Source of the DNA: Comamonas thiooxydans
Lineage (GTDB): Bacteria > Pseudomonadota > Gammaproteobacteria > Burkholderiales > Burkholderiaceae_C
Direction: 5' to 3'
Length of the DNA stretch: 64,000 nucleotides
NCBI RefSeq assembly: GCF_002157685.2
Contig: NZ_AP026738.1
Coordinates: 4,154,001-4,218,000, forward strand
Part shown: in pieces, positions 1-64,000 of the stretch
How positions within the stretch are numbered: position 1 is the stretch's first letter
How the letters are laid out: the number at the start of each line of letters is the position of its first letter
Notes under the pieces: generated by a model
The model's input: the letters and a program-made list of their open reading frames with translations, nothing else
Databases searched by the model: none
What the model was told of the DNA's origin: nothing
Translations under genes and position numbers: made by a program

Positions 1-1
1 A

Positions 2-85
2 CCCAGCCATCTGATCAAGCACGGCAAATCGCGCGTATTGCCTGCCCTCGGCGAGGCGCGCACAGTTGCCGGATTTTGGCAATAA
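2..85 (+). CDS. C-terminal end of an unidentified protein (partial)
   Basis: An open frame enters from the left edge and ends at a TAA at 83-85, giving 27 residues that finish in AGFWQ. It is read on the same strand as the efflux gene that starts 62 bases later, so the two could share a transcript. The fragment is too short for me to assign a family. That it codes at all is inferred from its uninterrupted frame and its position directly before another plus-strand gene. Confidence 0.4.
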   Translation, partial: PSHLIKHGKSRVLPALGEARTVAGFWQ

Positions 86-147
86 CGGCCAGAAGCGGTC
101 CGGGGTCTTGGAACCAGCCCGGCCCCAGCCGCACTAAAGTGCCCGGC

Positions 148-480
148 ATGACAAATTACCTGTATCTGGGCCTGGCCATCATCTGCGAGGTGATTGCCAC
201 CTCCTTCCTCGCCAGGTCGGAAGGCTTCTCCAGGCTCGGCCCCACCGCTGTTGCCCTGGTCGGCTATGCGATTTCGTTCTATCTGCTGTCGCTGACACTG
301 CGCACCGTTCCCACAGGCGTGGCTTATGCGATCTGGTCCGGCGTGGGCATCGTGCTGGTCTCGGCCGTTGCCTATTTCTGGCAGGGCCAGAAGCTCGATG
401 CCCCCGCTCTGGCCGGCATGGCCATGATTGTGGGGGGCGTGCTGGTGATCAATCTGTTTTCAAAGACCGCCGGTCACTGA
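148..480 (+). CDS. emrE: EmrE-like small multidrug resistance (SMR) efflux protein
   Basis: This 110-residue protein has the four hydrophobic segments of SMR proton antiporters, which export lipophilic cations across the inner membrane as a dimer. The essential membrane glutamate is present as Glu14 in the first helix (IICEVIAT), and the third-helix signature AYAIWSGVGIVL matches EmrE closely, as does the end GVLVINLFS. The open frame extends upstream to 76, but the ATG at 148 gives the normal family length and N-terminus. A single SMR gene next to no partner argues for the homodimeric EmrE type rather than a paired SugE/Gdx-like system. Its last 7 bases overlap the convergent esterase gene. 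Confidence 0.9.
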   Translation: MTNYLYLGLAIICEVIATSFLARSEGFSRLGPTAVALVGYAISFYLLSLTLRTVPTGVAYAIWSGVGIVLVSAVAYFWQGQKLDAPALAGMAMIVGGVLVINLFSKTAGH

Positions 481-1166
481 TCGCCCTCGCCCCCGACGTC
501 CTCCACTGCCTGCGTCAGATCCTGCAGCCACTGCATGCTGGCGCGCAGTTCCTCGGGCCGGATCTCATGGGCGCCTGGATACTCGTGATAGCTCAGCTGC
601 AAGGGCAAGGAGGCCAGGCGATCACGCACGGCATGGGCGCTGGTCAGCGGAATCACATTGTCATAAGTGCCGTGGCTGACCCAGGCCGACTTGCCCTCGA
701 ATGCGGCAGCGGGCGCGTGCAGCGACGCGATCTCGGGCAACAGGCGGCTGTGCCAGACCAGTGCGGCACGCAAGGTCTGTGGCTGGGTCAGCAACTGGCT
801 CAGACTCATGATGCCGCCCTGGCTGAAACCTCCCAGCACCACCCGCTCGGGCGGGATGTCCAGTTGCTGCGCGGCCTGCTCCACCGTCTGCTGCAGCAAG
901 ATGCGCGCCTGCTGCTCCTGCGGCACATTGATATGGCGCGTGCCATCGGCATCCACAGTGAACTGAAACCAGGCATAAGCGCCCATGCCCATGGCAAAGG
1001 GCGCACGCAGACTGAGCACATGAAATTGCGGCGGCACATAGGGCACCAGGCCGAACAGGTCCTGCTCATTGCTGCCCACGCCATGCATGAGCACCAGCAG
1101 CCAGGCAGGCCGGCCGGCGTCAAGCTGCGCGGGCCGCTCCAGATAAGTCAAAGGCAATGTGCTCAT
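474..1166 (-). CDS. Alpha/beta-hydrolase, carboxylesterase/phospholipase family
   Basis: A 230-residue serine hydrolase of the acyl-protein-thioesterase-like/YpfH group. An HGVGSNE oxyanion-hole segment lies near residue 29. The nucleophile elbow GFSQGG places Ser115. Asp169 (GTYDNVIP) and His200 (GAHEI) complete the triad. The ATG at 1166 is preferred over a TTG at 1172 because GGGAG lies five bases before it. No signal peptide is seen, so it is probably cytoplasmic. It would cleave small carboxylic esters; the natural substrate is unknown. It is convergent with the efflux gene and stands alone. Confidence 0.85.
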   Translation of the reverse strand: MSTLPLTYLERPAQLDAGRPAWLLVLMHGVGSNEQDLFGLVPYVPPQFHVLSLRAPFAMGMGAYAWFQFTVDADGTRHINVPQEQQARILLQQTVEQAAQQLDIPPERVVLGGFSQGGIMSLSQLLTQPQTLRAALVWHSRLLPEIASLHAPAAAFEGKSAWVSHGTYDNVIPLTSAHAVRDRLASLPLQLSYHEYPGAHEIRPEELRASMQWLQDLTQAVEDVGGEGDQ

Positions 1167-1361
1167 GGACAACTCCCGAAGGCAGCACGGAATTTGATGG
1201 GAAACAGGCTGTAGCGCTTTTGCATTCTGCGACTGCAGCTATCAAAACAATATAGCGCAGACCCGCAGCCGACTGACCGATCCGCACTCGGCCCGACAGG
1301 GTACGCGCATGCCTTTTGATACAGTTGACTGGCCTGAGCGTGGCTTTGCCGCTACACAAGC

Positions 1362-1772
1362 TCAGTCATGCACCCGCCCGCGCAATGCCTTGATGCCGGC
1401 GCGCAGGCTTTTACCCTGCAGGCGCCTTTGCTGCGAGCCCCAGGTCGGCTTGGTGGGCTTGCGCGGGCGCGGCGGCCTGGCAACCATTGCCACCAGCGCA
1501 TTGAGGCGCTGCAGCCCATCCCACAGGTTGTGCTCCTGGGTGCGGTATTTTTGCGCCTTGATGACCACCACCCCATCGGTGGTGATGCGCGAATCGCCCA
1601 AAGCCAGCAAGCGCTGCTGCACATCGGGCGGCAGACGCGAGGCCCGGACATCAAAGCGCAGATGTACGGCGCTGGCCACCTTGTTCACATTCTGGCCGCC
1701 CGGGCCTTGAGCGCGCACGGCGCTCCATTGCACATCGGCCTCGGTCAGCTCGAAGACGGCGGCATTGCTCAC
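1362..1772 (-). CDS. arfB: Ribosome-rescue peptidyl-tRNA hydrolase ArfB (YaeJ)
   Basis: A 136-residue release-factor-like protein. ArfB enters stalled ribosomes that lack a codon in the A site and hydrolyses the peptidyl-tRNA. The catalytic GGQ is at residues 25-27 within RAQGPGGQNVNK, and the C-terminus is a basic tail rich in Arg and Lys, as needed to fill the mRNA channel. There is no codon-recognition domain. The start is a GTG at 1772: GGAGG lies seven bases upstream, and the GTG overlaps the TGA of the preceding hydrolase gene as GTGA, showing translational coupling. A longer in-frame extension to 1874 lies inside that hydrolase gene and is rejected. Confidence 0.9.
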   Translation of the reverse strand: MSNAAVFELTEADVQWSAVRAQGPGGQNVNKVASAVHLRFDVRASRLPPDVQQRLLALGDSRITTDGVVVIKAQKYRTQEHNLWDGLQRLNALVAMVARPPRPRKPTKPTWGSQQRRLQGKSLRAGIKALRGRVHD

Positions 1773-2704
1773 GACAGAGCCTCCTGCAGTGCGGCGCAGA
1801 AGGTGGCCGGATCCTCGTGCTGCACCCAATGGCCGACATTCCGCATCACATGCCAGTCCAGCGCCCCCCCGCACTGGCGCTGCATCAGCAGTTGCAGCTC
1901 GGCCAGGCAGCCCGCATACAGAGGGTCATGCTCACCATAGATCGCCGCCACCGGCACTTTGATACGGGTCAGAGCCCGGGCCAGCACATCGGTGCGCGAC
2001 AGCCGTCTGCGCGGCAGCCGGTCACGAGCCACATTGAGCGCATGCAGCGCCAGCGTTTCCTCATCGATCAGCGCCGCGTCATGCAGCATGAGGGCCGCGA
2101 TATTGTGGCGATGGGCCTGCATCTGTGCCTCCTGCCCCTGCAGGTGGCGCCAGCCCAGCAGGCGCACGCTGCGGCCTTCGGTCATTCCCATGCCGGGAGC
2201 GCCTACCACCACCAGCCTGCGGGCCAGCTCCGGATACTCGGCGGCCAGCAGACCGGCGGTCATGCCGCCAAAGGAAAAGCCGACCAGATCGCAGACCGGC
2301 CCCATATCGGCACTGCCCAGCAGTTGCCGGATGCCACAGGCCAGAGGCTCCAGCATGGTGTCCACATCCATGCCGCCGGGCACGCCATCGGATTCGCCAA
2401 AACCCGGCAGATCGGCCAGCCACAGGCTGTAGCCCGCCTCGGTCAGCGGCTCGATCACACGCAACCAATGCGTCCAGCTGCCGCTGCCGCCATGCAGCAG
2501 CACCAGCGGCAGGCCACGCTGCGCCACCCCGGCCGGGGGTTGCCAGCCATGCCAGACCATCAAGCCGCTGCCGGCAGCATCTCCAAGCCGGGTCTGCACG
2601 CGCTGCGCCGTGGCCTGCAGCCGGGCAATGGCTGCCGGTATCTCAACCCCCAGCTCCTGCGAGACCTGCTCCAGCGAACAGGCTGCTTCAACCGCCGATG
2701 TCAC
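1769..2704 (-). CDS. Alpha/beta-hydrolase
   Basis: A 311-residue hydrolase with an HGGSGSW oxyanion motif, the nucleophile elbow GFSFGG (Ser144 from the proposed start), a late acidic segment GEHDPLY and a C-terminal histidine in VGHWVQHE. This layout fits small-molecule hydrolases such as ring-cleavage (MhpC-like) enzymes or esterases; the substrate cannot be told. The start is taken as a GTG at 2704 that overlaps the aroQ stop as GTGA, although no good ribosome site precedes it and an adjacent GTG at 2707 is possible. Gene order on the minus strand is aroQ, this gene, arfB, all overlapping, so they are co-transcribed. Confidence 0.8.
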
Positions 2705-3144
2705 CACTGCGCCACCGCATCGATGGCCAGGCCGTAGCCTGCCACGCCGAAGCCGCACATCACGGCACGCGCCGTGGCCGACAGATAGGAATGGTGGCGA
2801 AAGCTCTCACGCGCATGGACATTGCTGATGTGCAACTCCACCAGCGGCACGGCCGTGCCCTTGACGGCATCGAGAATTGCCACACTGGTATGGGTGTAGG
2901 CCGCTGCATTCATGATCAGCGCCTGCAACTCACCCTTGGCGTGCAAACGGCCTGCCTCGTGAATCCAGTCCACCAGCTCGCCCTCATGGTTGCTCTGGCG
3001 AAACTCCAGCTTCAGGCCATGGCGTGCACAGGCCTCTTCGCAAAGCTGGCGCACATCGACCAGCGTGGCCGAGCCATAGATGGCGGGTTCGCGCATGCCC
3101 AGCAGATTGAGATTGGGGCCATTGAGGACGTAGACGGTTTTCAC
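2701..3144 (-). CDS. aroQ: Type II 3-dehydroquinate dehydratase
   Basis: This 147-residue enzyme catalyses the third step of the shikimate pathway, dehydrating 3-dehydroquinate to 3-dehydroshikimate in a dodecamer. The N-terminus [12 protein letters not shown], the catalytic tyrosine in the lid (Tyr23, AIYGS), the [13 protein letters not shown] segment, the [11 protein letters not shown] segment and the VELHISN segment with its catalytic histidine are all present. The start codon is GTG at 3144, supported by AGGAG seven bases upstream. It heads a three-gene overlapping run with the hydrolase and arfB; no aromatic biosynthesis partner lies nearby. Confidence 0.97.
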
Positions 3145-3212
3145 GGAAGCACTCTCCTGTTTTTTAAGGACTGCCCCGGATTATGCGAGCGCGGCACCCG
3201 GCCTGCGGGCAT

Positions 3213-3237
3213 AAAAAACGGCTGCCTGGGCAGCCGT
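3213..3237 (-). terminator. Rho-independent terminator after the exported Pro/Tyr-rich gene
   Basis: Perfect stem ACGGCTGCC/GGCAGCCGT around a short loop, followed on the minus strand by six U. It lies 40 bases after the stop of the gene ending at 3278 and upstream of aroQ, separating the two units. Confidence 0.85.
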
Positions 3238-3277
3238 CCGTGGTGCAGAGTCTTTCAGGACTCTGTTATCGATGCCA

Positions 3278-3634
3278 TCAACGGTAGTGATGATGGTGAT
3301 GACCACGCCAGCGCGGGCCGCCACCGTAATAGATAGGGCCGGGCACGACCATCACGGGTGCGGGACGGTACACGGGAGGCGGCGGCGCATAGTAGACCGG
3401 TGCCGGAGGCGCATAGTAGACAGGGCGTGGCGGCATATAGACCGGGGCCGGCGCCACATAGGGCGTGGCGTAAACGGGAGCGCCGACGCCCACGGCCACG
3501 CCGGGCACGCCGATGCCGACCGACAGGCTGACGCCGCCATGCGCCTGGGCGCCTGCGGCAGCCATCAGGCCGGCCACAACGATAGAGCCAGCGGCAAGCA
3601 GCTTGGCCATGCGGGGGGAAGTTGTTCTGGACAT
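3278..3634 (-). CDS. Small exported Pro/Tyr/Val-rich protein with His-rich C-terminus
   Basis: A 118-residue protein with a typical signal peptide: basic start, hydrophobic stretch, cleavage likely after AGAQA near residue 32. The mature part is low complexity, with PVYYAPP-type repeats, and ends in a run of five histidines. This composition suggests a secreted or periplasmic, possibly metal-binding, protein, but no function is known to me. ATG at 3634 has AGGAG eight bases upstream; a GTG directly before it is an alternative start. It is a single-gene unit with its own terminator. Confidence 0.7.
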   Translation of the reverse strand: MSRTTSPRMAKLLAAGSIVVAGLMAAAGAQAHGGVSLSVGIGVPGVAVGVGAPVYATPYVAPAPVYMPPRPVYYAPPAPVYYAPPPPVYRPAPVMVVPGPIYYGGGPRWRGHHHHHYR

Positions 3635-3836
3635 CACAATCTCTCCTCTGTTTATGAGTCACCGAGGGCAAGCCTGCAGATCTGTGCAGCGCCTTCGGCC
3701 CTTGGGGATATAACGTTTCAGAGTCCCGTCAGGATGGCACGGTTCCTCAAAAACATTGTGTCCAAATGCACACGAGGCAAAGCTGCAGTGTCCGCTGATC
3801 GACATGAGGTCATGGCAGCCGGCCTAAAATGGTGCA

Positions 3837-5654
3837 ATGAGCTCTGCTGACGCCTCCAAATCCAACAACGCCGCCCCTGAAGCGGTCAAGCCAACCAACT
3901 TCCTGCGCCAGATTATCGAATCGGATCTGGACAAGGGCACTTATGCCGCCCGTCACTGGGGCGGCGCGCCCGGCGATGCCCAGCATCACCAGAGCGGCCA
4001 GGTCGACGAAGCGAAGATCCGCACCCGCTTTCCGCCAGAGCCCAACGGCTATCTGCACGTGGGTCATGCCAAGTCCATCTGCCTGAACTTCGGTCTGGCC
4101 CGCGACTTCGGCGGCGTCTGCCATCTGCGCTTCGACGACACCAATCCCGAAAAGGAAGACCAGGAATATGTGGACGGCATCATCGATGCCGTGCGCTGGT
4201 TGGGCTTCGACTGGAAGGATGTCGACGGACACGAGAACCTCTACTTCGCCAGCAATTACTTCGACTTCATGTACCGCTGTGCGGTCTACCTGATCGAGCA
4301 AGGCCTGGCCTACGTGGACGAGCAGTCGGCCGACGAGATGAAGGCCAACCGCGGCGACTTCACCCGCCCCGGCGTGAACAGCCCTTTCCGCGACCGCTCC
4401 GTGGCCGAAAACCTGCAGCGCTTTGCCGACATGAAGGACGGCAAGCTGGCCGATGGCGCCGCCGTGCTGCGCGCCAAGATCGACATGACCGCGCCCAATA
4501 TCAATCTGCGCGACCCGGCCATCTATCGCGTGCGCCATGCCGAACACCACAACACCGGCAACCAGTGGTGCATCTACCCGATGTATACCTTTGCGCACCC
4601 CATCGAGGATGCCTACGAGCACATCACCCACTCCATCTGCACGCTGGAGTTCGAGGATCAGCGCCCCTTCTATGACTGGCTGCTGAACCATCTGCGCGAA
4701 GGCGGTCTGATCGACGCCCCCCAGCCCCGCCAGTACGAGTTCTCGCGCCTGAACCTGACCTATGTGATCACCAGCAAGCGCAAGCTCAAGCATCTGGTGG
4801 ACAACCAGTTCGTCACCGGCTGGGACGACCCGCGCATGCCCACCGTGGTCGGCCTGCGCCGCCGCGGCTACACGCCTGAGTCCATCCGCAACTTCTGCGA
4901 ACGCATCGGCGTGACCAAGGACTACGCCTGGATCGACTACGGCACGCTGGACGGCTGCCTGCGTGAAGACCTGGAAAACAAGGCCCACCGCGCCATGGTC
5001 GTGCTGGACCCGGTCAAGCTCGAACTCAGCAACTGGGCCGAGGTGTTTGGCAGCGCCGAGCATCTGGAGGACTGCCACCTGCCCGCCCTGCCCCACGCGG
5101 CAGAAGGTAAAACCGTGCCCGAGCGCCGTTTCACCCTTGGCCGCGAAGTGTGGATCGAGCGCGAGGACTTTGCCGAAGTGCCGCCCAAGGGCTACAAGCG
5201 CCTGTTCCCCGGCAACAAGGTCCGCCTCAAGGGCGGCTATGTGATCGAATGCACGGGCGCCGAAAAAGATGCCGATGGCAATGTGACCAAGGTGCTGGCC
5301 ACCGTGGTGCCCGATACCAAGAGCGGCACACCGGGTGCCGACAGCGTCAAGGTCAAGGCCGCCATCACCTGGGTGGGCGTGGCCGATGGCCTGCAGGCCG
5401 AAGTGCGCATGTACGACCGTCTGTTCACCGATCCGCAGCCCGATGCCGGCGGCAAGGATTTCCTGAGCCTGCTGAACCCCGACAGCCTGAAGGTGGTCAC
5501 CGCTTATGTGGAGCCTTCGCTCAAGGCGGCCCAGGCTGACGACAAGTTCCAGTTCGAGCGTTTTGGCTATTTTGTGGCCGACCGCAAGGATCACCGCAGC
5601 GACAAGCCCGTGTTCAACAAGATCACCGGACTCAAGGACAGCTGGGGCAAGTAA
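3837..5654 (+). CDS. glnS: Glutaminyl-tRNA synthetase
   Basis: A 605-residue class I aminoacyl-tRNA synthetase that charges tRNA-Gln with glutamine. The ATP-binding HIGH-type motif is HVGH at residues 74-77 in PPEPNGYLHVGHAKS, and the KMSKS-type loop is ITSKRKL at about 311-317. The catalytic Rossmann fold is followed by the two-barrel anticodon-binding region typical of GlnRS. The protein is somewhat longer than the E. coli enzyme (about 550 residues), with an acidic, low-complexity N-terminus and a few insertions. There is no clear ribosome site before the ATG. A TAAAAT box ends only six bases upstream, so the message may be leaderless. Confidence 0.97.
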   Translation: MSSADASKSNNAAPEAVKPTNFLRQIIESDLDKGTYAARHWGGAPGDAQHHQSGQVDEAKIRTRFPPEPNGYLHVGHAKSICLNFGLARDFGGVCHLRFDDTNPEKEDQEYVDGIIDAVRWLGFDWKDVDGHENLYFASNYFDFMYRCAVYLIEQGLAYVDEQSADEMKANRGDFTRPGVNSPFRDRSVAENLQRFADMKDGKLADGAAVLRAKIDMTAPNINLRDPAIYRVRHAEHHNTGNQWCIYPMYTFAHPIEDAYEHITHSICTLEFEDQRPFYDWLLNHLREGGLIDAPQPRQYEFSRLNLTYVITSKRKLKHLVDNQFVTGWDDPRMPTVVGLRRRGYTPESIRNFCERIGVTKDYAWIDYGTLDGCLREDLENKAHRAMVVLDPVKLELSNWAEVFGSAEHLEDCHLPALPHAAEGKTVPERRFTLGREVWIEREDFAEVPPKGYKRLFPGNKVRLKGGYVIECTGAEKDADGNVTKVLATVVPDTKSGTPGADSVKVKAAITWVGVADGLQAEVRMYDRLFTDPQPDAGGKDFLSLLNPDSLKVVTAYVEPSLKAAQADDKFQFERFGYFVADRKDHRSDKPVFNKITGLKDSWGK

Positions 5655-5677
5655 ACACTTCAGCCGGTTTCAGCAAG

Positions 5678-5706
5678 GCTGCCAGGATTCACTGGCAGCC
5701 TTTTTT
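5678..5706 (+). terminator. Rho-independent terminator of glnS
   Basis: Nine-base-pair stem GGCTGCCAG/CTGGCAGCC with a six-base loop, followed by six T, 24 bases after the glnS stop. Confidence 0.9.
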
Positions 5707-5852
5707 ATTACGCAAACCGCCGCGGCATTTATCTCGGGAAAAGCTATTCGGTTCTCCGATCGAAAAATGGATAGCGCCCTATGGACTCTGGTTACATATT
5801 GAAATAAATACCGCCGGTATTGATTTTTAATACTTGAAAAGCATTTACATAA

Positions 5853-5875
5853 AATGTTCTGAAATTCAGAGCATT
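5853..5875. promoter_or_regulatory. 23-bp imperfect palindrome in the ydgA-like promoter region
   Basis: An AT-rich palindrome of 23 bases with a single non-pairing position (arms AATGtTCTGAA and TTCAGAgCATT). It lies about 90 bases upstream of the ydgA-like start, in an AT-rich stretch (5740-5900) that is likely to hold the promoter. The size and symmetry suit a dimeric repressor operator; the regulator is unknown. Confidence 0.4.
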
Positions 5876-5917
5876 TGATTATTTTCTTTCTAGAATCCTG
5901 CTCACCACAACATTACC

Positions 5918-5950
5918 AATCCGCAATTCATTCGCGGATTTTTTATTTTC
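5918..5950 (+). terminator. Terminator-like hairpin in the leader of the ydgA-like gene
   Basis: Stem AATCCGC/GCGGATT with a nine-base loop, followed by a T-rich run ending at 5949. It ends only 15 bases before the ATG at 5965, so it is not the end of glnS, which has its own terminator. It could attenuate the gene or end a short leader RNA. Confidence 0.4.
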
Positions 5951-5964
5951 ATCAAAGGTCAAGA

Positions 5965-7377
5965 ATGAACAGGAAAGCAGGAGCAGGCATTGCAGCGGCC
6001 GTCGCCGTGATCGTGGCAGGAACACTGGGCACCAGCTATTACATGGGCGGCAAGCTGCAGCAGAGCTTTACCGAAGGCCTGGACAAATGGAGCGAGCATG
6101 GCGTGAAGATTCAGGTCACCAGCTATGACCGCGGCGCCTTTTCTTCCACCGCCAAAACGGTATGGACCCTGGACAGCGGCGACGAGCCCGTCCAGTTCAC
6201 CGCCGAGCACAAGATCAGCCATGGTCCGCTGCCCCTGGGCCATGCCGCCGAGATTCACACCAGCTTCAATCTTCCCGAGGACACGGATCCGGCGCTGAAG
6301 ACCGCGCTCAACGGCCGCTCGCCGCTGGAAGTCGACACCAAGGTCGGCTGGGGCCGCAGCAGCTCCAACGTCATGACATCGCCGGCTGTGAGCAGCAAGA
6401 TCAAGGACAGCGAAATGAACTGGGGCGGGATGAAGATCGTCTGGGACATGCCCGCCGACATGAAGGCCGCCAAGGGCACGGGCAGCTTTGCCGGCCTGCA
6501 GTTCAAGGACGAGGAAGGCAGCGTGACGCTGGACAAGGCCGATATGCGCTTCGACATGAAGCAGCCCCCGGGACAGCAGTTCTGGACCGGCCCGTTTGCC
6601 ATGACGATTGCCAAGATTGCCGCCACCAAGCAGGAAGAGGAAGGCAAGAACTCTGCCAGCCACTTCGAAGGCATCACCATGGATTCGGACACCGTGCTCA
6701 AGGGCGAGGTGGTGGAGATGACGCTCAAGACCGGCATCAAGACCGCCAAGCTCGAAGACAAACAGGCTGACGATCTGGTGCTGGACATGGCGTTCAACAA
6801 TGTCGATGCCAACTGGATCAACCAGGTCGTGGAAATGAGCAAGCGCAAGAACCCGCTGCTCGGCGAGTCCACTGACGACGAAGATGCCGAGGAGCAGCGC
6901 AGCGGCGATCTGCGCGAGAAAATGCTCAAGTCGCTGACACAGGCCCTGGCGCGCCAGCCCGTGATCGAGCTCAAACGCCTGTCCATGCGCACCCCCGACG
7001 GCGTGAGCGAGTTCGCGGCAGCCATTCAGTATCTGGGCGATGGCGAGAAGATGGGCACTCTGCTGCAGGACCTGAAGGTCAGCCTCAAGGCCGATATGCC
7101 CAAGCCCTTCATGGAAAACATGATGCTCTCGCGCAGGCGCTCCAGCCTACTGGCCGTGTTTGAAGGCGAGAGCGAGTACAAGCCCGAAGATATCGAGGAA
7201 GCCGCCAAAGCCCAGACTCAAGCCAGCCTGGACATGCTCAAGGAGCAAGGCATCTTCGAAGACAAGGACGGCAAGATGCGCACCGAGATCGTCTATGCCA
7301 AGGGTGAATTCCAGGTCAACGGCAAGCCACTGGATGCCATGGGCACGAGCACACTCATGGGCACCATGACCGAATGA
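5965..7377 (+). CDS. YdgA-family (DUF945) membrane-anchored protein
   Basis: A 470-residue protein with one N-terminal membrane segment (about residues 5-25, AGIAAAVAVIVAGTLG) followed by a large, mostly periplasmic region. The early motif VTSYDRGAFSSTAKTVW is characteristic of the YdgA/DUF945 family, whose biochemical role is not settled. The frame is open from 5875, but the ATG at 5965 starts a proper signal-anchor and is preferred. It is a single-gene unit with a possible attenuator in front and a terminator behind. Confidence 0.8.
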   Translation: MNRKAGAGIAAAVAVIVAGTLGTSYYMGGKLQQSFTEGLDKWSEHGVKIQVTSYDRGAFSSTAKTVWTLDSGDEPVQFTAEHKISHGPLPLGHAAEIHTSFNLPEDTDPALKTALNGRSPLEVDTKVGWGRSSSNVMTSPAVSSKIKDSEMNWGGMKIVWDMPADMKAAKGTGSFAGLQFKDEEGSVTLDKADMRFDMKQPPGQQFWTGPFAMTIAKIAATKQEEEGKNSASHFEGITMDSDTVLKGEVVEMTLKTGIKTAKLEDKQADDLVLDMAFNNVDANWINQVVEMSKRKNPLLGESTDDEDAEEQRSGDLREKMLKSLTQALARQPVIELKRLSMRTPDGVSEFAAAIQYLGDGEKMGTLLQDLKVSLKADMPKPFMENMMLSRRRSSLLAVFEGESEYKPEDIEEAAKAQTQASLDMLKEQGIFEDKDGKMRTEIVYAKGEFQVNGKPLDAMGTSTLMGTMTE

Positions 7378-7411
7378 TGTAACCGGTGCGTTGCTTCGCG
7401 GATAGCTCCAG

Positions 7412-7435
7412 GGCCTGCCTCGCGCAGGCCTTTTT
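7412..7435 (+). terminator. Rho-independent terminator of the ydgA-like gene
   Basis: Stem GGCCTGC/GCAGGCC with a five-base loop and five T, about 35 bases after the stop codon. Confidence 0.8.
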
Positions 7436-7700
7436 CATGGAAAAAATGCCCCGAGCGTGGAGATACAGGCGAGCAACCGCCCTCTGCATGCTTTGCCCAA
7501 AGTTGTTGGTATTTTCAGCCTTCAAGCCTTACCTACACTGCGAAATAAGCTATCAAGATTTATATTCTCCTGTGGAGCGTGGCCTGCAGCCACACGCTTT
7601 ATTTGCTTACAACACTCTGTCAACAACGGCTCAACACTGGCGTTAAAACAGCATCCGCCAAAGCACCGTGATTTGCACGGCGCGGCGCAAGGAGCGTCAG
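7436..7700. other. Intergenic stretch before the DUF3300 gene
   Basis: About 265 bases between the preceding terminator and the next ATG. Short frames here lack ribosome sites and coding character. It should hold the promoter of the DUF3300 gene, but no box is clear enough to mark. The AAGGAG at 7689-7694 is that gene's ribosome site. Confidence 0.4.
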
Positions 7701-9818
7701 ATGTCGCATTTCCCCCGGACCCGGCCTGAGCAGCCGGAACTGCAGCCAAACACGGTCGCCCGTCTCTGGCACCCGGGCGTGATAGCCCTGGCCGCCGCCA
7801 TGGCGCTGAGCGCGTGCAACGACAAGGATTCACCGATCAAGGCGGACAGTGCACCGCCGGCCTCGGCATCGGTCGCCACGCTCGATGCCGCCCAGCCTCA
7901 GCCCGCAGCCTATGTGCCGCCCGATGCAGACGCGCTCTACCGGATGGTGGCGCCGATTGCGCTGTACCCGGACAAGCTGGTGGCCCAGATCCTGGCCGGT
8001 GCCACCTATCCAGACCAGATCAGCGCCGCCGAAACCTGGCTGGGGCAGAACCCCGGACTGCAGAAGACGGCGCTGAGCAATGCCGTCAACGCCCAGAACT
8101 GGGACCCGTCCGTCAAATCATTGACCCAGTTCCCCAACGTGCTGGAACAGCTGGCCTCCAACCTGCCCTGGACCACGGCGCTCGGCAAGGCCTATTACAA
8201 CGATCCCTCGGATGTGATGAACGCCATACAGGTCATGCGCAGTCGGGCCTACAAGGCCGGCACGCTCAAGACCTCCAGCCAGCTCAAGGTCAACCTGGCG
8301 TCCACGCCCGCCGCCGTGGCCTATACGCCAGGAGCCGTGGTCACACCGCTGCCCGACCCGGTCATAGAGCCACCGGAGCAGTTCATTGAAATCAGCCCCT
8401 CCCAGGTGGATACGGTCTACGTTCCTCAGTACGACCCGGCTGCGGTCTACGGTCAGCCGCTGCCCGTATATGGCGGCTACCGTTATGTGGAGGTGCCGCC
8501 TCCGGCTCCCGTGGCCGGCATGCCCGTGATGGCCGGCCTGCTGGGCTTTGGCACCGCCATCGTGCTGGCCGGGTCCATGGACAGGCATCCGTCCTGGGGC
8601 TGGAATGCCTGGAATATGCACTGGGGCGACCCCGAAAGGCCCTGGCGTCACGGCGAACGTCCCCCGCCCCCGCAGGCACGCCCGGCCGTGGTCTACAACA
8701 ACACAACCTATATATCCCAGTCGCGAACCGTGGTGCAGAACATCCATCGCACGGACAACACCTACATCAACAACATTCATGAAAATGCCTCAGGCGAACG
8801 CCGCGGGCCAGCCGGGCAGCCCCAGGCTGCAGGCACCCTTACAGCGCCGGGCACGATGGCCGCGAGCGCAGCAGCGAGCGCAGCCGTCGGTGCCGCCGCC
8901 CTCGCAGCCGGCGGCCATGTCCTGAACCAGCGCCAACCAGCATCAAGCCCCCTGGCGACACAGCCTCAGGGGCGGCCGGACTTTGCCCAGGGCCCCAGCC
9001 AGGCTTCAGGCGGGCCGCGCGCATCCAATGGCAATGCCTTGATGCAGCCGCAAGCCCCACATGATCGCCATCCGCCGCAGGCACCACAGATGCAGGCTGC
9101 CATGACGGAGAAAGCCTTGCAGCAACGCCCACAGGAGCCAATCCAGCGTCAGCAGCCAATGCAGCAAGTCCGCGAGCGGCAGGAGCAGCGGCAAGCCCAG
9201 ATGCAGCAGATGCAACAGCAACACGCCCAGGAGCAGGCCCAGCGCCAGCAGCCAATCCAGCAAGCCCGAGAGCAGCAGGAGCGCCAGCAGCAAATGCAGC
9301 AGCAAGCCCGTGAACAGCAAGAGCATCGGCAGCAAACCCAGATGCAGCAGATGCAACAGCAGCACGCCCAGGAACAGGCCCAGCGCCAGCAGCAAATGCA
9401 GCAAGCCCGAGAGCAGCAGGAGCGCCAGCAGCAAGCCCAGATGCAACAGCAGCGCGCCCAGAAGCAGGCTCAACGCCAGCAGCAAATGCAGCAGCAACAG
9501 GCCCGTGAACAACAGCAGCGCCAGCAGCAGGCCCAGATGCAGCAGATGCAACAGCAGCACGCCCAGGAACAAGCTCAGCGCCAGCAACAAATGCAGCAGC
9601 AGCGTGCCCAGGAGCAGGCTCAGCGCCAGCAGCAAATGCAGCAGCAACAGGCTCGTGAGCAACAGCAACGCCAGCAGCAAGCCCAGATGCAGCAACAACG
9701 GGCGCAGGAACAGGCCCAACACCAGCAGCAGGCTCAGCAGCACCAGGCCGAGCAACAGGCTCGCATGCAAGCGGCGCGCTCCGAGGGCCGCTCGCGCGGG
9801 GATCGAGAGCACCGCTGA
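7701..9818 (+). CDS. DUF3300 lipoprotein with a long Gln-rich C-terminal repeat tail
   Basis: A 705-residue protein. A lipoprotein signal ends in ALSAC, with the lipidated cysteine at about position 39. The next part, roughly residues 75-290, is the DUF3300 domain: ALYRMVAPIALYPDKLVAQILAG early on, and later a VYVPQYDP segment, then WGWNAWNMHWG. The remaining third, from about residue 470, is built from Gln, Met, Ala, Arg and Glu in short repeats that predict one long coiled coil. Start ATG 7701 has AAGGAG six bases upstream. DUF3300 proteins are envelope proteins without a firm function; the coiled tail suggests a structural or scaffolding role, which is inference. Confidence 0.85.
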   Translation: MSHFPRTRPEQPELQPNTVARLWHPGVIALAAAMALSACNDKDSPIKADSAPPASASVATLDAAQPQPAAYVPPDADALYRMVAPIALYPDKLVAQILAGATYPDQISAAETWLGQNPGLQKTALSNAVNAQNWDPSVKSLTQFPNVLEQLASNLPWTTALGKAYYNDPSDVMNAIQVMRSRAYKAGTLKTSSQLKVNLASTPAAVAYTPGAVVTPLPDPVIEPPEQFIEISPSQVDTVYVPQYDPAAVYGQPLPVYGGYRYVEVPPPAPVAGMPVMAGLLGFGTAIVLAGSMDRHPSWGWNAWNMHWGDPERPWRHGERPPPPQARPAVVYNNTTYISQSRTVVQNIHRTDNTYINNIHENASGERRGPAGQPQAAGTLTAPGTMAASAAASAAVGAAALAAGGHVLNQRQPASSPLATQPQGRPDFAQGPSQASGGPRASNGNALMQPQAPHDRHPPQAPQMQAAMTEKALQQRPQEPIQRQQPMQQVRERQEQRQAQMQQMQQQHAQEQAQRQQPIQQAREQQERQQQMQQQAREQQEHRQQTQMQQMQQQHAQEQAQRQQQMQQAREQQERQQQAQMQQQRAQKQAQRQQQMQQQQAREQQQRQQQAQMQQMQQQHAQEQAQRQQQMQQQRAQEQAQRQQQMQQQQAREQQQRQQQAQMQQQRAQEQAQHQQQAQQHQAEQQARMQAARSEGRSRGDREHR
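9111..9760 (+). repeat. Low-complexity CAG/CAA-rich coding repeat
   Basis: About 650 bases of imperfect tandem units coding for variants of QMQQQHAQEQAQRQQ and QQAREQQERQ. The units use mixed CAG/CAA, CGC/CGG and GCC/GCG codons, so they are degenerate at DNA level. This is prone to copy-number change by recombination and to assembly error. Confidence 0.8.
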
Positions 9819-9841
9819 AACGCCACTCGCCTTCGTGCCAT

Positions 9842-9866
9842 GCCGCCTGTCATGCAGGCGGCTTCT
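9842..9866 (+). terminator. Probable terminator of the DUF3300 gene
   Basis: Perfect eight-base-pair stem GCCGCCTG/CAGGCGGC with a five-base loop, followed by the weak tract TTCT. It starts 23 bases after the stop codon. Confidence 0.6.
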
Positions 9867-9945
9867 CGGCGCGCAGCCTGCATGACGGTATAAACAAGCT
9901 CATAAAAGCTCATTCGTTTTTGCACCACTCATTGCAGCAGCCTTC

Positions 9946-10572
9946 ATGTACAACCCCAGCCATTTCAAGGTCGACGACCCCACCGCCCTGCATGCCCTGA
10001 TCCAGGCTCACCCGCTGGGTTGCCTGGTCACCCAGTCCGATGCGGGGTTGGATGCCAATCACCTGCCGTTCGAGTTGCTGCAGGACGAGGATGGCATGCT
10101 GCGACTGATCGCCCACGTGGCACGCGCCAATCCTGTGTGGCAGCAGATCCGGGACGACAGCCCCGTGCTGGTGATCTTCCGTGCCGAGCAGGCCTATATC
10201 TCTCCCAGCTGGTATCCCAGCAAGCACGAGACCCACGAGCAGGTGCCGACCTGGAACTACCGTGTGGTCCACGCGCACGGCCGCATCAGCGTGCGCGACG
10301 ATGAAAAGTTCGTGCGCGGCGTGGTGGGCCGGCTCACCCGCCGCCACGAGGCCAGCAACAATGCCGAGGCCCCATGGAAGATGAGCGACGCTCCGCCCGA
10401 CTACCTGCAACGCATGCTCGGCGCCATCGTGGGCCTGGAAATGACTGTCGACCGCCTGGAAGCCAAGTTCAAGCTGAGCCAGAACAAGCAGCAGCGCGAC
10501 CGGCTTGGCGCGGTCCAGGCTCTGGAGCAGCGGGGACAGCTGGACCTGGCCCGGAGCATGCGCCAGCCCTGA
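9946..10572 (+). CDS. PaiB-family FMN-binding protein, possible regulator
   Basis: A 208-residue protein of the FMN-binding split-barrel PaiB family. The start MYNPSHF, the segment LGCLVTQSDAGLDANHLPFEL, the YISPSWYPSKHETHEQVPTWNY block and the late GLEMTVDRLEAKFKLSQNK block are all family hallmarks. PaiB of Bacillus was described as a negative regulator of sporulation and protease genes; in proteobacteria the role is unproven and a flavin-dependent enzymatic or stress role is possible. It stands alone between a lipoprotein gene and a peptidase gene, so context gives little help. Confidence 0.88.
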   Translation: MYNPSHFKVDDPTALHALIQAHPLGCLVTQSDAGLDANHLPFELLQDEDGMLRLIAHVARANPVWQQIRDDSPVLVIFRAEQAYISPSWYPSKHETHEQVPTWNYRVVHAHGRISVRDDEKFVRGVVGRLTRRHEASNNAEAPWKMSDAPPDYLQRMLGAIVGLEMTVDRLEAKFKLSQNKQQRDRLGAVQALEQRGQLDLARSMRQP

Positions 10573-10685
10573 TCCCGCAGCCGGTCTTCAAGGCATGACC
10601 AGCGTAAAGCTCACATGTCTGTATCGCCTTTAGCTCCGCTATCGATAGCAATGCAGCACAATGCCTGCACAACCCGATAAGCACC

Positions 10686-11567
10686 ATGCCGACCGAAAAC
10701 CTCACCAGCCCCTCTCTCCCGCCCGAACGCCGTCGCCTGCTGCAATGGATGGCACAAACAGCGCTGTTTGCCGCCGCACCGGCCTGGGCGGCACGCAGCG
10801 CCAGCTCGGACAGCGCGCTATGGCCGCAGGACAGCCGGGTTCCCGGCGGCGTCGCACGCCTGTCGCTGGGCCCGGCTTCCGCACGCCCCCTGGTCACGGC
10901 CGCAGAGGCCGAGGTTCTGGTGGTGGGCGATATGATCGAATGGACCGCAATCGTGGGCATACCGCTTGCCACCGCACCGGGCGAGCAGAGCATTGGCGTG
11001 AAGACCGACGGCCGTTTGCGCAGCATGAGCTATACGGTGCGCGACAAACAGTATGTGGAGCAGCGCCTCAAGGTCTCGCCCAAGACGGTGGACCTGTCTG
11101 CCGAAGACAATGCCCGCTACGAACGCGAGGCCGCCCACCTGAAGACCGTGATGGCCACCTTCACCGAGCCGCTGCCTTCCGGCAGCCTGCACATGCGCGT
11201 GCCGGTGCCGGGTCGGCGCTCCAGCAGCTTCGGCCTGCGCCGTGTCTTCAACGGCCAGTCGCGCAATCCGCACAGCGGCATGGACATTGCAGCCCCCACG
11301 GGCACGCCGGTGCGCGCACCGCTGCCCGGCAAGGTGATCGACGTGGGCGACTATTTCTTCAACGGCGGCACGGTCTGGCTGGACCATGGCGGTGGCCTGC
11401 TCACCATGTACTGCCACCTGAGCCAGGTGGATTGCAGACCAGGAGACCAGTTGCAGACAGGCGATGCCTTTTGCAAGGTCGGAGCCACCGGCCGCGTGAC
11501 CGGCCCCCATCTGCACTGGGGCGTGATGCTGAACCGCGCCATGGTGGATCCGGCGCTGTTCATCTGA
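10686..11567 (+). CDS. Exported M23-family zinc metallopeptidase
   Basis: A 293-residue protein with an N-terminal ERRRLLQWMAQTALFAAAPAWA segment that looks like a signal peptide, possibly twin-arginine type. The C-terminal lysostaphin-like domain carries the zinc ligands His196 and Asp200 (HSGMD) and His277 of HLH (275-277), plus His244, all intact, so it should be an active endopeptidase cutting peptidoglycan peptides in the periplasm. The middle region (about 75-160) holds no domain I recognise but resembles the N-terminal part of other M23 proteins of this group. A terminator follows directly. Confidence 0.9.
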   Translation: MPTENLTSPSLPPERRRLLQWMAQTALFAAAPAWAARSASSDSALWPQDSRVPGGVARLSLGPASARPLVTAAEAEVLVVGDMIEWTAIVGIPLATAPGEQSIGVKTDGRLRSMSYTVRDKQYVEQRLKVSPKTVDLSAEDNARYEREAAHLKTVMATFTEPLPSGSLHMRVPVPGRRSSSFGLRRVFNGQSRNPHSGMDIAAPTGTPVRAPLPGKVIDVGDYFFNGGTVWLDHGGGLLTMYCHLSQVDCRPGDQLQTGDAFCKVGATGRVTGPHLHWGVMLNRAMVDPALFI

Positions 11568-11582
11568 ACGGATCTCGCTGAT

Positions 11583-11610
11583 AAAAAAGCGGCTCACGGA
11601 GCCGCTTTTT
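11583..11610. terminator. Bidirectional terminator between convergent genes
   Basis: Stem AGCGGCT/AGCCGCT with a five-base loop, A6 before and T5 after. It serves the M23 peptidase gene on the plus strand and can serve the convergent lipoprotein gene on the minus strand. Confidence 0.85.
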
Positions 11611-11679
11611 ACTTTATTGCTATCAAATCAGGACCTAAAGCGTATATCCGTCAAGCACTACGGGCTGATTTGCTTGAAA

Positions 11680-12282
11680 CTATGGCGCATCCTGATCCTG
11701 CTTCAGATAGTTCTCCACCAGCTCGAAAAAACTGTCGTAGAAGCTGCGTTTGGAAATGGTCTCGCTGCCCACCTTGACCAGGGAATCGTTGCTGGAAGAA
11801 AACGGCAGAGACAGCGACCCCAGAGCGCTCACGCCCACGCTGGCCGAGGTTGCGCTCTTCTTGAGCGAATAGCGATCCTGCAACGCTGTCGCAAAACCCA
11901 GACTGACCAGGCCGTCGCTGGTCTGCGGCACGCAGACCACACGGAAATTGATTTCCAGATTGGTCTCCGTATTGGGCTGGAAGTTCTTGCGCCCTTCGAT
12001 CAGCTCCTGCGTCCTGGCCGTGGCGATATAGCCCTGGCTCAGCAAGGCGCGGCGCGCGGCCTCGCAGGTCTGTGCCGGTGTCGCATCAAAGCCGCGGGAA
12101 AACGTGGAACTGGAGTCGAAAGTCTCCTGAACCGGCATATGCTGAGGTGCAGTGGCCGAGCATGCCCCCAGCAAACCCGCCAATATGCCCACAGAACCCA
12201 GCCGCCCCCAATTCAGCCCAAACAAAGCAACACCACCTAAGCGCACAGAAACTCCTTGATGCCTGGGCCATAGTTTCTTCAT
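11680..12282 (-). CDS. DUF2242-type lipoprotein
   Basis: A 200-residue protein. Its N-terminus is basic (MKKLWPRHQG), followed by a hydrophobic stretch ending in LLGAC, a plausible lipobox with the modified cysteine near residue 41. The remainder (CEAARRALLSQGYI, later LEINFRVVCVP, then FYDSFFELVENYL at the end) resembles the DUF2242 lipoprotein family, of unknown function. The open frame runs to 12315, but the ATG at 12282 gives a normal signal sequence. It is convergent with the M23 peptidase gene. Confidence 0.7.
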   Translation of the reverse strand: MKKLWPRHQGVSVRLGGVALFGLNWGRLGSVGILAGLLGACSATAPQHMPVQETFDSSSTFSRGFDATPAQTCEAARRALLSQGYIATARTQELIEGRKNFQPNTETNLEINFRVVCVPQTSDGLVSLGFATALQDRYSLKKSATSASVGVSALGSLSLPFSSSNDSLVKVGSETISKRSFYDSFFELVENYLKQDQDAP

Positions 12283-12574
12283 GGCCCGAACCTTCGAAGC
12301 GTAGCAGCTTGGCAAAGACTAATTTGACGAAGCGCTGTCTAGACGTACGGATTTTTTCGATCTTTACAGCGACTTCACGCCCGAGCAGCACATCTGATTT
12401 CTCCGCCCTTCAGCGTGCAGCATTTGTTGACACTCTGAGGTTGTCGAAGCGCAAAACAACAGCAACGTTGGGTTAAGGTCAGATACAACCCGCAGGGAAC
12501 TGATATGGTCAGCGAGACTCTGTTTCTGCTGACACGGTTTGCCGTATTCCTCTATTCCACCTTAAGGAAACCCT

Positions 12575-13396
12575 ATGAAATTTCGCTGGACCTGGTGCCT
12601 TCCCCTTGTTGCTTCCATGACGCTTGCCGCCTGCGGTACGACAGGCGGCGGCGGTGCAAGCAAGCCCGGCCCTACAGGCCCCGCAGGCGATGCCGCGTCG
12701 CTGACCGCCTACCACTGGAAATTGCAAGAGGCCTTCACGCCAGCTGGCAATGAGGACCAGAGCTGGTTTCTGAGCTCCAGCCAGGCACCTATCGAGCTGG
12801 ACTTCGTGGACCAGCGCGTTGTCGTCAAGAATCTGTGCAACGTCATCTCGTCGGCTTACACCGTGGAAGGCCAGCGCATCAATCTGCAGCGCGGCATGAG
12901 CACCCTGCGCGCCTGCAATGACAACCAGCTGATGATGCTGGAGCAGAAGGTTGCGCGCATTCTGCCTACGGCCAAGCAGTGGAACGTGCAGCTCGGCGGC
13001 TCCACTACTGAACAGCCTCGCCTGACGCTGCAGTTCATCGATGGCACGCGCTGGCAGCTCAACGGCAAGCCCACCGCCCAGACCCAATACGGCAGCGCTC
13101 CCGAACGCATATTTCTCGAGGTCGGTCCCGAGCGCAAGGCCTGTAGTGCAGGTGCAGGACGCCATCAGTGTCTGCAGGTGCGCGAGATCCGCTACGGCGA
13201 CAACGGCGTCAAGACCTATACCGGCCAGTGGGAGAACTTCTATAGCGAGATTGAAGGCTACAAGCACGAAGCCGGTGTGAGCAACGTGCTGCGCATCAAT
13301 CGCTTCAAGCGCCAGAATGTACCCGCCGATGCTTCAAGCTATGTCTATGTACTGGACATGGTGGTGTCCTCGGCCATCGCCGACAAGCGCAAGTAA
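12575..13396 (+). CDS. Lipoprotein with META/HslJ-like and DUF4377 domains
   Basis: A 273-residue outer-membrane-type lipoprotein with lipobox LAAC (Cys near 20). The first half (YHWKLQEAF to about residue 175) is a META/HslJ-like domain, in which a heat-shock protein family of unknown activity is found. The second half (IFLEVGPERKAC, then QCLQVRE, then WENFYSEIEGY, then a PADASSYVYVLD end) is a DUF4377 domain. This two-domain arrangement is common in Burkholderiales. The ATG follows a TAAGGA ribosome site seven bases upstream. It is a single gene closed by a terminator. Confidence 0.8.
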   Translation: MKFRWTWCLPLVASMTLAACGTTGGGGASKPGPTGPAGDAASLTAYHWKLQEAFTPAGNEDQSWFLSSSQAPIELDFVDQRVVVKNLCNVISSAYTVEGQRINLQRGMSTLRACNDNQLMMLEQKVARILPTAKQWNVQLGGSTTEQPRLTLQFIDGTRWQLNGKPTAQTQYGSAPERIFLEVGPERKACSAGAGRHQCLQVREIRYGDNGVKTYTGQWENFYSEIEGYKHEAGVSNVLRINRFKRQNVPADASSYVYVLDMVVSSAIADKRK

Positions 13397-13418
13397 GCCT
13401 GCGTTCAGGCATTGAAGA

Positions 13419-13441
13419 AGCCGGCCCAGGTGCCGGCTTTT
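13419..13441 (+). terminator. Rho-independent terminator of the META/DUF4377 gene
   Basis: Stem AGCCGGC/GCCGGCT with a six-base loop and a short T tract, 22 bases after the stop. Confidence 0.75.
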
Positions 13442-13718
13442 CTATTTCCATGCGTACATTCAACGCCGATGTTTCACGCACCACGCTCCATCAATCGAAT
13501 TCGTTGCCAGAGGACGATTTTCTTTTGGCAATAAATACTTAGGCAATGTTTTCTGAACGCCGCAGTTCGGGAAACAGGATTGCAGGTTATGCCCAGCGTC
13601 TGTGGAGCCGCCTGTGGACAAGCCTCGGAAAAACAGGGCGAGGCCGCACAGGCATTGACTTCGGCCCCTGCGATCAAAAAATACGCAGGAACGGTTGAAC
13701 CTGCAATGTTTCACGGAG
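13442..13718. other. Intergenic stretch without a supported gene
   Basis: Lies between two terminators pointing towards each other. Short frames on both strands lack ribosome sites. It contains the 16-base sequence GCCTGTGGACAAGCCT at 13610-13625, which occurs again at 30333-30348. Confidence 0.4.
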
Positions 13719-13747
13719 AAAAAAGCCGACACCTTTCGGATGTCGGC
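13719..13747 (-). terminator. Rho-independent terminator of the MoaF-like gene
   Basis: Stem GCCGACA/TGTCGGC with a nine-base loop and six U on the minus strand, about 85 bases after the stop of the gene that ends at 13833. Confidence 0.8.
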
Positions 13748-13832
13748 AAGAGAGGAAAGTCACTGACCTCACACACAAATCATTGAGCTGGCTCGTGCCC
13801 CGGCTCCATGCCCCGGGCAAGAGCCGGAAGAT

Positions 13833-14180
13833 TCAACGCAGGCGGAAACGACCTTCCACAAACATGGAAGAACGATGGCCGCTTTCGCATTGGTTGTCGG
13901 CATAGGACCAGAAAGCCTGCACCGTGCCCTTGGCCGAGTCAATGACCTGGCTGACCGTGAAGCCGGTTTTCTCGATCCAGTTCAAAAAATGTAGGTGATC
14001 GCTCAGTTGCAAATAGCTGAGGTTCTCGCAGCCCTCGGAAATATGCCCTTGCGAGTCCACCACGCGCCAGCGCATCTGACCGCTGGCGGTGTAGCGGACT
14101 TGGGCCTGGCTGTCCGGGAATTCAATGACTGCTTCGCGGCCCAGAAGAGTTCCTGCGTATTGCATCGAAAGCATGGACAT
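13833..14180 (-). CDS. MoaF-like small protein
   Basis: A 115-residue protein without a signal peptide. Segments such as LLGREAVIEFPD, VRYTASGQMRWRV, LSYLQLSDHLHFLNWIEKTG and GTVQAFWSYAD resemble proteins labelled MoaF-related, which have a small calycin-like beta-barrel. MoaF was named from an aromatic amine (molybdenum-associated) operon, but its biochemical role is unclear, and this assignment comes from memory of the family pattern. Two ATG codons lie close to the start (14180 and 14165). The gene is monocistronic, with its own terminator. Confidence 0.6.
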   Translation of the reverse strand: MSMLSMQYAGTLLGREAVIEFPDSQAQVRYTASGQMRWRVVDSQGHISEGCENLSYLQLSDHLHFLNWIEKTGFTVSQVIDSAKGTVQAFWSYADNQCESGHRSSMFVEGRFRLR

Positions 14181-14524
14181 GATGTGACTCCTTGAGAGAA
14201 AGCTTCGCTATTCATAACGCAAAACCATTTGTGTGAAGCTATGATGAATCGCCGCTGTTTCTTTGCGTGTGGGAAAGTGACTCATGCCTTCGTCGGTAAA
14301 CATTTTTTGACAAACAAGGCTTCTCTCCTGCATGGCATGAAGGTCAATCCGCAGCCTGCTTGCCGGATATGAACCGCAGCAGAAGTGAATGCTCATAACG
14401 GCCACAGGCACTGCAGAGAACAAGGCGATCGCGCATACTCGGCCCTCTGACATTTCAGGTCGCCAAGGCAGGAAGTCGGCCCAGGCCAACTCCCGCCTCC
14501 CCAGCCGCACTCACGGATCTCACC
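14181..14524. other. Divergent intergenic region between the MoaF-like and MFS genes
   Basis: About 340 bases that must hold two divergent promoters. A 100-codon frame on the minus strand (14208-14510) has no ribosome site and no recognisable protein character. I see no convincing operator or riboswitch. Confidence 0.4.
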
Positions 14525-15820
14525 TTGTCCACCCCCGTCACCTCTACAGCGCCTCAGGCCGCCTCCATCCCGCCATTGCGCGATCCCGCTTTTGTCAATT
14601 TCGTGCTGGCACGCATGCTTGCCATGTTTGCCCAGCAGATGCAGGCCGTGGTGGTGGCCTGGCAGGTATACGACATCACGCGCGAGCCTCTGTCTCTGGC
14701 CTATGTCGGGCTGGCGCAGTTCCTGCCCATGGCGGGTCTGCTGATTCCCGCTGGCGATCTCAGCGACCGCATGAGCCGCAAGCGCCTGCTTGGCATCAGC
14801 TGGCTGGTGGCCGCAGTCTGCTCGGGCCTGCTCTGGCTGCTGGCCGAGAGCGGAGCGCACGATGTGCACTGGATCTACGCCGTGCTGGTGCTGTTTGGCT
14901 GCAGCCGCGCCTTCAGCGGACCGGCGCTGCAAAGCCTGCTGCCGCAGATCGTCGCCCGCGAGCAGCTGGCCAAGGCCCTGGCCACCAACAGCATGCTGAT
15001 GCGCATCTCGGCGATTGCCGCTCCCGTGCTGGGCGGCCTGCTCTATGCACTCGGCGGCGGCGTGCTGACCTATGCGGTCTGCGGCGTCGCTCTGCTTCTG
15101 GGCGCGGTCCTGCTGAGCCAGGTCCCAGTGCACTTTGCCAGCCCCAGGATCGGCCTCGACGTTCAAACCACCATGTGGCAACGTTTTGCCGAAGGTCTGC
15201 ATTTCATGCGCACCCGCCCCATCATCCTGGGCACCATCTCGCTCGATCTGTTTGCCGTGCTGCTGGGCGGCGTGGTGGCCCTGCTGCCCGTCTATGCGCA
15301 TGAGGTGCTGCAGGTCGGCCCGCAGGGTCTGGGCCTGCTGCGCTCCTCCATGGCCGCAGGCGAGGTCTGCATGGGCCTGTGGCTGGCCTCGCGCCCCATC
15401 AACCGCCGCGTGGGCAAGGTGATGTTTGCGGCCGTGGCCGTATTCGGACTGGCCAATCTGGTGTTTGCGCTCTCGCACTGGTTTGTACTGTCCATGCTGG
15501 CACTGGCCGTGGCCGGTGCAGCCGATATGGTCAGCGTCTATATTCGCGGCGCATTGGTGCAGTTTTCCACGCCCGACCATATGCGCGGCCGCGTGAATGC
15601 AGTGAACATGCTGTTCATCGGCTCCTCCAACGAGCTGGGCGAGTTCCGCGCAGGCAGCAGCGCGTCCTGGTTTGGCGCAGTTCCCGCCGCCATTCTGGGC
15701 AGCCTGTGCACGCTGGGCGTGGTGGGTGGCTGGATGACACTGTTCAAGCCCCTGCGCGATGTGGACAGGCTCGAAGATGCGGCGCGCGTGAGCGGCCTCG
15801 AGCCCCCCGCAAGCACTTAA
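14525..15820 (+). CDS. MFS transporter of the EntS/MFS_3 type
   Basis: A 431-residue polytopic protein with about twelve membrane helices. The LSDRMSRKRLL loop between helices 2 and 3 is the major facilitator signature, and the overall pattern (start DPAFVNFVLARMLAMFAQQMQ, late GRVNAVNMLFIGSSNELGEFRAG) matches the MFS_3 group that includes enterobactin exporter EntS. A proton-driven exporter in the inner membrane is likely; the substrate is unknown. The start is a TTG at 14525 because the first ATG lies 34 codons inside helix 1. A bidirectional terminator separates it from the convergent ddh gene. Confidence 0.85.
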   Translation: MSTPVTSTAPQAASIPPLRDPAFVNFVLARMLAMFAQQMQAVVVAWQVYDITREPLSLAYVGLAQFLPMAGLLIPAGDLSDRMSRKRLLGISWLVAAVCSGLLWLLAESGAHDVHWIYAVLVLFGCSRAFSGPALQSLLPQIVAREQLAKALATNSMLMRISAIAAPVLGGLLYALGGGVLTYAVCGVALLLGAVLLSQVPVHFASPRIGLDVQTTMWQRFAEGLHFMRTRPIILGTISLDLFAVLLGGVVALLPVYAHEVLQVGPQGLGLLRSSMAAGEVCMGLWLASRPINRRVGKVMFAAVAVFGLANLVFALSHWFVLSMLALAVAGAADMVSVYIRGALVQFSTPDHMRGRVNAVNMLFIGSSNELGEFRAGSSASWFGAVPAAILGSLCTLGVVGGWMTLFKPLRDVDRLEDAARVSGLEPPAST

Positions 15821-15873
15821 AAATCAATAGCTGCCAATAATCGGACAATTGACGCCGCAACCCGTTTCGACAC

Positions 15874-15905
15874 AAAAAAGCCTCGCAGACCCTGCGAGGC
15901 TTTTT
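15874..15905. terminator. Bidirectional terminator between the MFS gene and ddh
   Basis: Perfect nine-base-pair stem GCCTCGCAG/CTGCGAGGC with a three-base loop, A6 before and T5 after. Confidence 0.9.
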
Positions 15906-15924
15906 GCTGATCGCGGCGGCTGAT

Positions 15925-16920
15925 TTACAGCAGCTCCGCACGCAGTTGTTCGGCGCTCTTGGGCGACAGCAGGCCAGGGGCCACGTCAAATACGGTCTTG
16001 CAGCCATGTTGGCCAGCCTGGGCCAGGCGATGCACGGCGCGGGCATAGGCCACAAGCACGCTGGAAGTGAACTCGGGGTTGCTGTCCAGCTGCAGGCGGT
16101 ATTCGATGACCTGCTTGTTTTCGGCACTGGTGTTGCCGCTGCGGATCACAAAGCCGCCATGCGGCATGCGGGCATGGTCGCGGGCCAGCTCCTCGGCGCT
16201 GATGAAGTGGACCGTGGTGTCGTACTGGTCGAAGTAGTGAGGCATTTCCACAATGGTCTTGCGCACGACTTCAGCGCCTGCGCCATCCTTGAGCACCACA
16301 TGGCATTCACGCTGGTGCTTCTCGCGGGTGGACAGCTCGGGGCGCACGCCGGAGCGCACCTTGTCGACGGCCTCTTCCACAGGGATGGTGTACTGCACGC
16401 CGCCGGCCACGCCTTCCACGCGGCGGATGGCGTCGGAATGGCCCTGGCTCAGGCCCTTGCCCCAGAAGGTGTAGGTAGCGCCGTCAGGCAGCAGGGCTTC
16501 ACCGAGCACGCGGTTGATGGAGAACATTCCGGGGTCCCAGCCGGCCGAGATCAGGGCCGTGCACTGCCCCCCCTGAGCGGCCTTGTCCACATTGGCGAAG
16601 TGTTCGGGGATGCGGGCATGGGTGTCAAAGCTGTCGACCAGATTGAAATGGGCAGCCAGCTCGGGCGCCTGTCTGGGCAAATCGTCCTTGGAGCCGCCGC
16701 AGAGAATCAGCACATCGACCTGACCTTTGTGCGACAGCAAAACATCCATGGAATGCACAGGCGTACCTGCATTCAGGGGCTGGAGCTGGGAAGGGTCGCG
16801 ACGGGTGTAAATCCCCTTGAGCTGCATATCGGGGTTCTTGGCGACAGCAGCTTCCACGCCGCGGCCCAGATTGCCGTAACCGACGATAGCAACGCGGATA
16901 GGGGATGGGGTCGATGCCAT
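15925..16920 (-). CDS. ddh: meso-Diaminopimelate D-dehydrogenase
   Basis: A 331-residue NADPH-dependent enzyme that makes meso-2,6-diaminopimelate directly from tetrahydrodipicolinate and ammonia, bypassing the succinylase branch. The N-terminal Rossmann motif is VGYGNLGRGVE. The segment SAGWDPGMFSINR and the following FWGKGLSQGHSDAIRRVEGV segment are highly characteristic of this family. Length fits. The gene is not in an operon with other dap genes. Most Proteobacteria make this compound by the acylated route, so its presence as a possible shortcut, or for degradation of D-amino acids, is of interest. Confidence 0.93.
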   Translation of the reverse strand: MASTPSPIRVAIVGYGNLGRGVEAAVAKNPDMQLKGIYTRRDPSQLQPLNAGTPVHSMDVLLSHKGQVDVLILCGGSKDDLPRQAPELAAHFNLVDSFDTHARIPEHFANVDKAAQGGQCTALISAGWDPGMFSINRVLGEALLPDGATYTFWGKGLSQGHSDAIRRVEGVAGGVQYTIPVEEAVDKVRSGVRPELSTREKHQRECHVVLKDGAGAEVVRKTIVEMPHYFDQYDTTVHFISAEELARDHARMPHGGFVIRSGNTSAENKQVIEYRLQLDSNPEFTSSVLVAYARAVHRLAQAGQHGCKTVFDVAPGLLSPKSAEQLRAELL

Positions 16921-17001
16921 GACGAGCTATTCCTTCAAACAAAACAAAACTTCAATTATTGCCCTGTGATGCACCAACTTGGGGCTGGAACTGCAGCAAT
17001 C

Positions 17002-17901
17002 TCAGTTCGATGTGTGTGAACGCCCACGCCATGAATGCCGCAAGCCGTCGCCAATCAGCAGGCCCACGGCGGCAAAGATCAGCGCATAGCTGGTCTGCTG
17101 CTGCGGCTCCATGCTCTCGCCCAGCAGCCAGGCCACCACGACCAGCAGGACCGGCTCCACATAGGACAGCAGACCGAACAGGCCTAGCGGCAGCCAGCGG
17201 CTGGCAATCATGTACAGCGCCAGCGCCACGGCGCTAACGATGCCCAGCAAGGGCAGCAGGCCCCATAGCGTCGGATGACCCGCCACCAGCGGCCAACTGT
17301 CGGGCGTGCGCAGCGTGAAGACAATGGCCACCGGAACCAGCAGCGCCATGTCTATCCAGTGACCGGCCAGGGTATCGGTCTGCAGCCAGCGGCGCAGCGA
17401 GAAATACACCGTGTAGCCCAGAGCCACCACCCAGGTCTCCCAGGACATGCCGCCGGCCTGCCAGAACTCATGTGCCACGCCCGCAGCCGCCAAGAGCGTA
17501 GCCAGGCTCTGGCCCAGCGTCAGACGCTCGGCAAACAGCACACGCCCGGCCACGACCATCACCAGCGGCAGCAGAAAATAGCCCAGCGACACCGGCAGCG
17601 CGCGTCCGTTCATGGGGGCCCACATGAAAATCCAGAGCTGCACGCCCAGCAGCGCCGAGCTCAGCACCAGCAGCAGCCCGAAGCGGGGCTGGGCCAGAGC
17701 TCGCGCCAGTAAGGCATGTACCGCAGCCACCTCCTTGAGAGCGAACAGCAGGGCCGTGGTAAAGGGCAACGTCACCAGCACGCGCCAGCCAAAGATCTGC
17801 TCGCCATCGAGCGGGGCGAGAAAAGGCGAGAGGTAATACAGCGAGGCGAACAGCACGGACGCCAAGACCGAAACCACCACGCCCTTGAACATCACAGACA
17901 C
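17002..17901 (-). CDS. rarD: RarD-like permease of the EamA/DMT superfamily
   Basis: A 299-residue membrane protein with about ten helices. The pattern GYFLLPLVMVVAGRVLFAERLT resembles the GYFINPL...LGMIFLGERF region of RarD, and the overall length is the same. Proteins of this family are drug/metabolite transporters of uncertain substrate. A GTG at 17901 is preferred as start because GGAGG lies nine bases upstream; an ATG at 17892 and a longer frame to 17931 are alternatives. It is read towards ddh but is about 80 bases away, so co-transcription is possible. Confidence 0.8.
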   Translation of the reverse strand: MSVMFKGVVVSVLASVLFASLYYLSPFLAPLDGEQIFGWRVLVTLPFTTALLFALKEVAAVHALLARALAQPRFGLLLVLSSALLGVQLWIFMWAPMNGRALPVSLGYFLLPLVMVVAGRVLFAERLTLGQSLATLLAAAGVAHEFWQAGGMSWETWVVALGYTVYFSLRRWLQTDTLAGHWIDMALLVPVAIVFTLRTPDSWPLVAGHPTLWGLLPLLGIVSAVALALYMIASRWLPLGLFGLLSYVEPVLLVVVAWLLGESMEPQQQTSYALIFAAVGLLIGDGLRHSWRGRSHTSN

Positions 17902-17939
17902 AAGATCAAGCCTCCAAATGACGGCCAGCATTGATCTGT

Positions 17940-17955
17940 CAAGCGCTGGCAGCTA
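17940..17955. repeat. Half copy of the ATAGCTG..CGCTTG palindrome
   Basis: CAAGCGCTGGCAGCTA matches one arm of the complete palindrome at 18867-18905 with one difference. Confidence 0.5.
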
Positions 17956-18095
17956 CTTCAAAAAAAATGAGCCGACGTCGAGCGGCCCGCACCGATTTTC
18001 GGCCACGAAGCGGCCTGTCGGCAGGCAGACCCTGGTCAGCAAAGCATTGCACTGTGCGCTAGAGTGCGGCTCGCCCTCTTCTGTCTGCCTTCCAC

Positions 18096-18863
18096 ATGCC
18101 CGATACCGCCCTATCCGACGGCTCTGCCAATCCACCCCTGCACATACTCTGGCAGGACGAGCATATGGTCGTGGTCTACAAACCCGCCGGCTGGCTGGTG
18201 CATCGCACGGGCCTGGATGCGCAGGAGACCCGCTTCGTCATGCAGACGCTGCGCGACCAGCTGGGCCACCATGTCTGGCCCGTGCACCGGCTGGACAAGG
18301 GCACTTGCGGCGTGCTGCTCATGGCGCTGCACAAGCAAGCGGCCCAGGCTCTGGCTGCCAGCTTTGCAGCCCATGCAACCCGCAAGGAATATCGGGCCCT
18401 GGTGCGCGGCTGGCTGCCCGAAGCATTGGAGGTCGATCATCCCCTCAAGCCCGACGATGCGCCCGAGGATGCCCCTGTGCAGGAGGCTCACACGCACTTG
18501 CGCTGTCTGGCGCGCCTGTCCTGGCCCGAAAGCTATGACGGCCGACACCCCGAAACCCGCATCAGCCTGGTCGAAGCCCTGCCAACCACGGGCCGCCGAC
18601 ACCAGATCCGCCGCCATCTCAAGCATGTGGCCCACCCCATCATCGGCGACGCCACCCATGGCAAGGGGCCGCTGAACCGCTGGTGGGCCGAACGCCTGGG
18701 TCAGCAGCGGCTATGGCTGCATGCCAGGGCACTGGAGATTGCCCACCCCGTGAGCGGGCAGCCCATGCGCTTCGAGGCCGACTGGCCCAGCCTGACTCAG
18801 CTGCAGGAAGCGCGGGACTGGCAAAAGCTGCTGGCACTGCCGGGCTGGCAATCCATAGCATAA
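18096..18863 (+). CDS. truC: RluA-family tRNA pseudouridine synthase, TruC-like
   Basis: A 255-residue RNA-modifying enzyme. The catalytic motif is VHRLDKGTCG (family form HRLDxxTSG), with the essential aspartate present. The N-terminal VVVYKPAGWLVHR and the later GRRHQIRRHLKHVAHPIIGDATHG are standard for the RluA group, and the length and the C-terminal LHARALEIAHP fit TruC, which makes pseudouridine 65 in tRNA. RluA-type rRNA specificity cannot be excluded from sequence alone. The protein lacks an S4 domain. It ends just before a perfect palindrome that probably acts as terminator. Confidence 0.82.
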   Translation: MPDTALSDGSANPPLHILWQDEHMVVVYKPAGWLVHRTGLDAQETRFVMQTLRDQLGHHVWPVHRLDKGTCGVLLMALHKQAAQALAASFAAHATRKEYRALVRGWLPEALEVDHPLKPDDAPEDAPVQEAHTHLRCLARLSWPESYDGRHPETRISLVEALPTTGRRHQIRRHLKHVAHPIIGDATHGKGPLNRWWAERLGQQRLWLHARALEIAHPVSGQPMRFEADWPSLTQLQEARDWQKLLALPGWQSIA

Positions 18864-18866
18864 GAA

Positions 18867-18905
18867 ATAGCTGTCAGCGCTTGTATCTCAAGCGTTGGCA
18901 GCTAT
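18867..18905. repeat. Complete intergenic palindrome, probable bidirectional terminator
   Basis: Seventeen-base arms ATAGCTGTCAGCGCTTG and CAAGCGTTGGCAGCTAT pair throughout as RNA if two G-U pairs are allowed, around a five-base loop. It sits between the convergent truC and DHH genes and is followed by ATTTT. Arms of the same sequence recur elsewhere in the window. Confidence 0.75.
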
Positions 18906-18917
18906 GATTTTCTGCAA

Positions 18918-19937
18918 CTACGCAGACTTTGGCGTTGCGCGAATCCACTTGCCCTCTTCGTCGAACTGCAGGCCTGGTGCGGCCGCAAACTCGTATTGCG
19001 CTTCGGGTTCGGCCTTGAGCTCCCCCTGCAGCAACTCCACCAAGCGCTCGTTGCCCATCTTGAAGCCACAGGCCTGGGCATGGCCGCCGCCGCCAAAGCT
19101 CTCCGCCAGAGGAATGCAGTTGAACTCCGAGCGCGAGCGCAGGCCCACCTTGGTGCCCTTGTGATTGGCATGCCACATCAGGGCAAAGCTGCCACTCTGG
19201 CGCGCCAGCAGATCACCCACCTGGCTGTGGAACATGCCCGGGCAGTTGACCATCAGGCCCTGCCTGCCGTTGAAAACCAGCACCTGGGCACCGTCGGCAA
19301 TATCGGCACAAAGCTTCTGGAATTTCTCGTCCATGGCGCCGCCACGGGCCATGTAGACGATTTCCTGCTCGGGCGTGAAGGCCGCAATCTCAGCCCAGCG
19401 CTCGAAGCTGCGCACGGGTTCCATGTCCAGAGCCGCGAGAAACGCCGCGCTTTCGGGGAATTCCCATTTCCAGATATCACGGTCCTCGATGTAGCGAATC
19501 AGACCAGGCACGGGCTTATCGGCCTGGAAAAACTCCCAGGCCAGACGCGCGCCGGACTTGCTCATATCGAAATGCACCACGCCGCATTGGCACTGGTAGC
19601 CACTGAGTTTCTCGGCCGCACTCTTGTGATGATCCAGCACCACGAGCTTGGCCACGCGCGACTCGATCTCGGCCATCAGCGTGGGCTCGAAGGCAAAGTC
19701 CAGCACATAGACGGCGCGACCGGCCAGCTCGCCCAGGTCGTCGGCCGTCTGAATCTCGCCGTGATCCAGACCGCGAAACTCGGCCTGACCTTCATAGAAC
19801 AGCCAGGCCGCCAGCGCCGCGCCAAAGCCGTCGGGGCAGCGACGGCCATGGTAGAGGATGAGGGGGTTGGGATCGTTGCGATCGGGGCGCACCAGCAACT
19901 GCTGGAACAGGGAAATTTTGGCGTTCTGTGCGGTCAT
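18918..19937 (-). CDS. DHH/DHHA1-family phosphoesterase
   Basis: A 339-residue protein. Motif VVLDHHKSA gives the name-giving DHH metal site, and GGGGHAQACGFKMG near the C-terminus is the DHHA1 substrate-binding loop. The first DHH motif is HGRRCPDG rather than DxDG, a variation found in part of the family. Such proteins hydrolyse phosphodiester bonds in oligonucleotides, cyclic dinucleotides or oligophosphates; which of these applies is not clear from sequence. The C-terminus has about 35 extra residues. Convergent with truC. Confidence 0.85.
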   Translation of the reverse strand: MTAQNAKISLFQQLLVRPDRNDPNPLILYHGRRCPDGFGAALAAWLFYEGQAEFRGLDHGEIQTADDLGELAGRAVYVLDFAFEPTLMAEIESRVAKLVVLDHHKSAAEKLSGYQCQCGVVHFDMSKSGARLAWEFFQADKPVPGLIRYIEDRDIWKWEFPESAAFLAALDMEPVRSFERWAEIAAFTPEQEIVYMARGGAMDEKFQKLCADIADGAQVLVFNGRQGLMVNCPGMFHSQVGDLLARQSGSFALMWHANHKGTKVGLRSRSEFNCIPLAESFGGGGHAQACGFKMGNERLVELLQGELKAEPEAQYEFAAAPGLQFDEEGKWIRATPKSA

Positions 19938-20273
19938 AGCCCGGTATTTTCGCCGTTTGCGCCGGAACGAGGCGACGCACGGGGCATTGCGGGTTCACGA
20001 CTGACTGCATCGTCGGGTGTTTCGCCCCACCAGACAGGGCCGGCAGGGCTCATCCGGCTGCCCGCAAGAGGACTCACGCCTGGTAAGTCACCGCTTGCTT
20101 TTTTCTCGGTTAGCACAAACGCTGAAATCCCTGATTTCGGTATCTACCTAAGCCCCCACTCCTCGCGTACGCCTATGATGGGGGTCTTGCTATTGAAATG
20201 CTGCGGTCACCGGCAGGCCCGCAACGCTTGCCTGCCACGACAGTTTCAGCGCTGGGTGCTCCGCGGCCCCTGT
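19938..20273. other. Divergent intergenic region between the DHH and M20 genes
   Basis: About 335 bases. An open frame continues through it on the plus strand from far upstream, but that part lies antisense to the DHH gene and has shadow composition. No good ribosome site precedes the M20 start, and I see no clear operator. Confidence 0.35.
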
Positions 20274-21470
20274 ATGCGATCTACACCCGATATCACTCCT
20301 CACCTCGGTACGCTGCTCAGTTTTCGCCGCGACCTGCACGCCAATCCTGAGCTCAAGTACGAAGAGCACCGCACCGGCGACAAGGTCGCCGCATACCTCA
20401 CGGCCCTGGGCCTGACCGTGCATCGCGGCCTGGGCCAGACTGGCGTCGTCGCCAGCATCTACGGCAAGGGCCGCAGCAAGGACAACCCCGGTCGCAGCAT
20501 CGGCATCCGCGCCGACATGGACGCCCTGCCCGTCACGGAAATCAACACCTTCGAGCACATCAGCCAGAACAAGGGCCGCATGCATGCCTGCGGCCACGAC
20601 GGTCACACCACCATGCTGCTGGGAGCCGCCACCACGCTGGCACAGCAGCCCGACTTTGACGGCACGGTGCACCTGATCTTCCAGCCCGGCGAAGAAGGCG
20701 GTGCAGGCGCCAAGGCCATGATGGATGACGGCCTGTTCGAGAAATTCCCCTGCGAAGCCGTGTTTGCGCTGCACAACTGGCCCTCGCTGCCAGCCGGCCA
20801 GATGGCTGTGCGTGTGGGCCCCATCATGGCCTCCACCCTGCGCTTTCAGATCCGGGTCCACGGCAAGGGCGGCCATGCGGCCATGCCCCACACCACGCTG
20901 GACCCGATTCCCGTGGCCTGTGCCATCGTCAGCCAATTGCAGACCCTGGTCTCGCGCAGCACCGACCCGCTGGACTCGGCAGTGCTCACCGTGGGCAAGA
21001 TCACCAGCGGCACCGTGGAAAACATCATTCCCGATGACGCCATCATCGCCGGCACCGTGCGCACCCTGAAGAAGGAAACGCGCGAGATGTTTGTCGAAGG
21101 CCTCAAACGCATCAGCAGCCATGTGGCAGCCGCCCATCTGTGCACGGCCGAATTCACGCTGCGCCCCGGCGCCTACCCCAACACCACCAACCACGCCCGC
21201 GAAGCCAAGTTCATGGCCGCCGTGATGCGTGAAGTGGTCGGTGACGACAACGCCTTTGACGATGTGCTGCCCGCCATGACCTCTGAAGACTTCGGCTTCA
21301 TGCTGGAGGCCGTCCCCGGTGCCTATGGCTGGATTGGCAATGCCAAGGGCGACCAGCCCGGCGTGAGCCTGCACAATCCGGCCTACGACTTCAACGATGA
21401 CAACATCGGCCGCGGCTCCAGGTTCTGGGATCTGCTGGCACGTCGCTATTTTGAGCAGCCGGCCGCCTGA
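20274..21470 (+). CDS. M20-family amidohydrolase (hippurate hydrolase/N-acyl amino acid type)
   Basis: A 398-residue metallohydrolase. The motifs FRRDLHANPEL, GIRADMDALPV, MHACGHDGHTTMLLG and FQPGEEGGAGA carry the metal ligands and the catalytic glutamate (Glu-Glu pair), and the lid segment GKGGHAAMPH is intact. The family removes acyl groups from N-acyl amino acids and related amides in the cytoplasm. The frame is open far upstream, but family N-termini begin about 20 residues before FRRDLHA, which points to the ATG at 20274. A second, related M20 enzyme is encoded at 53883-55061 in a catabolic cluster; this copy is isolated. Confidence 0.9.
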   Translation: MRSTPDITPHLGTLLSFRRDLHANPELKYEEHRTGDKVAAYLTALGLTVHRGLGQTGVVASIYGKGRSKDNPGRSIGIRADMDALPVTEINTFEHISQNKGRMHACGHDGHTTMLLGAATTLAQQPDFDGTVHLIFQPGEEGGAGAKAMMDDGLFEKFPCEAVFALHNWPSLPAGQMAVRVGPIMASTLRFQIRVHGKGGHAAMPHTTLDPIPVACAIVSQLQTLVSRSTDPLDSAVLTVGKITSGTVENIIPDDAIIAGTVRTLKKETREMFVEGLKRISSHVAAAHLCTAEFTLRPGAYPNTTNHAREAKFMAAVMREVVGDDNAFDDVLPAMTSEDFGFMLEAVPGAYGWIGNAKGDQPGVSLHNPAYDFNDDNIGRGSRFWDLLARRYFEQPAA

Positions 21471-21504
21471 CAACAGCCAAGAACTACGCTATTCATAGTT
21501 GATA

Positions 21505-21536
21505 GCCCTCAACCAGCAATGGTTGTGGGCTTTTTT
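21505..21536 (+). terminator. Rho-independent terminator of the M20 gene
   Basis: Eleven-base stem GCCCTCAACCA/TGGTTGTGGGC with one T-T mismatch, loop GCAA and six T. Its T run touches the end of the convergent EAL gene. Confidence 0.85.
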
Positions 21537-23821
21537 CATATCTTGGCAGCGGCATCGGGCTCGCCCAACACTTCGACCAGCCAACGCGACTGCGGCATGG
21601 GCATGCCGAGCAGCATGCCCTGCAGCACGATGTCCGGGTTCCACTGCGTCAACTGCAGCGCCTGCTCGGACAGTTCCACGCCTTCGGCCACCACGCGCAG
21701 CTGCAAGCGGCGCGCCACCAGCAACATGGCTTCCACCAGAGCCGCGTCTTTTTCGGAACGATGGCTGCCGCTGACAAAGCTTCTGTCGATCTTGAGCTCC
21801 TGAATAGGCAGGTGCTGCAGGCTGTACATACTGGAATAGCCGGTCCCGAAGTCATCGAGAGAAATCTCTATGCCCAGGCCGCGCAGTGCCAGCATGCGCC
21901 GGCGTGCCTGATCCAGATCCCGCAGCAAGGTGCCTTCGGTGATCTCCAGTGTCAGCTGGCGAGAATTGGCACCGGTTTCCCTCAAGACCTTGTCCAGCGT
22001 GGCCATGAAGTCGTCATGCGCAAATTGCTGGGCGCTGACGTTGACCGACAGACGCAGTCCACGCTCTGCCATGGCCGGCCTGGCCAGCAGCATGCAGGCC
22101 TGGCGCAGCACCCAATCGCCCAGACGCACGATGAGCTCGGACTCCTCGGCCACCGGAATGAACTCTCCCGGACTGACCAGCCCCCATTCGGGATGCTGCC
22201 AGCGCACCAGCGCCTCGGCGCCCACGCAACGACCGCGCGCATCGGTCTGGCTCTGCAGATACAGGCGCAGCTCGCCCTGGGAGATGCCGTGGTACAGATC
22301 CCTGGCAATGCGCACGCGCCGATACACATCCTGGGCCATGCGCGGCTCGAACAGCACCACGCTGCCCGGACCGCCCAGCTTGGCCTCATGCAAGGCCACG
22401 CTGGCAAAGCGCAGCACATCATGGCTGTTGCCGCCTTTGATGGCCGGCTCCAGCACCGCGCCACCGATGCAACAGCTGACAAACTCGGTTTCCACCCAGC
22501 TGTTGAGGGAAAACGGCTTTTGCAAGGCCTTCTTCAAGGTCTGCGCGTACTGCTGCAGCTGCTCCTCCACGCCCTGGGCATGCTTGTGCAGGCTATCAAA
22601 GACGATAGCAAACTCCGCAGCCGCGATACGCGCAATCCAGGCATCGTCAGGCAGCACCTCGACCAGTCTGGCCCCCATGGCCTGCACCAGCTCGTCGCTG
22701 TGCTGCATGCCATGCACATCGTTGAAGACGGAAAAGCGATCTACATCCAGCAGCAGCAATCCATGGCTGGCATCCTGCCGAACCAGGGCCAGTTCGCGCA
22801 GATGCAAGGTCAGCGAATGGCGGTTGGGCAGCCCTGTGAGCGAGTCCAGGTAGACCAGATCGTGGATACGGCGCTCGGCCAGAACACGCTCGGAGAGATC
22901 GCGCTTGAGCTCCACATAATTGACGACCTCTCCCTGAGGCGTGCGAATCGGCGTCACCAGCACCGACTCACGCAAGGCCTCCCCCTTGCTCGTGCGATTG
23001 GTCATCTCGCCACGCCATAGCGTGCCCTTGGCCAGTTGCTTGAGCGCGCGCTGGCGGTGACTGCGATCCATGCCCATGGTGGATACCAGCTCTGTAGACT
23101 GGCCGAGCACCTGCTCACGCACATAGCCCGAGCGCAGCAGAAAGGCCTCGTTGACATAGATGACCTTCAGCTCGGGATCGGTGATGACGATGCTCTCGGG
23201 GTTCTGCTCGACCGCCCGATAGAACTTGCGCAACTCGTTCTGGCTGGCCTCCAGTGCGGCCAGCATCTCCTGGCTTTTCTGCACGCGCCGCCCCAAGCTG
23301 GCTCTTGCCTGCAAGCAAATGATGAGCACCAGCATCATCATGCCCAGCAAATGAATCATCGCCAGCAGATGCTCGGCTGCCGATAGAGCCGCAAATGGCG
23401 TGCCGATATGCGGAGCCAGCCACCATAGAGCGGCAACGGCGATGGAGGACAGCCCCAGCATCGTCAGGGCCGCACGCGTGCCCTGCACCCAGAGCGCAAC
23501 AGCCAGCCAGGCAGGAAATGCCATCACGGCCGGCCCATAGAGCCCTCCCATGTGCCAAACCCAGAGCAAGCTCAACAGCCAGTTGCCCCAGACAAAGCAG
23601 GACACGGCCCAGACCCACTGCCTGGCCTTGGCCAGGCCCATGCACAGCAGCGACAGCAGCATGACGCCACCGGACAGCGCCAGATCCATGTCGTCCATCG
23701 CCGGCGTCAGCAACCAGACCAGACTCATCGCAGCGCCCAGGACCCACATCCAGAGACAGCCCAGCCACACCATGCGGCGCATGGGCAACCGGTATCTGGC
23801 CTCGACGAAGTGACGCTGCAT
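21536..23821 (-). CDS. Membrane PAS-GGDEF-EAL protein, probable c-di-GMP phosphodiesterase
   Basis: A 761-residue signalling protein. About six membrane helices occupy residues 15-185, followed by a PAS domain (about 205-310), a GGDEF-like domain (about 325-485) and an EAL domain (about 500-750). The cyclase signature is replaced by AAAEF near residue 398, so diguanylate cyclase activity is not expected. The EAL domain keeps its metal and catalytic residues: EAL at about 535, NVS, LEITE, DDFGTG near 654, KIDRSF, and VAEGVE. It should therefore hydrolyse c-di-GMP in response to a membrane or PAS signal. It is monocistronic. Confidence 0.93.
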   Translation of the reverse strand: MQRHFVEARYRLPMRRMVWLGCLWMWVLGAAMSLVWLLTPAMDDMDLALSGGVMLLSLLCMGLAKARQWVWAVSCFVWGNWLLSLLWVWHMGGLYGPAVMAFPAWLAVALWVQGTRAALTMLGLSSIAVAALWWLAPHIGTPFAALSAAEHLLAMIHLLGMMMLVLIICLQARASLGRRVQKSQEMLAALEASQNELRKFYRAVEQNPESIVITDPELKVIYVNEAFLLRSGYVREQVLGQSTELVSTMGMDRSHRQRALKQLAKGTLWRGEMTNRTSKGEALRESVLVTPIRTPQGEVVNYVELKRDLSERVLAERRIHDLVYLDSLTGLPNRHSLTLHLRELALVRQDASHGLLLLDVDRFSVFNDVHGMQHSDELVQAMGARLVEVLPDDAWIARIAAAEFAIVFDSLHKHAQGVEEQLQQYAQTLKKALQKPFSLNSWVETEFVSCCIGGAVLEPAIKGGNSHDVLRFASVALHEAKLGGPGSVVLFEPRMAQDVYRRVRIARDLYHGISQGELRLYLQSQTDARGRCVGAEALVRWQHPEWGLVSPGEFIPVAEESELIVRLGDWVLRQACMLLARPAMAERGLRLSVNVSAQQFAHDDFMATLDKVLRETGANSRQLTLEITEGTLLRDLDQARRRMLALRGLGIEISLDDFGTGYSSMYSLQHLPIQELKIDRSFVSGSHRSEKDAALVEAMLLVARRLQLRVVAEGVELSEQALQLTQWNPDIVLQGMLLGMPMPQSRWLVEVLGEPDAAAKI

Positions 23822-23976
23822 GCAAGCCCTTTGGCATTCAGACTGAATGATGAATGCTAGGGGCAGTTGCCAATTAGTTCAATCGTCCTGCGAGCCAGGT
23901 CTTGAAAGCCCAGACGCGCGGCCTGCCCGGCTTGAGCGCATACCGCTCCGGCTGCATCGGGCTTGTCGCCTGCAGC

Positions 23977-24927
23977 CTAACGCTGCTGCTGGCGCCGCGC
24001 GCTTCGGCGTGCCTTGGTCTGTGCATCTTTCCTGGCCTGGCGCTCCGCATCTTTTTGCTGGCCCTCGGCAAGCCAGACCTCGAATTCGGCCGGAGTCTCC
24101 AGCGTGATGCGGCCAATGCTCACATCACGGAAGTCGGTCAGCACCAGCTCGGCCGCCTTTTGCAGATTCACGCGGCCGCCGCTCATCACGGCTCCACGCT
24201 TTTTGCCGATCATCGTCAGCAACTCGTCATCGTGCAACGCCGCAATTTCTTCGGCCGAAATGCCCAGCTTGTAGCGCGCCTCCAGCATGGAAGCGTAGTG
24301 CTTTTGCAGATACAAAAGCAGCTCCAGCGCCACCAGGTCTTCGTCGTAGGCATTGCGCCCCACGGCGCCGCTGGCCGCCAGGTTGTAGCCGCTTTTCTCC
24401 ACGATGATGCGCGGCCACAGCATGCCGGGCGTGTCCCAGAGGTAGAAGTCGTCGGCCAGCACGATGCGCTGCTCCAGCTTGGTCACGCCGGCCTCATTAC
24501 CGGTCTTGGCCTGGGTCTTGCCGCTCATGGAGTTGATCAGCGTGGACTTGCCCACATTGGGCACGCCGCAGATCAGCACGCGCATGGGCTTGGCCAGACC
24601 GCCGCGCGAGGGCGCCAGCAGCTTGCACTGCTCGATCAGACGCTTGGTGGGAGCAGGTTCCGAGGCGTCCAGCGCAATGGCGCGCGTCTCGCTCTGGGCG
24701 TTGTACCAGTCCATCCAGGCCTTGGTCTGGACCGGATCGGCCATATCCTGCTTGTTGAGTATCTTCAGGCGCGGCTTGTGGCCCGTCATCTCCTGCAGCA
24801 AAGGGTTGGCGCTGGAGCCGGGCAAGCGCGCATCCAGAACCTCGATGACCACATCGATTTCCTTGACGCGCTCCGTGATGGCCTGACGCGTCAGATGCAT
24901 GTGACCGGGAAACCATTGGATGGCCAT
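23977..24927 (-). CDS. rbgA: Ribosome biogenesis GTPase RbgA/YlqF
   Basis: A 316-residue circularly permuted GTPase acting in late 50S subunit assembly. The order of nucleotide motifs is characteristic: LNKQD (G4) near residue 57 comes before the P-loop GVPNVGKSTL (about 121-130), and DTPG (G3) follows. The N-terminus MAIQWFPGHMHL is the family standard, which sets the start at 24927 in preference to the longer frame from 24963. The C-terminal region is Arg/Lys/Gln-rich, in keeping with RNA binding. Monocistronic. Confidence 0.92.
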   Translation of the reverse strand: MAIQWFPGHMHLTRQAITERVKEIDVVIEVLDARLPGSSANPLLQEMTGHKPRLKILNKQDMADPVQTKAWMDWYNAQSETRAIALDASEPAPTKRLIEQCKLLAPSRGGLAKPMRVLICGVPNVGKSTLINSMSGKTQAKTGNEAGVTKLEQRIVLADDFYLWDTPGMLWPRIIVEKSGYNLAASGAVGRNAYDEDLVALELLLYLQKHYASMLEARYKLGISAEEIAALHDDELLTMIGKKRGAVMSGGRVNLQKAAELVLTDFRDVSIGRITLETPAEFEVWLAEGQQKDAERQARKDAQTKARRSARRQQQR

Positions 24928-25050
24928 AAGCGGAGATCTTTCTTTTTTGCAGGGTGTGAGCACGCCATGGGCGCAAACACCCTTTTATGTCAGTGAATTC
25001 AGGCGCGCAAGGATAATCTCCCTCTGCTTTTCTGACCTGCCAGCTCGCTT

Positions 25051-25275
25051 ATGCCCTTGCCCTCCGCCCCCCAAAAGTCCAAAGCCCGCAACGAAATTCT
25101 GATCAAGGGCCTGACGATTGCACTGATCGGCATCATCATCTTGCTGGCCCCGGTGTTCAAGCCTGAAAGCGGAATTGCCCAGCTGTTTGCCCAGTCCCAT
25201 ATCGTGGGCTGGTTTGCTCTGGTTCTGGGTCTGGCCTTCATCGCCCAGTTTCTCTGGGTTCGCTTCAAGAAATGA
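25051..25275 (+). CDS. Small two-helix membrane protein
   Basis: A 74-residue protein with a basic N-terminus and two hydrophobic segments, about residues 21-38 (LTIALIGIIILLAPVF) and 50-68 (HIVGWFALVLGLAFIAQF), ending FKK. I do not recognise the family. Its stop overlaps the start of the next gene by four bases (ATGA), which together with its hydrophobic pattern supports it as real coding. Function unknown. Confidence 0.65.
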   Translation: MPLPSAPQKSKARNEILIKGLTIALIGIIILLAPVFKPESGIAQLFAQSHIVGWFALVLGLAFIAQFLWVRFKK

Positions 25276-25490
25276 GCGACACAGCCCTGCTGCAGCCGCT
25301 GACCCAGGCGCGCAGCCAGATTGCGCTATGGCAGCAGCGCGCCGCAGCAGCGGCGGTGAAGCTGCGCCAGCCGCCGCCCGAGCCCGCTAGCTGCTGCGGG
25401 CGCGGCTGCAACGGTTGCGTCTGGGAAGGTTACTACGGTGCGCTGGCTTTCTGGCTGGAGGATGCGGCCCAAGCCCTGACCGCAACCTGA
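25272..25490 (+). CDS. Oxidoreductase-like domain protein
   Basis: A 72-residue protein whose core PPEPASCCGRGCNGCVWEGYY matches the oxidoreductase-like domain, a small cysteine motif found as a stand-alone protein in Proteobacteria and at the N-terminus of some eukaryotic proteins. The four clustered cysteines (CCxxxCxxC) suggest metal or cluster binding, which is inference. The ATG overlaps the stop of the upstream small membrane protein, so the two are translationally coupled. Confidence 0.8.
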   Translation: MSDTALLQPLTQARSQIALWQQRAAAAAVKLRQPPPEPASCCGRGCNGCVWEGYYGALAFWLEDAAQALTAT

Positions 25491-25507
25491 AACCCGCTAC
25501 TCGGGAC

Positions 25508-27163
25508 TCATGCCATTTCGGCTTCCAGCGCAGCCAGGCGAGGCACATGGACTTCTTTTTCCATGAAATCTACCTCGATATCGGCGATCTCGTTCTCCAG
25601 CGCTTGATAGTCGATACGGAAGCGCCCCGCCCCTGCCTCCAGCCTTTGCGCCTGATGGAATAGCTCGCGCGCTGCCGCGCTGGACTCTGCCACCAGGCCG
25701 GCGTTCTGGCTGGTCATGTGGTCCAGCGCCTGCACCGCCTCGCTGATCTGGGCGATACCCTGATTCTGGGCCTGTGCCGCCTCGGTGATCGAAGCGATCA
25801 GACCGCTGACCGTGCGCACATCGCGCACGATATGCTCCATGCGCTGGCCGGCCTGCAGCGCCAGTGTCTGTCCCGACTTCATCTGCTTGGTGGAATGCTC
25901 CATGAGCTGGCGGATCTGCTTGGCCGCTTCGGAACTGCGCTGTGCCAGCTCGCGCACCTCGGCCGCCACCACGGCAAAGCCACGGCCCTGAGTGCCTGCC
26001 CGCGCTGCTTCCACGGCGGCATTCAGCGCCAGGATATTGGTCTGGAAGGCAATGCCGTCAATCACCCCCACGATGGCCGCCACCTGCTGGCTGCTTTGCG
26101 CCATGTGCTCCATATTGCGAACCACTTCCTGCACAACGCTGCCTCCGCTGGCCGCAGCCTCGGCGGCGCTGCGCGCGCTCTGGTCGGCATGGCGCGCACT
26201 GTCGGCCGAATGGGTGACCAGGGTGACCATGTTTTCTATGCTGCTGACCGTGGCCTTGAGCTGCTCTGCAGCATGGGCTGTGCGATCGGAGAGATCGCTA
26301 TTGTCCTGCGCCATCTGACTGGATGCGGCAGCCACGGCCTCCACTCCACCCTGCACCTCGCCTACCAGGCCGCGCAACTGCCTAGTCATCAGCGCCAGCG
26401 ACTGCATGAGCCGACCCAGCTCGTCGCCGCGCCCCGTCGCCGGCGGTGCATAGCTGAGATCGCCCGCCGCAATGGTCTGCGCCAGCTGCACCGCCTCGCT
26501 CAAGGGCGTGGTGATGGAGCGAATCGTCGTCAGCGACAGCAACGCCCCCACCAGGCCCATGAACAGGCCCACGCCTACGGCCATGCGCTTGGCAATGGCG
26601 GTTTGCTCGCGCCCATGCTGCTCGGCGTCCAGACGCTGCTGCTGCTGAGCCTCGATAAAGGAGTCCTGCGCCTGGACATAGCGCTTGGAGGCGGGAATCA
26701 GTTGTTCGTCCACCAGCTTCTGCGCCTCCCAGGCCTTGCCCAGATCTCGCGCCTGATAGGCCTGCTCGTAGATATCGAGCACTGCCTTGCGTTCCTGCTC
26801 CACCCTGGCCAGGCCGCTGCGATCAACTTCGCTCTGAGCATCGGCCTGCACCTGTTGCTGCAGACCACCGGCTTGTTGCATCAGCCCGCGAGCTTTCTGC
26901 GAGAGCTGAGCAATCAGATGCTCTTCCGAAGAGAGCACGCTGGCCAGCGCAGCCTCCACGCTCTGCAGCGTCAGCGCCTGCCAGCGCAGCGCAAGATTGA
27001 TGCGCTTGTCCGTGGCCTGAACAGCGGCGCTGACCCGCTGCTCCACATTCTGCAGATAGCTGAACAAGCCGCCTGCCACCAGCACATTGCACAGCAACAG
27101 CCCCAGGAACAAGGCCCACATCTTGCGAGCCACCGAAAGGTTCTGGAATTTCTTCAACAACAT
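25508..27163 (-). CDS. Methyl-accepting chemotaxis protein
   Basis: A 551-residue transmembrane receptor. It has one membrane helix near the N-terminus (about 10-32), a four-helix-bundle-like periplasmic region, a second membrane helix near 190, a HAMP domain and a long cytoplasmic signalling coiled coil. The hairpin tip is the conserved sequence IDGIAFQTNILALNAAVEAARAGTQGRGFAVVA. It passes ligand binding to CheW and CheA. The C-terminus ends ALEAEMA without the pentapeptide that docks CheR in E. coli receptors. The ATG at 27163 is chosen over a TTG at 27181. Ligand unknown. Confidence 0.95.
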   Translation of the reverse strand: MLLKKFQNLSVARKMWALFLGLLLCNVLVAGGLFSYLQNVEQRVSAAVQATDKRINLALRWQALTLQSVEAALASVLSSEEHLIAQLSQKARGLMQQAGGLQQQVQADAQSEVDRSGLARVEQERKAVLDIYEQAYQARDLGKAWEAQKLVDEQLIPASKRYVQAQDSFIEAQQQQRLDAEQHGREQTAIAKRMAVGVGLFMGLVGALLSLTTIRSITTPLSEAVQLAQTIAAGDLSYAPPATGRGDELGRLMQSLALMTRQLRGLVGEVQGGVEAVAAASSQMAQDNSDLSDRTAHAAEQLKATVSSIENMVTLVTHSADSARHADQSARSAAEAAASGGSVVQEVVRNMEHMAQSSQQVAAIVGVIDGIAFQTNILALNAAVEAARAGTQGRGFAVVAAEVRELAQRSSEAAKQIRQLMEHSTKQMKSGQTLALQAGQRMEHIVRDVRTVSGLIASITEAAQAQNQGIAQISEAVQALDHMTSQNAGLVAESSAAARELFHQAQRLEAGAGRFRIDYQALENEIADIEVDFMEKEVHVPRLAALEAEMA

Positions 27164-27262
27164 GAGCACACCGCCGATCAAGCGCGGAGCGCAGTGCTCC
27201 GCTGATCGTTACGATATGAAACACAGATGACAGTGACGTGACAGCCGCAGCACCGAATGCAA

Positions 27263-27298
27263 TAAAAAAGCGCCTGCAACCCAGAGATTGCAAGCGCT
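27263..27298 (-). terminator. Terminator of gshA
   Basis: On the minus strand, a stem AGCGC-TTGCAA pairing with TTGCA-GGCGCT (each strand with one bulge or unpaired base), then U-rich sequence. It lies just beyond the gshA stop at 27321, and a half copy of the ATAGCTG..CGCTTG palindrome (27291-27307) contributes to it. Confidence 0.65.
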
Positions 27299-27307
27299 CC
27301 CAGCTAT
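27291..27307. repeat. Half copy of the ATAGCTG..CGCTTG palindrome
   Basis: CAAGCGCTCCCAGCTAT matches the right arm of the complete copy at 18867-18905 with three differences in 17 bases. Confidence 0.45.
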
Positions 27308-27320
27308 CAAATTCCAAGAA

Positions 27321-28847
27321 TTACAGCAGGCTGGCTGGATCCATATAGCGCTGGCGCCACTCTTCGAACGTCATGGTGTCGGCAGCCTCGATGGCTTGCT
27401 GCGCGGTCACCGACTCCTGGCTCATCCGCTCGTAGCGCGCCTGCTGCTCGGCCGTCCAGGGCATGGCCAGCAAGGCATCGCGCGCCTTGGCGGACTGTGT
27501 GGTCATGAAGTCTATGAAACGATTGTCATAGGCGCCGGTGAGCTCCTGCAGCACATGGGCCGAGGGCGTGGACTGCGCGTCCTGCACGCGGGCCAGAGCC
27601 TGCTCCAGCGCGGCGCTATAGTCGGCCGTGCCATGCGCGGCATCCAGCGCCTGGGCATAGGGATGGCACTGCTCCAGCACTTCCTGTGCCCAGTCGGTCA
27701 GCAGCACCTGCTGGCCGTTGCGCACCAGCGTCAGGCCCGGCTCGCGGCCCTGCTCGGCTGCCAGATGCTGGTTGTGCTTGAGGTCGGCAATTTCCTGGGG
27801 CGTGTCATCGGGGCTGTCGCTGTGCAGGCAGTGCAGCAGGAAGACGTCGATCATGCGCATGGTGGCCGGGGCGATACCCACGGTTTCATAGGGATCGATG
27901 TCCATGAGCCGCACTTCCACGTATTCCACACCGCGCTCGCGCAGCGCGTGAAGCGGGCGCTCGCCGCTCTTGACGGTACGCTTGGGGCGGATGGTGCCGT
28001 AGAACTCGTTCTCGATCTGCAGCAGGCCCGTGCCCAGCTGGTTGTAGTCGCCACCGGGGTTGCGCACGCCCAGTTGCTCGTAGGCCGGGTAAGGACGGGT
28101 CAGCGCCTCATGCAGCGAGTCCGCATAGCCGTCGAGTCCGTTGTAGCTGACATTGATGCTGGACTGCGCGTCGCTCTGATAGCCCAGGCGTCCCATGCGC
28201 AGCGATGTGGCATAAGGCAGATACAACGCATGCCGGCCGTCGCCCAGCGGCTGCAGGCGATGCTCGCGCCCTTCCACAAAGCAGGGACACAGCGCGGGAG
28301 AGGCGCCGTACAGATACAGCAGCACAAAGGCGTTGCGGCGGAAGTTGCGGATCAGCGCAAAGTACTGGTCACTGCTCACTCCGGGCAGCGACCAGTTGTA
28401 ATGAATCCCCGAGATGGTCTGCATGCGGCGGCCATAGCGGTGGCCCAGACCCATGCGGTACACACTCTTGGAACGACCCGAGTGCGAGCTGCCATAGCGG
28501 CCCAGCGGAATCGTCTCGTCTATGGGCAAGCGGCAGGGCATGCTGGAATTCCACATCAGCTCGCCGCTTTCGCTGAGGTTGCGCAGCACGAACTGATGGA
28601 CTTCGGTCAGCTCGTCCAGGCATTCCTCGACGCCCAGGCGTGCGCCGGTGATGAGTTCCAGCTGGGACTCGCTGTAATCGGTGGTGATGTGCGGGTGCGT
28701 GAGAGCCGAGCCCAGTTCCGCCGGGTGCGGCGTCAGGGCCAGCGAGCCCGTGGCCAGTGCCCGCAGTCCCTCTTTCTCGATACCGCGACGAATGCCCAGC
28801 AGCCTTTCGGCGGTGGGCATATTCACGGCGGCCTGCGATGTCTTCAT
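27321..28847 (-). CDS. gshA: Glutamate-cysteine ligase
   Basis: A 508-residue class I enzyme that catalyses the first step of glutathione synthesis, joining L-glutamate and L-cysteine by an ATP-dependent gamma-peptide bond. Family marks include GIEKEGLRAL, TTDYSESQLELIT, MWNSSMPCRLP, GLGHRYGRRMQTISGIHYN and the EVRLMDIDPYE block. The ATG at 28847 is preceded by AAGG eleven bases upstream. No gshB is beside it. The gene is monocistronic with a terminator behind it. Confidence 0.95.
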   Translation of the reverse strand: MKTSQAAVNMPTAERLLGIRRGIEKEGLRALATGSLALTPHPAELGSALTHPHITTDYSESQLELITGARLGVEECLDELTEVHQFVLRNLSESGELMWNSSMPCRLPIDETIPLGRYGSSHSGRSKSVYRMGLGHRYGRRMQTISGIHYNWSLPGVSSDQYFALIRNFRRNAFVLLYLYGASPALCPCFVEGREHRLQPLGDGRHALYLPYATSLRMGRLGYQSDAQSSINVSYNGLDGYADSLHEALTRPYPAYEQLGVRNPGGDYNQLGTGLLQIENEFYGTIRPKRTVKSGERPLHALRERGVEYVEVRLMDIDPYETVGIAPATMRMIDVFLLHCLHSDSPDDTPQEIADLKHNQHLAAEQGREPGLTLVRNGQQVLLTDWAQEVLEQCHPYAQALDAAHGTADYSAALEQALARVQDAQSTPSAHVLQELTGAYDNRFIDFMTTQSAKARDALLAMPWTAEQQARYERMSQESVTAQQAIEAADTMTFEEWRQRYMDPASLL

Positions 28848-29062
28848 TGTTCTTACCTTCTTAGTGAAGACGCTGACGACAAACTTCGTCTGCCCAATCG
28901 CGCCCAGACGGCGAATGATAGAGAAACAAGACGCAACGCGATGGCGGCTGGCCGCTTAACCACGTTTTTCGGCCTGTTGAGCCGCCAAGAGCCAGGGCCT
29001 CTGCCAGAAATTTGTCAGGTTAACAGCAACCCAAACATGAGCACATGCTCACTCCAAAACAG
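28848..29062. other. Spacer between gshA and the SDR gene terminator
   Basis: About 215 bases holding the gshA promoter on the minus strand. No gene or clear operator is visible. Confidence 0.35.
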
Positions 29063-29090
29063 AAAAAGCCCTCGCGAGAGGGCTTTTTTC
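29063..29090. terminator. Terminator of the SDR gene
   Basis: Stem AAGCCCTC/GAGGGCTT around loop GCGA, with A-rich sequence before and six T after. It lies about 75 bases beyond the SDR stop on the minus strand. Confidence 0.85.
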
Positions 29091-29164
29091 AGCTGTGCTA
29101 ATCGCAATCGCCAGCCGCTCTTGCCGCTCGCACAGGGCAAAAATTTCAGCGACATTGGCCTTGA

Positions 29165-30076
29165 TCAATGTCCATGCGCTTTCATGGCCTTGCCCACTTC
29201 CACCTGTCCCTGGACGGCGCCGCTGGCCGGCACCTGCTGGCCTTCGCTGGCCGTGACTTCAGCCAGACGCGCGGCCAGCTCTTCGGGAACGGTCTCGCCC
29301 ATGCCCAGATAAATGCCCTCGGTCATGGTGATGTGCGCGGCCTCGAAACCGCCGGCACCGGCGCAGACAATGGTGCGCGTGGGCGCGCTCTCGTGCGCCA
29401 GCACCAGCATGGCGGGCACCACGGCCTCCGGCTTCAAGGCTTCCAGCACCGGCTCGGGCAGCAGGCCTGCCGTCATGCGCGTGGCCGCCGTGGGGGCCAG
29501 CGCGTTGACCCGGATATTGTGTTTGGCGCCTTCGATGGCCAGCGTCTGCATCAGACCCACCTGGGCCAGCTTGGCCGCGCCATAGTTGGCCTGGCCGAAA
29601 TTGCCATAGAGGCCGGTGGACGAGGTCGTCATCACAATGCGGCCATAGTTCTGCTCCTGCATATAGGGCCAGACGGCCTTGCAGCAGTTGGCCGCGCCCA
29701 TCAGGTGCACGTCGACGACCAGGCGGAAGTCCGCCATATCCATCTTGGCAAAGCTCTTGTCGCGCAGAATGCCGGCGTTGTTGACCAGAATGTCCACGCG
29801 CCCCCAGGCCGTGATGGCCTGCTTGACCATGGCCTGCACGGCTTCGAAGTCGGTCACGGAGGCCGCGTTGGCAATCGCCTCGCCGCCCGCTGCACGGATT
29901 TCATCCACCACCTGCTGCGCCGCCGTGGCCGAGCCGCCCGAGCCGTCCACCGCGCCGCCCAGATCGTTGACCACCACCTTGGCGCCGCGCCTGGCCAGGG
30001 CCAGCGCATGCAGACGCCCCAGACCGCCGCCCGCTCCCGTCACGATGGCCACACGACCTTGAAAATCCATTGCCAT
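29165..30076 (-). CDS. Short-chain dehydrogenase, (R)-hydroxyacyl-CoA dehydrogenase-like
   Basis: A 303-residue SDR enzyme. The nucleotide site is TGAGGGLGRLHA, followed by NDLGGAVDGSGGS, which is typical of the multifunctional-protein (peroxisomal MFE-2) type of 3-hydroxyacyl-CoA dehydrogenase; NNAGILRD and the catalytic Ser with YGAAK complete the active site. The C-terminus carries an extra region (from about 230) also seen in those proteins. A role in beta-oxidation of acyl-CoA esters is likely. AAGGAG lies nine bases before ATG 30076. It is monocistronic. Confidence 0.88.
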   Translation of the reverse strand: MAMDFQGRVAIVTGAGGGLGRLHALALARRGAKVVVNDLGGAVDGSGGSATAAQQVVDEIRAAGGEAIANAASVTDFEAVQAMVKQAITAWGRVDILVNNAGILRDKSFAKMDMADFRLVVDVHLMGAANCCKAVWPYMQEQNYGRIVMTTSSTGLYGNFGQANYGAAKLAQVGLMQTLAIEGAKHNIRVNALAPTAATRMTAGLLPEPVLEALKPEAVVPAMLVLAHESAPTRTIVCAGAGGFEAAHITMTEGIYLGMGETVPEELAARLAEVTASEGQQVPASGAVQGQVEVGKAMKAHGH

Positions 30077-30628
30077 GATGTCTTGCTCCTTGCTTGTGCA
30101 TTGATGCAATCACTTTAAGCGCCCATGCTGCAGCGCAACGTAGCGTTTGCGACTGCCTGCGGGTAAGTCAGGAGAATGCTATTGACTTGGGAGCTATTAC
30201 CGCAAGCATTCAATTATTTCCAATATCAAAACTATTTAAATTTCATTACTTTCAAGCGTTGAAAGCTCTTCTTTCAATAGCAAATATCGGCCATCCACAA
30301 GCGACGGGCTTTTCCCCAATTTTTCTCAACAAGCCTGTGGACAAGCCTGAATAGCTTTTGCAGTACTGGCTCAAGCACTTGATTTATCGGTAGTTTTTCA
30401 AACTGCCCGTTTTTTGATCAGCTCCTATCCGACAACCAGCCACTTATCCCGTCCTACGCTGGACATCCTTGTGAACAACTGCACCCGCCCCATGAATAAG
30501 TCAGGCAAGTCATTGATTCCAAAGGGTTCATTTTCCAACGCTGAAAAAACAGGCAATCCGCACCAGGCCCACGGCCTTGGCAAACCGGCTACAACAACAG
30601 GTTTTGCAAAGAATCACCACAGCGCCTC
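30077..30628. other. 552-bp divergent intergenic region with DnaA-box-like words
   Basis: It separates the SDR and ferredoxin genes. The first part (30180-30290) is AT-rich and contains short inverted segments. The sequence GCCTGTGGACAAGCCT (30333-30348) repeats one at 13610-13625, and TGTGGACAA differs by one base from a DnaA box. Related words occur at about 30291 (CCATCCACAA) and 30470 (TTGTGAACAA). No gene is supported. Confidence 0.4.
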
Positions 30629-30934
30629 ATGTCCAACGACTCTGCTTTTGCCCCTCCCTTCTTCATTGCCAAGTGCGAGCCCAGCGGCCTGCAGGTCGAC
30701 GCCTGGACCGACCAGTCCCTGCTGGACTCGCTGGAGAGCGGCGGCGTGAACTGGCCCAGCTCCTGCCGCAACGGCACCTGCCGCACCTGCATGGGACAGC
30801 TGGTATCGGGCAGCGTGCACTACGACATCGAGTGGCCGGGTGTTACGACCGAAGAGCAGGCAGAAGGCTATGTGCTGCCCTGCTGTGCCTATCCCGACAG
30901 CGATGTGGTGCTCAAGGATCATGAGTATCTGTAA
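30629..30934 (+). CDS. Plant-type [2Fe-2S] ferredoxin
   Basis: A 101-residue electron-transfer protein. The cluster ligands are Cys46, Cys51 and Cys54 in SSCRNGTCRTCMG, with a fourth in LPCC (Cys85 or Cys86). This is the pattern of the Fer2 domain, here as a free-standing protein. It could serve an oxygenase or a reductase, but no partner gene is adjacent: the SDR is divergent and ribB follows at 340 bases. Partner unknown. Confidence 0.9.
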   Translation: MSNDSAFAPPFFIAKCEPSGLQVDAWTDQSLLDSLESGGVNWPSSCRNGTCRTCMGQLVSGSVHYDIEWPGVTTEEQAEGYVLPCCAYPDSDVVLKDHEYL

Positions 30935-31275
30935 GCCACTCTGAGCCGCCTTGCCGCCTCCCCCAAGGGGGAAGGCATCCTCCGGGGCCGCTCTTGCTGA
31001 ACGCCACGCATTGGAACTGCGCCCGGTTCTTGCACTGCATCATGGTTTCAGGGTCGGCTCGCGCGCTCAAAGCCCGCTCTGCAATAGAATGAGCGCTTTC
31101 CGCAAGGCCCTGCCCTGCAGAAAGCGGCTCCGCCCAGGCGGCCTCCCGCCTCACACGTTCTTTGGAAGTCCTGCCTGCGCCCATGGCGGCGTAGGCAATG
31201 CCTCACTGGTGCGTGTCATGCGCCAGCCGCCGACTGCAGTGCATCGCATCCAGTTCACGTCCAAAAAGGCATTCC
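30935..31275. other. Leader region of the ribB-ribH-nusB operon
   Basis: About 340 bases. A GC-rich hairpin (CCTCCCCCAAGGGGGAAGG, near 30958-30977) follows the ferredoxin stop but has no T tract. I looked for the FMN riboswitch that often precedes riboflavin genes and found none of its conserved blocks. The frame open from 31198 into ribB is not counted as coding. Confidence 0.4.
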
Positions 31276-32397
31276 ATGAACAGCTCCCTCCAACCTGTGC
31301 CCATCTCGCCCGTCGAAGAAATCGTGGCGGAAATGCGTGCCGGCCGCATGGTCGTTCTCGTTGACGAAGAAGACCGTGAGAACGAAGGCGATCTGGTTCT
31401 GGCATCCGACCATGTCACAGCGGAAGCCATCAACTTCATGGCCCGCTTCGGCCGTGGCCTGATCTGCCTGACGCTGACGCGCGAGCGCTGCGAATTCCTC
31501 AAGCTGCCGCCCATGGCTGCACGCAACGGCACCGTGTACAGCACGGCCTTCACCATCTCCATCGAAGCCGCCGAAGGCGTGACCACAGGCATCTCGGCCG
31601 CCGACCGCGCGCGCACCATCCAGGTGGCCGTGAACAAGAACAGCCAGCCCAGCGATCTGGTGCAGCCCGGCCATATCTTCCCGCTGCAGGCCGTGGACGG
31701 CGGCGTGCTCATGCGCGCCGGCCATACCGAAGCCGGATGCGATCTGGCCGCGCTGGCAGGCTGCACGCCCTCGGCCGTGATCTGCGAGATCATGAAGGAC
31801 GACGGCACCATGGCCCGCCTGCCCGATCTGCAGCTGTTCTGCGCCGAGCATGGCATCAAGATCGGCACGATTGCCGACCTCATCGAATACCGCAGCCGCA
31901 ACGAATCGCTGCTGCAGAAAGTGGGCAGCCGCCCCATGCAGACGGCCCATGGCGAATTCATCGCCCATGCCTTCCGCGACGTGCCCAGCGGCTCGGTGCA
32001 TCTGGCACTGGTCAAGGGCGAGTGGCAGCCCGACACCACCGTACCCGTGCGCGTGCATGAGCCGCTGTCGGTGCTCGATGCGCTCGAGATCGGCCGCAAC
32101 CAGCATTCCTGGTGCCTGGACGAGAGTCTCAAGTACATCAACGGCAATGGCCAGGGCGTGGCCGTGCTGCTCAACTGCAGCGAGTCCGGCGAGCAGTTGC
32201 TGACCCAGTTCGAAGGCAAGGCCCGTTCGGCCCAGGCGCCGGAGCGTGGCCGCATGGACCTGCGCACCTATGGCGTGGGCGCGCAAATCCTGCGCGAGTT
32301 GGGCGTAAGCAAGATGCACCTCATGGGCCAGCCCCGCCGCATGCCCAGCATGGCAGGCTATGGCCTGGAAATCACGGGTTACATCCCCAAAGAATAA
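31276..32397 (+). CDS. ribB: 3,4-Dihydroxy-2-butanone 4-phosphate synthase with degenerate GTP cyclohydrolase II domain
   Basis: A 373-residue protein. The first 200 residues are RibB, which makes the four-carbon riboflavin precursor from ribulose 5-phosphate; [16 protein letters not shown] and [12 protein letters not shown] hold its acidic and His ligands. The second half aligns with GTP cyclohydrolase II (RibA): VRVHEPLS and [13 protein letters not shown]. However, the zinc cysteine cluster and the RQEGRGIGL loop are absent, replaced by [19 protein letters not shown]. The RibA half is therefore probably inactive, as in RibBX-type fusions. Start ATG 31276 is chosen by family length. The genes ribH and nusB follow. 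Confidence 0.93.
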
Positions 32398-32412
32398 GAG
32401 ACGGAACACCAG

Positions 32413-32886
32413 ATGCAAAACGCAGAAAAAGGCCAAGGCCAGAACCTCAACGGCGCCGAACTGAAGATCGGCATCGTGCAAGCACGCTTCAACGAAAGCA
32501 TTACCAACACCCTGTTTGCCTCCTGCCGCGACGAGCTGCTGGCATTGGGTGTGAAGAGCGAGAACATCGACCATGTCACCGTCCCCGGCGCACTCGAAGT
32601 GCCCGTGGCGCTACAGACACTGGCCGACACCGATCAGTACGACGCCCTGGTGGCGCTGGGCTGCATCATCCGTGGGGAGACATACCACTTCGAGCTGGTA
32701 GCCAACGAATCGGGCGCAGGCGTGACACGCCTGTCCCTGGACTACCGCCTGCCGATCGCCAACGCGATCATCACCACTGAAAACATGGAGCAGGCCATTG
32801 CCCGCCAGGTCGAGAAGGGCCGCGACGCAGCCCGCGTCGCCGTGGAAATGGCCAACCTGCTCAACTCCTACGACGATCATGAGTGA
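32413..32886 (+). CDS. ribH: 6,7-Dimethyl-8-ribityllumazine synthase
   Basis: A 157-residue enzyme that condenses the RibB product with the aminouracil intermediate in the penultimate step of riboflavin synthesis. Family motifs [21 protein letters not shown] and the [18 protein letters not shown] loop with its conserved histidine are present. It starts 15 bases after the ribB stop and overlaps the nusB start by eight bases. Confidence 0.96.
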
Positions 32887-33415
32887 AGAACAATCCAGCG
32901 AGTCCGGCTCGCGCCGCCCTCCCCAGAAGCGCACCGGCCTGACCAGCACCGGCGCACGCAAGGCGGGCTCCAAATCCAATCGCAGCCGCGCACGCGAGTT
33001 CGCACTGCAAGGCCTGTATCAGCACATCGTGGGCCGCAATGCGGTGCTCGACATCGACCGCTTCACGCGCGATCTGGCCGGTTTTCACAAGGCCGACGTG
33101 GTGCACTACGACGCGCTGCTGCGCGGCTGCGTGGAAAACGAAGTCTCCCTGGATTCGCTGATCACGCCCAAGCTCGATCGCGGTCTGACCGAGATCTCGC
33201 CCATCGAACATGCCTGCATGTGGATTGGCGTGTACGAATTCCAGAACTGCCCCGACGTGCCCTGGCGCGTGGTGCTCAACGAGTGCATCGAGCTGGCCAA
33301 GGAATTCGGCGGCACCGACGGTCATAAGTACGTCAACGCCGTGCTCAACGGACTGGCTCCCGAGCTGCGTGCCACCGAAGTGGCGCATGACCGCGCCAAC
33401 AAGTCTGCCAGCTGA
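32879..33415 (+). CDS. nusB: Transcription antitermination factor NusB
   Basis: A 178-residue RNA-binding protein that joins NusA, NusE and NusG on the boxA of rRNA operons. The core [16 protein letters not shown] and the late [36 protein letters not shown] are diagnostic. The N-terminus has a polar, basic extension of about 35 residues ([12 protein letters not shown]). The start is the ATG at 32879, overlapping the end of ribH, which fits the well-known rib-nusB arrangement; a longer frame to 32798 is discarded. A terminator follows. Confidence 0.94.
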
Positions 33416-33482
33416 AGCGCTTGACCTGCAGCGCCGCGCCTGCGCGGCCCTGCTGCCGCTGCATGCATAGTCAAAGCAAATA

Positions 33483-33537
33483 CTGCAACCGGGCCGCTGG
33501 TGCTATCGTGCACCCGCTGGCTGGTTGCAGTTTTTTT
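33483..33537 (+). terminator. Terminator of the rib-nusB operon
   Basis: Outer stem CTGCAACC/GGTTGCAG enclosing a further GC-rich paired region, then seven T. It lies about 70 bases after the nusB stop. Confidence 0.8.
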
Positions 33538-33621
33538 ATGGGTGCCAAGCGGCTGCATCGCTCGCCCCGCAGTTGCCCGATTGCGCCCGAACGCTGATTG
33601 ATTGAAAGAATAACGTCGTCC

Positions 33622-34815
33622 ATGTCCGTCATCGAGCTTTCCCGCCGCGCCCAACGCATCGAGCCTTTTTACGTCATGGAAATGGCCAAGCACGCGCAGG
33701 AAGTGGCCCGCCAGTCCAGCGCCAGCGGCACGCCCATGATCTACCTGAACATCGGCGAGCCGGACTTCAGCGCCCCGCCTCTGGTTCAGGAAGCGGCCGA
33801 GCGCGCCATCCGCTCCGGCCGCACGCAATACACCCAGGCACCGGGCCTGCCCGAGCTGCGCGAGCGCATCAGCGCCTGGTACGCCAGCCGCTTCGGCGTG
33901 GACGTGCCGGCGCGCCGCATCATCATCACGGCCGGCGCCTCGGCCGCGCTGCAGCTGGCCTGCCTGGCACTGATCGACGAGGGCGACGAGGTGCTGATGC
34001 CCGACCCCAGCTACCCCTGCAACCGCCACTTTGTCTCGGCGGCCGAGGGCAAGCCGGTGCTGATACCCTCCTCGGCGGCGGAGCGCTTTCAGCTCAGCGC
34101 CGCCAAGGTCGAAGCGGCCTGGGGCGAGCGCACGCGCGGCGTCATGCTGGCCTCGCCGTCCAACCCCACGGGCACCTCGATTGCTCCCGATGAACTGCGC
34201 CGCATCCACGACGTCGTGCGCGCCAAAGGCGGGTTGACCATCGTCGATGAGATCTATCTGGGCCTGTCGCATGACGAAGCCTTCGGCCAATCGGCACTCA
34301 AGCTGGGCGACGACATCATCTCCATCAACAGCTTCAGCAAATACTTCAATATGACGGGCTGGCGCCTGGGCTGGATGGTGGTGCCCGAGTCCCTGGTCGC
34401 GCCCATCGAGATGCTGGCCCAGCATCTGTTCATCTGTGCCAGCACCGTGTCGCAATATGCGGCCCTGGCCTGCTTCGAGCCCGAAAGCATCGCCGAGTAC
34501 GAGCGCCGCCGCGCCGAGTTCAAGGCCCGCCGCGACTACTTCATCCCGGCTCTCGAATCGATAGGCCTGCCCGTGCCCGTCAAGCCCGACGGCGCCTTCT
34601 ACGCCTGGGCCGACTGCCGCGCTGCCGCCGAAAAGCTCGGCGTGAAGGGCAGCTGGGACTTTGCCTATGCGCTGATGAACCAGGCTCACCTGGCCATCAC
34701 TCCCGGTCGCGACTTCGGTCAGGCCGAGACGGCGAACTATGTGCGCTTTTCCACCGCCAGCTCCATGGAGCAGTTGCAGGAAGCGATTGCTCGCATGAAA
34801 AAGCTCTTCTGCTGA
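33622..34815 (+). CDS. PLP-dependent class I/II aminotransferase
   Basis: A 397-residue fold-type I aminotransferase. The pyridoxal lysine is in INSFSKYFNMTGWRLGW, at about position 240. The segments YLNIGEPDF, YTQAPGLPELRERIS and SPSNPTGTS, and a C-terminal FVRFSTA-like arginine site (NYVRFSTASS), are intact. Aspartate, alanine or aromatic amino acid specificity cannot be separated. ATG 33622 is used, not the earlier in-frame ATG at 33598. It is close to ybgC (8 bases), so it may be co-transcribed with the Tol genes. Confidence 0.88.
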   Translation: MSVIELSRRAQRIEPFYVMEMAKHAQEVARQSSASGTPMIYLNIGEPDFSAPPLVQEAAERAIRSGRTQYTQAPGLPELRERISAWYASRFGVDVPARRIIITAGASAALQLACLALIDEGDEVLMPDPSYPCNRHFVSAAEGKPVLIPSSAAERFQLSAAKVEAAWGERTRGVMLASPSNPTGTSIAPDELRRIHDVVRAKGGLTIVDEIYLGLSHDEAFGQSALKLGDDIISINSFSKYFNMTGWRLGWMVVPESLVAPIEMLAQHLFICASTVSQYAALACFEPESIAEYERRRAEFKARRDYFIPALESIGLPVPVKPDGAFYAWADCRAAAEKLGVKGSWDFAYALMNQAHLAITPGRDFGQAETANYVRFSTASSMEQLQEAIARMKKLFC

Positions 34816-34822
34816 ATCCGTG

Positions 34823-35302
34823 ATGATGCAGAGCCAACCAGCGCCTTTGCCTGACGGGGCCGATGCCATGCAAACCGCCGCAGCCGGGGTGTTCACATTC
34901 CCGATGCGCGTTTACTGGGAAGACACCGATGCCGGCGGCGTCGTGTTCTATGCCAACTACCTCAAGTTCTTCGAGCGTGCCCGCACCGAGTGGTTGCGCT
35001 CGCTGGGCATCGCCCAGCAAAAGCTGCGGGAACAAACCGGCGGCATCTTTGTCGTAACGTCTGCGCAGCTTGAATATCTGCACCCGGCGCGACTCGATGA
35101 CCAACTCTTTGTTACCGCTAGCTTGAAAAGTGCCGGCCGTGCTTCGCTCACAATCGAGCAGCAGGCGCTGCTGGTGCATTCCGACAGTCACGCCCAAGAG
35201 CCCACGCCGCTGTGCACGGGCTCCATCCGAATTGGGTGGGTGGATGGCAAGACCATGCGCCCCGCGAGAATTCCGAACCATATCCTGGAGCAACTTTCAT
35301 GA
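34823..35302 (+). CDS. ybgC: Tol-Pal-associated acyl-CoA thioesterase
   Basis: A 159-residue hot-dog-fold thioesterase. The motif YWEDTDAGGVVFYANYLKFFERARTEW carries the conserved Asp of the 4-hydroxybenzoyl-CoA thioesterase class. YbgC hydrolyses short-chain or ACP-linked acyl groups and is associated with the Tol system. Two more Met codons lie nearby, and the exact start is unsure. Its stop overlaps the tolQ start as ATGA, so translation is coupled. Confidence 0.92.
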   Translation: MMQSQPAPLPDGADAMQTAAAGVFTFPMRVYWEDTDAGGVVFYANYLKFFERARTEWLRSLGIAQQKLREQTGGIFVVTSAQLEYLHPARLDDQLFVTASLKSAGRASLTIEQQALLVHSDSHAQEPTPLCTGSIRIGWVDGKTMRPARIPNHILEQLS

Positions 35303-36003
35303 ACTCCCAAGACATGTCCATCCTCAGCCTCATCATGCAGGCCAGCTGGGTGGTACAACTGGTCATGCTGATCCTGGTGATCGCATCCATAGCGAGCTGG
35401 GCCACCATTTTTCGCAAGGCCCAGACCTTGAAGCGAGTGCGCTCGCTCAACGATAACTTCGAGCAGGACTTCTGGTCGGGCACCAGCCTCAACGACCTCT
35501 ACGCCTCTGCCGCGCAGAACGCCAAGACCGGCGGCCCCATGGAGCGCATCTTTGCCAGCGGCATGCGTGAGTACCAGAAGCTGCGCGAGCGCCGCATCGG
35601 CGATGTCGCCACGCTGATGGACGGCACGCGCCGAGCCATGCGCGCAAGCTTTCAGCGCGAACTCGACGAGATCGAATCCGGCCTGTCCTTCCTGGGCACC
35701 GTAGCCTCGGTCTCGCCCTACGTCGGCCTGTTCGGCACCGTATGGGGCGTGATGCACGCCTTCACCGGCTTTGCCAACATGGAACAGATCACGCTGGCCA
35801 CCGTGGCCCCCGGCATTGCCGAAGCCCTGGTCGCCACCGCCATGGGTCTGTTTGCGGCCATCCCCGCCGTGACGGCCTATAACCGCTACGCCCACCACAT
35901 CGACCGCATCGCCAGCCAGGAAGAAACCTTCATCGAAGAGTTCTCCAATATCTTGCAGCGCAATGTCGGCTCCACCGCCAGCAGCTCTGCCTCCGGCCAT
36001 TGA
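35299..36003 (+). CDS. tolQ: Tol-Pal system proton channel subunit TolQ
   Basis: A 234-residue inner-membrane protein with three helices (about 12-35, 130-155, 168-195). The MotA/TolQ/ExbB patterns FLGTVASVSPYVGLFGTVWGVMHAF and GIAEALVATAMGLFAAIPAVTAYNR are typical. With TolR it forms the proton-driven motor that energises TolA to pull the outer membrane in during division. It overlaps the upstream ybgC by four bases. Confidence 0.96.
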   Translation: MNSQDMSILSLIMQASWVVQLVMLILVIASIASWATIFRKAQTLKRVRSLNDNFEQDFWSGTSLNDLYASAAQNAKTGGPMERIFASGMREYQKLRERRIGDVATLMDGTRRAMRASFQRELDEIESGLSFLGTVASVSPYVGLFGTVWGVMHAFTGFANMEQITLATVAPGIAEALVATAMGLFAAIPAVTAYNRYAHHIDRIASQEETFIEEFSNILQRNVGSTASSSASGH

Positions 36004-36147
36004 GATGAAACTGTTCCCGAGTCGCTTCAGGCCTCTGGCCTTGACAGGACACAAGGCCCGCGGGCCTTTGCACTGCGCCTCTGGATTGAGCCCCGCGCAA
36101 GCAGGACGGCTGCGCGCCAAGCAGCCTATTTGTAAGGAGTGTGATCC

Positions 36148-36579
36148 ATGCCAGCCATGAGTTCACGCGGTCGCAATCGCCGCACCGTCAACGAAATCAA
36201 CATGGTGCCCTTCATCGACGTGATGCTGGTGCTGCTCATCATCTTCATGGTGACGGCCCCCATGCTCACGCCCGGCTCCATCAACGTACCCAGCGCAGGC
36301 AAGTCCTCGCGCCCGCCGACCAAGAACATTGCCTATGTGCTGCTCGACAAGGACGGCAGCATCCAGTTCAAGAACGGCAGCAACACCCAGACCATCAAGC
36401 TCGACGACCTCAAGGGTCTGGCCCAGTCCTGGCAGCAAGGCCAGGGCGAGGACAGCGCCATCCAGATCATCGCGGACAAAGGTCTGCCTTTTGACGACGT
36501 CATGAAGGCGCACACCACGCTGTCCAAGGCCGGCGTCAAGCGCATTGCCTTCGGCGTTGTTTCTTCTTCCAGCAATTGA
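36148..36579 (+). CDS. tolR: Tol-Pal system protein TolR
   Basis: A 143-residue membrane-anchored protein. The single helix PFIDVMLVLLIIFMVTAPM carries the essential Asp24 of the proton path. The periplasmic part follows. AAGGAG lies eight bases before the ATG. There is a 144-base gap after tolQ, with a GC-rich hairpin around 36050-36075 but no T tract, so the genes should remain in one transcript. Confidence 0.95.
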   Translation: MPAMSSRGRNRRTVNEINMVPFIDVMLVLLIIFMVTAPMLTPGSINVPSAGKSSRPPTKNIAYVLLDKDGSIQFKNGSNTQTIKLDDLKGLAQSWQQGQGEDSAIQIIADKGLPFDDVMKAHTTLSKAGVKRIAFGVVSSSSN

Positions 36580-36656
36580 TCCCCTACAGGAAGCTCTGCA
36601 GCCAGCCGCGACTTTGATGCCTTGAAGCCGCAGCCCGCGCAGACCACCAATTCACC

Positions 36657-37811
36657 ATGCCTAACCAGCAAGATCGCGATCAGTTTGCCCCGCCCCGCCC
36701 CAAAGGCCGGGCGCGCTCATGGTCGCTCGCCCTGGCCGCGCACGGGTTGCTGATCGCGGCCCTGCTGTGGACGGTGCGCCCCCCCAAAGAAGCCGACGAA
36801 GCCATGGTCGAAGCCGAGGTCTGGAGCAGTTCCGCCCCGGCTTCCGCAGCCGCCGTGACACCGCCGCCTCCCGCCCCGGATCCCACTCCGGAGCCAGCCC
36901 CGGCTCCCGAGCCGCCGCCACCTCCGCCGGAGCCCGTGGTGGCACCGCTGCCTCCTCCTGCGCCAGCCCCCAAGGCTCAGGCCCATGACGACGATCATGA
37001 GGCCGAGATTGCCCTGGCCAAAAAGAAAAAGCAGGAGCAGCTGAAAAAGGAAAAGGCCGAGCAGGAAGCCCGCGAACAACGGGAAAAAGAACGCAAGGAA
37101 AAAGCCGAAAAAGACAAGGCCGATAAGGAAAAGGCCGAAAAAGCGCAGCTGGAAAAGCAAAAGGCCGAGAAGGCTGAAAAAGCGGAAAAGGAACGCAAGG
37201 AAAAGCTCGAGCACGAGAGAAAGGAAAAGGCCGACAAGGCTGCCAAGGACAAGGCCGAGAAGGAAAAAGCGGAAAAGGCTGAGAAAGAAAAAGCCGACAA
37301 AGCCGCCAAGGACAAGGCTGCCAGGGAAAAAGCCGAGAAGGACAAGGCTGAAAAGGAAAAAGCCGCCAAGGAAGCCAAGGAGAAGGCGGCCCGGGACGCC
37401 AAGGATGCCAAGGCAGCCGATGACCGTCGCAAGGCCGAGCTGGCACGCCTGCAAGGGCTGGCCGGCGGATCCGGCGGCAGCGATCAGGCCGGCAGCGGCG
37501 GCAGCCGCACGGGCGGCGCGGGCAGCAGTGCCAGCGGCGGCCCCTCTGCCGGCTACGGTGCCAAGGTGGCCGCGCGCGTCAAGCCCAACATCGTCTATCC
37601 CGACGCCATCAGCGGCAATCCGCGCGCCGAGGTTCGCGTGCGCACGGCACCGGACGGCACCATCACCAGCGCCACGATCTCCAAGTCCAGCGGCAACGCG
37701 GCCTGGGACGAGGCCGTGGTCCGCGCCCTGCACAAGACCGACAAGCTGCCGCGCGATATCGACGGCAAGGTGCCCTCGGATCTGGTTATCGGCTTCAGAC
37801 CTCAGGACTGA
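36657..37811 (+). CDS. tolA: Tol-Pal system protein TolA
   Basis: A 384-residue protein linking the inner and outer membranes. One helix lies near 22-40, followed by a proline-rich stretch (about 65-110), a long charged helix of Lys/Glu/Ala repeats (about 115-265) and a Gly/Ser-rich hinge. The C-terminal TolA/TonB-like domain (from about 300: YGAKVAARVKPNIVYPD, ending RDIDGKVPSDLVIGFRP) binds TolB and Pal or colicins. The chain is longer than in some relatives because of the repeat. A terminator follows directly, so tolB and pal are not in this operon. Confidence 0.92.
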   Translation: MPNQQDRDQFAPPRPKGRARSWSLALAAHGLLIAALLWTVRPPKEADEAMVEAEVWSSSAPASAAAVTPPPPAPDPTPEPAPAPEPPPPPPEPVVAPLPPPAPAPKAQAHDDDHEAEIALAKKKKQEQLKKEKAEQEAREQREKERKEKAEKDKADKEKAEKAQLEKQKAEKAEKAEKERKEKLEHERKEKADKAAKDKAEKEKAEKAEKEKADKAAKDKAAREKAEKDKAEKEKAAKEAKEKAARDAKDAKAADDRRKAELARLQGLAGGSGGSDQAGSGGSRTGGAGSSASGGPSAGYGAKVAARVKPNIVYPDAISGNPRAEVRVRTAPDGTITSATISKSSGNAAWDEAVVRALHKTDKLPRDIDGKVPSDLVIGFRPQD

Positions 37812-37840
37812 CGCAGGACTGCCCCCCGCGCTGCCCCTCA

Positions 37841-37872
37841 AGCCCCGCAGGCATGGCCTGCGGGGCTTTTTT
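37841..37872 (+). terminator. Rho-independent terminator of the tol operon
   Basis: Perfect twelve-base stem AGCCCCGCAGGC/GCCTGCGGGGCT, loop ATG, six T. It follows tolA by about 30 bases. Confidence 0.95.
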
Positions 37873-37953
37873 CCATCTGTGGCCAATCCACAACGCATCG
37901 ATCTGCACGGCTTGCGCCGCCGCCTGCCAGTCCATAGCATGCTTTCCTTTGCC

Positions 37954-37972
37954 GCAATCCACGAAGGATTGC
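37954..37972 (+). promoter_or_regulatory. Hairpin in the leader of the rtcB2-prfH unit
   Basis: Perfect stem GCAATCC/GGATTGC with a five-base loop, 32 bases before the small ORF at 38005. No T tract follows, so it is not a terminator. It may be an operator or an RNA structure. Confidence 0.35.
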
Positions 37973-38004
37973 GCGCCTGTCCCACTCACGCAAAGGAGAG
38001 AGCC

Positions 38005-38046
38005 ATGTCCCAGACGACAAATCCCTTTGCAGTCGTGCACGCCTAA
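38005..38046 (+). CDS. Possible 13-residue leader peptide before rtcB2
   Basis: ATG with an excellent ribosome site (AAAGGAG six bases upstream), followed by 13 codons (MSQTTNPFAVVHA) and TAA. It lies 157 bases before the rtcB2 start on the same strand. The strong ribosome site is better than that of rtcB2 itself, which suggests either a regulatory leader peptide or the remains of a gene. There is no recognised family. Confidence 0.35.
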   Translation: MSQTTNPFAVVHA

Positions 38047-38203
38047 AGCCTTCTAGCGCTTCCCGCCACGCTGCAGACCCTGGCCGACCCATGAAACGAC
38101 ATGGAGTCAGGCTTTGCGCTGCGCGTGAATTCCCGGATGCCTCTCGGCCGAGCATGTCGCGACTGCCCATCGCTGATTTCATGCATTCGACCAAGGGCCA
38201 TTC

Positions 38204-39358
38204 ATGGGCAATTCTTTTTCGGACACCTATATCAAGGTGTTCGCCAACCGCAGCGTCTGGATCGAGGACGCTGCCATCCAGCAACTTCACACCACCGCCG
38301 CCAATCTGGACGGCATCCGCGCCGCCGTGGGTCTTCCCGACCTGCATCCGGGCCGGGGCTATCCCGTTGGCGCGGCCTTTTTCTCGACAGGACGCTTCTA
38401 CCCGGCCCTGGTCGGCGGCGACATAGGCTGCGGCATGTCCCTGTACGCAACCGAGCTGGCCGTGCACAAGACTTCGGGCGCCAGGCTCGAAAAAGCCGTA
38501 GGCAATATCGACGGCCCTCTGCCCCAGGAACTGCTGGACGCAGTGGACATGGAGCAGCTGCAGCAGATCGCGCAGACCAGCGGTGTCGCCGACCTGGCCT
38601 ATCTGCTGCAGAGCCTGGGCACCATAGGCGGCGGCAACCACTTTGCCGAACTGCAGCAGGTCGAGACCCTCTACGAGGAAGGCGCACTCGACAAAAAGCG
38701 CGTGCACCTCATGGTGCACAGCGGCTCGCGCGGTCTTGGCGGCTCCATACTGCGCGAGCATGTGCAGCGCTTCAGCCACGACGGCCTGGCCGCCGGCACC
38801 GAAGCCGCAAGGCAGTACCTGCTGCAGCACGATGCCGCCATTGACTATGCGCAGCTCAACCGCCGCAGCATCGCCCAGCGCCTGCTGCGCGCGATCCGCA
38901 CCCAGGGCGAGGCCGTGCTCGACATCACACACAACCATGTGCTGCCCCACCACTGGCAGGGCCAGGACGGCTTTCTGCACCGCAAGGGCGCCACGCCGGC
39001 AGACCGGGGGCTGGTCGTCATTCCAGGCTCGCGCGGCGACTACAGCTACCTGGTCCGGCCCGTCGCCGGGCGACACGAGGCCCTCGATTCGCTGGCCCAT
39101 GGCGCCGGCCGCAAATGGGCGCGCACAGACTGCGTGGGCCGGCTGCGGCCCCGCTTCACGCTGGACGAGCTGCTGCGCACGCGCTTCGGCAGCGCCGTGG
39201 TCTGCGCCGACCGCGAGCTGGTCTACGAGGAGGCCCCCCAGGCCTACAAGGATGTGGACTCCGTGGTCGCCAGCCTGCAGCAAGCCGGCCTGGTGGAGCT
39301 GGTCGCGCGTCTCAAGCCCCTGCTGACCTACAAGAAGGGAGCCCTGCAATGCTGCTGA
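38204..39358 (+). CDS. rtcB2: RNA-splicing ligase RtcB2
   Basis: A 384-residue GTP- and manganese-dependent RNA ligase that joins 2',3'-cyclic phosphate and 5'-hydroxyl ends. The motif GGDIGCGM holds the metal-binding Cys76, HPGRGYPVG the first His, GGGNHFAEL and HSGSRGLGG further metal ligands, and HGAGRKW the guanylylated His299. It is shorter than E. coli RtcB, and its pairing with prfH marks it as the RtcB2 type. The start is ATG 38204, with AAGGG before it. It overlaps prfH by ten bases, showing coupled translation. Confidence 0.92.
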   Translation: MGNSFSDTYIKVFANRSVWIEDAAIQQLHTTAANLDGIRAAVGLPDLHPGRGYPVGAAFFSTGRFYPALVGGDIGCGMSLYATELAVHKTSGARLEKAVGNIDGPLPQELLDAVDMEQLQQIAQTSGVADLAYLLQSLGTIGGGNHFAELQQVETLYEEGALDKKRVHLMVHSGSRGLGGSILREHVQRFSHDGLAAGTEAARQYLLQHDAAIDYAQLNRRSIAQRLLRAIRTQGEAVLDITHNHVLPHHWQGQDGFLHRKGATPADRGLVVIPGSRGDYSYLVRPVAGRHEALDSLAHGAGRKWARTDCVGRLRPRFTLDELLRTRFGSAVVCADRELVYEEAPQAYKDVDSVVASLQQAGLVELVARLKPLLTYKKGALQCC

Positions 39359-39936
39359 TGCAACTGAGCTCCGCCCACGGCCCCGCCGAGTGCGAATACG
39401 CGCTGCAGCTGACGCTGCGCAAGCTGCTGCAGGCCTGCGCGGCCGAGGATCTGGCGGTCGAGGTGCTGGACGAGTTCCGCACTCCGGCCGGCTACAGGTC
39501 GGTGCTGCTGCGCTGCGAGCGCGAGACGCCAGCGCTGCGCGAATGGCTGGGCACCATCCAGTGGGTCTTCGCCAGCCCCTTCCGACCCCGGCATCCGCGC
39601 AAGAACTGGTTCGTCGCCGTGCAGCGCTGCGAGCCGCCGCGCCAGCTGGCCATGGACGGCGAGATCCAGTTCCAGGCCTGCAAGGCTTCTGGCAAGGGCG
39701 GCCAGCATGTCAACACCACGGACTCGGCCGTCCATGCCCTGCATGTTCCCAGCGGGATTGCCGTCAAGGTCATGAGCGAACGCAGCCAGCATGCCAACAA
39801 GCGGCTGGCACGCGAGCTGCTGGCCATCAAGCTGGCGCAACACAATGCACGCAGCGAGGGGCAGGCCCAGCGCCTGCGCAGTCAGCAGCACTGGGAAGTC
39901 GAGCGCGGTCAGGCCGTCAAGGTCTTCCGCCTGTAG
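39349..39936 (+). CDS. prfH: Release-factor-like protein PrfH
   Basis: A 195-residue homologue of class I release factors without the codon-recognition and N-terminal domains. The GGQ is at residues 117-119 in ASGKGGQHVNTTDSAVHA; the SERSQHANKRLA and LAIKLAQ stretch fits the release-factor fold. PrfH releases the nascent chain from ribosomes cut in the decoding centre so that RtcB2 can seal the 16S rRNA. A second Met at 39358 is an alternative start. It is the last gene of a two-gene operon. Confidence 0.92.
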   Translation: MLLMQLSSAHGPAECEYALQLTLRKLLQACAAEDLAVEVLDEFRTPAGYRSVLLRCERETPALREWLGTIQWVFASPFRPRHPRKNWFVAVQRCEPPRQLAMDGEIQFQACKASGKGGQHVNTTDSAVHALHVPSGIAVKVMSERSQHANKRLARELLAIKLAQHNARSEGQAQRLRSQQHWEVERGQAVKVFRL

Positions 39937-40064
39937 CCGTCCCGGAACGACATTGCCGCCCTCCCCCGAACACAGGGGTGGCGACAATGTCGCAGCGGCC
40001 CTCCGGGGTGCTGCTCGGCAGCCTGTGGCTGGGCCTGCATCCCTTGCTGCTAAGGCCCGGCCAC

Positions 40065-40823
40065 TCAGAAACACAGGTAGCCCCCCAGGGCCAGCAGACT
40101 GAGCATCAGCAGCTTCCGGAAAAGCTCGGGCGAGAGCTTTTCACGCAGCAGCTCGCCCCAGCGCATGCCGGCCAGAGCCGGAATCAGCATCAGGGCCGAA
40201 GCCAGCAGTCCCAGTCCCATCTCCTTCGCCTGCGTGCCCAGGCCTTGGCCCTGCCAGAGCAAACCGGCCCCCAGAGCCAGCGTGGAGGTGGTAAAGCACA
40301 GGCCCATGGCCTGCATGAGTGCGGGACGGGACAGGCCCAGCGACTGCAAAAAGGCCACGGCTGGCACGACAAAGACACCGGTCACCGCCGTGATGGCTCC
40401 CGTCAGCAGGCCGCATACTGCCCCCAGCCAGGCCTGGTGCGGCGCCGGCGTCTGCCAGCGCAGGCCCGACAGCCCCCACAGCGCGTACATCACCAGCGCC
40501 AGGCCCAGCGCCGGCCTGGCTGCGGGCAGACTGCCGACTCCACCCCAGAGGGCCACACCTCCCAGCGTGCCCAGCACAATGCCCAGCTGCATCCAGCCCA
40601 GTCTCTGCAGCAAGGGCCGCAAGCCGGCCACGGGCCGCATCTGCACCAGATTCGTCACCAGCGACGGCAAAAGCAGCAGGGCAGCCGCCTGCGCGGGCGG
40701 CATGAACACCGCCAGCAAGGCCATGGAAACCGTGGGCAGCCCCAGTCCCACCACGCCTTTGACACAACCCGCCAGTCCAAACACGGCAATGGCTGCCGCA
40801 GCCATCCAGCCTTCGTTCCACAT
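40065..40823 (-). CDS. TSUP-family (TauE/SafE) permease
   Basis: A 252-residue membrane protein with about eight helices. The N-terminal GCVKGVVGLGLPTVSMALLAVFMPP motif and the matching repeat TGAITAVTGVFVVPAVAFLQSLG identify the sulfite exporter/TauE family, which exports organic or inorganic sulfur anions. The ATG at 40823 has AAGGA six bases upstream; a TTG at 40829 is an alternative. It is divergent from a LysR-type regulator, which probably controls it. Substrate unknown. Confidence 0.85.
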   Translation of the reverse strand: MWNEGWMAAAAIAVFGLAGCVKGVVGLGLPTVSMALLAVFMPPAQAAALLLLPSLVTNLVQMRPVAGLRPLLQRLGWMQLGIVLGTLGGVALWGGVGSLPAARPALGLALVMYALWGLSGLRWQTPAPHQAWLGAVCGLLTGAITAVTGVFVVPAVAFLQSLGLSRPALMQAMGLCFTTSTLALGAGLLWQGQGLGTQAKEMGLGLLASALMLIPALAGMRWGELLREKLSPELFRKLLMLSLLALGGYLCF

Positions 40824-40970
40824 CTTCAATCCTTCGTATCATCCGAACCATAAAAGCCAAGCAGGAATCATCAACACCTTGCATGACGCCGATAATCCAG
40901 CGACAGAAGGCGCCTGACCAGCGGGATTTGCCAAAACCAGACTTCGTATAAACCTTAGACTTGAACCCCC

Positions 40971-41876
40971 ATGCGCTTTGACCTGACCGACCTCCAGCTG
41001 TTTGTGCACATCCTCGACAGCGGCACGCTGACGGCAGCGGCACAGCGCAGCCATCTCACGCTGGCATCGGCCAGCGAGCGCGTGCGCGGCATGGAGGCGC
41101 TTCTGGGCACGGCACTGCTCATTCGCAAGGCACGCGGCGTGCAGCCCACGGCTGCGGGCCATACCCTGGGCCAGCATGCGCGCCAGGTGCTCAGCCAGAT
41201 GCAGCTCCTGCGCGGAGCCATGGGCGAATTCGGCGCCGGCCTGGCTGGGCAGATCCGGCTGCGCGGCAATACCTCGGCCGTGCGCGAGCATCTGCCGCTG
41301 GCCGTCAGCGGCTTTCTGCGCCAGCATCCGCAGATTGCGCTGGAACTGCAGGAATGTCCCAGCAGCGAAGTGCTGGCCGGACTGCGCCAGGGCCTGTGCG
41401 ATATCGGCGTGGCGGCCTGGGATGCCGAAGACAGCAGCGCCCTGGCAGGCCTGCACTGCCAGCCCTGGAGGCCGGACCCGCTGGCTGCCGCATTGCCGCG
41501 GGGCCATGCGCTGGCCGGACGCCCGCAACTGAAACTGGCCGAGCTGCTGCACGAGAACTGGGTCGGCCTGCCACGCGACTCCGCCTTGCAACAGCTGCTG
41601 CAGAAACAGGCCTTGCGGATCAACGACAGGCTGCTGCGCATCCAGGTCCAGCTGCAGCATTTCGAGGGACTGTGCCAGCTCGTGGGCCAGGGCGTCGGCA
41701 TTGCCGTGCTGCCGCTGGCCGCCGTGCAGCGCCACGGCGCCGCCACCGGCGTGGTGGCCGTGCCGCTGTCCGACGTCTGGGCGCAGCGCCAGCTGCTGCT
41801 GTGCACGCCCGCCGCGACGGCCTCCCTGTCATTGCCTGCGCGGCAGCTGCACGCGCAGCTGCTACAGACCGCGTAG
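40971..41876 (+). CDS. LysR-family transcriptional regulator
   Basis: A 301-residue regulator. The winged-helix DNA-binding domain (LQLFVHILDSGTLTAAAQRSHLTLASASERVRGMEALLGTALL) occupies residues 8-60, with the RKARGVQPTAAG turn. The remainder is a periplasmic-binding-protein-like effector domain. The intergenic gap to the divergent TSUP gene is about 150 bases, where its binding site is expected. Ligand unknown. Confidence 0.9.
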   Translation: MRFDLTDLQLFVHILDSGTLTAAAQRSHLTLASASERVRGMEALLGTALLIRKARGVQPTAAGHTLGQHARQVLSQMQLLRGAMGEFGAGLAGQIRLRGNTSAVREHLPLAVSGFLRQHPQIALELQECPSSEVLAGLRQGLCDIGVAAWDAEDSSALAGLHCQPWRPDPLAAALPRGHALAGRPQLKLAELLHENWVGLPRDSALQQLLQKQALRINDRLLRIQVQLQHFEGLCQLVGQGVGIAVLPLAAVQRHGAATGVVAVPLSDVWAQRQLLLCTPAATASLSLPARQLHAQLLQTA

Positions 41877-41924
41877 CCTTAGCAAGCCACGGTGAAAAGC
41901 GCTATGCGGGACAATAGCGCCATC

Positions 41925-43292
41925 ATGACCCTCAAAGCCCCCGAACTGCTGCTGCCTGCCGGCTCGCTCGACAAGATGCGCGCCGCCTACGACTTTGGTG
42001 CCGACGCCGTCTACGCCGGCCAGCCGCGCTACAGCTTGCGCGCGCGCAACAACGAATTCCGCCTGGAGCAGATCGGCCAGGGCATTGCCGAGGCCCATGC
42101 ACGCGGCAAGAAGTTCTTTCTGACCAGCAATCTGATCGCGCACAACGACAAGGTGCGCACCTATATCCGAGACATCGAGCCCATCATCGCCATGAAGCCC
42201 GACGCCATGATCATGGCCGACCCCGGCCTCATCATGATGGTCAAGGAAAAGTGGCCCGAGCAGGAAATTCACCTGTCCGTGCAGGCCAACACCACCAACC
42301 ACGCCACCGTGAAGTTCTGGCAGAAGATGGGCGTCTCGCGCATCATCCTGTCGCGCGAGCTGAGCCTGGACGAGATCGAGAAGATCCGCCAGGAATGCCC
42401 CGACATGGAGCTGGAAGTGTTTGTGCACGGCGCGCTGTGCATCGCCTACTCGGGCCGCTGCCTGCTATCGGGCTACTTCAACCGCCGCGACCCCAACCAG
42501 GGTACCTGCACCAATGCCTGCCGCTGGGACTACAAGACGCATGACGCGGCCGTGGACCCCAACACCGGCGAGGCGCTGGGCCAGACCATGGAAAACGGCT
42601 TCAACTTCGAAGAAGCCAAGAACGATCTGGACAACCAGTTCACCAGCACCTGCGGCGACCAGCAGCGCCATCCCAAGGCCGATGCCATCTATCTGCTCGA
42701 GGAAAAAGGCCGCCCCGGCGAGATGATGCCCATCATGGAAGATGAGCATGGCACCTACATCATGAACTCCAAGGACCTGCGCGCCGTGGAGCATGTGGAG
42801 CGCCTGACCAGGATCGGCGTGGACTCGCTCAAGATCGAAGGCCGCACCAAGAGCCTGTACTACGTGGCCCGCACGGCCCAGACCTACCGCCGCGCCATCG
42901 ACGACGCCGTGGCCGGACGCCCGTTCAACCCGCATCTGATCACCGAGCTCGAAGGTCTGGCCAACCGCGGCTATACCGGCGGCCTGCTGGAGCGCCGCCC
43001 TGCCAACGACTACCAGAATTACGAAACCGGTCACAGCGTGCTGCAGCGCAGCCACTTCGTGGGCGCGGTGCGCGGCTGGGCCGACGGCATGGCCGAGATT
43101 GAAACCATGAACCGTTTCGCCGTGGGCGACACCATCGAAGTGATCCATCCCCAGGGCAACCGCCAGGTCAAGCTGGAGAAGATGTTCAACCTCGAAGGCC
43201 AGCCCGTGGAAGTCGCACAGGGCAACCCCGTGCGCGTGCGCATTCCGCTGGACGGCCCTGTGGAAGGTGCGCTGATTTCGCGTCTGCTGTAA
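41925..43292 (+). CDS. trhP: tRNA hydroxylation protein TrhP (U32 family, YegQ)
   Basis: A 455-residue protein of the U32 peptidase-like family. Family marks include ELLLPAGSLDKMRAAYDFGADAVYAG and VHGALCIAYSGRCLLSGYFNRRDPNQGTC, with a cysteine set that may bind a cluster. TrhP helps form 5-hydroxyuridine at position 34 of tRNA. The longer frame from 41892 is rejected because the ATG at 41925 starts the family-standard sequence. A terminator follows. Confidence 0.9.
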   Translation: MTLKAPELLLPAGSLDKMRAAYDFGADAVYAGQPRYSLRARNNEFRLEQIGQGIAEAHARGKKFFLTSNLIAHNDKVRTYIRDIEPIIAMKPDAMIMADPGLIMMVKEKWPEQEIHLSVQANTTNHATVKFWQKMGVSRIILSRELSLDEIEKIRQECPDMELEVFVHGALCIAYSGRCLLSGYFNRRDPNQGTCTNACRWDYKTHDAAVDPNTGEALGQTMENGFNFEEAKNDLDNQFTSTCGDQQRHPKADAIYLLEEKGRPGEMMPIMEDEHGTYIMNSKDLRAVEHVERLTRIGVDSLKIEGRTKSLYYVARTAQTYRRAIDDAVAGRPFNPHLITELEGLANRGYTGGLLERRPANDYQNYETGHSVLQRSHFVGAVRGWADGMAEIETMNRFAVGDTIEVIHPQGNRQVKLEKMFNLEGQPVEVAQGNPVRVRIPLDGPVEGALISRLL

Positions 43293-43314
43293 GCTCGACC
43301 GGCTTTGCTTTTCC

Positions 43315-43345
43315 AACGCCCCATACGCTGGGGCGTTGCTCTTTT
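43315..43345 (+). terminator. Probable terminator of trhP
   Basis: Perfect stem AACGCCCC/GGGGCGTT with a seven-base loop followed by GCTCTTTTC. Confidence 0.7.
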
Positions 43346-43351
43346 CTCTAT

Positions 43352-43427
43352 AGCTGCTTTCGCTCGTATCCTCTTGAATTCAAATTGAATTCATGCTGAA
43401 AATCAACGATAACAAGCGCAAGCAGCT
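43352..43427. promoter_or_regulatory. Nested inverted repeat upstream of the parB-like gene
   Basis: Outer arms AGCTGCTTTCGCTCGTATC (43352-43370) and GATAACAAGCGCAAGCAGCT (43408-43427) pair with two mismatches and one bulge. Inside is a tandem palindrome, two copies of TGAATTCA spaced by three bases (43375-43393). The outer arms resemble the ATAGCTG..CGCTTG repeat seen elsewhere. The site is 20 bases from the ATG, so it should affect expression. Confidence 0.55.
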
Positions 43428-43447
43428 CCTCAATTTGAAGAACACAC

Positions 43448-44308
43448 ATGGAACTGAAGATTGACGAAGGCCTGAAGGCCTATATCGACCCTCTGACCCC
43501 GGACGAGCACGAATCGCTGGAGCGCAGCATCCTCGCCGAAGGCTGCCGCGACTCCCTGGTGGTCTGGGGCGATCTGCTCATCGACGGCCACAACCGCTAC
43601 GGTATCTGCCAGAAGCACGGCCTGCCCTACAACACCGTGCAGGCCACGCAGTTCAAGAACATGGACGACGTGCATCTGTGGATGATCGACCAGCATCTGG
43701 GCCGACGCTCAGTCTCCGACTTCCAGCGCGGCGTGCTGGCGCTGCGCAAGCGCGAGATCATTGCCGAGCGACGCGCTGCGGCAGCCGCTGCCGTAAACGC
43801 CGCCAAGGCCGCCCAGCCGGCCAGCGAGGAAGCGCCCTGGGAAGGCGAGACCGACCCCGTGGTGGCCCAGGCGCTGGCCAGCGTGGCCAAGGTGCCCGAC
43901 GAAGCGCTGGACACACGTGAAGCCCTGGCCCGAGCCGCCCGCCTGTCGGCCGGTCAGGTCAAGATGATCGAGACCATCCAGGAAAAGGCCGCGCCCGAAG
44001 TCGTGGCCGCCGTCAAGGCCGGTGAGCTCTCGCTCAATGCCGCAGCCGTGGTCGCCACTCTGCCCGAGGAAGAGCAGCAGGCCGTGGCCGCCGAAGGCGC
44101 CGATGCGCTCAAGCAGGCCGCCAAGCGCGTGCGCGATGCCAAGAAAAAGCCCAAGGCCGCCAAGCCCGAAGCCGAAGAATCGGCAGAGGCCGCGCCAGCC
44201 GCCAGCCCCGAGGAGCTGCAGGCCCGCGTCACCGAGCTGGAGGCCGAGAACGAGCGCCTTCGCCTGCAGGTCAAGACCTTGCAGGACCTGCTGGCCGAAC
44301 AGGGTTAA
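43448..44308 (+). CDS. Orphan ParB-like protein with coiled-coil C-terminus
   Basis: A 286-residue protein. Residues 1-100 resemble the ParB/sulfiredoxin nuclease domain (DGHNRYGICQKHGLPYNTVQATQFKNMDDVHLWMIDQ). A segment similar to the KorB/ParB helix-turn-helix linker follows (LSAGQVKMIETIQEKAAPEVVAAVKAGELSLNAAAVVATLP). The end is a charged linker and a leucine-zipper-like coiled coil (LEAENERLRLQVKTLQDLL). There is no ParA gene beside it. Related chromosomal genes are labelled plasmid replication/partition related, but no function is established for this one. Confidence 0.65.
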   Translation: MELKIDEGLKAYIDPLTPDEHESLERSILAEGCRDSLVVWGDLLIDGHNRYGICQKHGLPYNTVQATQFKNMDDVHLWMIDQHLGRRSVSDFQRGVLALRKREIIAERRAAAAAAVNAAKAAQPASEEAPWEGETDPVVAQALASVAKVPDEALDTREALARAARLSAGQVKMIETIQEKAAPEVVAAVKAGELSLNAAAVVATLPEEEQQAVAAEGADALKQAAKRVRDAKKKPKAAKPEAEESAEAAPAASPEELQARVTELEAENERLRLQVKTLQDLLAEQG

Positions 44309-44336
44309 GCGGCCCTCTCGCCCGGCTCCCGCACGT

Positions 44337-44382
44337 AGCTTCCCCGGACGGCCAGATTGCCGGACGGGGAAGCTGTTTTTTT
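44337..44382 (+). terminator. Terminator of the parB-like gene
   Basis: Outer nine-base stem AGCTTCCCC/GGGGAAGCT, with further GC pairing inside, and seven T. Confidence 0.85.
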
Positions 44383-44409
44383 GTGTCTCAACATAACCAC
44401 ACACAGCCA

Positions 44410-44428
44410 AATGACAGCAATTCTCATT
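44410..44428. promoter_or_regulatory. Probable Fur box upstream of the TonB receptor gene
   Basis: AATGACAGCAATTCTCATT is a 19-base imperfect palindrome with AATGA/TCATT ends, close to the ferric uptake regulator consensus. It lies about 140 bases upstream of the receptor ATG, in the promoter region. Confidence 0.6.
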
Positions 44429-44565
44429 AATATCTGCGCCTGCCAATAAACGCCACATAGCCCCCTCCGGCCCCGACTGAAGACAAGAGATGCCGCCAGC
44501 GCAAGGCTGGGGGCAGCGCGCTGTTCATGCCAGCCAGGTGCTGTGTGCCCTCCTCTACAACACCT

Positions 44566-46782
44566 ATGGCTAACCTCCATCTTTCCGACTCCCCCGCTTT
44601 TCGCCTGAGCAGTGCCGCCGCTGCCGTTGCCGCAGCCCTTGGCGTGCTCGCCAGCCCCGTTCATGCACAGACGGCCAGCGCCGCAGCTGCCGAAGCCGCC
44701 CTGGACTCGGTCACCGTCACCGGCAATTGGCTGGATGGCGATATGTCCAGTGCCGAGAAGGTGCTGGAGCATCCAGGCGCCCGCACCATCGTCGAACGCG
44801 AGCGCATTCAGGAAAGCGGTGCCACCACCTTGCGCGAAGCGCTGCGCCTGGTGCCCGGTGTGCAGGTTCAGGACAGCAACGGCACGGGCGGCAGCGATAT
44901 CTCCCTGAACCTGAGCGTGCGCGGTCTGACCGCGCGCCTGTCGCCACGCTCCTATGTGCTGCAGGACGGCGTGCCCGTCTCCTATGCTCCCTACGGTCAG
45001 CCCCAGCTGTCGCTGGCACCCGTGGCGCTGGGCAATCTTGACTCCATCGACGTGGTGCGCGGCGCAGGCTCCGTGCGCTACGGCCCGCAGAACGTGGGCG
45101 GCATCATCAACTTCACGACGCGTGCCATTCCCAAGACCTTTGCGGCGGAAGCCTCCATCGGCACCGAGATCTACAGCCACGGCGGCAACGTGAAGACCTC
45201 GCCCAGCTTCTTTGTGGGCGGCACCAACGATTCAGGCCTGGGCCTGGCCGTGCTGTATTCGGGCACGCACGGCAAGGGCTGGCGCAGCAGCAACGACAAG
45301 ACCGACATCGACGATCTGCTGGTCAAGGGCAGCTACAAGCTCAGCAACAACAGCAGCATCTCCGCTTCGCTGCACCACTTCGAGGGCAAGGGCCAGATGC
45401 CCGGCGGCCTGACCACGGCGCAGTACGCCGCCGACCCGTTCCAGAGCACGCGCAACTATGACCAGTTCACGGGCCGCCGCACCGACGGCTCGCTCAAGTA
45501 CAGCTACAAGGACGGTCGCAACAACTTCGAAGTGCTCAGCTACTACGTGGACTCCTTCCGCGGCAGCTATATCGAACGCGACGCCACCGGCGCCAATGCC
45601 GGCAAGCGCAGCCTCACGGCCGCACCGCGCGACTACAGCTACTACGGCGTGGAGCCGCGCTACTCGCGCATTTTCGAGACCGGCTCCGTGGTGCAGGAAG
45701 TCAGCGTGGGCTATCGCTACCTGAAGGAAAAGAGCTCCGAAACGGCGCTGGCCACTTCGGGCTTCTATGTGCCCGGCCAGGTCGATGCCATGGCTCTGCC
45801 GCTGAACACCACCCAGACCAGCCAGGGCGGCACCACGGCCAATGCCTTCTATATCGACAACCGCATCGATGTGGGCAACTGGACCATCACGCCCGGCGTG
45901 CGCTACGAGCGCATCCGCTCCTTCAACAATGTGGTGGACTACAAGGGCGCGACCGCAGCGGCCATCTATCCGACGGCGGCCGCCAACGAACTGCTGCCCA
46001 CGCTGTCGGTGCTCTACCGCGTCGACAGCCACTGGTCGGTGTTCGCCAATGCCGGCAAGTCCTTCGGACCCCAACAGTACGCACAGCTGGCCCAGTCGTC
46101 CAACAACCAGCTCTACCCCGAATCGGCCAAGACCTATGAGCTGGGCACGCACTACAAGAGCGACACCTGGAACGGCGAGCTGACGCTGTTCAATATCGAC
46201 TTCAACAAGGAGCTGTTCCTGGACCGCCCGGGCGACGGCACCGGCAACGGCATCTGGACCGATCTGGGTGCCACGCGCCACCGTGGTCTGGAATCGGCGC
46301 TGCGCTATGACTTCGGCAAGAACTACCCGGCACTCAAGGGCCTGTCGCTGGGCATGAGCTATACCTTCACCCAGGCCACCAGCCAGGCCGGTCCTTTCGC
46401 AGGCCGCGACCTGCCGCTTTATTCGCGCCACACGGCCGGCCTGTCGGCACGTTATGCGATGGAGCGCTGGACCTTCAATGCCGATCTGAACGCCCAGTCC
46501 AAGCAACGCTCGCCCGGCACGCCCGGCACCAGTGCCAAGCCCAATTCCTACATCACGCAGGAAGATGCCAACGGCAATCTGGGCGATATCCCGGGCTTTG
46601 CCATTCTGGGCCTGCGCACCAGCTACCAGGCGGGCAAGGAGCTGAACAATCTGCGCCTGACCGTGGGCATGAAGAACGTGTTTGACCGCCGCTACTTCAC
46701 CCGCTCCACCGACAACAACGGCGGTGGCAAATACGTGGGCATGCCACGCACCCTGTACGTTCAGGCCACCCTGCCGTTCTAA
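44566..46782 (+). CDS. TonB-dependent receptor, FecA-like siderophore type
   Basis: A 738-residue outer-membrane receptor. After a signal peptide (cleavage near HAQTA, residue 35) the plug domain starts, and the block APYGQPQLSLAPVALGNLDSIDVVRGAGSVRYGPQNVGGIINF is almost that of FecA, the ferric dicitrate receptor. The C-terminal barrel ends with LYVQATLPF, with the terminal aromatic needed for assembly. The STN signalling domain of true FecA is absent. The ATG at 44566 is used rather than 44527. A PepSY protein follows, so together they probably take up and reduce an iron chelate. Confidence 0.9.
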   Translation: MANLHLSDSPAFRLSSAAAAVAAALGVLASPVHAQTASAAAAEAALDSVTVTGNWLDGDMSSAEKVLEHPGARTIVERERIQESGATTLREALRLVPGVQVQDSNGTGGSDISLNLSVRGLTARLSPRSYVLQDGVPVSYAPYGQPQLSLAPVALGNLDSIDVVRGAGSVRYGPQNVGGIINFTTRAIPKTFAAEASIGTEIYSHGGNVKTSPSFFVGGTNDSGLGLAVLYSGTHGKGWRSSNDKTDIDDLLVKGSYKLSNNSSISASLHHFEGKGQMPGGLTTAQYAADPFQSTRNYDQFTGRRTDGSLKYSYKDGRNNFEVLSYYVDSFRGSYIERDATGANAGKRSLTAAPRDYSYYGVEPRYSRIFETGSVVQEVSVGYRYLKEKSSETALATSGFYVPGQVDAMALPLNTTQTSQGGTTANAFYIDNRIDVGNWTITPGVRYERIRSFNNVVDYKGATAAAIYPTAAANELLPTLSVLYRVDSHWSVFANAGKSFGPQQYAQLAQSSNNQLYPESAKTYELGTHYKSDTWNGELTLFNIDFNKELFLDRPGDGTGNGIWTDLGATRHRGLESALRYDFGKNYPALKGLSLGMSYTFTQATSQAGPFAGRDLPLYSRHTAGLSARYAMERWTFNADLNAQSKQRSPGTPGTSAKPNSYITQEDANGNLGDIPGFAILGLRTSYQAGKELNNLRLTVGMKNVFDRRYFTRSTDNNGGGKYVGMPRTLYVQATLPF

Positions 46783-46788
46783 GCGGCG

Positions 46789-46825
46789 GCCCCGCGAGTC
46801 CGTCTCAGGACCGGTCACGCGGGGC
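46789..46825. other. GC-rich inverted repeat between the receptor and PepSY genes
   Basis: Arms GCCCCGCG and CGCGGGGC with a 21-base loop; there is no T tract. It might limit read-through or stabilise the receptor message. Confidence 0.4.
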
Positions 46826-46843
46826 ATCACAACATCACGCGCA

Positions 46844-47950
46844 ATGACTTCGCTCCGTTCTCTGTGGCTGCGGCTGCACCGCTGGTTTGCCCTGAGCCTG
46901 GGCTGGATTCTGATTCTGGCCGGACTCACCGGCACCCTGCTCATCATCGGCCAGCCGCTGGACCGCATGGCGCACCCCGAGCTGTTCCAGGCCCGCACGA
47001 CACAGGCCCAGCAGGCCGCAGCACTGACGCCGATACTGGCCAGAGCCCATGAGGAGTTCGGCAGCAAAGCCACTTTGCGCTTCCGGCTGCCTCAGGAGAC
47101 ACAGGACAGCCTGTGGCTGCGCGTTCAGGCGGCCAACTGGCGCGGCACCATCTACCTGGACCCTGTGACCGGAGCGGAGCAGGGCCGGCGCGGCGAGACC
47201 GAGGGCTTTGTCAACACGCTGTTCAAGCTGCACAGCACCCTGCTACTCGACGCCAATGGCAAGGCCATACTGGCCTGGACCACGCTGGCCTACGTGCTGC
47301 TGCTGCTGACGGGCGTCATTCTCTGGTGGCCCAAGCGCTGGCCGGGCAACTGGCGCATAGAACTCAACAAAAGCCTGGTGCGCGCCCTGTTCGACATGCA
47401 CCGCATCGGCGGCGTGATCATGGGCCTGCTGATCGCGGTGTCGGTCGTCACCGGTGCCTATATGGCATGGCGGCCGCTGGGCGACTGGCTCAATGTGCTC
47501 AGCAGCAGCAAGGCAATCAAGCCGCCCAAGCTGCCCGCACTGGCTGAGGAAGGCACCCTGCCCGCCGATGTGGACGCCATGCTGGCCGCAGCCCGCGCGG
47601 CCATGCCCGATGCCCAGGCCAGCTTCGTGCAGCTGCCGCCCAATGCCAAGCAGGCCGTACGCATCCGCTTTCGCGCCCCCGACGAACCGCACCCCAACGG
47701 CATCAGCTCGGTATGGCTGGACCCGCGCAACGGGGCGGTACTGGACGTCAGGCGCTGGAACGAACTCGACCCCGGCGCTGCGGCGGTGGCCGTGGCCTAT
47801 CCGCTGCACACGGGCGAGCTGGGTGGCGTGCTGATGGAAATCCTGGCCGGCCTCAACGGCCTGGTGCTGGGCGGCCTGGGCATCAGCGGAATCTGGCTCT
47901 GGTGGCACCGCCGCAAGGCCAGAAAGCTTGCGGCCCAGAGAAAGTCCTGA
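46844..47950 (+). CDS. PepSY-associated membrane protein
   Basis: A 368-residue protein with about four membrane helices: the first at residues 10-36 (HRWFALSLGWILILAGLTGTLLII), two in the middle (about 140-165 and 190-210) and one near the end. It contains PepSY regions between them. Such proteins often accompany TonB siderophore receptors and are believed to act as ferric-siderophore reductases. The gene lies 62 bases after the receptor, so it is probably co-transcribed. The start ATG 46844 avoids overlap with the receptor gene. Confidence 0.83.
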   Translation: MTSLRSLWLRLHRWFALSLGWILILAGLTGTLLIIGQPLDRMAHPELFQARTTQAQQAAALTPILARAHEEFGSKATLRFRLPQETQDSLWLRVQAANWRGTIYLDPVTGAEQGRRGETEGFVNTLFKLHSTLLLDANGKAILAWTTLAYVLLLLTGVILWWPKRWPGNWRIELNKSLVRALFDMHRIGGVIMGLLIAVSVVTGAYMAWRPLGDWLNVLSSSKAIKPPKLPALAEEGTLPADVDAMLAAARAAMPDAQASFVQLPPNAKQAVRIRFRAPDEPHPNGISSVWLDPRNGAVLDVRRWNELDPGAAAVAVAYPLHTGELGGVLMEILAGLNGLVLGGLGISGIWLWWHRRKARKLAAQRKS

Positions 47951-48056
47951 AGGAGCCAGGCTCGGATATCCCTGTTCAGGGCCGGGTCTGCTTGCATCAC
48001 AGCCTCTGCGGCCTCAGCATCTGCACTTCCACCGATGAGCAGACAAGGAGCTGAAG

Positions 48057-48446
48057 ATGGCTATGAATCCCGTTGGCTGGTTCGAGATCTACGTGCAGGA
48101 CATGTCGCGCGCCAGGAGCTTCTACGAAGCCGTGCTGGGCTGTCAGCTGCAAGCGCTGGCCATACCGGAAGGCGGCGAGCACCCCGATATGGAGATGTGG
48201 GCCTTTCCCGGGCAGCCGAACAACGCTGGCGCCACAGGGGCGCTGGTCCGCATGCCGGAATGTCCGTCTGGCGGCGGCGGTACGCTGGTCTATTTCGTCT
48301 GTGAAGACTGCGCCGAGCAAGCCGCCCGCGTCGCGCGCAACGGCGGCAGCCTGCACCGCGACAAGGTCTCCATAGGCCCTTATGGCTTTATTGCCCTGGC
48401 CATCGATACCGAAGGCAATATGTTTGGCCTGCACTCGATGAAATAG
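48057..48446 (+). CDS. VOC-superfamily (glyoxalase/bleomycin-resistance-like) protein
   Basis: A 129-residue protein with two beta-alpha-beta-beta-beta modules: the first from VGWFEIYVQDMSRARSFYEAVLG and the second from LVYFVCEDCAEQAARVARNGG, ending FIALAIDTEGNMFGLHSMK. AAGGAG lies six bases before the ATG. No specific substrate can be given; the resemblance is to the PhnB/glyoxalase-like group with unknown function. Monocistronic, with a terminator behind. Confidence 0.8.
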   Translation: MAMNPVGWFEIYVQDMSRARSFYEAVLGCQLQALAIPEGGEHPDMEMWAFPGQPNNAGATGALVRMPECPSGGGGTLVYFVCEDCAEQAARVARNGGSLHRDKVSIGPYGFIALAIDTEGNMFGLHSMK

Positions 48447-48471
48447 GACAGACTGGCGCCAGCCCACGCAA

Positions 48472-48504
48472 AAGGCCTGCCTCCGAGGAGAGCAGGCCTT
48501 TTTT
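48472..48504. terminator. Bidirectional terminator between the VOC and aconitase genes
   Basis: Stem AGGCCTGC/GCAGGCCT with an eleven-base loop, A-rich before and six T after. It serves the convergent VOC and acnA genes. Confidence 0.85.
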
Positions 48505-48523
48505 ACGTGGCAAGCGGGCGCAA

Positions 48524-51445
48524 TCAGGCCAGCAGTTGCCTCAGCACATAGGGCAGGATGCCGCCATGGCGGTAGTAGTCCACCTCGATGGGAGTATCAA
48601 TGCGCAGCTTCACGGTCACGGTTTTCTTGCTGCCGTCGGGCCTCGCGATCACCAGCTGGGCATCGCTTTGCGGCGCCAGGTCGGCAGCCGGGATCACATC
48701 GATGAACTCCTCGCCCGTCAGACCCAAGGTTTGCCAGCTGTCATTGCCCTTGAACTGCAGCGGCAACACACCCATGCCCACCAGATTGGAGCGGTGAATG
48801 CGCTCGAAGCTGCGCGCCACCACGGCCTTGATGCCCAGCAGTTGCGTGCCCTTGGCCGCCCAATCGCGGCTGGAGCCCGTGCCGTATTCCTCGCCGGCCA
48901 GCACCACCGTGGCACGACCCGCGGCCTGGTACTTCATGGCCGCGTCGTAAATGGCCATCTTCTCGGTCTTGCCATGGTCGTCGCGGAACAAGGTGACACC
49001 GCCCTCCTCGCGCGAGCCGTCGGCGGCTGCGGGAATCATCAGGTTCTTGATACGCACATTGGCAAAAGTGCCGCGCATCATCACCTCATGATTGCCCCGA
49101 CGCGAGCCGTAGCTGTTGAAGTCGGCCTTTTGCACGCCATGCTCGAGCAACCACTTGCCTGCCGGTGAAGACTCCTTGATGGAACCTGCAGGCGAGATAT
49201 GGTCGGTGGTGATGGAGTCACCGAACAAGGCCATGATGCGGGCGCCGTGCACCGCGCTGGAGTTAGAGCCTTTCTGACCTGCAGCGCTTTCTCCATCTGC
49301 GGATGGCGCTTTCAAATCCAGAGCAAAGTCGGTAAAGAACGGCGGCTCGGCGATATAGGTGCTCTCGGGCCAGGTATAGGTGGAGCCCGTCACACCCCGA
49401 ATCTTTTCCCAGAGCTTGCCTGGCTCGCTGGCCACCTGCTCGTAATTGCTGCGGAAGGCCTTGCCGTTCATGGCGAACTTGAGCAGCTCCTGAATCTCCT
49501 CGCTGCTGGGCCAGATGTCGCCCAGATACACGTCCTTGCCGCCCTTGCCCTTGCCCACGGGCTCGGTCATCAGGTCCTTGCGCACCGTACCGGCAATCGC
49601 GTAAGCCACCACCAGCGGAGGACTGGCCAGGAAGTTGGCCTTGATATTGGGGTGAATGCGGGCCTCGAAATTGCGGTTGCCCGAGAGCACGGCCGAGCAG
49701 ACCAGATTGTTCTGCGTGATGACGGCATTGATCTCGGGGGTGAGATCACCCGCGTTGCCGATGCAGGTGGTGCAGCCGTAGCCTGCCAGCGCAAAGCCCA
49801 GTTTTTCCAGATAGGGCAGCAAGCCCGCCTCGGTCAGATAGCGGGTGACCAGGCGGGAGCCCGGGGCCAGCGAGGTCTTGATATGCGGCTTGACCTTGAG
49901 GCCTGCCTGCACTGCCTTCTTGGCCAGCAGGCCTGCGGCCAGCATGACGCTGGGATTGGAGGTATTGGTACAGCTGGTGATGGCTGCAATCAGCACATCG
50001 CCGCTGCCGATATCGAAGCTCTTTTCCGGCGCTGCAACCGCATGGCTGGCATCCACAGCAATCGCACTGGCCTCGACCTTGCCGGTCTCGGGCGTGTTGC
50101 TCACCATCTCGGCCTTGTTGCGCTCCGCACCGGCCGACAGGGGTTTGCTCTCGGGCTGCAATGACTCGGGACCATCGGGACTCACCACGTGGCGACGCGC
50201 CAGTTGATCGGCAGGAAGATTGAAGCCATTCTGGGCCACGGGAGCGCTGAACAGCTCGTCGAACTGCCCGGCCACATGGCCGATCTCGATGCGGTCCTGC
50301 GGGCGCTTGGGCCCGGCCAGACTCGGTGCCACCTTGCCCAGATCCAGCTTGACCACATGCGAGTAATCGATTTCGCCGGCCTTGGGCACGCCAAACAGCT
50401 GCTGGGCCTTGAAGTAGGCTTCGAAGGCCTGGATCTCACTCTTGGTGCGTCCCGTTCCCTTGAAGTACTCGATGGTCTTTTCATCGACAGGGAAGAAACC
50501 CATGGTCGCCCCATACTCAGGGGCCATATTGCCGATGGTGGCGCGATCCGGCAGCGAAAGGCTGCGCGTGCCTTCGCCAAAGAACTCGACGAACTTGCCG
50601 ACCACTTTTTCCTTGCGCAGCAGCTCCGTGACGGTGAGCACCAGATCGGTGGCAGTCACGCCTTCGCGCAACTGGCCGGTCAGTTCGAAGCCCACCACAT
50701 CGGGCGTGAGGAAGTACACGGGCTGGCCCAGCATGGCCGCCTCGGCCTCGATGCCACCCACGCCCCAGGCCACCACGCCTATGCCGTTGATCATGGTGGT
50801 ATGGCTGTCGGTGCCGACCAGCGTGTCGGGGTAATACACCGCTTCACCCTTGCCACTCCTGGCCTTGTGCACGCCGCGCGCCAGGTATTCCAGATTGACC
50901 TGGTGCACGATGCCGAAGCCCGGCGGCACGACACCGAAGGTGTCGAAAGCCTGCATGCCCCATTTCATGAACTGGTAGCGCTCCTGGTTGCGCTGGAACT
51001 CCAGCTTCATGTTCAGGTCCAGCGCCTTCTTGGTGCCGAAGTAGTCCACCATGATGGAGTGGTCCACCACCAGGTCCACGGGCACCAGCGGCTCGATGGA
51101 CTTGGGCTTCTTGCCCAGCTTGGCAGCGGTGCTTCGCATGGCTGCCAGGTCGGCCAGCAAGGGGACGCCGGTGAAGTCCTGCAGCACCACGCGCGCGACG
51201 ACAAACGGAATCTCGTCGACCCGCTCGGCCTTGGGTTGCCAGCGCGCCAGCTGCGCCACATGCTCCTCGGTGATCTTGTTGCCATCACAGTTGCGCAGCA
51301 CCGATTCGAGCACGATACGAATCGAGACCGGCAGGCGCTTGATCTCCGGGAACTGCTTGGTCAGGGCCGGCAAGGAATAAAACTTGCCCTTCTTGCCCTC
51401 GGCCAGTTCAAAGGACTTCAGGGTTTTGGCAAAAGCATGCGACAT
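48524..51445 (-). CDS. acnA: Aconitate hydratase A
   Basis: A 973-residue [4Fe-4S] enzyme that isomerises citrate and isocitrate in the citric acid cycle. Cluster ligands include the [12 protein letters not shown] cysteine and the [10 protein letters not shown] pair. The substrate-binding [19 protein letters not shown] segment and [15 protein letters not shown] are intact. It is about 80 residues longer than E. coli AcnA because of a low-complexity insertion before the TSCTN motif and a Ser/Ala-rich one near [16 protein letters not shown]. Start ATG 51445 has GGAGAG upstream; the frame open to 51502 is longer. No gene of the cycle is adjacent. Confidence 0.95.
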
Positions 51446-51563
51446 CGTGAGACTCTCCATGGACAGAACACAGGGGAAACGCTTTTGCATTCCATTGTGC
51501 ACACAATGCCCGTGAAAAGGGTGGGAAAGGGCGCCGGCAGTGCAAACCGGCTCACATGGGCGC

Positions 51564-51593
51564 AGAAAAAAGAAAGCCCGCGCTGGGCGGGCT
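51564..51593 (-). terminator. Terminator of the catabolic operon
   Basis: Stem AGCCCGC/GCGGGCT with a five-base loop, and an uninterrupted U-rich tract on the minus strand. It lies just after the CoA-transferase stop (51614). Confidence 0.8.
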
Positions 51594-51613
51594 GGAGTCG
51601 CGCTGAAGCAAGC

Positions 51614-52753
51614 TCAGGCGCCGGTGTCCGGCAGAAACTCCTCTCCTTCGCTCAAGGGCGCAAAGCGGTAGCTGGCCGGCGTGCGGCTGAGCTTGACCGG
51701 AGCGCCCAGCCCCTGGTATTGGCCCATCGTCACCACCATCTCGCGGTGCACGGTATGCGGATGCTCTAGCGCCTGAGCGACATCGAGCACCGGCGCGGCA
51801 GGCACGCCGATGGCCATCAGCTCGTCGGCAAGCTTCACGCCATCGAGCGGCGCAAACGCCTGCTCCAGCAAGGGCTTGAGCTCGGCACGATGGACAGAAC
51901 GCTGGCCTGCGGTGGCAAAGCGCTCGTCCTGCGCCAGCCCCTCCTGCCCGACATGCTGGCACAGCAACCGGAACTGCCTGTCGTTGCCCACGGCCAGAAA
52001 GATGGGGGCACCGCCCGTGCTGAGAACGTCATAGGGATAGATATTGGGATGTGCATTGCCCGAGCGCTGCGGCACCTTGCGTCCCATGAACCAGTTGGCC
52101 GCATGGGGATGGAGCAGCGACAGCCCGGAGTCGTAGAGCGAGGCATCCACCAGTTGCCCCTGTCCGCTGCGCCCCCGCTCGTGCAGGGCCAGCAGCACGC
52201 CTATGGTGGCATTCAAACCCGTCACCATGTCCACCACCGGCAGTCCCACGCGCAGCGGGTCACCGTCGGCTTCGCCATTGATGCTCATGATGCCGGCCAT
52301 GGCCTGGATGGCGGCGTCGTAGCCGGGCAGGCTTCCCAGAGGGCCGTCGGCGCCGAAGCCCGTGACGCGGCACCAGATCAGATGCGGCAGCTCTTCTCGC
52401 ATCTGCTCATAGCCTATGCCCCATTTCTCCATGGTTCCGACCTTGAAGTTCTCCACCACCACATCGGCCTCGGCCATCAATGCGCGCACGCGCTGCTGGC
52501 CTTCGGGCGCGGACAGATCGAGAAACTGGAGGCGCTTGTTGCGGTTCAAGCCGAAGTAGTAGGAGGCCACGCCATCGCGAAACGGAGGCCCCCAGGTGCG
52601 GGTGTCGTCGCCCTGCGGCGGCTCCACCTTGAGCACATCGGCGCCATGGTCGCCCAGTATCTGGCCACAGAACGGCCCGCCGAGAATGCGTGACAGATCA
52701 AGCACCTTGACGCCCTGCAGGGCTCCGGCGCCAATCGAGGCTGGATTGTGCAT
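51614..52753 (-). CDS. Class III CoA-transferase (CaiB/BaiF family)
   Basis: A 379-residue enzyme that moves CoA from one acyl-CoA to a carboxylate. Motifs GVKVLDLSRILGGPFCGQILGDHGADVLKVE and the catalytic Asp146 in GYDAAIQAMAGIM are as in formyl- and succinyl-CoA transferases. It is the last gene of the leftward operon and probably activates an organic acid released by the amidohydrolase or imported. There is a 92-base gap to the preceding Bug receptor. Confidence 0.9.
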   Translation of the reverse strand: MHNPASIGAGALQGVKVLDLSRILGGPFCGQILGDHGADVLKVEPPQGDDTRTWGPPFRDGVASYYFGLNRNKRLQFLDLSAPEGQQRVRALMAEADVVVENFKVGTMEKWGIGYEQMREELPHLIWCRVTGFGADGPLGSLPGYDAAIQAMAGIMSINGEADGDPLRVGLPVVDMVTGLNATIGVLLALHERGRSGQGQLVDASLYDSGLSLLHPHAANWFMGRKVPQRSGNAHPNIYPYDVLSTGGAPIFLAVGNDRQFRLLCQHVGQEGLAQDERFATAGQRSVHRAELKPLLEQAFAPLDGVKLADELMAIGVPAAPVLDVAQALEHPHTVHREMVVTMGQYQGLGAPVKLSRTPASYRFAPLSEGEEFLPDTGA

Positions 52754-52845
52754 GTTTCACTTTCCGACAGAATGCGGGCCCATGGCCTGCGTGTTGATCA
52801 AAGATTGCTCGTGAGCTTGCACCGCCAGTCGCGGCAGCCCATGTC

Positions 52846-53853
52846 TCAGGCCAGAGGCTTTCGGCTCACGCCGCGCACCAGCGCGCTCAAGCGCTGATGG
52901 ATGGCATGGAAACTCTGGTCCGCCTCTACCTGCGAGGCAACGGGCTGGCGGAGGTGCTTGCCCTCCCGCTCCAGCTTGGCGCGGATTTCCGGATTCACCA
53001 GCGCCTGCCCTATGGCGCTGCGCAGCGCGGCCACGCGGTCGGCGGGTGTGCCCTTTTTCACGAAGTAGCCAGCGCTGACCGTGTATTCAAAGTCGGGGCT
53101 GAGACGGCTATGCGATATCAGCGGCACATGGGCCAGCTCCTTCGGCAAGGCCTTGGAAAAGCTGGTCAGAATCTTCAGGCGCCCCTGCCTGACCATGCCT
53201 TCGAAGCTTGTCTGATAAGGCAGGATGGCGAAGTCCACCTGCCCTCCCGCCAGGTCCTGCAGGGCCGGTGCACCGCCCTTGTAGGGCACATGCAGAAACG
53301 GCAGCTTCAGTCTGGCTGCGAGAGCATCGCCCATGAGGTTGTACATGGAGTCCACACCCACCGTGCCATAGGTCAGCGGGCCGCTTTTGCTGGCGCGTGC
53401 ATATTCGATGAACTCGTCATAGCTTTCGACAGGCAGCCCGCTCTTGACCATGAGAACGATGGGCGACTCCGTCGTGGGAGCCGCCAGCGTGAAGTCGCCC
53501 GGCTTGTAGCGCGCTGCCGTATTGAGCATGGGCGCCAGGAAGATCTCGTTGGCCGAACCATGGAAGAACATATAGCCGTCTGCAGGCGCGTTGAGCACCT
53601 TGGCTGCGGCAATCAGGCCCGTTCCGCCGCCCAGGTTCTCCACCACCACCTGCTGCCTGATGCTGCGACCTATGGATTCGGCAAAGATGCGCGCAGCCAC
53701 ATCGCTGGCCCCACCTGCGGGAAAAGGCACCATAAGGACCAGAGGCTTGGCCGGAAAGCTTTCTGCAGCCCGGACCCCGGTCGAAGCTGCCGCCAAGGCA
53801 GCCGCCTGCCACAGCGTGTACCGCATAAAGCCGCGGCGGTTCCCTGTGTTCAT
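52846..53853 (-). CDS. Bug-family periplasmic solute-binding protein (second in the operon)
   Basis: A 335-residue protein of the tripartite tricarboxylate receptor (TctC/Bug) family. The N-terminal NRRGFMRYTLW is a possible twin-arginine signal. Mature marks are PLVLMVPFPAGGASDVAARI, VVENLGGGTGLIAA and HVPYKGGAPALQDLAGGQVDF. Bug proteins bind small acids such as carboxylates or nicotinate. The partner TctA/TctB membrane genes are not in the window. It starts 29 bases after the M20 gene. Confidence 0.92.
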   Translation of the reverse strand: MNTGNRRGFMRYTLWQAAALAAASTGVRAAESFPAKPLVLMVPFPAGGASDVAARIFAESIGRSIRQQVVVENLGGGTGLIAAAKVLNAPADGYMFFHGSANEIFLAPMLNTAARYKPGDFTLAAPTTESPIVLMVKSGLPVESYDEFIEYARASKSGPLTYGTVGVDSMYNLMGDALAARLKLPFLHVPYKGGAPALQDLAGGQVDFAILPYQTSFEGMVRQGRLKILTSFSKALPKELAHVPLISHSRLSPDFEYTVSAGYFVKKGTPADRVAALRSAIGQALVNPEIRAKLEREGKHLRQPVASQVEADQSFHAIHQRLSALVRGVSRKPLA

Positions 53854-53882
53854 CTTTTCTCTCCCGTTCAGAGTGCGACCGC

Positions 53883-55061
53883 TCAGGCCAGATAGCTTTG
53901 CACCAAGTGCGTCCAGAAAGCTGCCCCTATAGGCAGGGCCTTGTCATTGAAGTCGTACAGCGGGTTGTGCACCATGCAGCCTCCGTCCTCGCCCACACCG
54001 TTGCCCAGCCGGATATAGGCACCGGGGCGCTTTTGCAGCATGTAGGCAAAGTCTTCGCTGCCCATGGTCGGCGTGCGCTCGCCCACCTTGTCCTCGCCCA
54101 GCAGGCGTATGGCCACCTGCCGCGCGTATTCGGTCTGGGCTGCGCAATTCACGAGCACCGGGTACTTGTGCACGTAGTCGATGTCGCAGCTGAGCTGATA
54201 GCTCTCGGCCTGGGCCTGCACAAAGGCCTTGATGCGCTTTTCCACCCAGCTGCGCACGTCCGGGTGCAGGGCGCGCACGCCGATCTTGAGCACGGCGCTT
54301 TCAGGCACGATGTTGAAGACCTCGCCGGCCTGGATGGAGCCCACCGTGATCACGGCCGCCTGCTGGGCATCGATCTCGCGCGTGATGATGGACTGCAGCC
54401 CCAGCACGATGCTGGCCGCGCACTGCATGCTGTCTATGCCGTGGTGCGGCATGGCGCCATGGGCGCTGCGCCCGCGCAGCGTGACGGTCACGCGATCGAA
54501 CGAAGCCATGGCCGGCCCCGAGCTGATCGCCATCCGGCCCACGGGCAGGCCCGGCGCGTTGTGCAGCGCGTAGATCTCGTCGCAGGGAAACAGCTCGAAC
54601 AGGCCTTCGTCCACCATGCGCATGGCTCCGCCCTCGTTTTCCTCGGCCGGCTGGAAGATCAGGTTAAGCGTGCCGTCGAAATCAAGCTTCTCGGCGATGA
54701 ACTTTGCCGCGCACAGCAGGATGGCGGTATGTCCATCATGGCCGCAGGCATGCATTTTCCCGGGCAGGCGACTGGCGTAGTCCAGGCCTGTTCTTTCATG
54801 GATGGGCAAGGCGTCCATGTCTGCGCGTATGCCCAGCGACTTGCTTCCCGATCCTTTTCTGAGCACGCCGACCACGCCGGTGACACCCAGGCCGCGGTGC
54901 ACGGCATAGCCCCAGCGAGCCAGGGATGCGGCCACCATGTCGCTGGTGCGCGTCTCTTCAAAGGCAAGTTCGGGATGAGCATGGATGCTGCGGCGAACCT
55001 CCACGAACTCGGCAGCAACGGACTGCAGTTGGGCGAGCAGAAGGGACGTTGAAGATGTCAT
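53883..55061 (-). CDS. M20-family amidohydrolase
   Basis: A 392-residue metallohydrolase with RRSIHAHPEL, IRADMDALPI, MHACGHDGHTAILL and FQPAEENEGGA. It resembles the isolated enzyme at 20274-21470. Between two Bug receptor genes, it probably cleaves an N-acyl amino acid or similar amide, giving an acid for the CoA-transferase and acyl-CoA dehydrogenase. The upstream gap of 180 bases holds nothing I recognise. Confidence 0.9.
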   Translation of the reverse strand: MTSSTSLLLAQLQSVAAEFVEVRRSIHAHPELAFEETRTSDMVAASLARWGYAVHRGLGVTGVVGVLRKGSGSKSLGIRADMDALPIHERTGLDYASRLPGKMHACGHDGHTAILLCAAKFIAEKLDFDGTLNLIFQPAEENEGGAMRMVDEGLFELFPCDEIYALHNAPGLPVGRMAISSGPAMASFDRVTVTLRGRSAHGAMPHHGIDSMQCAASIVLGLQSIITREIDAQQAAVITVGSIQAGEVFNIVPESAVLKIGVRALHPDVRSWVEKRIKAFVQAQAESYQLSCDIDYVHKYPVLVNCAAQTEYARQVAIRLLGEDKVGERTPTMGSEDFAYMLQKRPGAYIRLGNGVGEDGGCMVHNPLYDFNDKALPIGAAFWTHLVQSYLA

Positions 55062-55240
55062 GGCTATGGATGGTTGAAGTACCCCGGCTCATGCCTTGCA
55101 TGGACTCTCGGGCAGTGGCAGGAAGTGGCAGGCAGTGCGAAACAGTGTCCTCCTCACGGCCAAGGCGAGGAGTTTCGAAAAGTTCTAACACGTCCAACCT
55201 TCGATGGCATGCCTGCGCTTGCGCCCAAGCGACAGCGCCA

Positions 55241-56236
55241 TCAGTCAAGCTTCACGCCAGCCTTTCGCACCACCTCGCTCCATTTGTCGAGCTCGCTCTT
55301 CACGAAGCCGGCCAGATAGGCGGGCTGGGTATCCGCGCCGCGCTCCAGGCCCTGGGCCGCAAAGGCTTTCTTCACATTCTCGGAATCCAGCGCCTTGGCA
55401 TAGGCCTGATTGAGCAGCTCCACCCGCTCTGCCGGCATGCTCTTGGGTCCGACCACGCCGAAGAACACGCTCACGTCGTAGCCAGCCAGACCTTGCTCGG
55501 CGATCGTGGGGATCTGGGGCATGGCACTGGAGCGTTTGGCCGTGGCCACGCCGAGGGCCTTGACCTTGCCGGCCTTGATATAGGGCATGGCCGTGAGGAT
55601 GTCGGTGAAGGTCATGTCCACCTGACCAGCCAGCAGGTCGTTGAGCGCCGGCCCCGTGCCCTTGTAGGGCACGTGCTGCAGCTGGGTGCCTGCCATGCCG
55701 TTGAACAGCACACCCGCCAGATGGGACGAGGCGCCGTTGCCCGAAGACGCGAAGTTGAGCTTGCCGGGCTTGCTCTTTTCCAGTGCGATCAGCTCCTTGA
55801 CGTTGCTGACGCCCAGGTCCGGCCGCACCACCAGCACATTGGGCAGATAGCCCACATAGATGACGGGCGTGAAGCTCGTGCGCGGGTCGTAGCTGATGGA
55901 CTTGTACAGCGGCTTGTTGATGGCTAGCGGGCCCGACGTGCCGAACATCAGCGTGTAACCGTCCGGCTTGGCGCGGGCCACGAAGTCCGCACCGATATTG
56001 CCGCCGGCGCCGGCCTTGTTCTCCACGATCACGCTCTGGCCCAGCTCCTTGGTCAGCTCTGTAGCCAGAATGCGGGCCATGGCATCGGTAGGGCCGCCGG
56101 GCGGGAACGGCACGATGAACATGATGGGGCGCTCGGGGAATTTCTCCGCGGCCTGGGCATTCGAAGAGATGCCCAGGCACAGGGCTGCGCTGGCGACCGC
56201 GATAGATCCGGCCAGCAGGCGACGGCTGATGTTCAT
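55241..56236 (-). CDS. Bug-family periplasmic solute-binding protein (first in the operon)
   Basis: A 331-residue TctC/Bug protein. Signal peptide with cleavage near NAQAAEKFPERP; mature marks include VPFPPGGPTDAMARI, VIVENKAGAGGNIGADFVA and HVPYKGTGPALNDLLAGQVDM. AAGGAG lies seven bases before ATG 56236; the longer frame is rejected. It follows the acyl-CoA dehydrogenase gene after 100 bases that contain a half copy of the ATAGCTG..CGCTTG repeat. Confidence 0.93.
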   Translation of the reverse strand: MNISRRLLAGSIAVASAALCLGISSNAQAAEKFPERPIMFIVPFPPGGPTDAMARILATELTKELGQSVIVENKAGAGGNIGADFVARAKPDGYTLMFGTSGPLAINKPLYKSISYDPRTSFTPVIYVGYLPNVLVVRPDLGVSNVKELIALEKSKPGKLNFASSGNGASSHLAGVLFNGMAGTQLQHVPYKGTGPALNDLLAGQVDMTFTDILTAMPYIKAGKVKALGVATAKRSSAMPQIPTIAEQGLAGYDVSVFFGVVGPKSMPAERVELLNQAYAKALDSENVKKAFAAQGLERGADTQPAYLAGFVKSELDKWSEVVRKAGVKLD

Positions 56237-56285
56237 GATTTGTCTCCTTGGTAGGTACGCCAGTCGGTGTTGGCTTTCAAAATAC

Positions 56286-56302
56286 ATAGCTGCTGGCGCT
56301 TG
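56286..56302. repeat. Half copy of the ATAGCTG..CGCTTG palindrome
   Basis: ATAGCTGCTGGCGCTTG, differing from the arm at 18867-18883 at three positions, lies between the acyl-CoA dehydrogenase and Bug genes. Confidence 0.5.
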
Positions 56303-56336
56303 TCTGTATTACGTCAGAGCCGTTTTATTCATTGAT

Positions 56337-58043
56337 TCACTCTTGCCAAGCAGGCGGCATCTCGGCCGCCGCCAGCGGATCGCGTGGCAGCACGCGGTGC
56401 AGCAGCACCAGTTGCGACAGGCGCAGGCGTTCTGCCGAGCCGGTCTGCGCGGCCTCCCACGCCATGGCGATGGCCGTGGTGCAGTTGTAGAGGCCGGTAG
56501 CGGCCTGGCGGGCGAGCACATCGCCGCCATCCTGCGCGGCCTTTTCCGCCAGGGCGCTGGCGCGGGCCAGCGCGTCCTCCAGGGCACTGCGGTAGCCGGG
56601 TGCCAGGCGCGCCTGGTCGAGCAGGCCGTGCAGGTATTGCTGCAGCACTGGCAGCGAGCCTTCGCGCTTGATGGCGCGGATCACGTCCAGCGCCACGATG
56701 TTGCTCGTGCCTTCCCAGATCGAGCCCAGGTGCGCGTCGCGCACCAGGCGCGGGTCGCTCCACTCCTCGATGTAGCCGCAGCCGCCGCGCACTTCCATGG
56801 CGTCGCCAGTGACCTTGCGCGCATCGCGGCAGGCGCGGAACTTGATCATCGGCGTGAGGATGCGCAGCAGCGCATAGGCGCCCTCCTCGCCCGCGTCGGA
56901 GCGCATCAGCGTCTGCGCGGTCTGGAACACCATGGTGCGTGCCTGTTCGGCGGGCACGCGCAGCTTGTCGAGCTGGCGCTGCATCAGCGGCATGTTTTCG
57001 AGGCGCTTGCCGAAGGCGATGCGCTCGTGGGCGATGAACTCGGCCTCCGCCACGGCGCGGCGCATCATGCCGGCCGAACGCACACCGTTCGACAGGCGCG
57101 AGTTGTTGACCATGTCGGCCATCTGCACGAAGCCCCGGCCCTGCTCGCCCACCAGGTAGGCCACGGCGCCGTCCATGCGGATCTCTCCGCTGGCCATGGA
57201 CTTGGTTCCCATCTTGTCCTTCAGGCGAACGATGCGGTAGTGGTTGGTGCTGCCGTCGTCCAGGGTGCGCGGCAGCAGGAACAGCGAGATGCCCTTCATG
57301 CCCAGCGCACCGCCTTCAACGCGCGCCAGCACCATGGCGAACTCGGCATCGGGGTTGGAGCAGAACCACTTGTCGCCCGTGAGAAGCCACGAGCCGTCGG
57401 CCTGCGGGCGGGCCATGGTCAGCGTGTTGGCGATGTCGGAGCCTGCGGCCTGCTCGGTCATGAACATGGCGCCCTGGGCCTGTTCGTCCCAGTCCAGCGA
57501 CAGCAGCTGCGGCAGGTACTTGCTCACCAGCTCGGGCGTGCCGAATTTCTTGAGCGTGCGCGTCAGCGAGTCAGTCATGGACAGCGGGCAGCACAGGCCG
57601 AACTCCGACTGCACGAACATGTAGGTGAGCGCGTATTTGACGGCCGGCGGCATCTTGCCCCGCCAGCCCAGCATGTCGTCGCGGTGCGAGATGGCCTGCA
57701 GGCCGAACTCGCCATAGGCAATGCGCTCCAGTTCCTCGTAGGCCGGGTGCTTGATGATGCGCTGGCGATCGACGCCGGCGCGGGTGCGGTATTCCAGCTC
57801 GGGGGGGTTCTTGTCGGCAATGCCGGCCAGCTCGTCCACACGCCCGCCCGCCAGATGGCCCATGCGCTGCAGATAGGGTTGCAGGTGGGCCAGCAGATCA
57901 GCCGGCAGGTAGAGTGCGAGCAGCGACTGCAGCTCAGGATCGGTGGCGTAGAAATTGGCACCGTGGCGATCAGGCACGGGATGGTCTGCAGCGCAGACAG
58001 CCTGGGCCACGGCATGCATCTGGCTCTTATCGTTGGCGGACAT
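56337..58043 (-). CDS. Acyl-CoA dehydrogenase, AidB-like
   Basis: A 568-residue flavoenzyme. Typical blocks include MTEQAAGSDIANT, the DKWFCSNPDA segment and a C-terminal SIWEGTSNIVALDVIRA. The length and the extra C-terminal helical region resemble AidB, a flavin enzyme of the acyl-CoA dehydrogenase fold whose adaptive-response role involves DNA protection; the catabolic context favours a true dehydrogenase. AGGAGA lies five bases before the ATG. This is the first gene of the leftward operon, divergent from the LysR gene. Confidence 0.88.
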   Translation of the reverse strand: MSANDKSQMHAVAQAVCAADHPVPDRHGANFYATDPELQSLLALYLPADLLAHLQPYLQRMGHLAGGRVDELAGIADKNPPELEYRTRAGVDRQRIIKHPAYEELERIAYGEFGLQAISHRDDMLGWRGKMPPAVKYALTYMFVQSEFGLCCPLSMTDSLTRTLKKFGTPELVSKYLPQLLSLDWDEQAQGAMFMTEQAAGSDIANTLTMARPQADGSWLLTGDKWFCSNPDAEFAMVLARVEGGALGMKGISLFLLPRTLDDGSTNHYRIVRLKDKMGTKSMASGEIRMDGAVAYLVGEQGRGFVQMADMVNNSRLSNGVRSAGMMRRAVAEAEFIAHERIAFGKRLENMPLMQRQLDKLRVPAEQARTMVFQTAQTLMRSDAGEEGAYALLRILTPMIKFRACRDARKVTGDAMEVRGGCGYIEEWSDPRLVRDAHLGSIWEGTSNIVALDVIRAIKREGSLPVLQQYLHGLLDQARLAPGYRSALEDALARASALAEKAAQDGGDVLARQAATGLYNCTTAIAMAWEAAQTGSAERLRLSQLVLLHRVLPRDPLAAAEMPPAWQE

Positions 58044-58247
58044 GAACGTCTCCTGCTGAATTCGAATATCCCCTGAGGAGCTGAGCACCCTCTCATTGAA
58101 AAGAGGACGACAACCTCGCTACAGGGCTTACCTTGCTTGCCGTCTCTGGTTCAGGCCGTGACGAATTCGGGCGATATGTACCGCACACAACGCCAGCAAC
58201 GGAGGCAAGGACTGCCACGAATTTCAGCACCCTCATATATTCACGTC

Positions 58248-58285
58248 AAATATTATTAAAATCTTTCTCAATACTTTTTAAATAT
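58248..58285. promoter_or_regulatory. AT-rich inverted repeat in the LysR/operon intergenic region
   Basis: AAATATTATTAAAA and TTTTTAAATAT pair imperfectly around an AT-rich spacer just upstream of the LysR ATG at 58295. Such T-N11-A-type dyads are usual sites for LysR regulators that repress themselves and activate the divergent operon. Confidence 0.4.
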
Positions 58286-58294
58286 CAATAAAAC

Positions 58295-59182
58295 ATGGAA
58301 CTGAGGTTGCTGCACTACTTCGTCACCCTCGCCGAAGAGCTTCATTTCAGCCGTGCGGCGCAGCGGCTGTCGATCTCCCAGCCCCCGCTGTCCGTGGCCA
58401 TCAAGCAGCTGGAGCAGGAGCTGCAGGCCCAGTTGTTCGAGCGCAGCAGCAAGGGCGTGCGGCTGACTGCGGCCGGTGAACATTTGCTGGACAAGGCACG
58501 CCAGCTATTGGCGTTGAGTCAGCAGGCCGCCCAGGAAACGCGCGACGTGGCCCAGGGCACGCGCGGCCATCTGCGCCTGGGCTTCGTGGGATCGAGCCTG
58601 TACCGCGGCTTGCCACAGGCGCTGGAGCGGTTCCAGCACGACCACCCCCTGGTACGCGTGGACATGCTTGAGGCCAACAGCGCAGAGCAAATCCTGGACC
58701 TGCAGCAAATGCGGCTGGACATGGCCCTGGTCCACTCCATACAGCCGCCCGAAGGAATTGCCAGCCGGCTGCTGATGGAAGAGCCTTTCGTGGTCTGCCT
58801 GCCCGACCGCCACCCGCTGCAGGTCAGCTCCGCCATCGATCTGACCGAACTCAAAAACGACCGTCTGATTCTGTTCTCCAGCCTGGTCTCACCCACCTAT
58901 CACCAGCGCATCTACGAGATGTGCCTGGCCCATGGCTTTGCACCCGAAGTACGCCACGAGGTACGGCACTGGCTGTCGGTGATCTCGCTGGTCTCGCTGG
59001 GTCAGGGCGTAGCCCTGGTACCCCAGGCGCTGACGCGCGTGGGCATGCCGCGCCTGGTGTTCCGCCCGCTCAAAGGCTCGCACCCATCATCGGAGATGCT
59101 GGCCATGTGGCGGCGTACACCGGCCAATCCGCTGGTGCAGGCATTGCTGGCCTGCCTGCACCAGGCGGTGACGGAACTATGA
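58295..59182 (+). CDS. LysR-family regulator of the catabolic operon
   Basis: A 295-residue regulator with its helix-turn-helix in residues 4-60 (LRLLHYFVTLAEELHFSRAAQRLSISQPPLSVAIKQLEQELQAQLFERSS). The effector domain begins near residue 90 with GHLRLGFVGSS, a pattern common in regulators of aromatic and organic acid catabolism. It is divergent from the acyl-CoA dehydrogenase/Bug/M20/CoA-transferase operon, with 250 bases between, and most likely controls it. Inducer unknown. Confidence 0.92.
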   Translation: MELRLLHYFVTLAEELHFSRAAQRLSISQPPLSVAIKQLEQELQAQLFERSSKGVRLTAAGEHLLDKARQLLALSQQAAQETRDVAQGTRGHLRLGFVGSSLYRGLPQALERFQHDHPLVRVDMLEANSAEQILDLQQMRLDMALVHSIQPPEGIASRLLMEEPFVVCLPDRHPLQVSSAIDLTELKNDRLILFSSLVSPTYHQRIYEMCLAHGFAPEVRHEVRHWLSVISLVSLGQGVALVPQALTRVGMPRLVFRPLKGSHPSSEMLAMWRRTPANPLVQALLACLHQAVTEL

Positions 59183-59339
59183 CGCCAAGTCAGGACCGAT
59201 CATCGCTGACCGGCAGGCCTGCCCGTATCTACTTCAGCGCTTCACAGCCGAACTCTTCGAGATAGCATTGGCTGCCCACAAGGAACTCTCGTCTGAATGG
59301 AAATAAGAGGCCAGGACGACTGACACAATTCCGGGCAAT

Positions 59340-60074
59340 TCATCCTGCGACCTGGCTAGTGAATGGGAAGCCGGTCACGCGCTTGGCTCGGGGGGGAGCG
59401 TAGGTACGGACCTTGGAGGTGCTCAGGCCCAGGCGCACCAGCGACTCGGCAATGGTCACGGCCGCAGCTACTCCATCGACCACTGGTACACCAGTCAGTT
59501 CACGGATCTTGGCATCCAGCTCGGCCATGCCTCCACAGCCAAGGCAAATGACTTCCGCATGGTCTTCGCTGACGGCAAGGGCGGCCTGGCGAACAATCGC
59601 TTCAACCGCGCGCTCGGGTTGAGTCTCCAGCTCCAGCACAGCCATGCCACTGGCGCGAACCGATGCACAGCGGTCGTTCAGGCCAGCGAGCTTGAGTCGA
59701 TCCTCTATCAATGGCACAGCGCGATCCAGCGTCGTGACCACCGAGTATTTGTGGCCCAGGAACATGGCCGCGGTGGCCGCTGCCTCGGTGATATCCACCA
59801 CGGGAACGTCCAGCAACTCCTGCAGGCCTTCGCGGCCATGCTCACCGTAGCCGGCTTGAATGACGGCGTCAAAGGGTTGTCCATAGCTCATCACCGCATC
59901 CATAACTCCGACTGCGGCAAGATAGCTCTCGAAATTCCCCTCGACCGATTCGGCCCCAAAGCGCGGGGTCAGCGCGACTATCTCTGTTCCAGGCGCAGCA
60001 ACCTTCCGAGCTTGCATGCCGATGGCATGGGTCATCGACTCGGTGGTGTTCACGTTCACGATCAAAATGCGCAT
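59340..60074 (-). CDS. Asp/Glu/hydantoin racemase-family protein
   Basis: A 244-residue protein of the Asp/Glu racemase superfamily (start ILIVNVNTTESMT, as in hydantoin and allantoin racemases). Catalysis in that family needs two cysteines. The second is present (Cys180 in LGCGGM), but at the first position there is Gly75 in QAGYGEHG instead of cysteine. It may therefore be a decarboxylase-like or other variant enzyme, not a racemase. ATG 60074 is used; the TTG at 60083 lies too close to the ribosome site. It follows the NCS1 transporter gene by 18 bases, so both are co-transcribed. Confidence 0.82.
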   Translation of the reverse strand: MRILIVNVNTTESMTHAIGMQARKVAAPGTEIVALTPRFGAESVEGNFESYLAAVGVMDAVMSYGQPFDAVIQAGYGEHGREGLQELLDVPVVDITEAAATAAMFLGHKYSVVTTLDRAVPLIEDRLKLAGLNDRCASVRASGMAVLELETQPERAVEAIVRQAALAVSEDHAEVICLGCGGMAELDAKIRELTGVPVVDGVAAAVTIAESLVRLGLSTSKVRTYAPPRAKRVTGFPFTSQVAG

Positions 60075-60092
60075 GATTTTCAACTTTCCTTC

Positions 60093-61628
60093 TCAGTGTT
60101 TGGCGGAGGCTACGGAAATGGCTTCGCCATCCTGGTCGTCGTAGGTGAGGCCTTTTGGTGCAACCATCCAATAGAACAAGGCGCCCAGTCCGGCTGCAAT
60201 GAACCAGGAGAACTGGGACAGCGATTGCAGCGTCGGCAGGAATGCAAAGAGCAGCGAGATCAGGGATGAAGGAATCAGAGCCTGAATTGCCTTGGGGTTG
60301 ATGCCGTTGCGGTAGTGATAGGGGCCTGCAGGGTCGTGTGTATAGAGCGCCGGAACGTTCACGCGCTGTTTGCGGATCAGCCAGTAGTCGGCCATCACGA
60401 TGCCGAACAGCGGACCCAGAAAAGAACCCAGGCCGCCCAGGAAGTAGACGATGACCAGCGGAGAGTTGTAGAGATTCCAGGGCAGGATCACGAAGCCGAG
60501 AACTGCGCTGACAAGAGCTGCCCGGCGGAAGTTCAGATGCCTGGGCATGAGGTTGGCCAGCGCCAGGGCCGGAGCCACAAAGTTGGCCATCAGGTTCACG
60601 GCGATGGTCAGGATCAGCAGCGAAAGACTGGCCAACATCAACAGCGGCTTGTTGGGAATGTTCTGGACGATGTCGGTCGGGCTTTGAATCAGCGTGCCAT
60701 CGATGGCAAGCTGGCCGCCTGTCAGGATGACCACGATCAAGCCGAAGATCAGCATATTGATCGGAATGCCCCAGAAATTGCCTTTCACCACGGCGCTGCT
60801 GGAGGTGGCTGCCCGTGTGAAATCACAGAAGTTCAGCACGAAGGTACCGTAGATAGCAACCCACAATGACGCGGCGCCCAGGATTTGCAGCCACATGGCA
60901 CCGCCGCTGCTTTCAAAAGGGGCGGACCAGTGCAGAGTCCACTTGGCGCTGTAGAAGATCCATCCTGCCAAGGCAATGAAAGTCAACAGAATTACAGGTC
61001 CGGCAAAGGCCTCGTACTTTCGGATGCTCTCCATGCCCCAGCAGGCAATGAGCACCTGCACAATCCACAAGATGGAGAAGCTAAGCCACCCCAGCAATGG
61101 CAGGCCCAGTACAACTTGCTCTTTCAGCGACTGCAAGCCGGGAAACAGCGTGATCAGCATCACGTCGAGAACCATCGATGCCAGGTAGGTTTGAATGCCG
61201 AACCAGGCAATAGCGACTCCGCCGCGGATCAATGCAGGAATCTGCGCACCGCGTGTGCCAAAGCTGATGCGGCTCATCACCGGAAAGGGAATCCCTGTAC
61301 GGGTCCCCATAAAGCCCGAGAGGGACAGCAGCACGAACAGAAATGCCGCACCCAGCAGAAGCGCCATCAGAATCTGGTGTCCTCCCAGCCCAAGCGTAAA
61401 AAGACCAATGGCAAACGCGTAGTTGCCGAGGCTGTGTACATCGTTGGCCCAAAGAGTGAACAGACTGTAGCTCCCCCAGGTACGCCCCTCCTTTGAGGTA
61501 GGAGCCAGATCGTGGTTGTACAGCGCCGGAGAAACTCCGGCCGGCAAGCCTTTATCTCGCTTTGAGCTTGTAGTGTTGGCCCCTGAGGCCAATGACTCAC
61601 CATGGGTGTCCAGTACTAGGTTGTTCAT
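60093..61628 (-). CDS. NCS1-family nucleobase/hydantoin-type transporter
   Basis: A 511-residue membrane protein with about twelve helices. Typical blocks are SLFTLWANDVHSLGNYAFAIGLF, FPVMSRISFGTRGAQIPALIRGGVAIAWFGIQTYL, and the late WLIRKQRVNVPALY. NCS1 carriers (for example hydantoin, allantoin, uracil or thiamine) use sodium or proton gradients. The adjacent racemase-like gene fits a hydantoin- or related imide-type substrate. AAGG lies six bases before ATG 61628. Confidence 0.88.
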   Translation of the reverse strand: MNNLVLDTHGESLASGANTTSSKRDKGLPAGVSPALYNHDLAPTSKEGRTWGSYSLFTLWANDVHSLGNYAFAIGLFTLGLGGHQILMALLLGAAFLFVLLSLSGFMGTRTGIPFPVMSRISFGTRGAQIPALIRGGVAIAWFGIQTYLASMVLDVMLITLFPGLQSLKEQVVLGLPLLGWLSFSILWIVQVLIACWGMESIRKYEAFAGPVILLTFIALAGWIFYSAKWTLHWSAPFESSGGAMWLQILGAASLWVAIYGTFVLNFCDFTRAATSSSAVVKGNFWGIPINMLIFGLIVVILTGGQLAIDGTLIQSPTDIVQNIPNKPLLMLASLSLLILTIAVNLMANFVAPALALANLMPRHLNFRRAALVSAVLGFVILPWNLYNSPLVIVYFLGGLGSFLGPLFGIVMADYWLIRKQRVNVPALYTHDPAGPYHYRNGINPKAIQALIPSSLISLLFAFLPTLQSLSQFSWFIAAGLGALFYWMVAPKGLTYDDQDGEAISVASAKH

Positions 61629-61669
61629 ATGCCGCCTTCCATCAGGGTGCTCCGTGGAGCCCCTTTGCC

Positions 61670-61697
61670 ATGACCTCATTTCGGCTGAGCAGGTCAT
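61670..61697. promoter_or_regulatory. Inverted repeat upstream of the NCS1 gene
   Basis: ATGACCT and AGGTCAT, perfect seven-base arms with 14 bases between, 42 bases upstream of the NCS1 ATG on the minus strand. It could be an operator; the spacing is wide. Confidence 0.35.
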
Positions 61698-61856
61698 GCT
61701 TGTCTACCGTTATTAGCGGCTACGGGCGACGCAGGCCTGCAGCCATGTTTTCGCTGCTGAAGAGCTGTGATGCCTATGAAGCGAATCTGCCTCGTGTCCA
61801 CCTGCTTCAGCAAGCTTGTTCAGAAATGCTTTGAACACATCACTGACATGCATGCA

Positions 61857-61867
61857 ATGTATACAAG
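61857..61867. promoter_or_regulatory. GntR-type operator-like palindrome TGTATACA
   Basis: Contains TGTATACA at 61858-61865 and TGTATACAAG together with flanking bases, about 230 bases upstream of the NCS1 ATG. The same eight bases occur at 63703-63710 and match the FCD-subfamily GntR operator type. Confidence 0.5.
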
Positions 61868-62164
61868 ACATGAATTCAAGGCGCTAGTAGGAACCCTGGT
61901 TCTATCGGCCAGAGATATTGGTTCGATGGAGTCTTCAGATCGGAGGACGAACGGTCACTTGCAGGCGCAGCAAGCCCTGGCGTGCATTTCTGCCCCGGGC
62001 GAGGTGCTGAAACCTACACTTTGATCATGGCTGTTTTGCGTAGATACCTATCTATGAACCTCTACACGATCCGCGCAGTGCAAAGCCAGGTTGCTGTGCG
62101 TATCAAGAGGCCATAGAAAAGACTCTCGAATTCACACACCGGAATGAGTACCAGTAGTCACTGG
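61868..62164. other. Intergenic stretch, no gene seen
   Basis: About 300 bases between the operator-like site and the decayed ORF region. An 85-codon plus-strand frame (61767-62024) has no ribosome site and no recognised family. Nothing else is supported. Confidence 0.35.
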
Positions 62165-62740
62165 TCAGTTGTTGCAAAGCTGGCATTCAGCCAGCGTCCA
62201 TCGCCGCAATATCGCTCGCCAATGAGCAATCGGCACTGATGCTCCCATGGCTTTGAGATCAGTTGCGATGTCGGGCCGGGCAGAGACAGCTGCATTCACC
62301 AAGGTCGGCAGCAGTTGAGATAGATGGATTGCCCATTCGGCAGGTAATGCGCAGACGAGCGCCTTGTTGCGATCGGTGGCATTGGAAATTCTTGCTGGAA
62401 GACCATTCCACGATGCGATGGCTATCCATGTGGTTTCATGGCCCTCATTGAAATCGTTCCAGCCTCTATCTGCAACGCGAGCCATTCCAGGTCTTGGTCG
62501 AGGAACTGGCGTAGCGTCGGTGCCATGATTACCATGGACCGAGGCGGCTCCTCGATGAATGCTGCCGGGCACGATCAGCAAACGCGTAAGTCATCACCAG
62601 CACAGATGGCGAGTTCAATCGCGCCCTGGTAGGGGCAAGCGCTTCAAGCTTCAATATTGGCTCGCCTGAAAGTGTTGGGAGCTCAAGATCAGCAAAGCGG
62701 CCGAGCGGCTCAACCAGGCTGGATCCCGTCAAGGACTCCC
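62165..62740 (-). pseudogene. Possible frameshifted regulator remnant (IclR-like)
   Basis: Reading leftward, three short frames follow each other: one from 62732, one carrying APTLRQFLDQDLE and one from about 62500 carrying ARVADRGWNDFNEGHETTWIAIAS and ending DIATDLKAMGA. The last two together resemble an IclR C-terminal effector domain read in two frames, with a frameshift near the middle. The upstream part is less convincing and includes a stop. The assignment is tentative. Confidence 0.25.
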
Positions 62741-62756
62741 ATCGACTTTGAAACGC

Positions 62757-63458
62757 CTATTTGGCTGAAGACGAATCTTCAGGAGCCAGAATGGAGCGGA
62801 GTCGGTTGCGTGCTCCGCGACGACCGATCAGGCTTTCATCAAGGCGCGATGCCAATGCATCGATGTGAGCAATCATTAATTGCTCAGCTCGCAGATTGTC
62901 TCCAGCCGCCAGCGCCTCAACAATGGCGGCGTGATCGTCATTGAAGACTCTGGCCTCAGTCTTCGATTGGTATAGATCTGAAATCAGAGTTGTGCGTGCC
63001 GAGAGATCGACCATCATGGAAGTCAGGAACCGATTGCCGAGACACTCTGCCAAGCAAATATGAAAGTCGGCCAGCAGCCAGCTGCGCGCTTCTGCGTCCC
63101 CACAGGCAATGGCTTTGCGCTCTTCGGCGATGTGCTTGCGCAGGCGTTTCAGTGTTGCCTGCAAGGGTTGACCAGCATCACGCAGCATGCCCGGTTCAAC
63201 GACGCGCCTCGCTGCATAGGTTTCCTGAGCCTCCTCAAACGAAGGCTCTGCAACATACCAGCCAACCCTGGAGCGGACCTCCACAAACCCCCGGGTCTGA
63301 AGGTGCATCAATGCCTCGCGGACCAGGGTGCGGCTGACCTGAAACAAGTCCGCAATGTCTTGTTCACCCAGTTTCTCTCCCGGGCGAAGCTTGGCTGTCA
63401 GGATCGACTCTATGAGACGCTCGGCGATCTTGGTTTTGGTGATGACTGGAGTACTCAT
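62757..63458 (-). CDS. GntR-family transcriptional regulator (FCD subfamily)
   Basis: A 233-residue regulator. The winged-helix domain lies in residues 5-75 (AERLIESILTAKLRPGEKLGEQDIADLFQVSRTLVREALMHLQTRGFVEVRSR), and the all-helical FCD ligand-binding domain follows, with conserved histidines near HICLAECLGN and AHIDALASRLDESL that can bind a metal. ATG 63458 is preferred over the long frame to 63680. The neighbouring NCS1/racemase genes are plausible targets. Confidence 0.88.
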   Translation of the reverse strand: MSTPVITKTKIAERLIESILTAKLRPGEKLGEQDIADLFQVSRTLVREALMHLQTRGFVEVRSRVGWYVAEPSFEEAQETYAARRVVEPGMLRDAGQPLQATLKRLRKHIAEERKAIACGDAEARSWLLADFHICLAECLGNRFLTSMMVDLSARTTLISDLYQSKTEARVFNDDHAAIVEALAAGDNLRAEQLMIAHIDALASRLDESLIGRRGARNRLRSILAPEDSSSAK

Positions 63459-63740
63459 TAAATTGATTTTATGCGACCGAACTGTTACGAAGTTGAGGAT
63501 AGGAAGAGTCAATAAATTCGACCATGCCCGCAATGGCAAGTGATAAATCTTGCGCCCCAGAGAACATGTGACGGAGCTGGCTGAACGAGGAGCGTAAGTT
63601 AAATATGCCTGGTGGGCTATTCGCCCTTCTTCTCCTGCGATTGCCTCAAGAAACGTCCGGTACACCTTAAGGGAGAACACCTAGCTTTTCCTCAATCAAC
63701 GTTGTATACAAGTGTTGAGTTCAAGATTTATGATGAAGCA
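63459..63740. other. Divergent spacer between two GntR genes
   Basis: About 280 bases. It contains the palindrome TTGTATACAA at 63702-63711 and the ribosome region of the right-hand regulator. No gene is seen. Confidence 0.4.
63702..63711. promoter_or_regulatory. GntR-type operator TTGTATACAA
   Basis: A perfect ten-base palindrome 30 bases before the start of the right-hand GntR gene and about 240 bases from the start of the other. Position and sequence suggest autoregulation or cross-regulation. Confidence 0.6.
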
Positions 63741-64000
63741 ATGGAAACCTCACTCACCTGGTCCATTGCAGAAAGTCTGACCAAAGCAATTGTTGAACAT
63801 CGGCTGATGCCCGGCACCAAGTTATCGGAACAGAAGCTGGCCAATCATTTTGGTGTTTCCCGCACTCTGGTTCGCCAGGCTTTGTTTCAGGCATCACAGA
63901 ACCGGCTGATCAAGCTCGAGCCCACGCGCGGCGCCTTTGTGGCCACGCCCTCGGTTGAAGAAGCGCGCCAGGTCTTTGCCGTGCGTCGTATGCTCGAAGC
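63741..64000 (+). CDS. GntR-family regulator, N-terminal part (partial)
   Basis: Starting at ATG 63741, the first 86 residues are present and run off the right edge. They hold a GntR winged-helix domain (LTKAIVEHRLMPGTKLSEQKLANHFGVSRTLVRQALFQASQNRLIKLEPTRGAFVATPS) and the start of an effector domain (EEARQVFAVRRMLEA), which fits the FCD group. It is divergent from the GntR gene at 62757-63458. What it regulates is beyond the window. Confidence 0.85.
   Translation, partial: METSLTWSIAESLTKAIVEHRLMPGTKLSEQKLANHFGVSRTLVRQALFQASQNRLIKLEPTRGAFVATPSVEEARQVFAVRRMLE

Follow-up and report, generated by a model that had tools for sequence, protein, structure and literature searches.

Introduction

In attenuators of the erm and trp type, the position of a ribosome on a short open reading frame selects between mutually exclusive helices. 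The PA5471.1 leader of Pseudomonas aeruginosa is a known sensor that induces the MexXY pump via an anti-repressor. The RtcB2-PrfH pair of Escherichia coli has a published role in repair after colicin E3, which the original prediction for the present locus had stated correctly (PMC9223846), and PMC3516279 reports that a truncated homologue in E. coli K-12 is inducible by a translation-interfering agent. According to PMC2615495, E3-cut ribosomes initiate at ~75% and then almost halt past a few codons. The word “leader” is used nowhere in the main texts of PMC1586002, PMC9223846, and PMC6514570, three papers on rtcB2-prfH, and the literature searched contained no report of a general rtcB2 leader, although a mention elsewhere is possible. 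Here we compare these systems with the rtcB2-prfH locus in a window of Comamonas thiooxydans DNA, by which we mean the whole stretch of 64,000 nucleotides that was analysed.

Results

An RtcB2-PrfH module

Two genes on the forward strand make up the locus. The first, rtcB2 (38204..39358), encodes a 384-aa RNA ligase of the RtcB family (TIGR03073), and the second, prfH (39349..39936), encodes a 195-aa peptide chain release factor H (TIGR03072) with a GGQ motif at residues 117-119. rtcB2 is immediately upstream of prfH, and the two genes, which are presumably translationally coupled, overlap by exactly the ten bases given in the original prediction. The RtcB2 protein scored 486.4 bits against TIGR03073 (cut-off 271.8) and 492.4 bits against NF007153 (cut-off 407), PrfH scored 220.2 bits against TIGR03072 (cut-off 166.65), and the closest PDB chain to PrfH was 7sa4, a release factor H (E 1.8e-46). 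Residues D73, C76, N145, H146, H172, H243, and H299 of RtcB2 are all in place, and an alignment of 16 RtcB2 proteins shows no variation at any of them; we take them to include an Asp/Cys/His metal site and a GMP-accepting histidine. The catalytic marks named originally (C76 and H299 in RtcB2, GGQ in PrfH) are thus all present.

The ligase could also be separated from housekeeping RtcB. In genome profile searches, whose samples overlap one another, RtcB2 matches above the cut-off scored 436-628 bits with a single outlier at 281, and the matches listed under the cut-off scored 164 bits or less. In a 37-row RtcB tree, a single, moderately supported branch (86/73; 85% of 200 bootstraps) carried all 23 RtcB2 rows; this tree includes one bad long row (L024), and no usable ORF could be obtained for 3 of the 17 control loci. 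By profile score and tree, the window ligase groups with RtcB2 and not with other RtcB proteins, as had been predicted. The sequence evidence supports the reading of the locus as an RtcB2-PrfH ribosome-repair module, with a predicted ligase activity on cut 16S rRNA.

Genomic neighbourhood

The original prediction placed the module directly behind the tol operon and saw in this colicin entry machinery a suggestive functional neighbour. The gene order held, as ybgC-tolQ-tolR-tolA lie upstream of rtcB2. However, of the tol operon proper only tolQRA is adjacent, tolB being on the same chromosome at 1.90 Mb, 2.3 Mb from the locus, and a terminator-like site behind tolA (37840..37868, + strand; 13-pair stem, loop of 3, T tract; consensus match) stands between the tolQRA unit and rtcB2, in a scan that gave 4 such sites in 2.7 kb vs 1.6 in shuffles. 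The adjacency is not confined to one strain: it was found in 9 of the 10 RtcB2-bearing genomes of the genus, directly in eight and inferred across a contig break in one (G006), and a Delftia record also carries rtcB2 behind tolA. These cases speak for a functional adjacency, in which colicin entry and repair would be co-regulated. However, the Delftia record is the only one of the 80 named loci (the best 80 of at least 488 confirmed stretches; 4 kb flank) with tol genes near rtcB2, the window’s tol genes being missing at the other 79, and in the tenth genome of the genus (G003) the rtcB2 operon and the same leader sit at another site. Together with the terminator-like site and the distant tolB, this makes a functional link to tol most improbable. 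In 4 of 18 cassette-free congeners, the same tauE and lysR genes come immediately after tolA. Membership of rtcB2-prfH in the tol operon, or co-transcription with it, was rejected on the predicted terminator and the 79 named loci.

A leader ORF upstream of rtcB2

More informative than the tol adjacency is an upstream leader (37990-38170) that the original prediction did not mention. It contains a 13-codon leader ORF (uORF), MSQTTNPFAVVHA (38005..38046, + strand), which has a strong Shine-Dalgarno (SD) sequence, AAAGGAG, and is marked by conservation and by a covariance model. At -199 from rtcB2, it fits the 100-300 nt spacing of a PA5471.1-type leader, and from its SD and conservation we infer that it is translated in Comamonas. 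A weak candidate promoter (TTGCGC, 17 nt, TAGCAT; 37912..37940, + strand), proposed from the aligned loci, is largely kept among those at the tol site; a consensus scan of 2.7 kb in the window reported no promoter-like site.

For comparison, 121 loci were collected, 120 of them with full upstream sequence; G006, in which rtcB2 stands at the very start of the contig, and L107, a degraded fragment with stop codons that scored below the cut-off, were left out. The named loci lean toward close relatives and may omit records near the window’s genome. Some loci come from the same genome twice (e.g., L141, L063), so that the count of 74 loci after removal of near-copies is the one that matters. A uORF that spans 11-24 codons, has a strong SD, and lies at most 350 nt upstream was present at 67 of these 74 non-redundant rtcB2 loci (113 of 120 in all), vs a mean of 0.72 and a maximum of 3 of 74 in shuffles. 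It was found for 1 of 291 other ORFs taken from these contigs and for 0 of 31 other-RtcB loci, the latter being 31 of the 33 loci entered and having starts set by a longest-ORF rule that put some in the wrong frame. The seven loci that lack such a uORF (L095, L103, L137, L138, L139, L144, and L198) all have a candidate that is weaker or lies farther away.

Alternative pairings in the leader RNA

Three segments of the leader, all on the + strand, account for two competing helices. Segment 1 (GCAAAGG, 37990..37996) overlaps the uORF ribosome-binding site and is complementary to the 5′ half of segment 2 (CCTTTGC, 38024..38030). The 3′ half of segment 2 (GCAGTCGTG, 38029..38037) can form 9 pairs with segment 3 (CGCGACTGC, 38158..38166), as indicated by covariation in 34 compact relatives and a compensatory change in L063. 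In the window, the 2:3 pairing score lay above all 40 shuffles, and the 1:2 score of 18 only tied the best of 40. Across 70 loci, complementarity measured against dinucleotide shuffles gave z 16.5 for 1:2 (40 loci above their own 95th percentile), 12.1 for 2:3 (29 loci), and 5.3 for 3:4 (10 loci); by partition function, 3:4 reached z 6.5, with 23 of the 70 above their own 90th percentile.

Helix 2:3, the proposed ON structure, was paired in 92.9% of cells among the 34 compact leaders, with both sides changed in 5 of 7 pairs, and slid registers were just 18-49% paired. Its covariation score was reached by none of 500 shuffles, in a test biased in favour of this structure, because three of 37 leaders with unrecognisable segments (L130, L157, L185) had been dropped and the structure was taken from a single row (L125). 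Covariation in helix 1:2 was modest because this helix overlaps the SD, and helix 3:4 gave none at a fixed register. RNAalifold found almost no consensus in the compact set, as expected if 1:2 and 2:3 are mutually exclusive, and the whole-leader fold of the window was not unusual (z -1.46). The segment-2 motif is missing from 19 of 70 uORFs; among the 51 loci that bear it, 45 have the GC of segment 2 at a distance of 23-29 nt from the uORF start, and segment 3 was found in 49, its median position being -48 relative to rtcB2, in a search within 130 nt of rtcB2 that accepted helices of 5 pairs. By complementarity and covariation, mutually exclusive 1:2 and 2:3 pairings recur across leaders.

It could be argued that the uORF peptide itself acts, through toxicity, signalling, or arrest of the nascent chain, and that RNA pairing is secondary, since peptide motifs such as TLCRS, PFAG, and SLWAGS are recurrent. 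However, the CTTTGC-type motif is read in one frame at 36 loci and in another at 11, so that the RNA and not the peptide appears to be conserved; several dissimilar peptides occur at the same place, and helix 2:3 covaries. We therefore regard an acting peptide as very unlikely.

A covariance model of the leader

A covariance model (R1) was built from 42 of the 70 leaders, chosen for the motif, and their alignment cannot test motif frequency. R1 matched the window leader, itself within the training set, at E 4.6e-12, and 10 of 10 RtcB2-bearing relatives at E ≤5.2e-11, nine of these matches being just upstream of rtcB2 and that of G006 at a contig end behind tolA. The best match among 51 other relatives was 1.1e-4. 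In 396 genomes of the phylum, eight matches had E ≤1.1e-10, seven of them just upstream of rtcB2 and the eighth again that of G006; 3 of the 11 RtcB2 genomes in this sample were missed. Off-locus matches were inspected up to E 1e-4, plus that of G016 above this value. Two extra matches (G764:C1, 5.9e-7; G972:C4, 5.3e-6) lie at the starts of coding ORFs and were judged to be chance. A search of the leader with Rfam returned nothing at the gathering score and 12 weak sub-threshold matches in 701 window bases, and not even weak matches in seven loci (52,535 bases).

Discussion

We consider it likely that the RtcB2-PrfH rescue and repair operon is controlled by a PA5471.1-type leader-peptide attenuator, and that such an attenuator is a general part of these operons in Pseudomonadota. 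The leader probably turns the operon on when a ribosome sticks in its first codons. The short uORF with its strong SD would be translated constantly. At rest, segment 1 (the uORF SD) would pair with segment 2 (within the uORF), or running ribosomes would cover segment 2, and segment 3, left free, would keep the region of the rtcB2 start closed or stop transcription. An initiated ribosome that halts in the early codons would cover segment 1 and free segment 2, which would then pair with segment 3 and allow expression of rtcB2-prfH. PrfH would release the stuck peptide and RtcB2 would reseal the cut 16S rRNA.

By analogy with the behaviour of E3-cut ribosomes, damage of the E3 type may be the natural trigger. 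More tentatively, and at slightly less than an even chance, the leader could belong to a circuit, conserved across Pseudomonadota, that is dedicated to letting damaged ribosomes report on themselves: a ribosome cut at the decoding centre would still initiate on the uORF, halt in the early codons over segment 1, and by being parked there induce the enzymes for its own release and repair, and MexXY induction would derive from this ancestral repair switch by later co-option. About as plausible is a general sensor, not tuned to cut rRNA, that responds when translation slows, be it through ribosome-targeting antibiotics, uncharged tRNA, or weak initiation, with the operon as part of a translation-stress response. 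Indeed, PMC12057347, PMC13041342, and PMC3516279 describe a PA5471.1 leader that responds to many ribosome inhibitors, to loss of suhB or cca, and perhaps to ribosomal-protein changes. However, the E. coli operon guards against colicin E3 and not against the tRNA-cutting colicins E5 or D (PMC9223846).

The output step of the attenuator could be translational or transcriptional in the window. The element TGCCCAT (38164..38170, + strand) complements the rtcB2 start ATGGGCA and is a possible sequestering strand; it has no partition-function support in the window and is lost in L059 and L062. Start-masking 3:4 pairing in the window was no better than in shuffles (5.9 vs 7.9 expected pairs), and simulated early stalling left the window’s rtcB2 start unopened (0.31 to 0.31). 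The 3:4 output hairpin thus has a signal across the 70 loci and none in the window. In the stalling simulation of these loci, which set a single late position against the best among three early ones and so favours a rise, 32 rose and 5 fell by >0.05, a weak effect overall. One could instead propose that the output is always transcription attenuation, intrinsic or Rho-dependent, with the rtcB2 start unmasked. This would agree with the unsupported start masking in the window and with the P. aeruginosa model, which ends in a segment 3-4 transcription terminator (PMC13041342). However, no intrinsic terminator came up between the uORF and rtcB2 when the + strand of the window was scanned with a consensus, and segment 4 of compact leaders is located on the rtcB2 ribosome-binding site. 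We lean somewhat against a purely transcriptional output.

Whatever its output, a leader common to the genus, E. coli, Pseudomonas, and many others offers a concrete and testable switch for rtcB2-prfH. It links rRNA repair after colicin E3 with leader-peptide induction of MexXY, two subjects largely separate in the literature examined, and it suggests that bacteria may sense ribosome injury from the position at which a damaged ribosome stops. Separately, we note that E3-specific protection by the products is compatible with a broad sensor.

Comparison with known systems

The E. coli operon studied in ATCC 25922 (PMC9223846) has the same two genes in the same order as the window. In another strain, ATCC 11775 (NZ_CP033092.2), a uORF and complementary segments could be recognised by eye; there the operon has other neighbours, behind dinB-yafNOP, and the leader is shorter than that of the window. 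In P. aeruginosa, the order PA5471.1 - armZ (PA5471) - PA5470 (prfH) places a 13-codon leader peptide upstream of RtcB2-family and PrfH genes. Q3 and F4, which are reported for PA5471.1 (PMC13041342), also occur in the uORF of strain PA7, MIQFSTLCRLRLA, and the same paper gives a four-segment attenuation model that is transcriptional and not translational. The PA7 uORF and segments fit the other leaders, and its prfH appears truncated. Housekeeping RtcB, as in RtcAB, has the RtcB family and catalytic residues in common with RtcB2 but lies on a separate branch of the tree, and such a uORF was absent at all 31 control loci. Finally, the proposed switch differs from attenuators of the erm and trp type in two respects: segment 1 is the SD region of the uORF itself, and the controlled gene repairs ribosomes.

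Results

The window comes from a 5.91-Mb genome assembled as a single contig, and the RtcB2-PrfH module predicted in it was borne out. The rtcB2 gene (38204-39358, + strand, 384 aa) scores 486.4 bits against NCBIfam release_rtcB (cut-off 271.8), prfH (39349-39936, + strand, 195 aa) scores 220.2 bits against release_prfH (cut-off 166.65), and the ORF coordinates give exactly the ten-base overlap proposed. The ligase has Cys76, His299 and the remaining metal-site residues, none of which varies across 16 RtcB2 proteins, and the GGQ of PrfH is found at 117-119. In a tree of 23 RtcB2 and 14 other RtcB rows (one control row, L024, being a bad long row), the ligase groups with RtcB2: the 23 RtcB2 rows share a single branch, which has 86/73 support and is recovered in 85% of 200 bootstrap trees. 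The closest solved PrfH structure is 7sa4 (E 1.8e-46). This module is already well known; the new part is the conserved leader that precedes it.

Two other matches were observed. Another RtcB-type gene is split into two pieces separated by about 45.5 kb (G000:C1:3078294-3079364 and 3124908-3125120 of our genome, both - strand; loci L001, L004, L220 and L221), while in the congener G019 (L222) the match is in one place. By eye, helicase-like and UmuDC-like genes stand at one end of the intervening stretch, and the RtcB-type gene may therefore have been interrupted by a genomic island. At 1662-1769 (- strand), a weak PrfH-profile match (24.6 bits, below cut-off) falls in a 187-codon open frame that probably encodes an ArfB-like rescue factor.

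The placement of the module directly behind the tol operon holds in part: ybgC, tolQ, tolR and tolA do lie upstream of rtcB2, but a terminator-like site (37840-37868) separates tolA from rtcB2 and tolB is 2.3 Mb away. The tol operon is therefore split in this genome, with tolB (L267) at G000:C1:1902805-1904007, or 1.90 Mb. By profile search, RtcB2 scored above cut-off in 10 of 61 genomes, our own included, and among the 28 genomes searched for PrfH only these 10 had PrfH above cut-off. The gene immediately follows tolA in eight of them; in G006 the two genes are on separate contigs, one carrying tolA with the leader just after it and the other beginning at rtcB2, so that adjacency there is presumed, and in the tenth, G003, the operon is at another site. 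Adjacency to tol thus extends to 9 of the 10 RtcB2-bearing relatives (G006 presumed), but to only 1 of 80 named loci, from Delftia, these being the best 80 of 488. Among 18 RtcB2-less congeners, the same genes, tauE and lysR, follow tolA in four (G034, G004, G008, G032), a trhP-like gene follows it in two (G026, G010), and neither arrangement was found within the 1.5 kb examined in the other 12. When seven RtcB2-less loci were compared with window positions 37700-40200, homology ended no more than about 5 bases from the tolA end, resuming near the far end in one (L083). This break, together with the tolA-tauE-lysR order, indicates that the cassette site is empty in some other species. The tol neighborhood is probably incidental.

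Alignment of the upstream regions revealed unexpected conservation around a 13-codon uORF, MSQTTNPFAVVHA (38005-38046, + strand), behind AAAGGAG. G003 has it too (MSHSTTPFAAVTA), despite its operon being elsewhere and its protein just 76% identical. Overlapping searches of 61, 299, 300 and 398 genomes, plus one scan of a named collection (best 80 of 488), yielded 121 loci, of which 120 had their whole upstream region. A uORF of 11-24 codons with a strong SD within 350 nt was present in 113 of the 120, and in 67 of 74 once near-copies were removed; over 200 rounds of dinucleotide shuffling the count out of 74 averaged 0.72 and never exceeded 3. The seven exceptions have weaker or more distant candidates. 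The same rule found 0 of 31 at control loci of other RtcB genes and 1 of 291 at other ORFs on the same contigs.

Within the uORF, a CTTTGC-type motif falls in one reading frame at 36 loci and in a different one at 11, and uORF length ranges from 12 to 23 codons, which argues that the conserved unit is RNA and not peptide. The motif in that form is absent from 23 of 70 loci; with a slightly wider form (51 of 70), 45 of the 51 place its GC at a ruler-like spacing of 23-29 nt from the start codon. Leaders of the SLWAGS type and of the MNKTAEQQKDR/MKKTAWQRQDR type keep the uORF and lack CTTTGC at the usual place (L094-L097, L170, L173, L180, L185, L206; L099-L101, L142, L143).

Segment 1 (GCAAAGG) is the SD region of the uORF and complements segment 2 (CCTTTGC). 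Segment 3 in turn complements the 3′ half of segment 2 (GCAG...); it was located in 49 loci, with a median position of -48 relative to the rtcB2 start. Over 70 loci, helices 1:2, 2:3 and 3:4 scored z 16.5, 12.1 and 5.3 against shuffles. In 34 compact leaders, with the structure taken from one row and three unrecognizable rows left out, pairing of helix 2:3 reaches 92.9%, against 18-49% in slid registers, and both partners have changed at 5 of its 7 pairs (15 cells). Its covariation score was reached by 0 of 500 shuffles, its doubly changed pairs by 1 and its pair types by 34. Helix 1:2 is 91.8% paired, being scarcely free to vary because the SD lies inside it; in a motif-selected set it is 95.5% paired and covaries weakly. 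On a fixed register, helix 3:4 does not covary; by partition function, its pairing exceeds shuffles over 70 loci (z 6.5).

In the window, helix 2:3 joins GCAGTCGTG (38029-38037) to CGCGACTGC (38158-38166) through nine pairs and scores 23, above all 40 shuffles (at most 20), and compensatory substitution preserves it in G003 (GCAGCCG paired to CGGCTGC). Helix 1:2 scores 18, equal to the best shuffle. Helix 3:4 (TGCCCAT with the start ATGGGCA) is not above chance by partition function and is lost in two close relatives, and a simulated stalled ribosome leaves the rtcB2 start unopened.

R1, a covariance model for the uORF portion, built from 42 sequences including the window and some of the relatives it matched, hits all 10 RtcB2-bearing relatives with E no higher than 5.2e-11. 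Nine of these matches lie immediately before rtcB2 and that of G006 at a contig end; the best match in the remaining 51 genomes has E 1.1e-4. Among 396 phylum genomes it gave eight matches with E no higher than 1.1e-10, seven of them immediately before rtcB2 and the eighth that of G006, and missed three RtcB2 genomes (G740, G664, G941). Two weaker matches were judged to be chance, the remaining weak ones lying above 9e-5. Rfam returned no family at gathering score in seven loci, and none near cut-off in the window region.

Discussion

The conserved leader is probably an attenuator, a broader version of one already known. That it senses ribosome damage is a more tentative proposal, for which we infer both the trigger in Comamonas and the output step. 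Ribosomes cut by E3 retain about 75% of normal initiation and then stop almost completely after a few codons (PMC2615495). Such a ribosome would park over segment 1 and leave segment 2 free, the position expected to permit helix 2:3, while healthy ribosomes would run through the uORF. PrfH would then release and RtcB2 reseal, as described for E. coli (PMC9223846).

By eye, the operon of E. coli ATCC 11775 (NZ_CP033092.2) has the same leader, with no gene annotated there: a uORF, MTNPLSMTLCRPFQD, and the pairings CTGCAAGGAG/CTCTTTGCAG, GCAGAC/GTCTGC and GCCATTTCC/GGAATGG. The published E. coli experiments used ATCC 25922. Of 5426 complete E. coli genomes, 2650 have a site covering at least 80% of a Klebsiella rtcB2 query and 5357 have some match, the partial matches being in keeping with the ~1 kb deletion reported for K-12 and others (PMC1586002). 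The word "leader" is absent from the main text of PMC9223846, PMC1586002 and PMC6514570.

P. aeruginosa regulates PA5471 (ArmZ, "RtcB-like") and PA5470 (prfH) through a leader of 13 aa, PA5471.1; ribosome-targeting drugs induce the system, for which a four-segment transcription-attenuation model is described (PMC12057347, PMC13041342, PMC3516279). Q3 and F4, which PMC13041342 names for PA5471.1, both occur in the PA7 uORF, MIQFSTLCRLRLA. At this PA7 locus (L190, about 3727-5600), armZ, of the rtcB2 family, is complete, while a search for prfH gave no match and the downstream prfH is apparently truncated. Leader control of an anti-repressor is described as apparently unique to MexXY (PMC12057347). 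Since the leader widely precedes rtcB2-prfH operons, it belongs to rtcB2-prfH at large, although earlier literature may qualify this, and the link to the MexXY pump looks like a special use of it.
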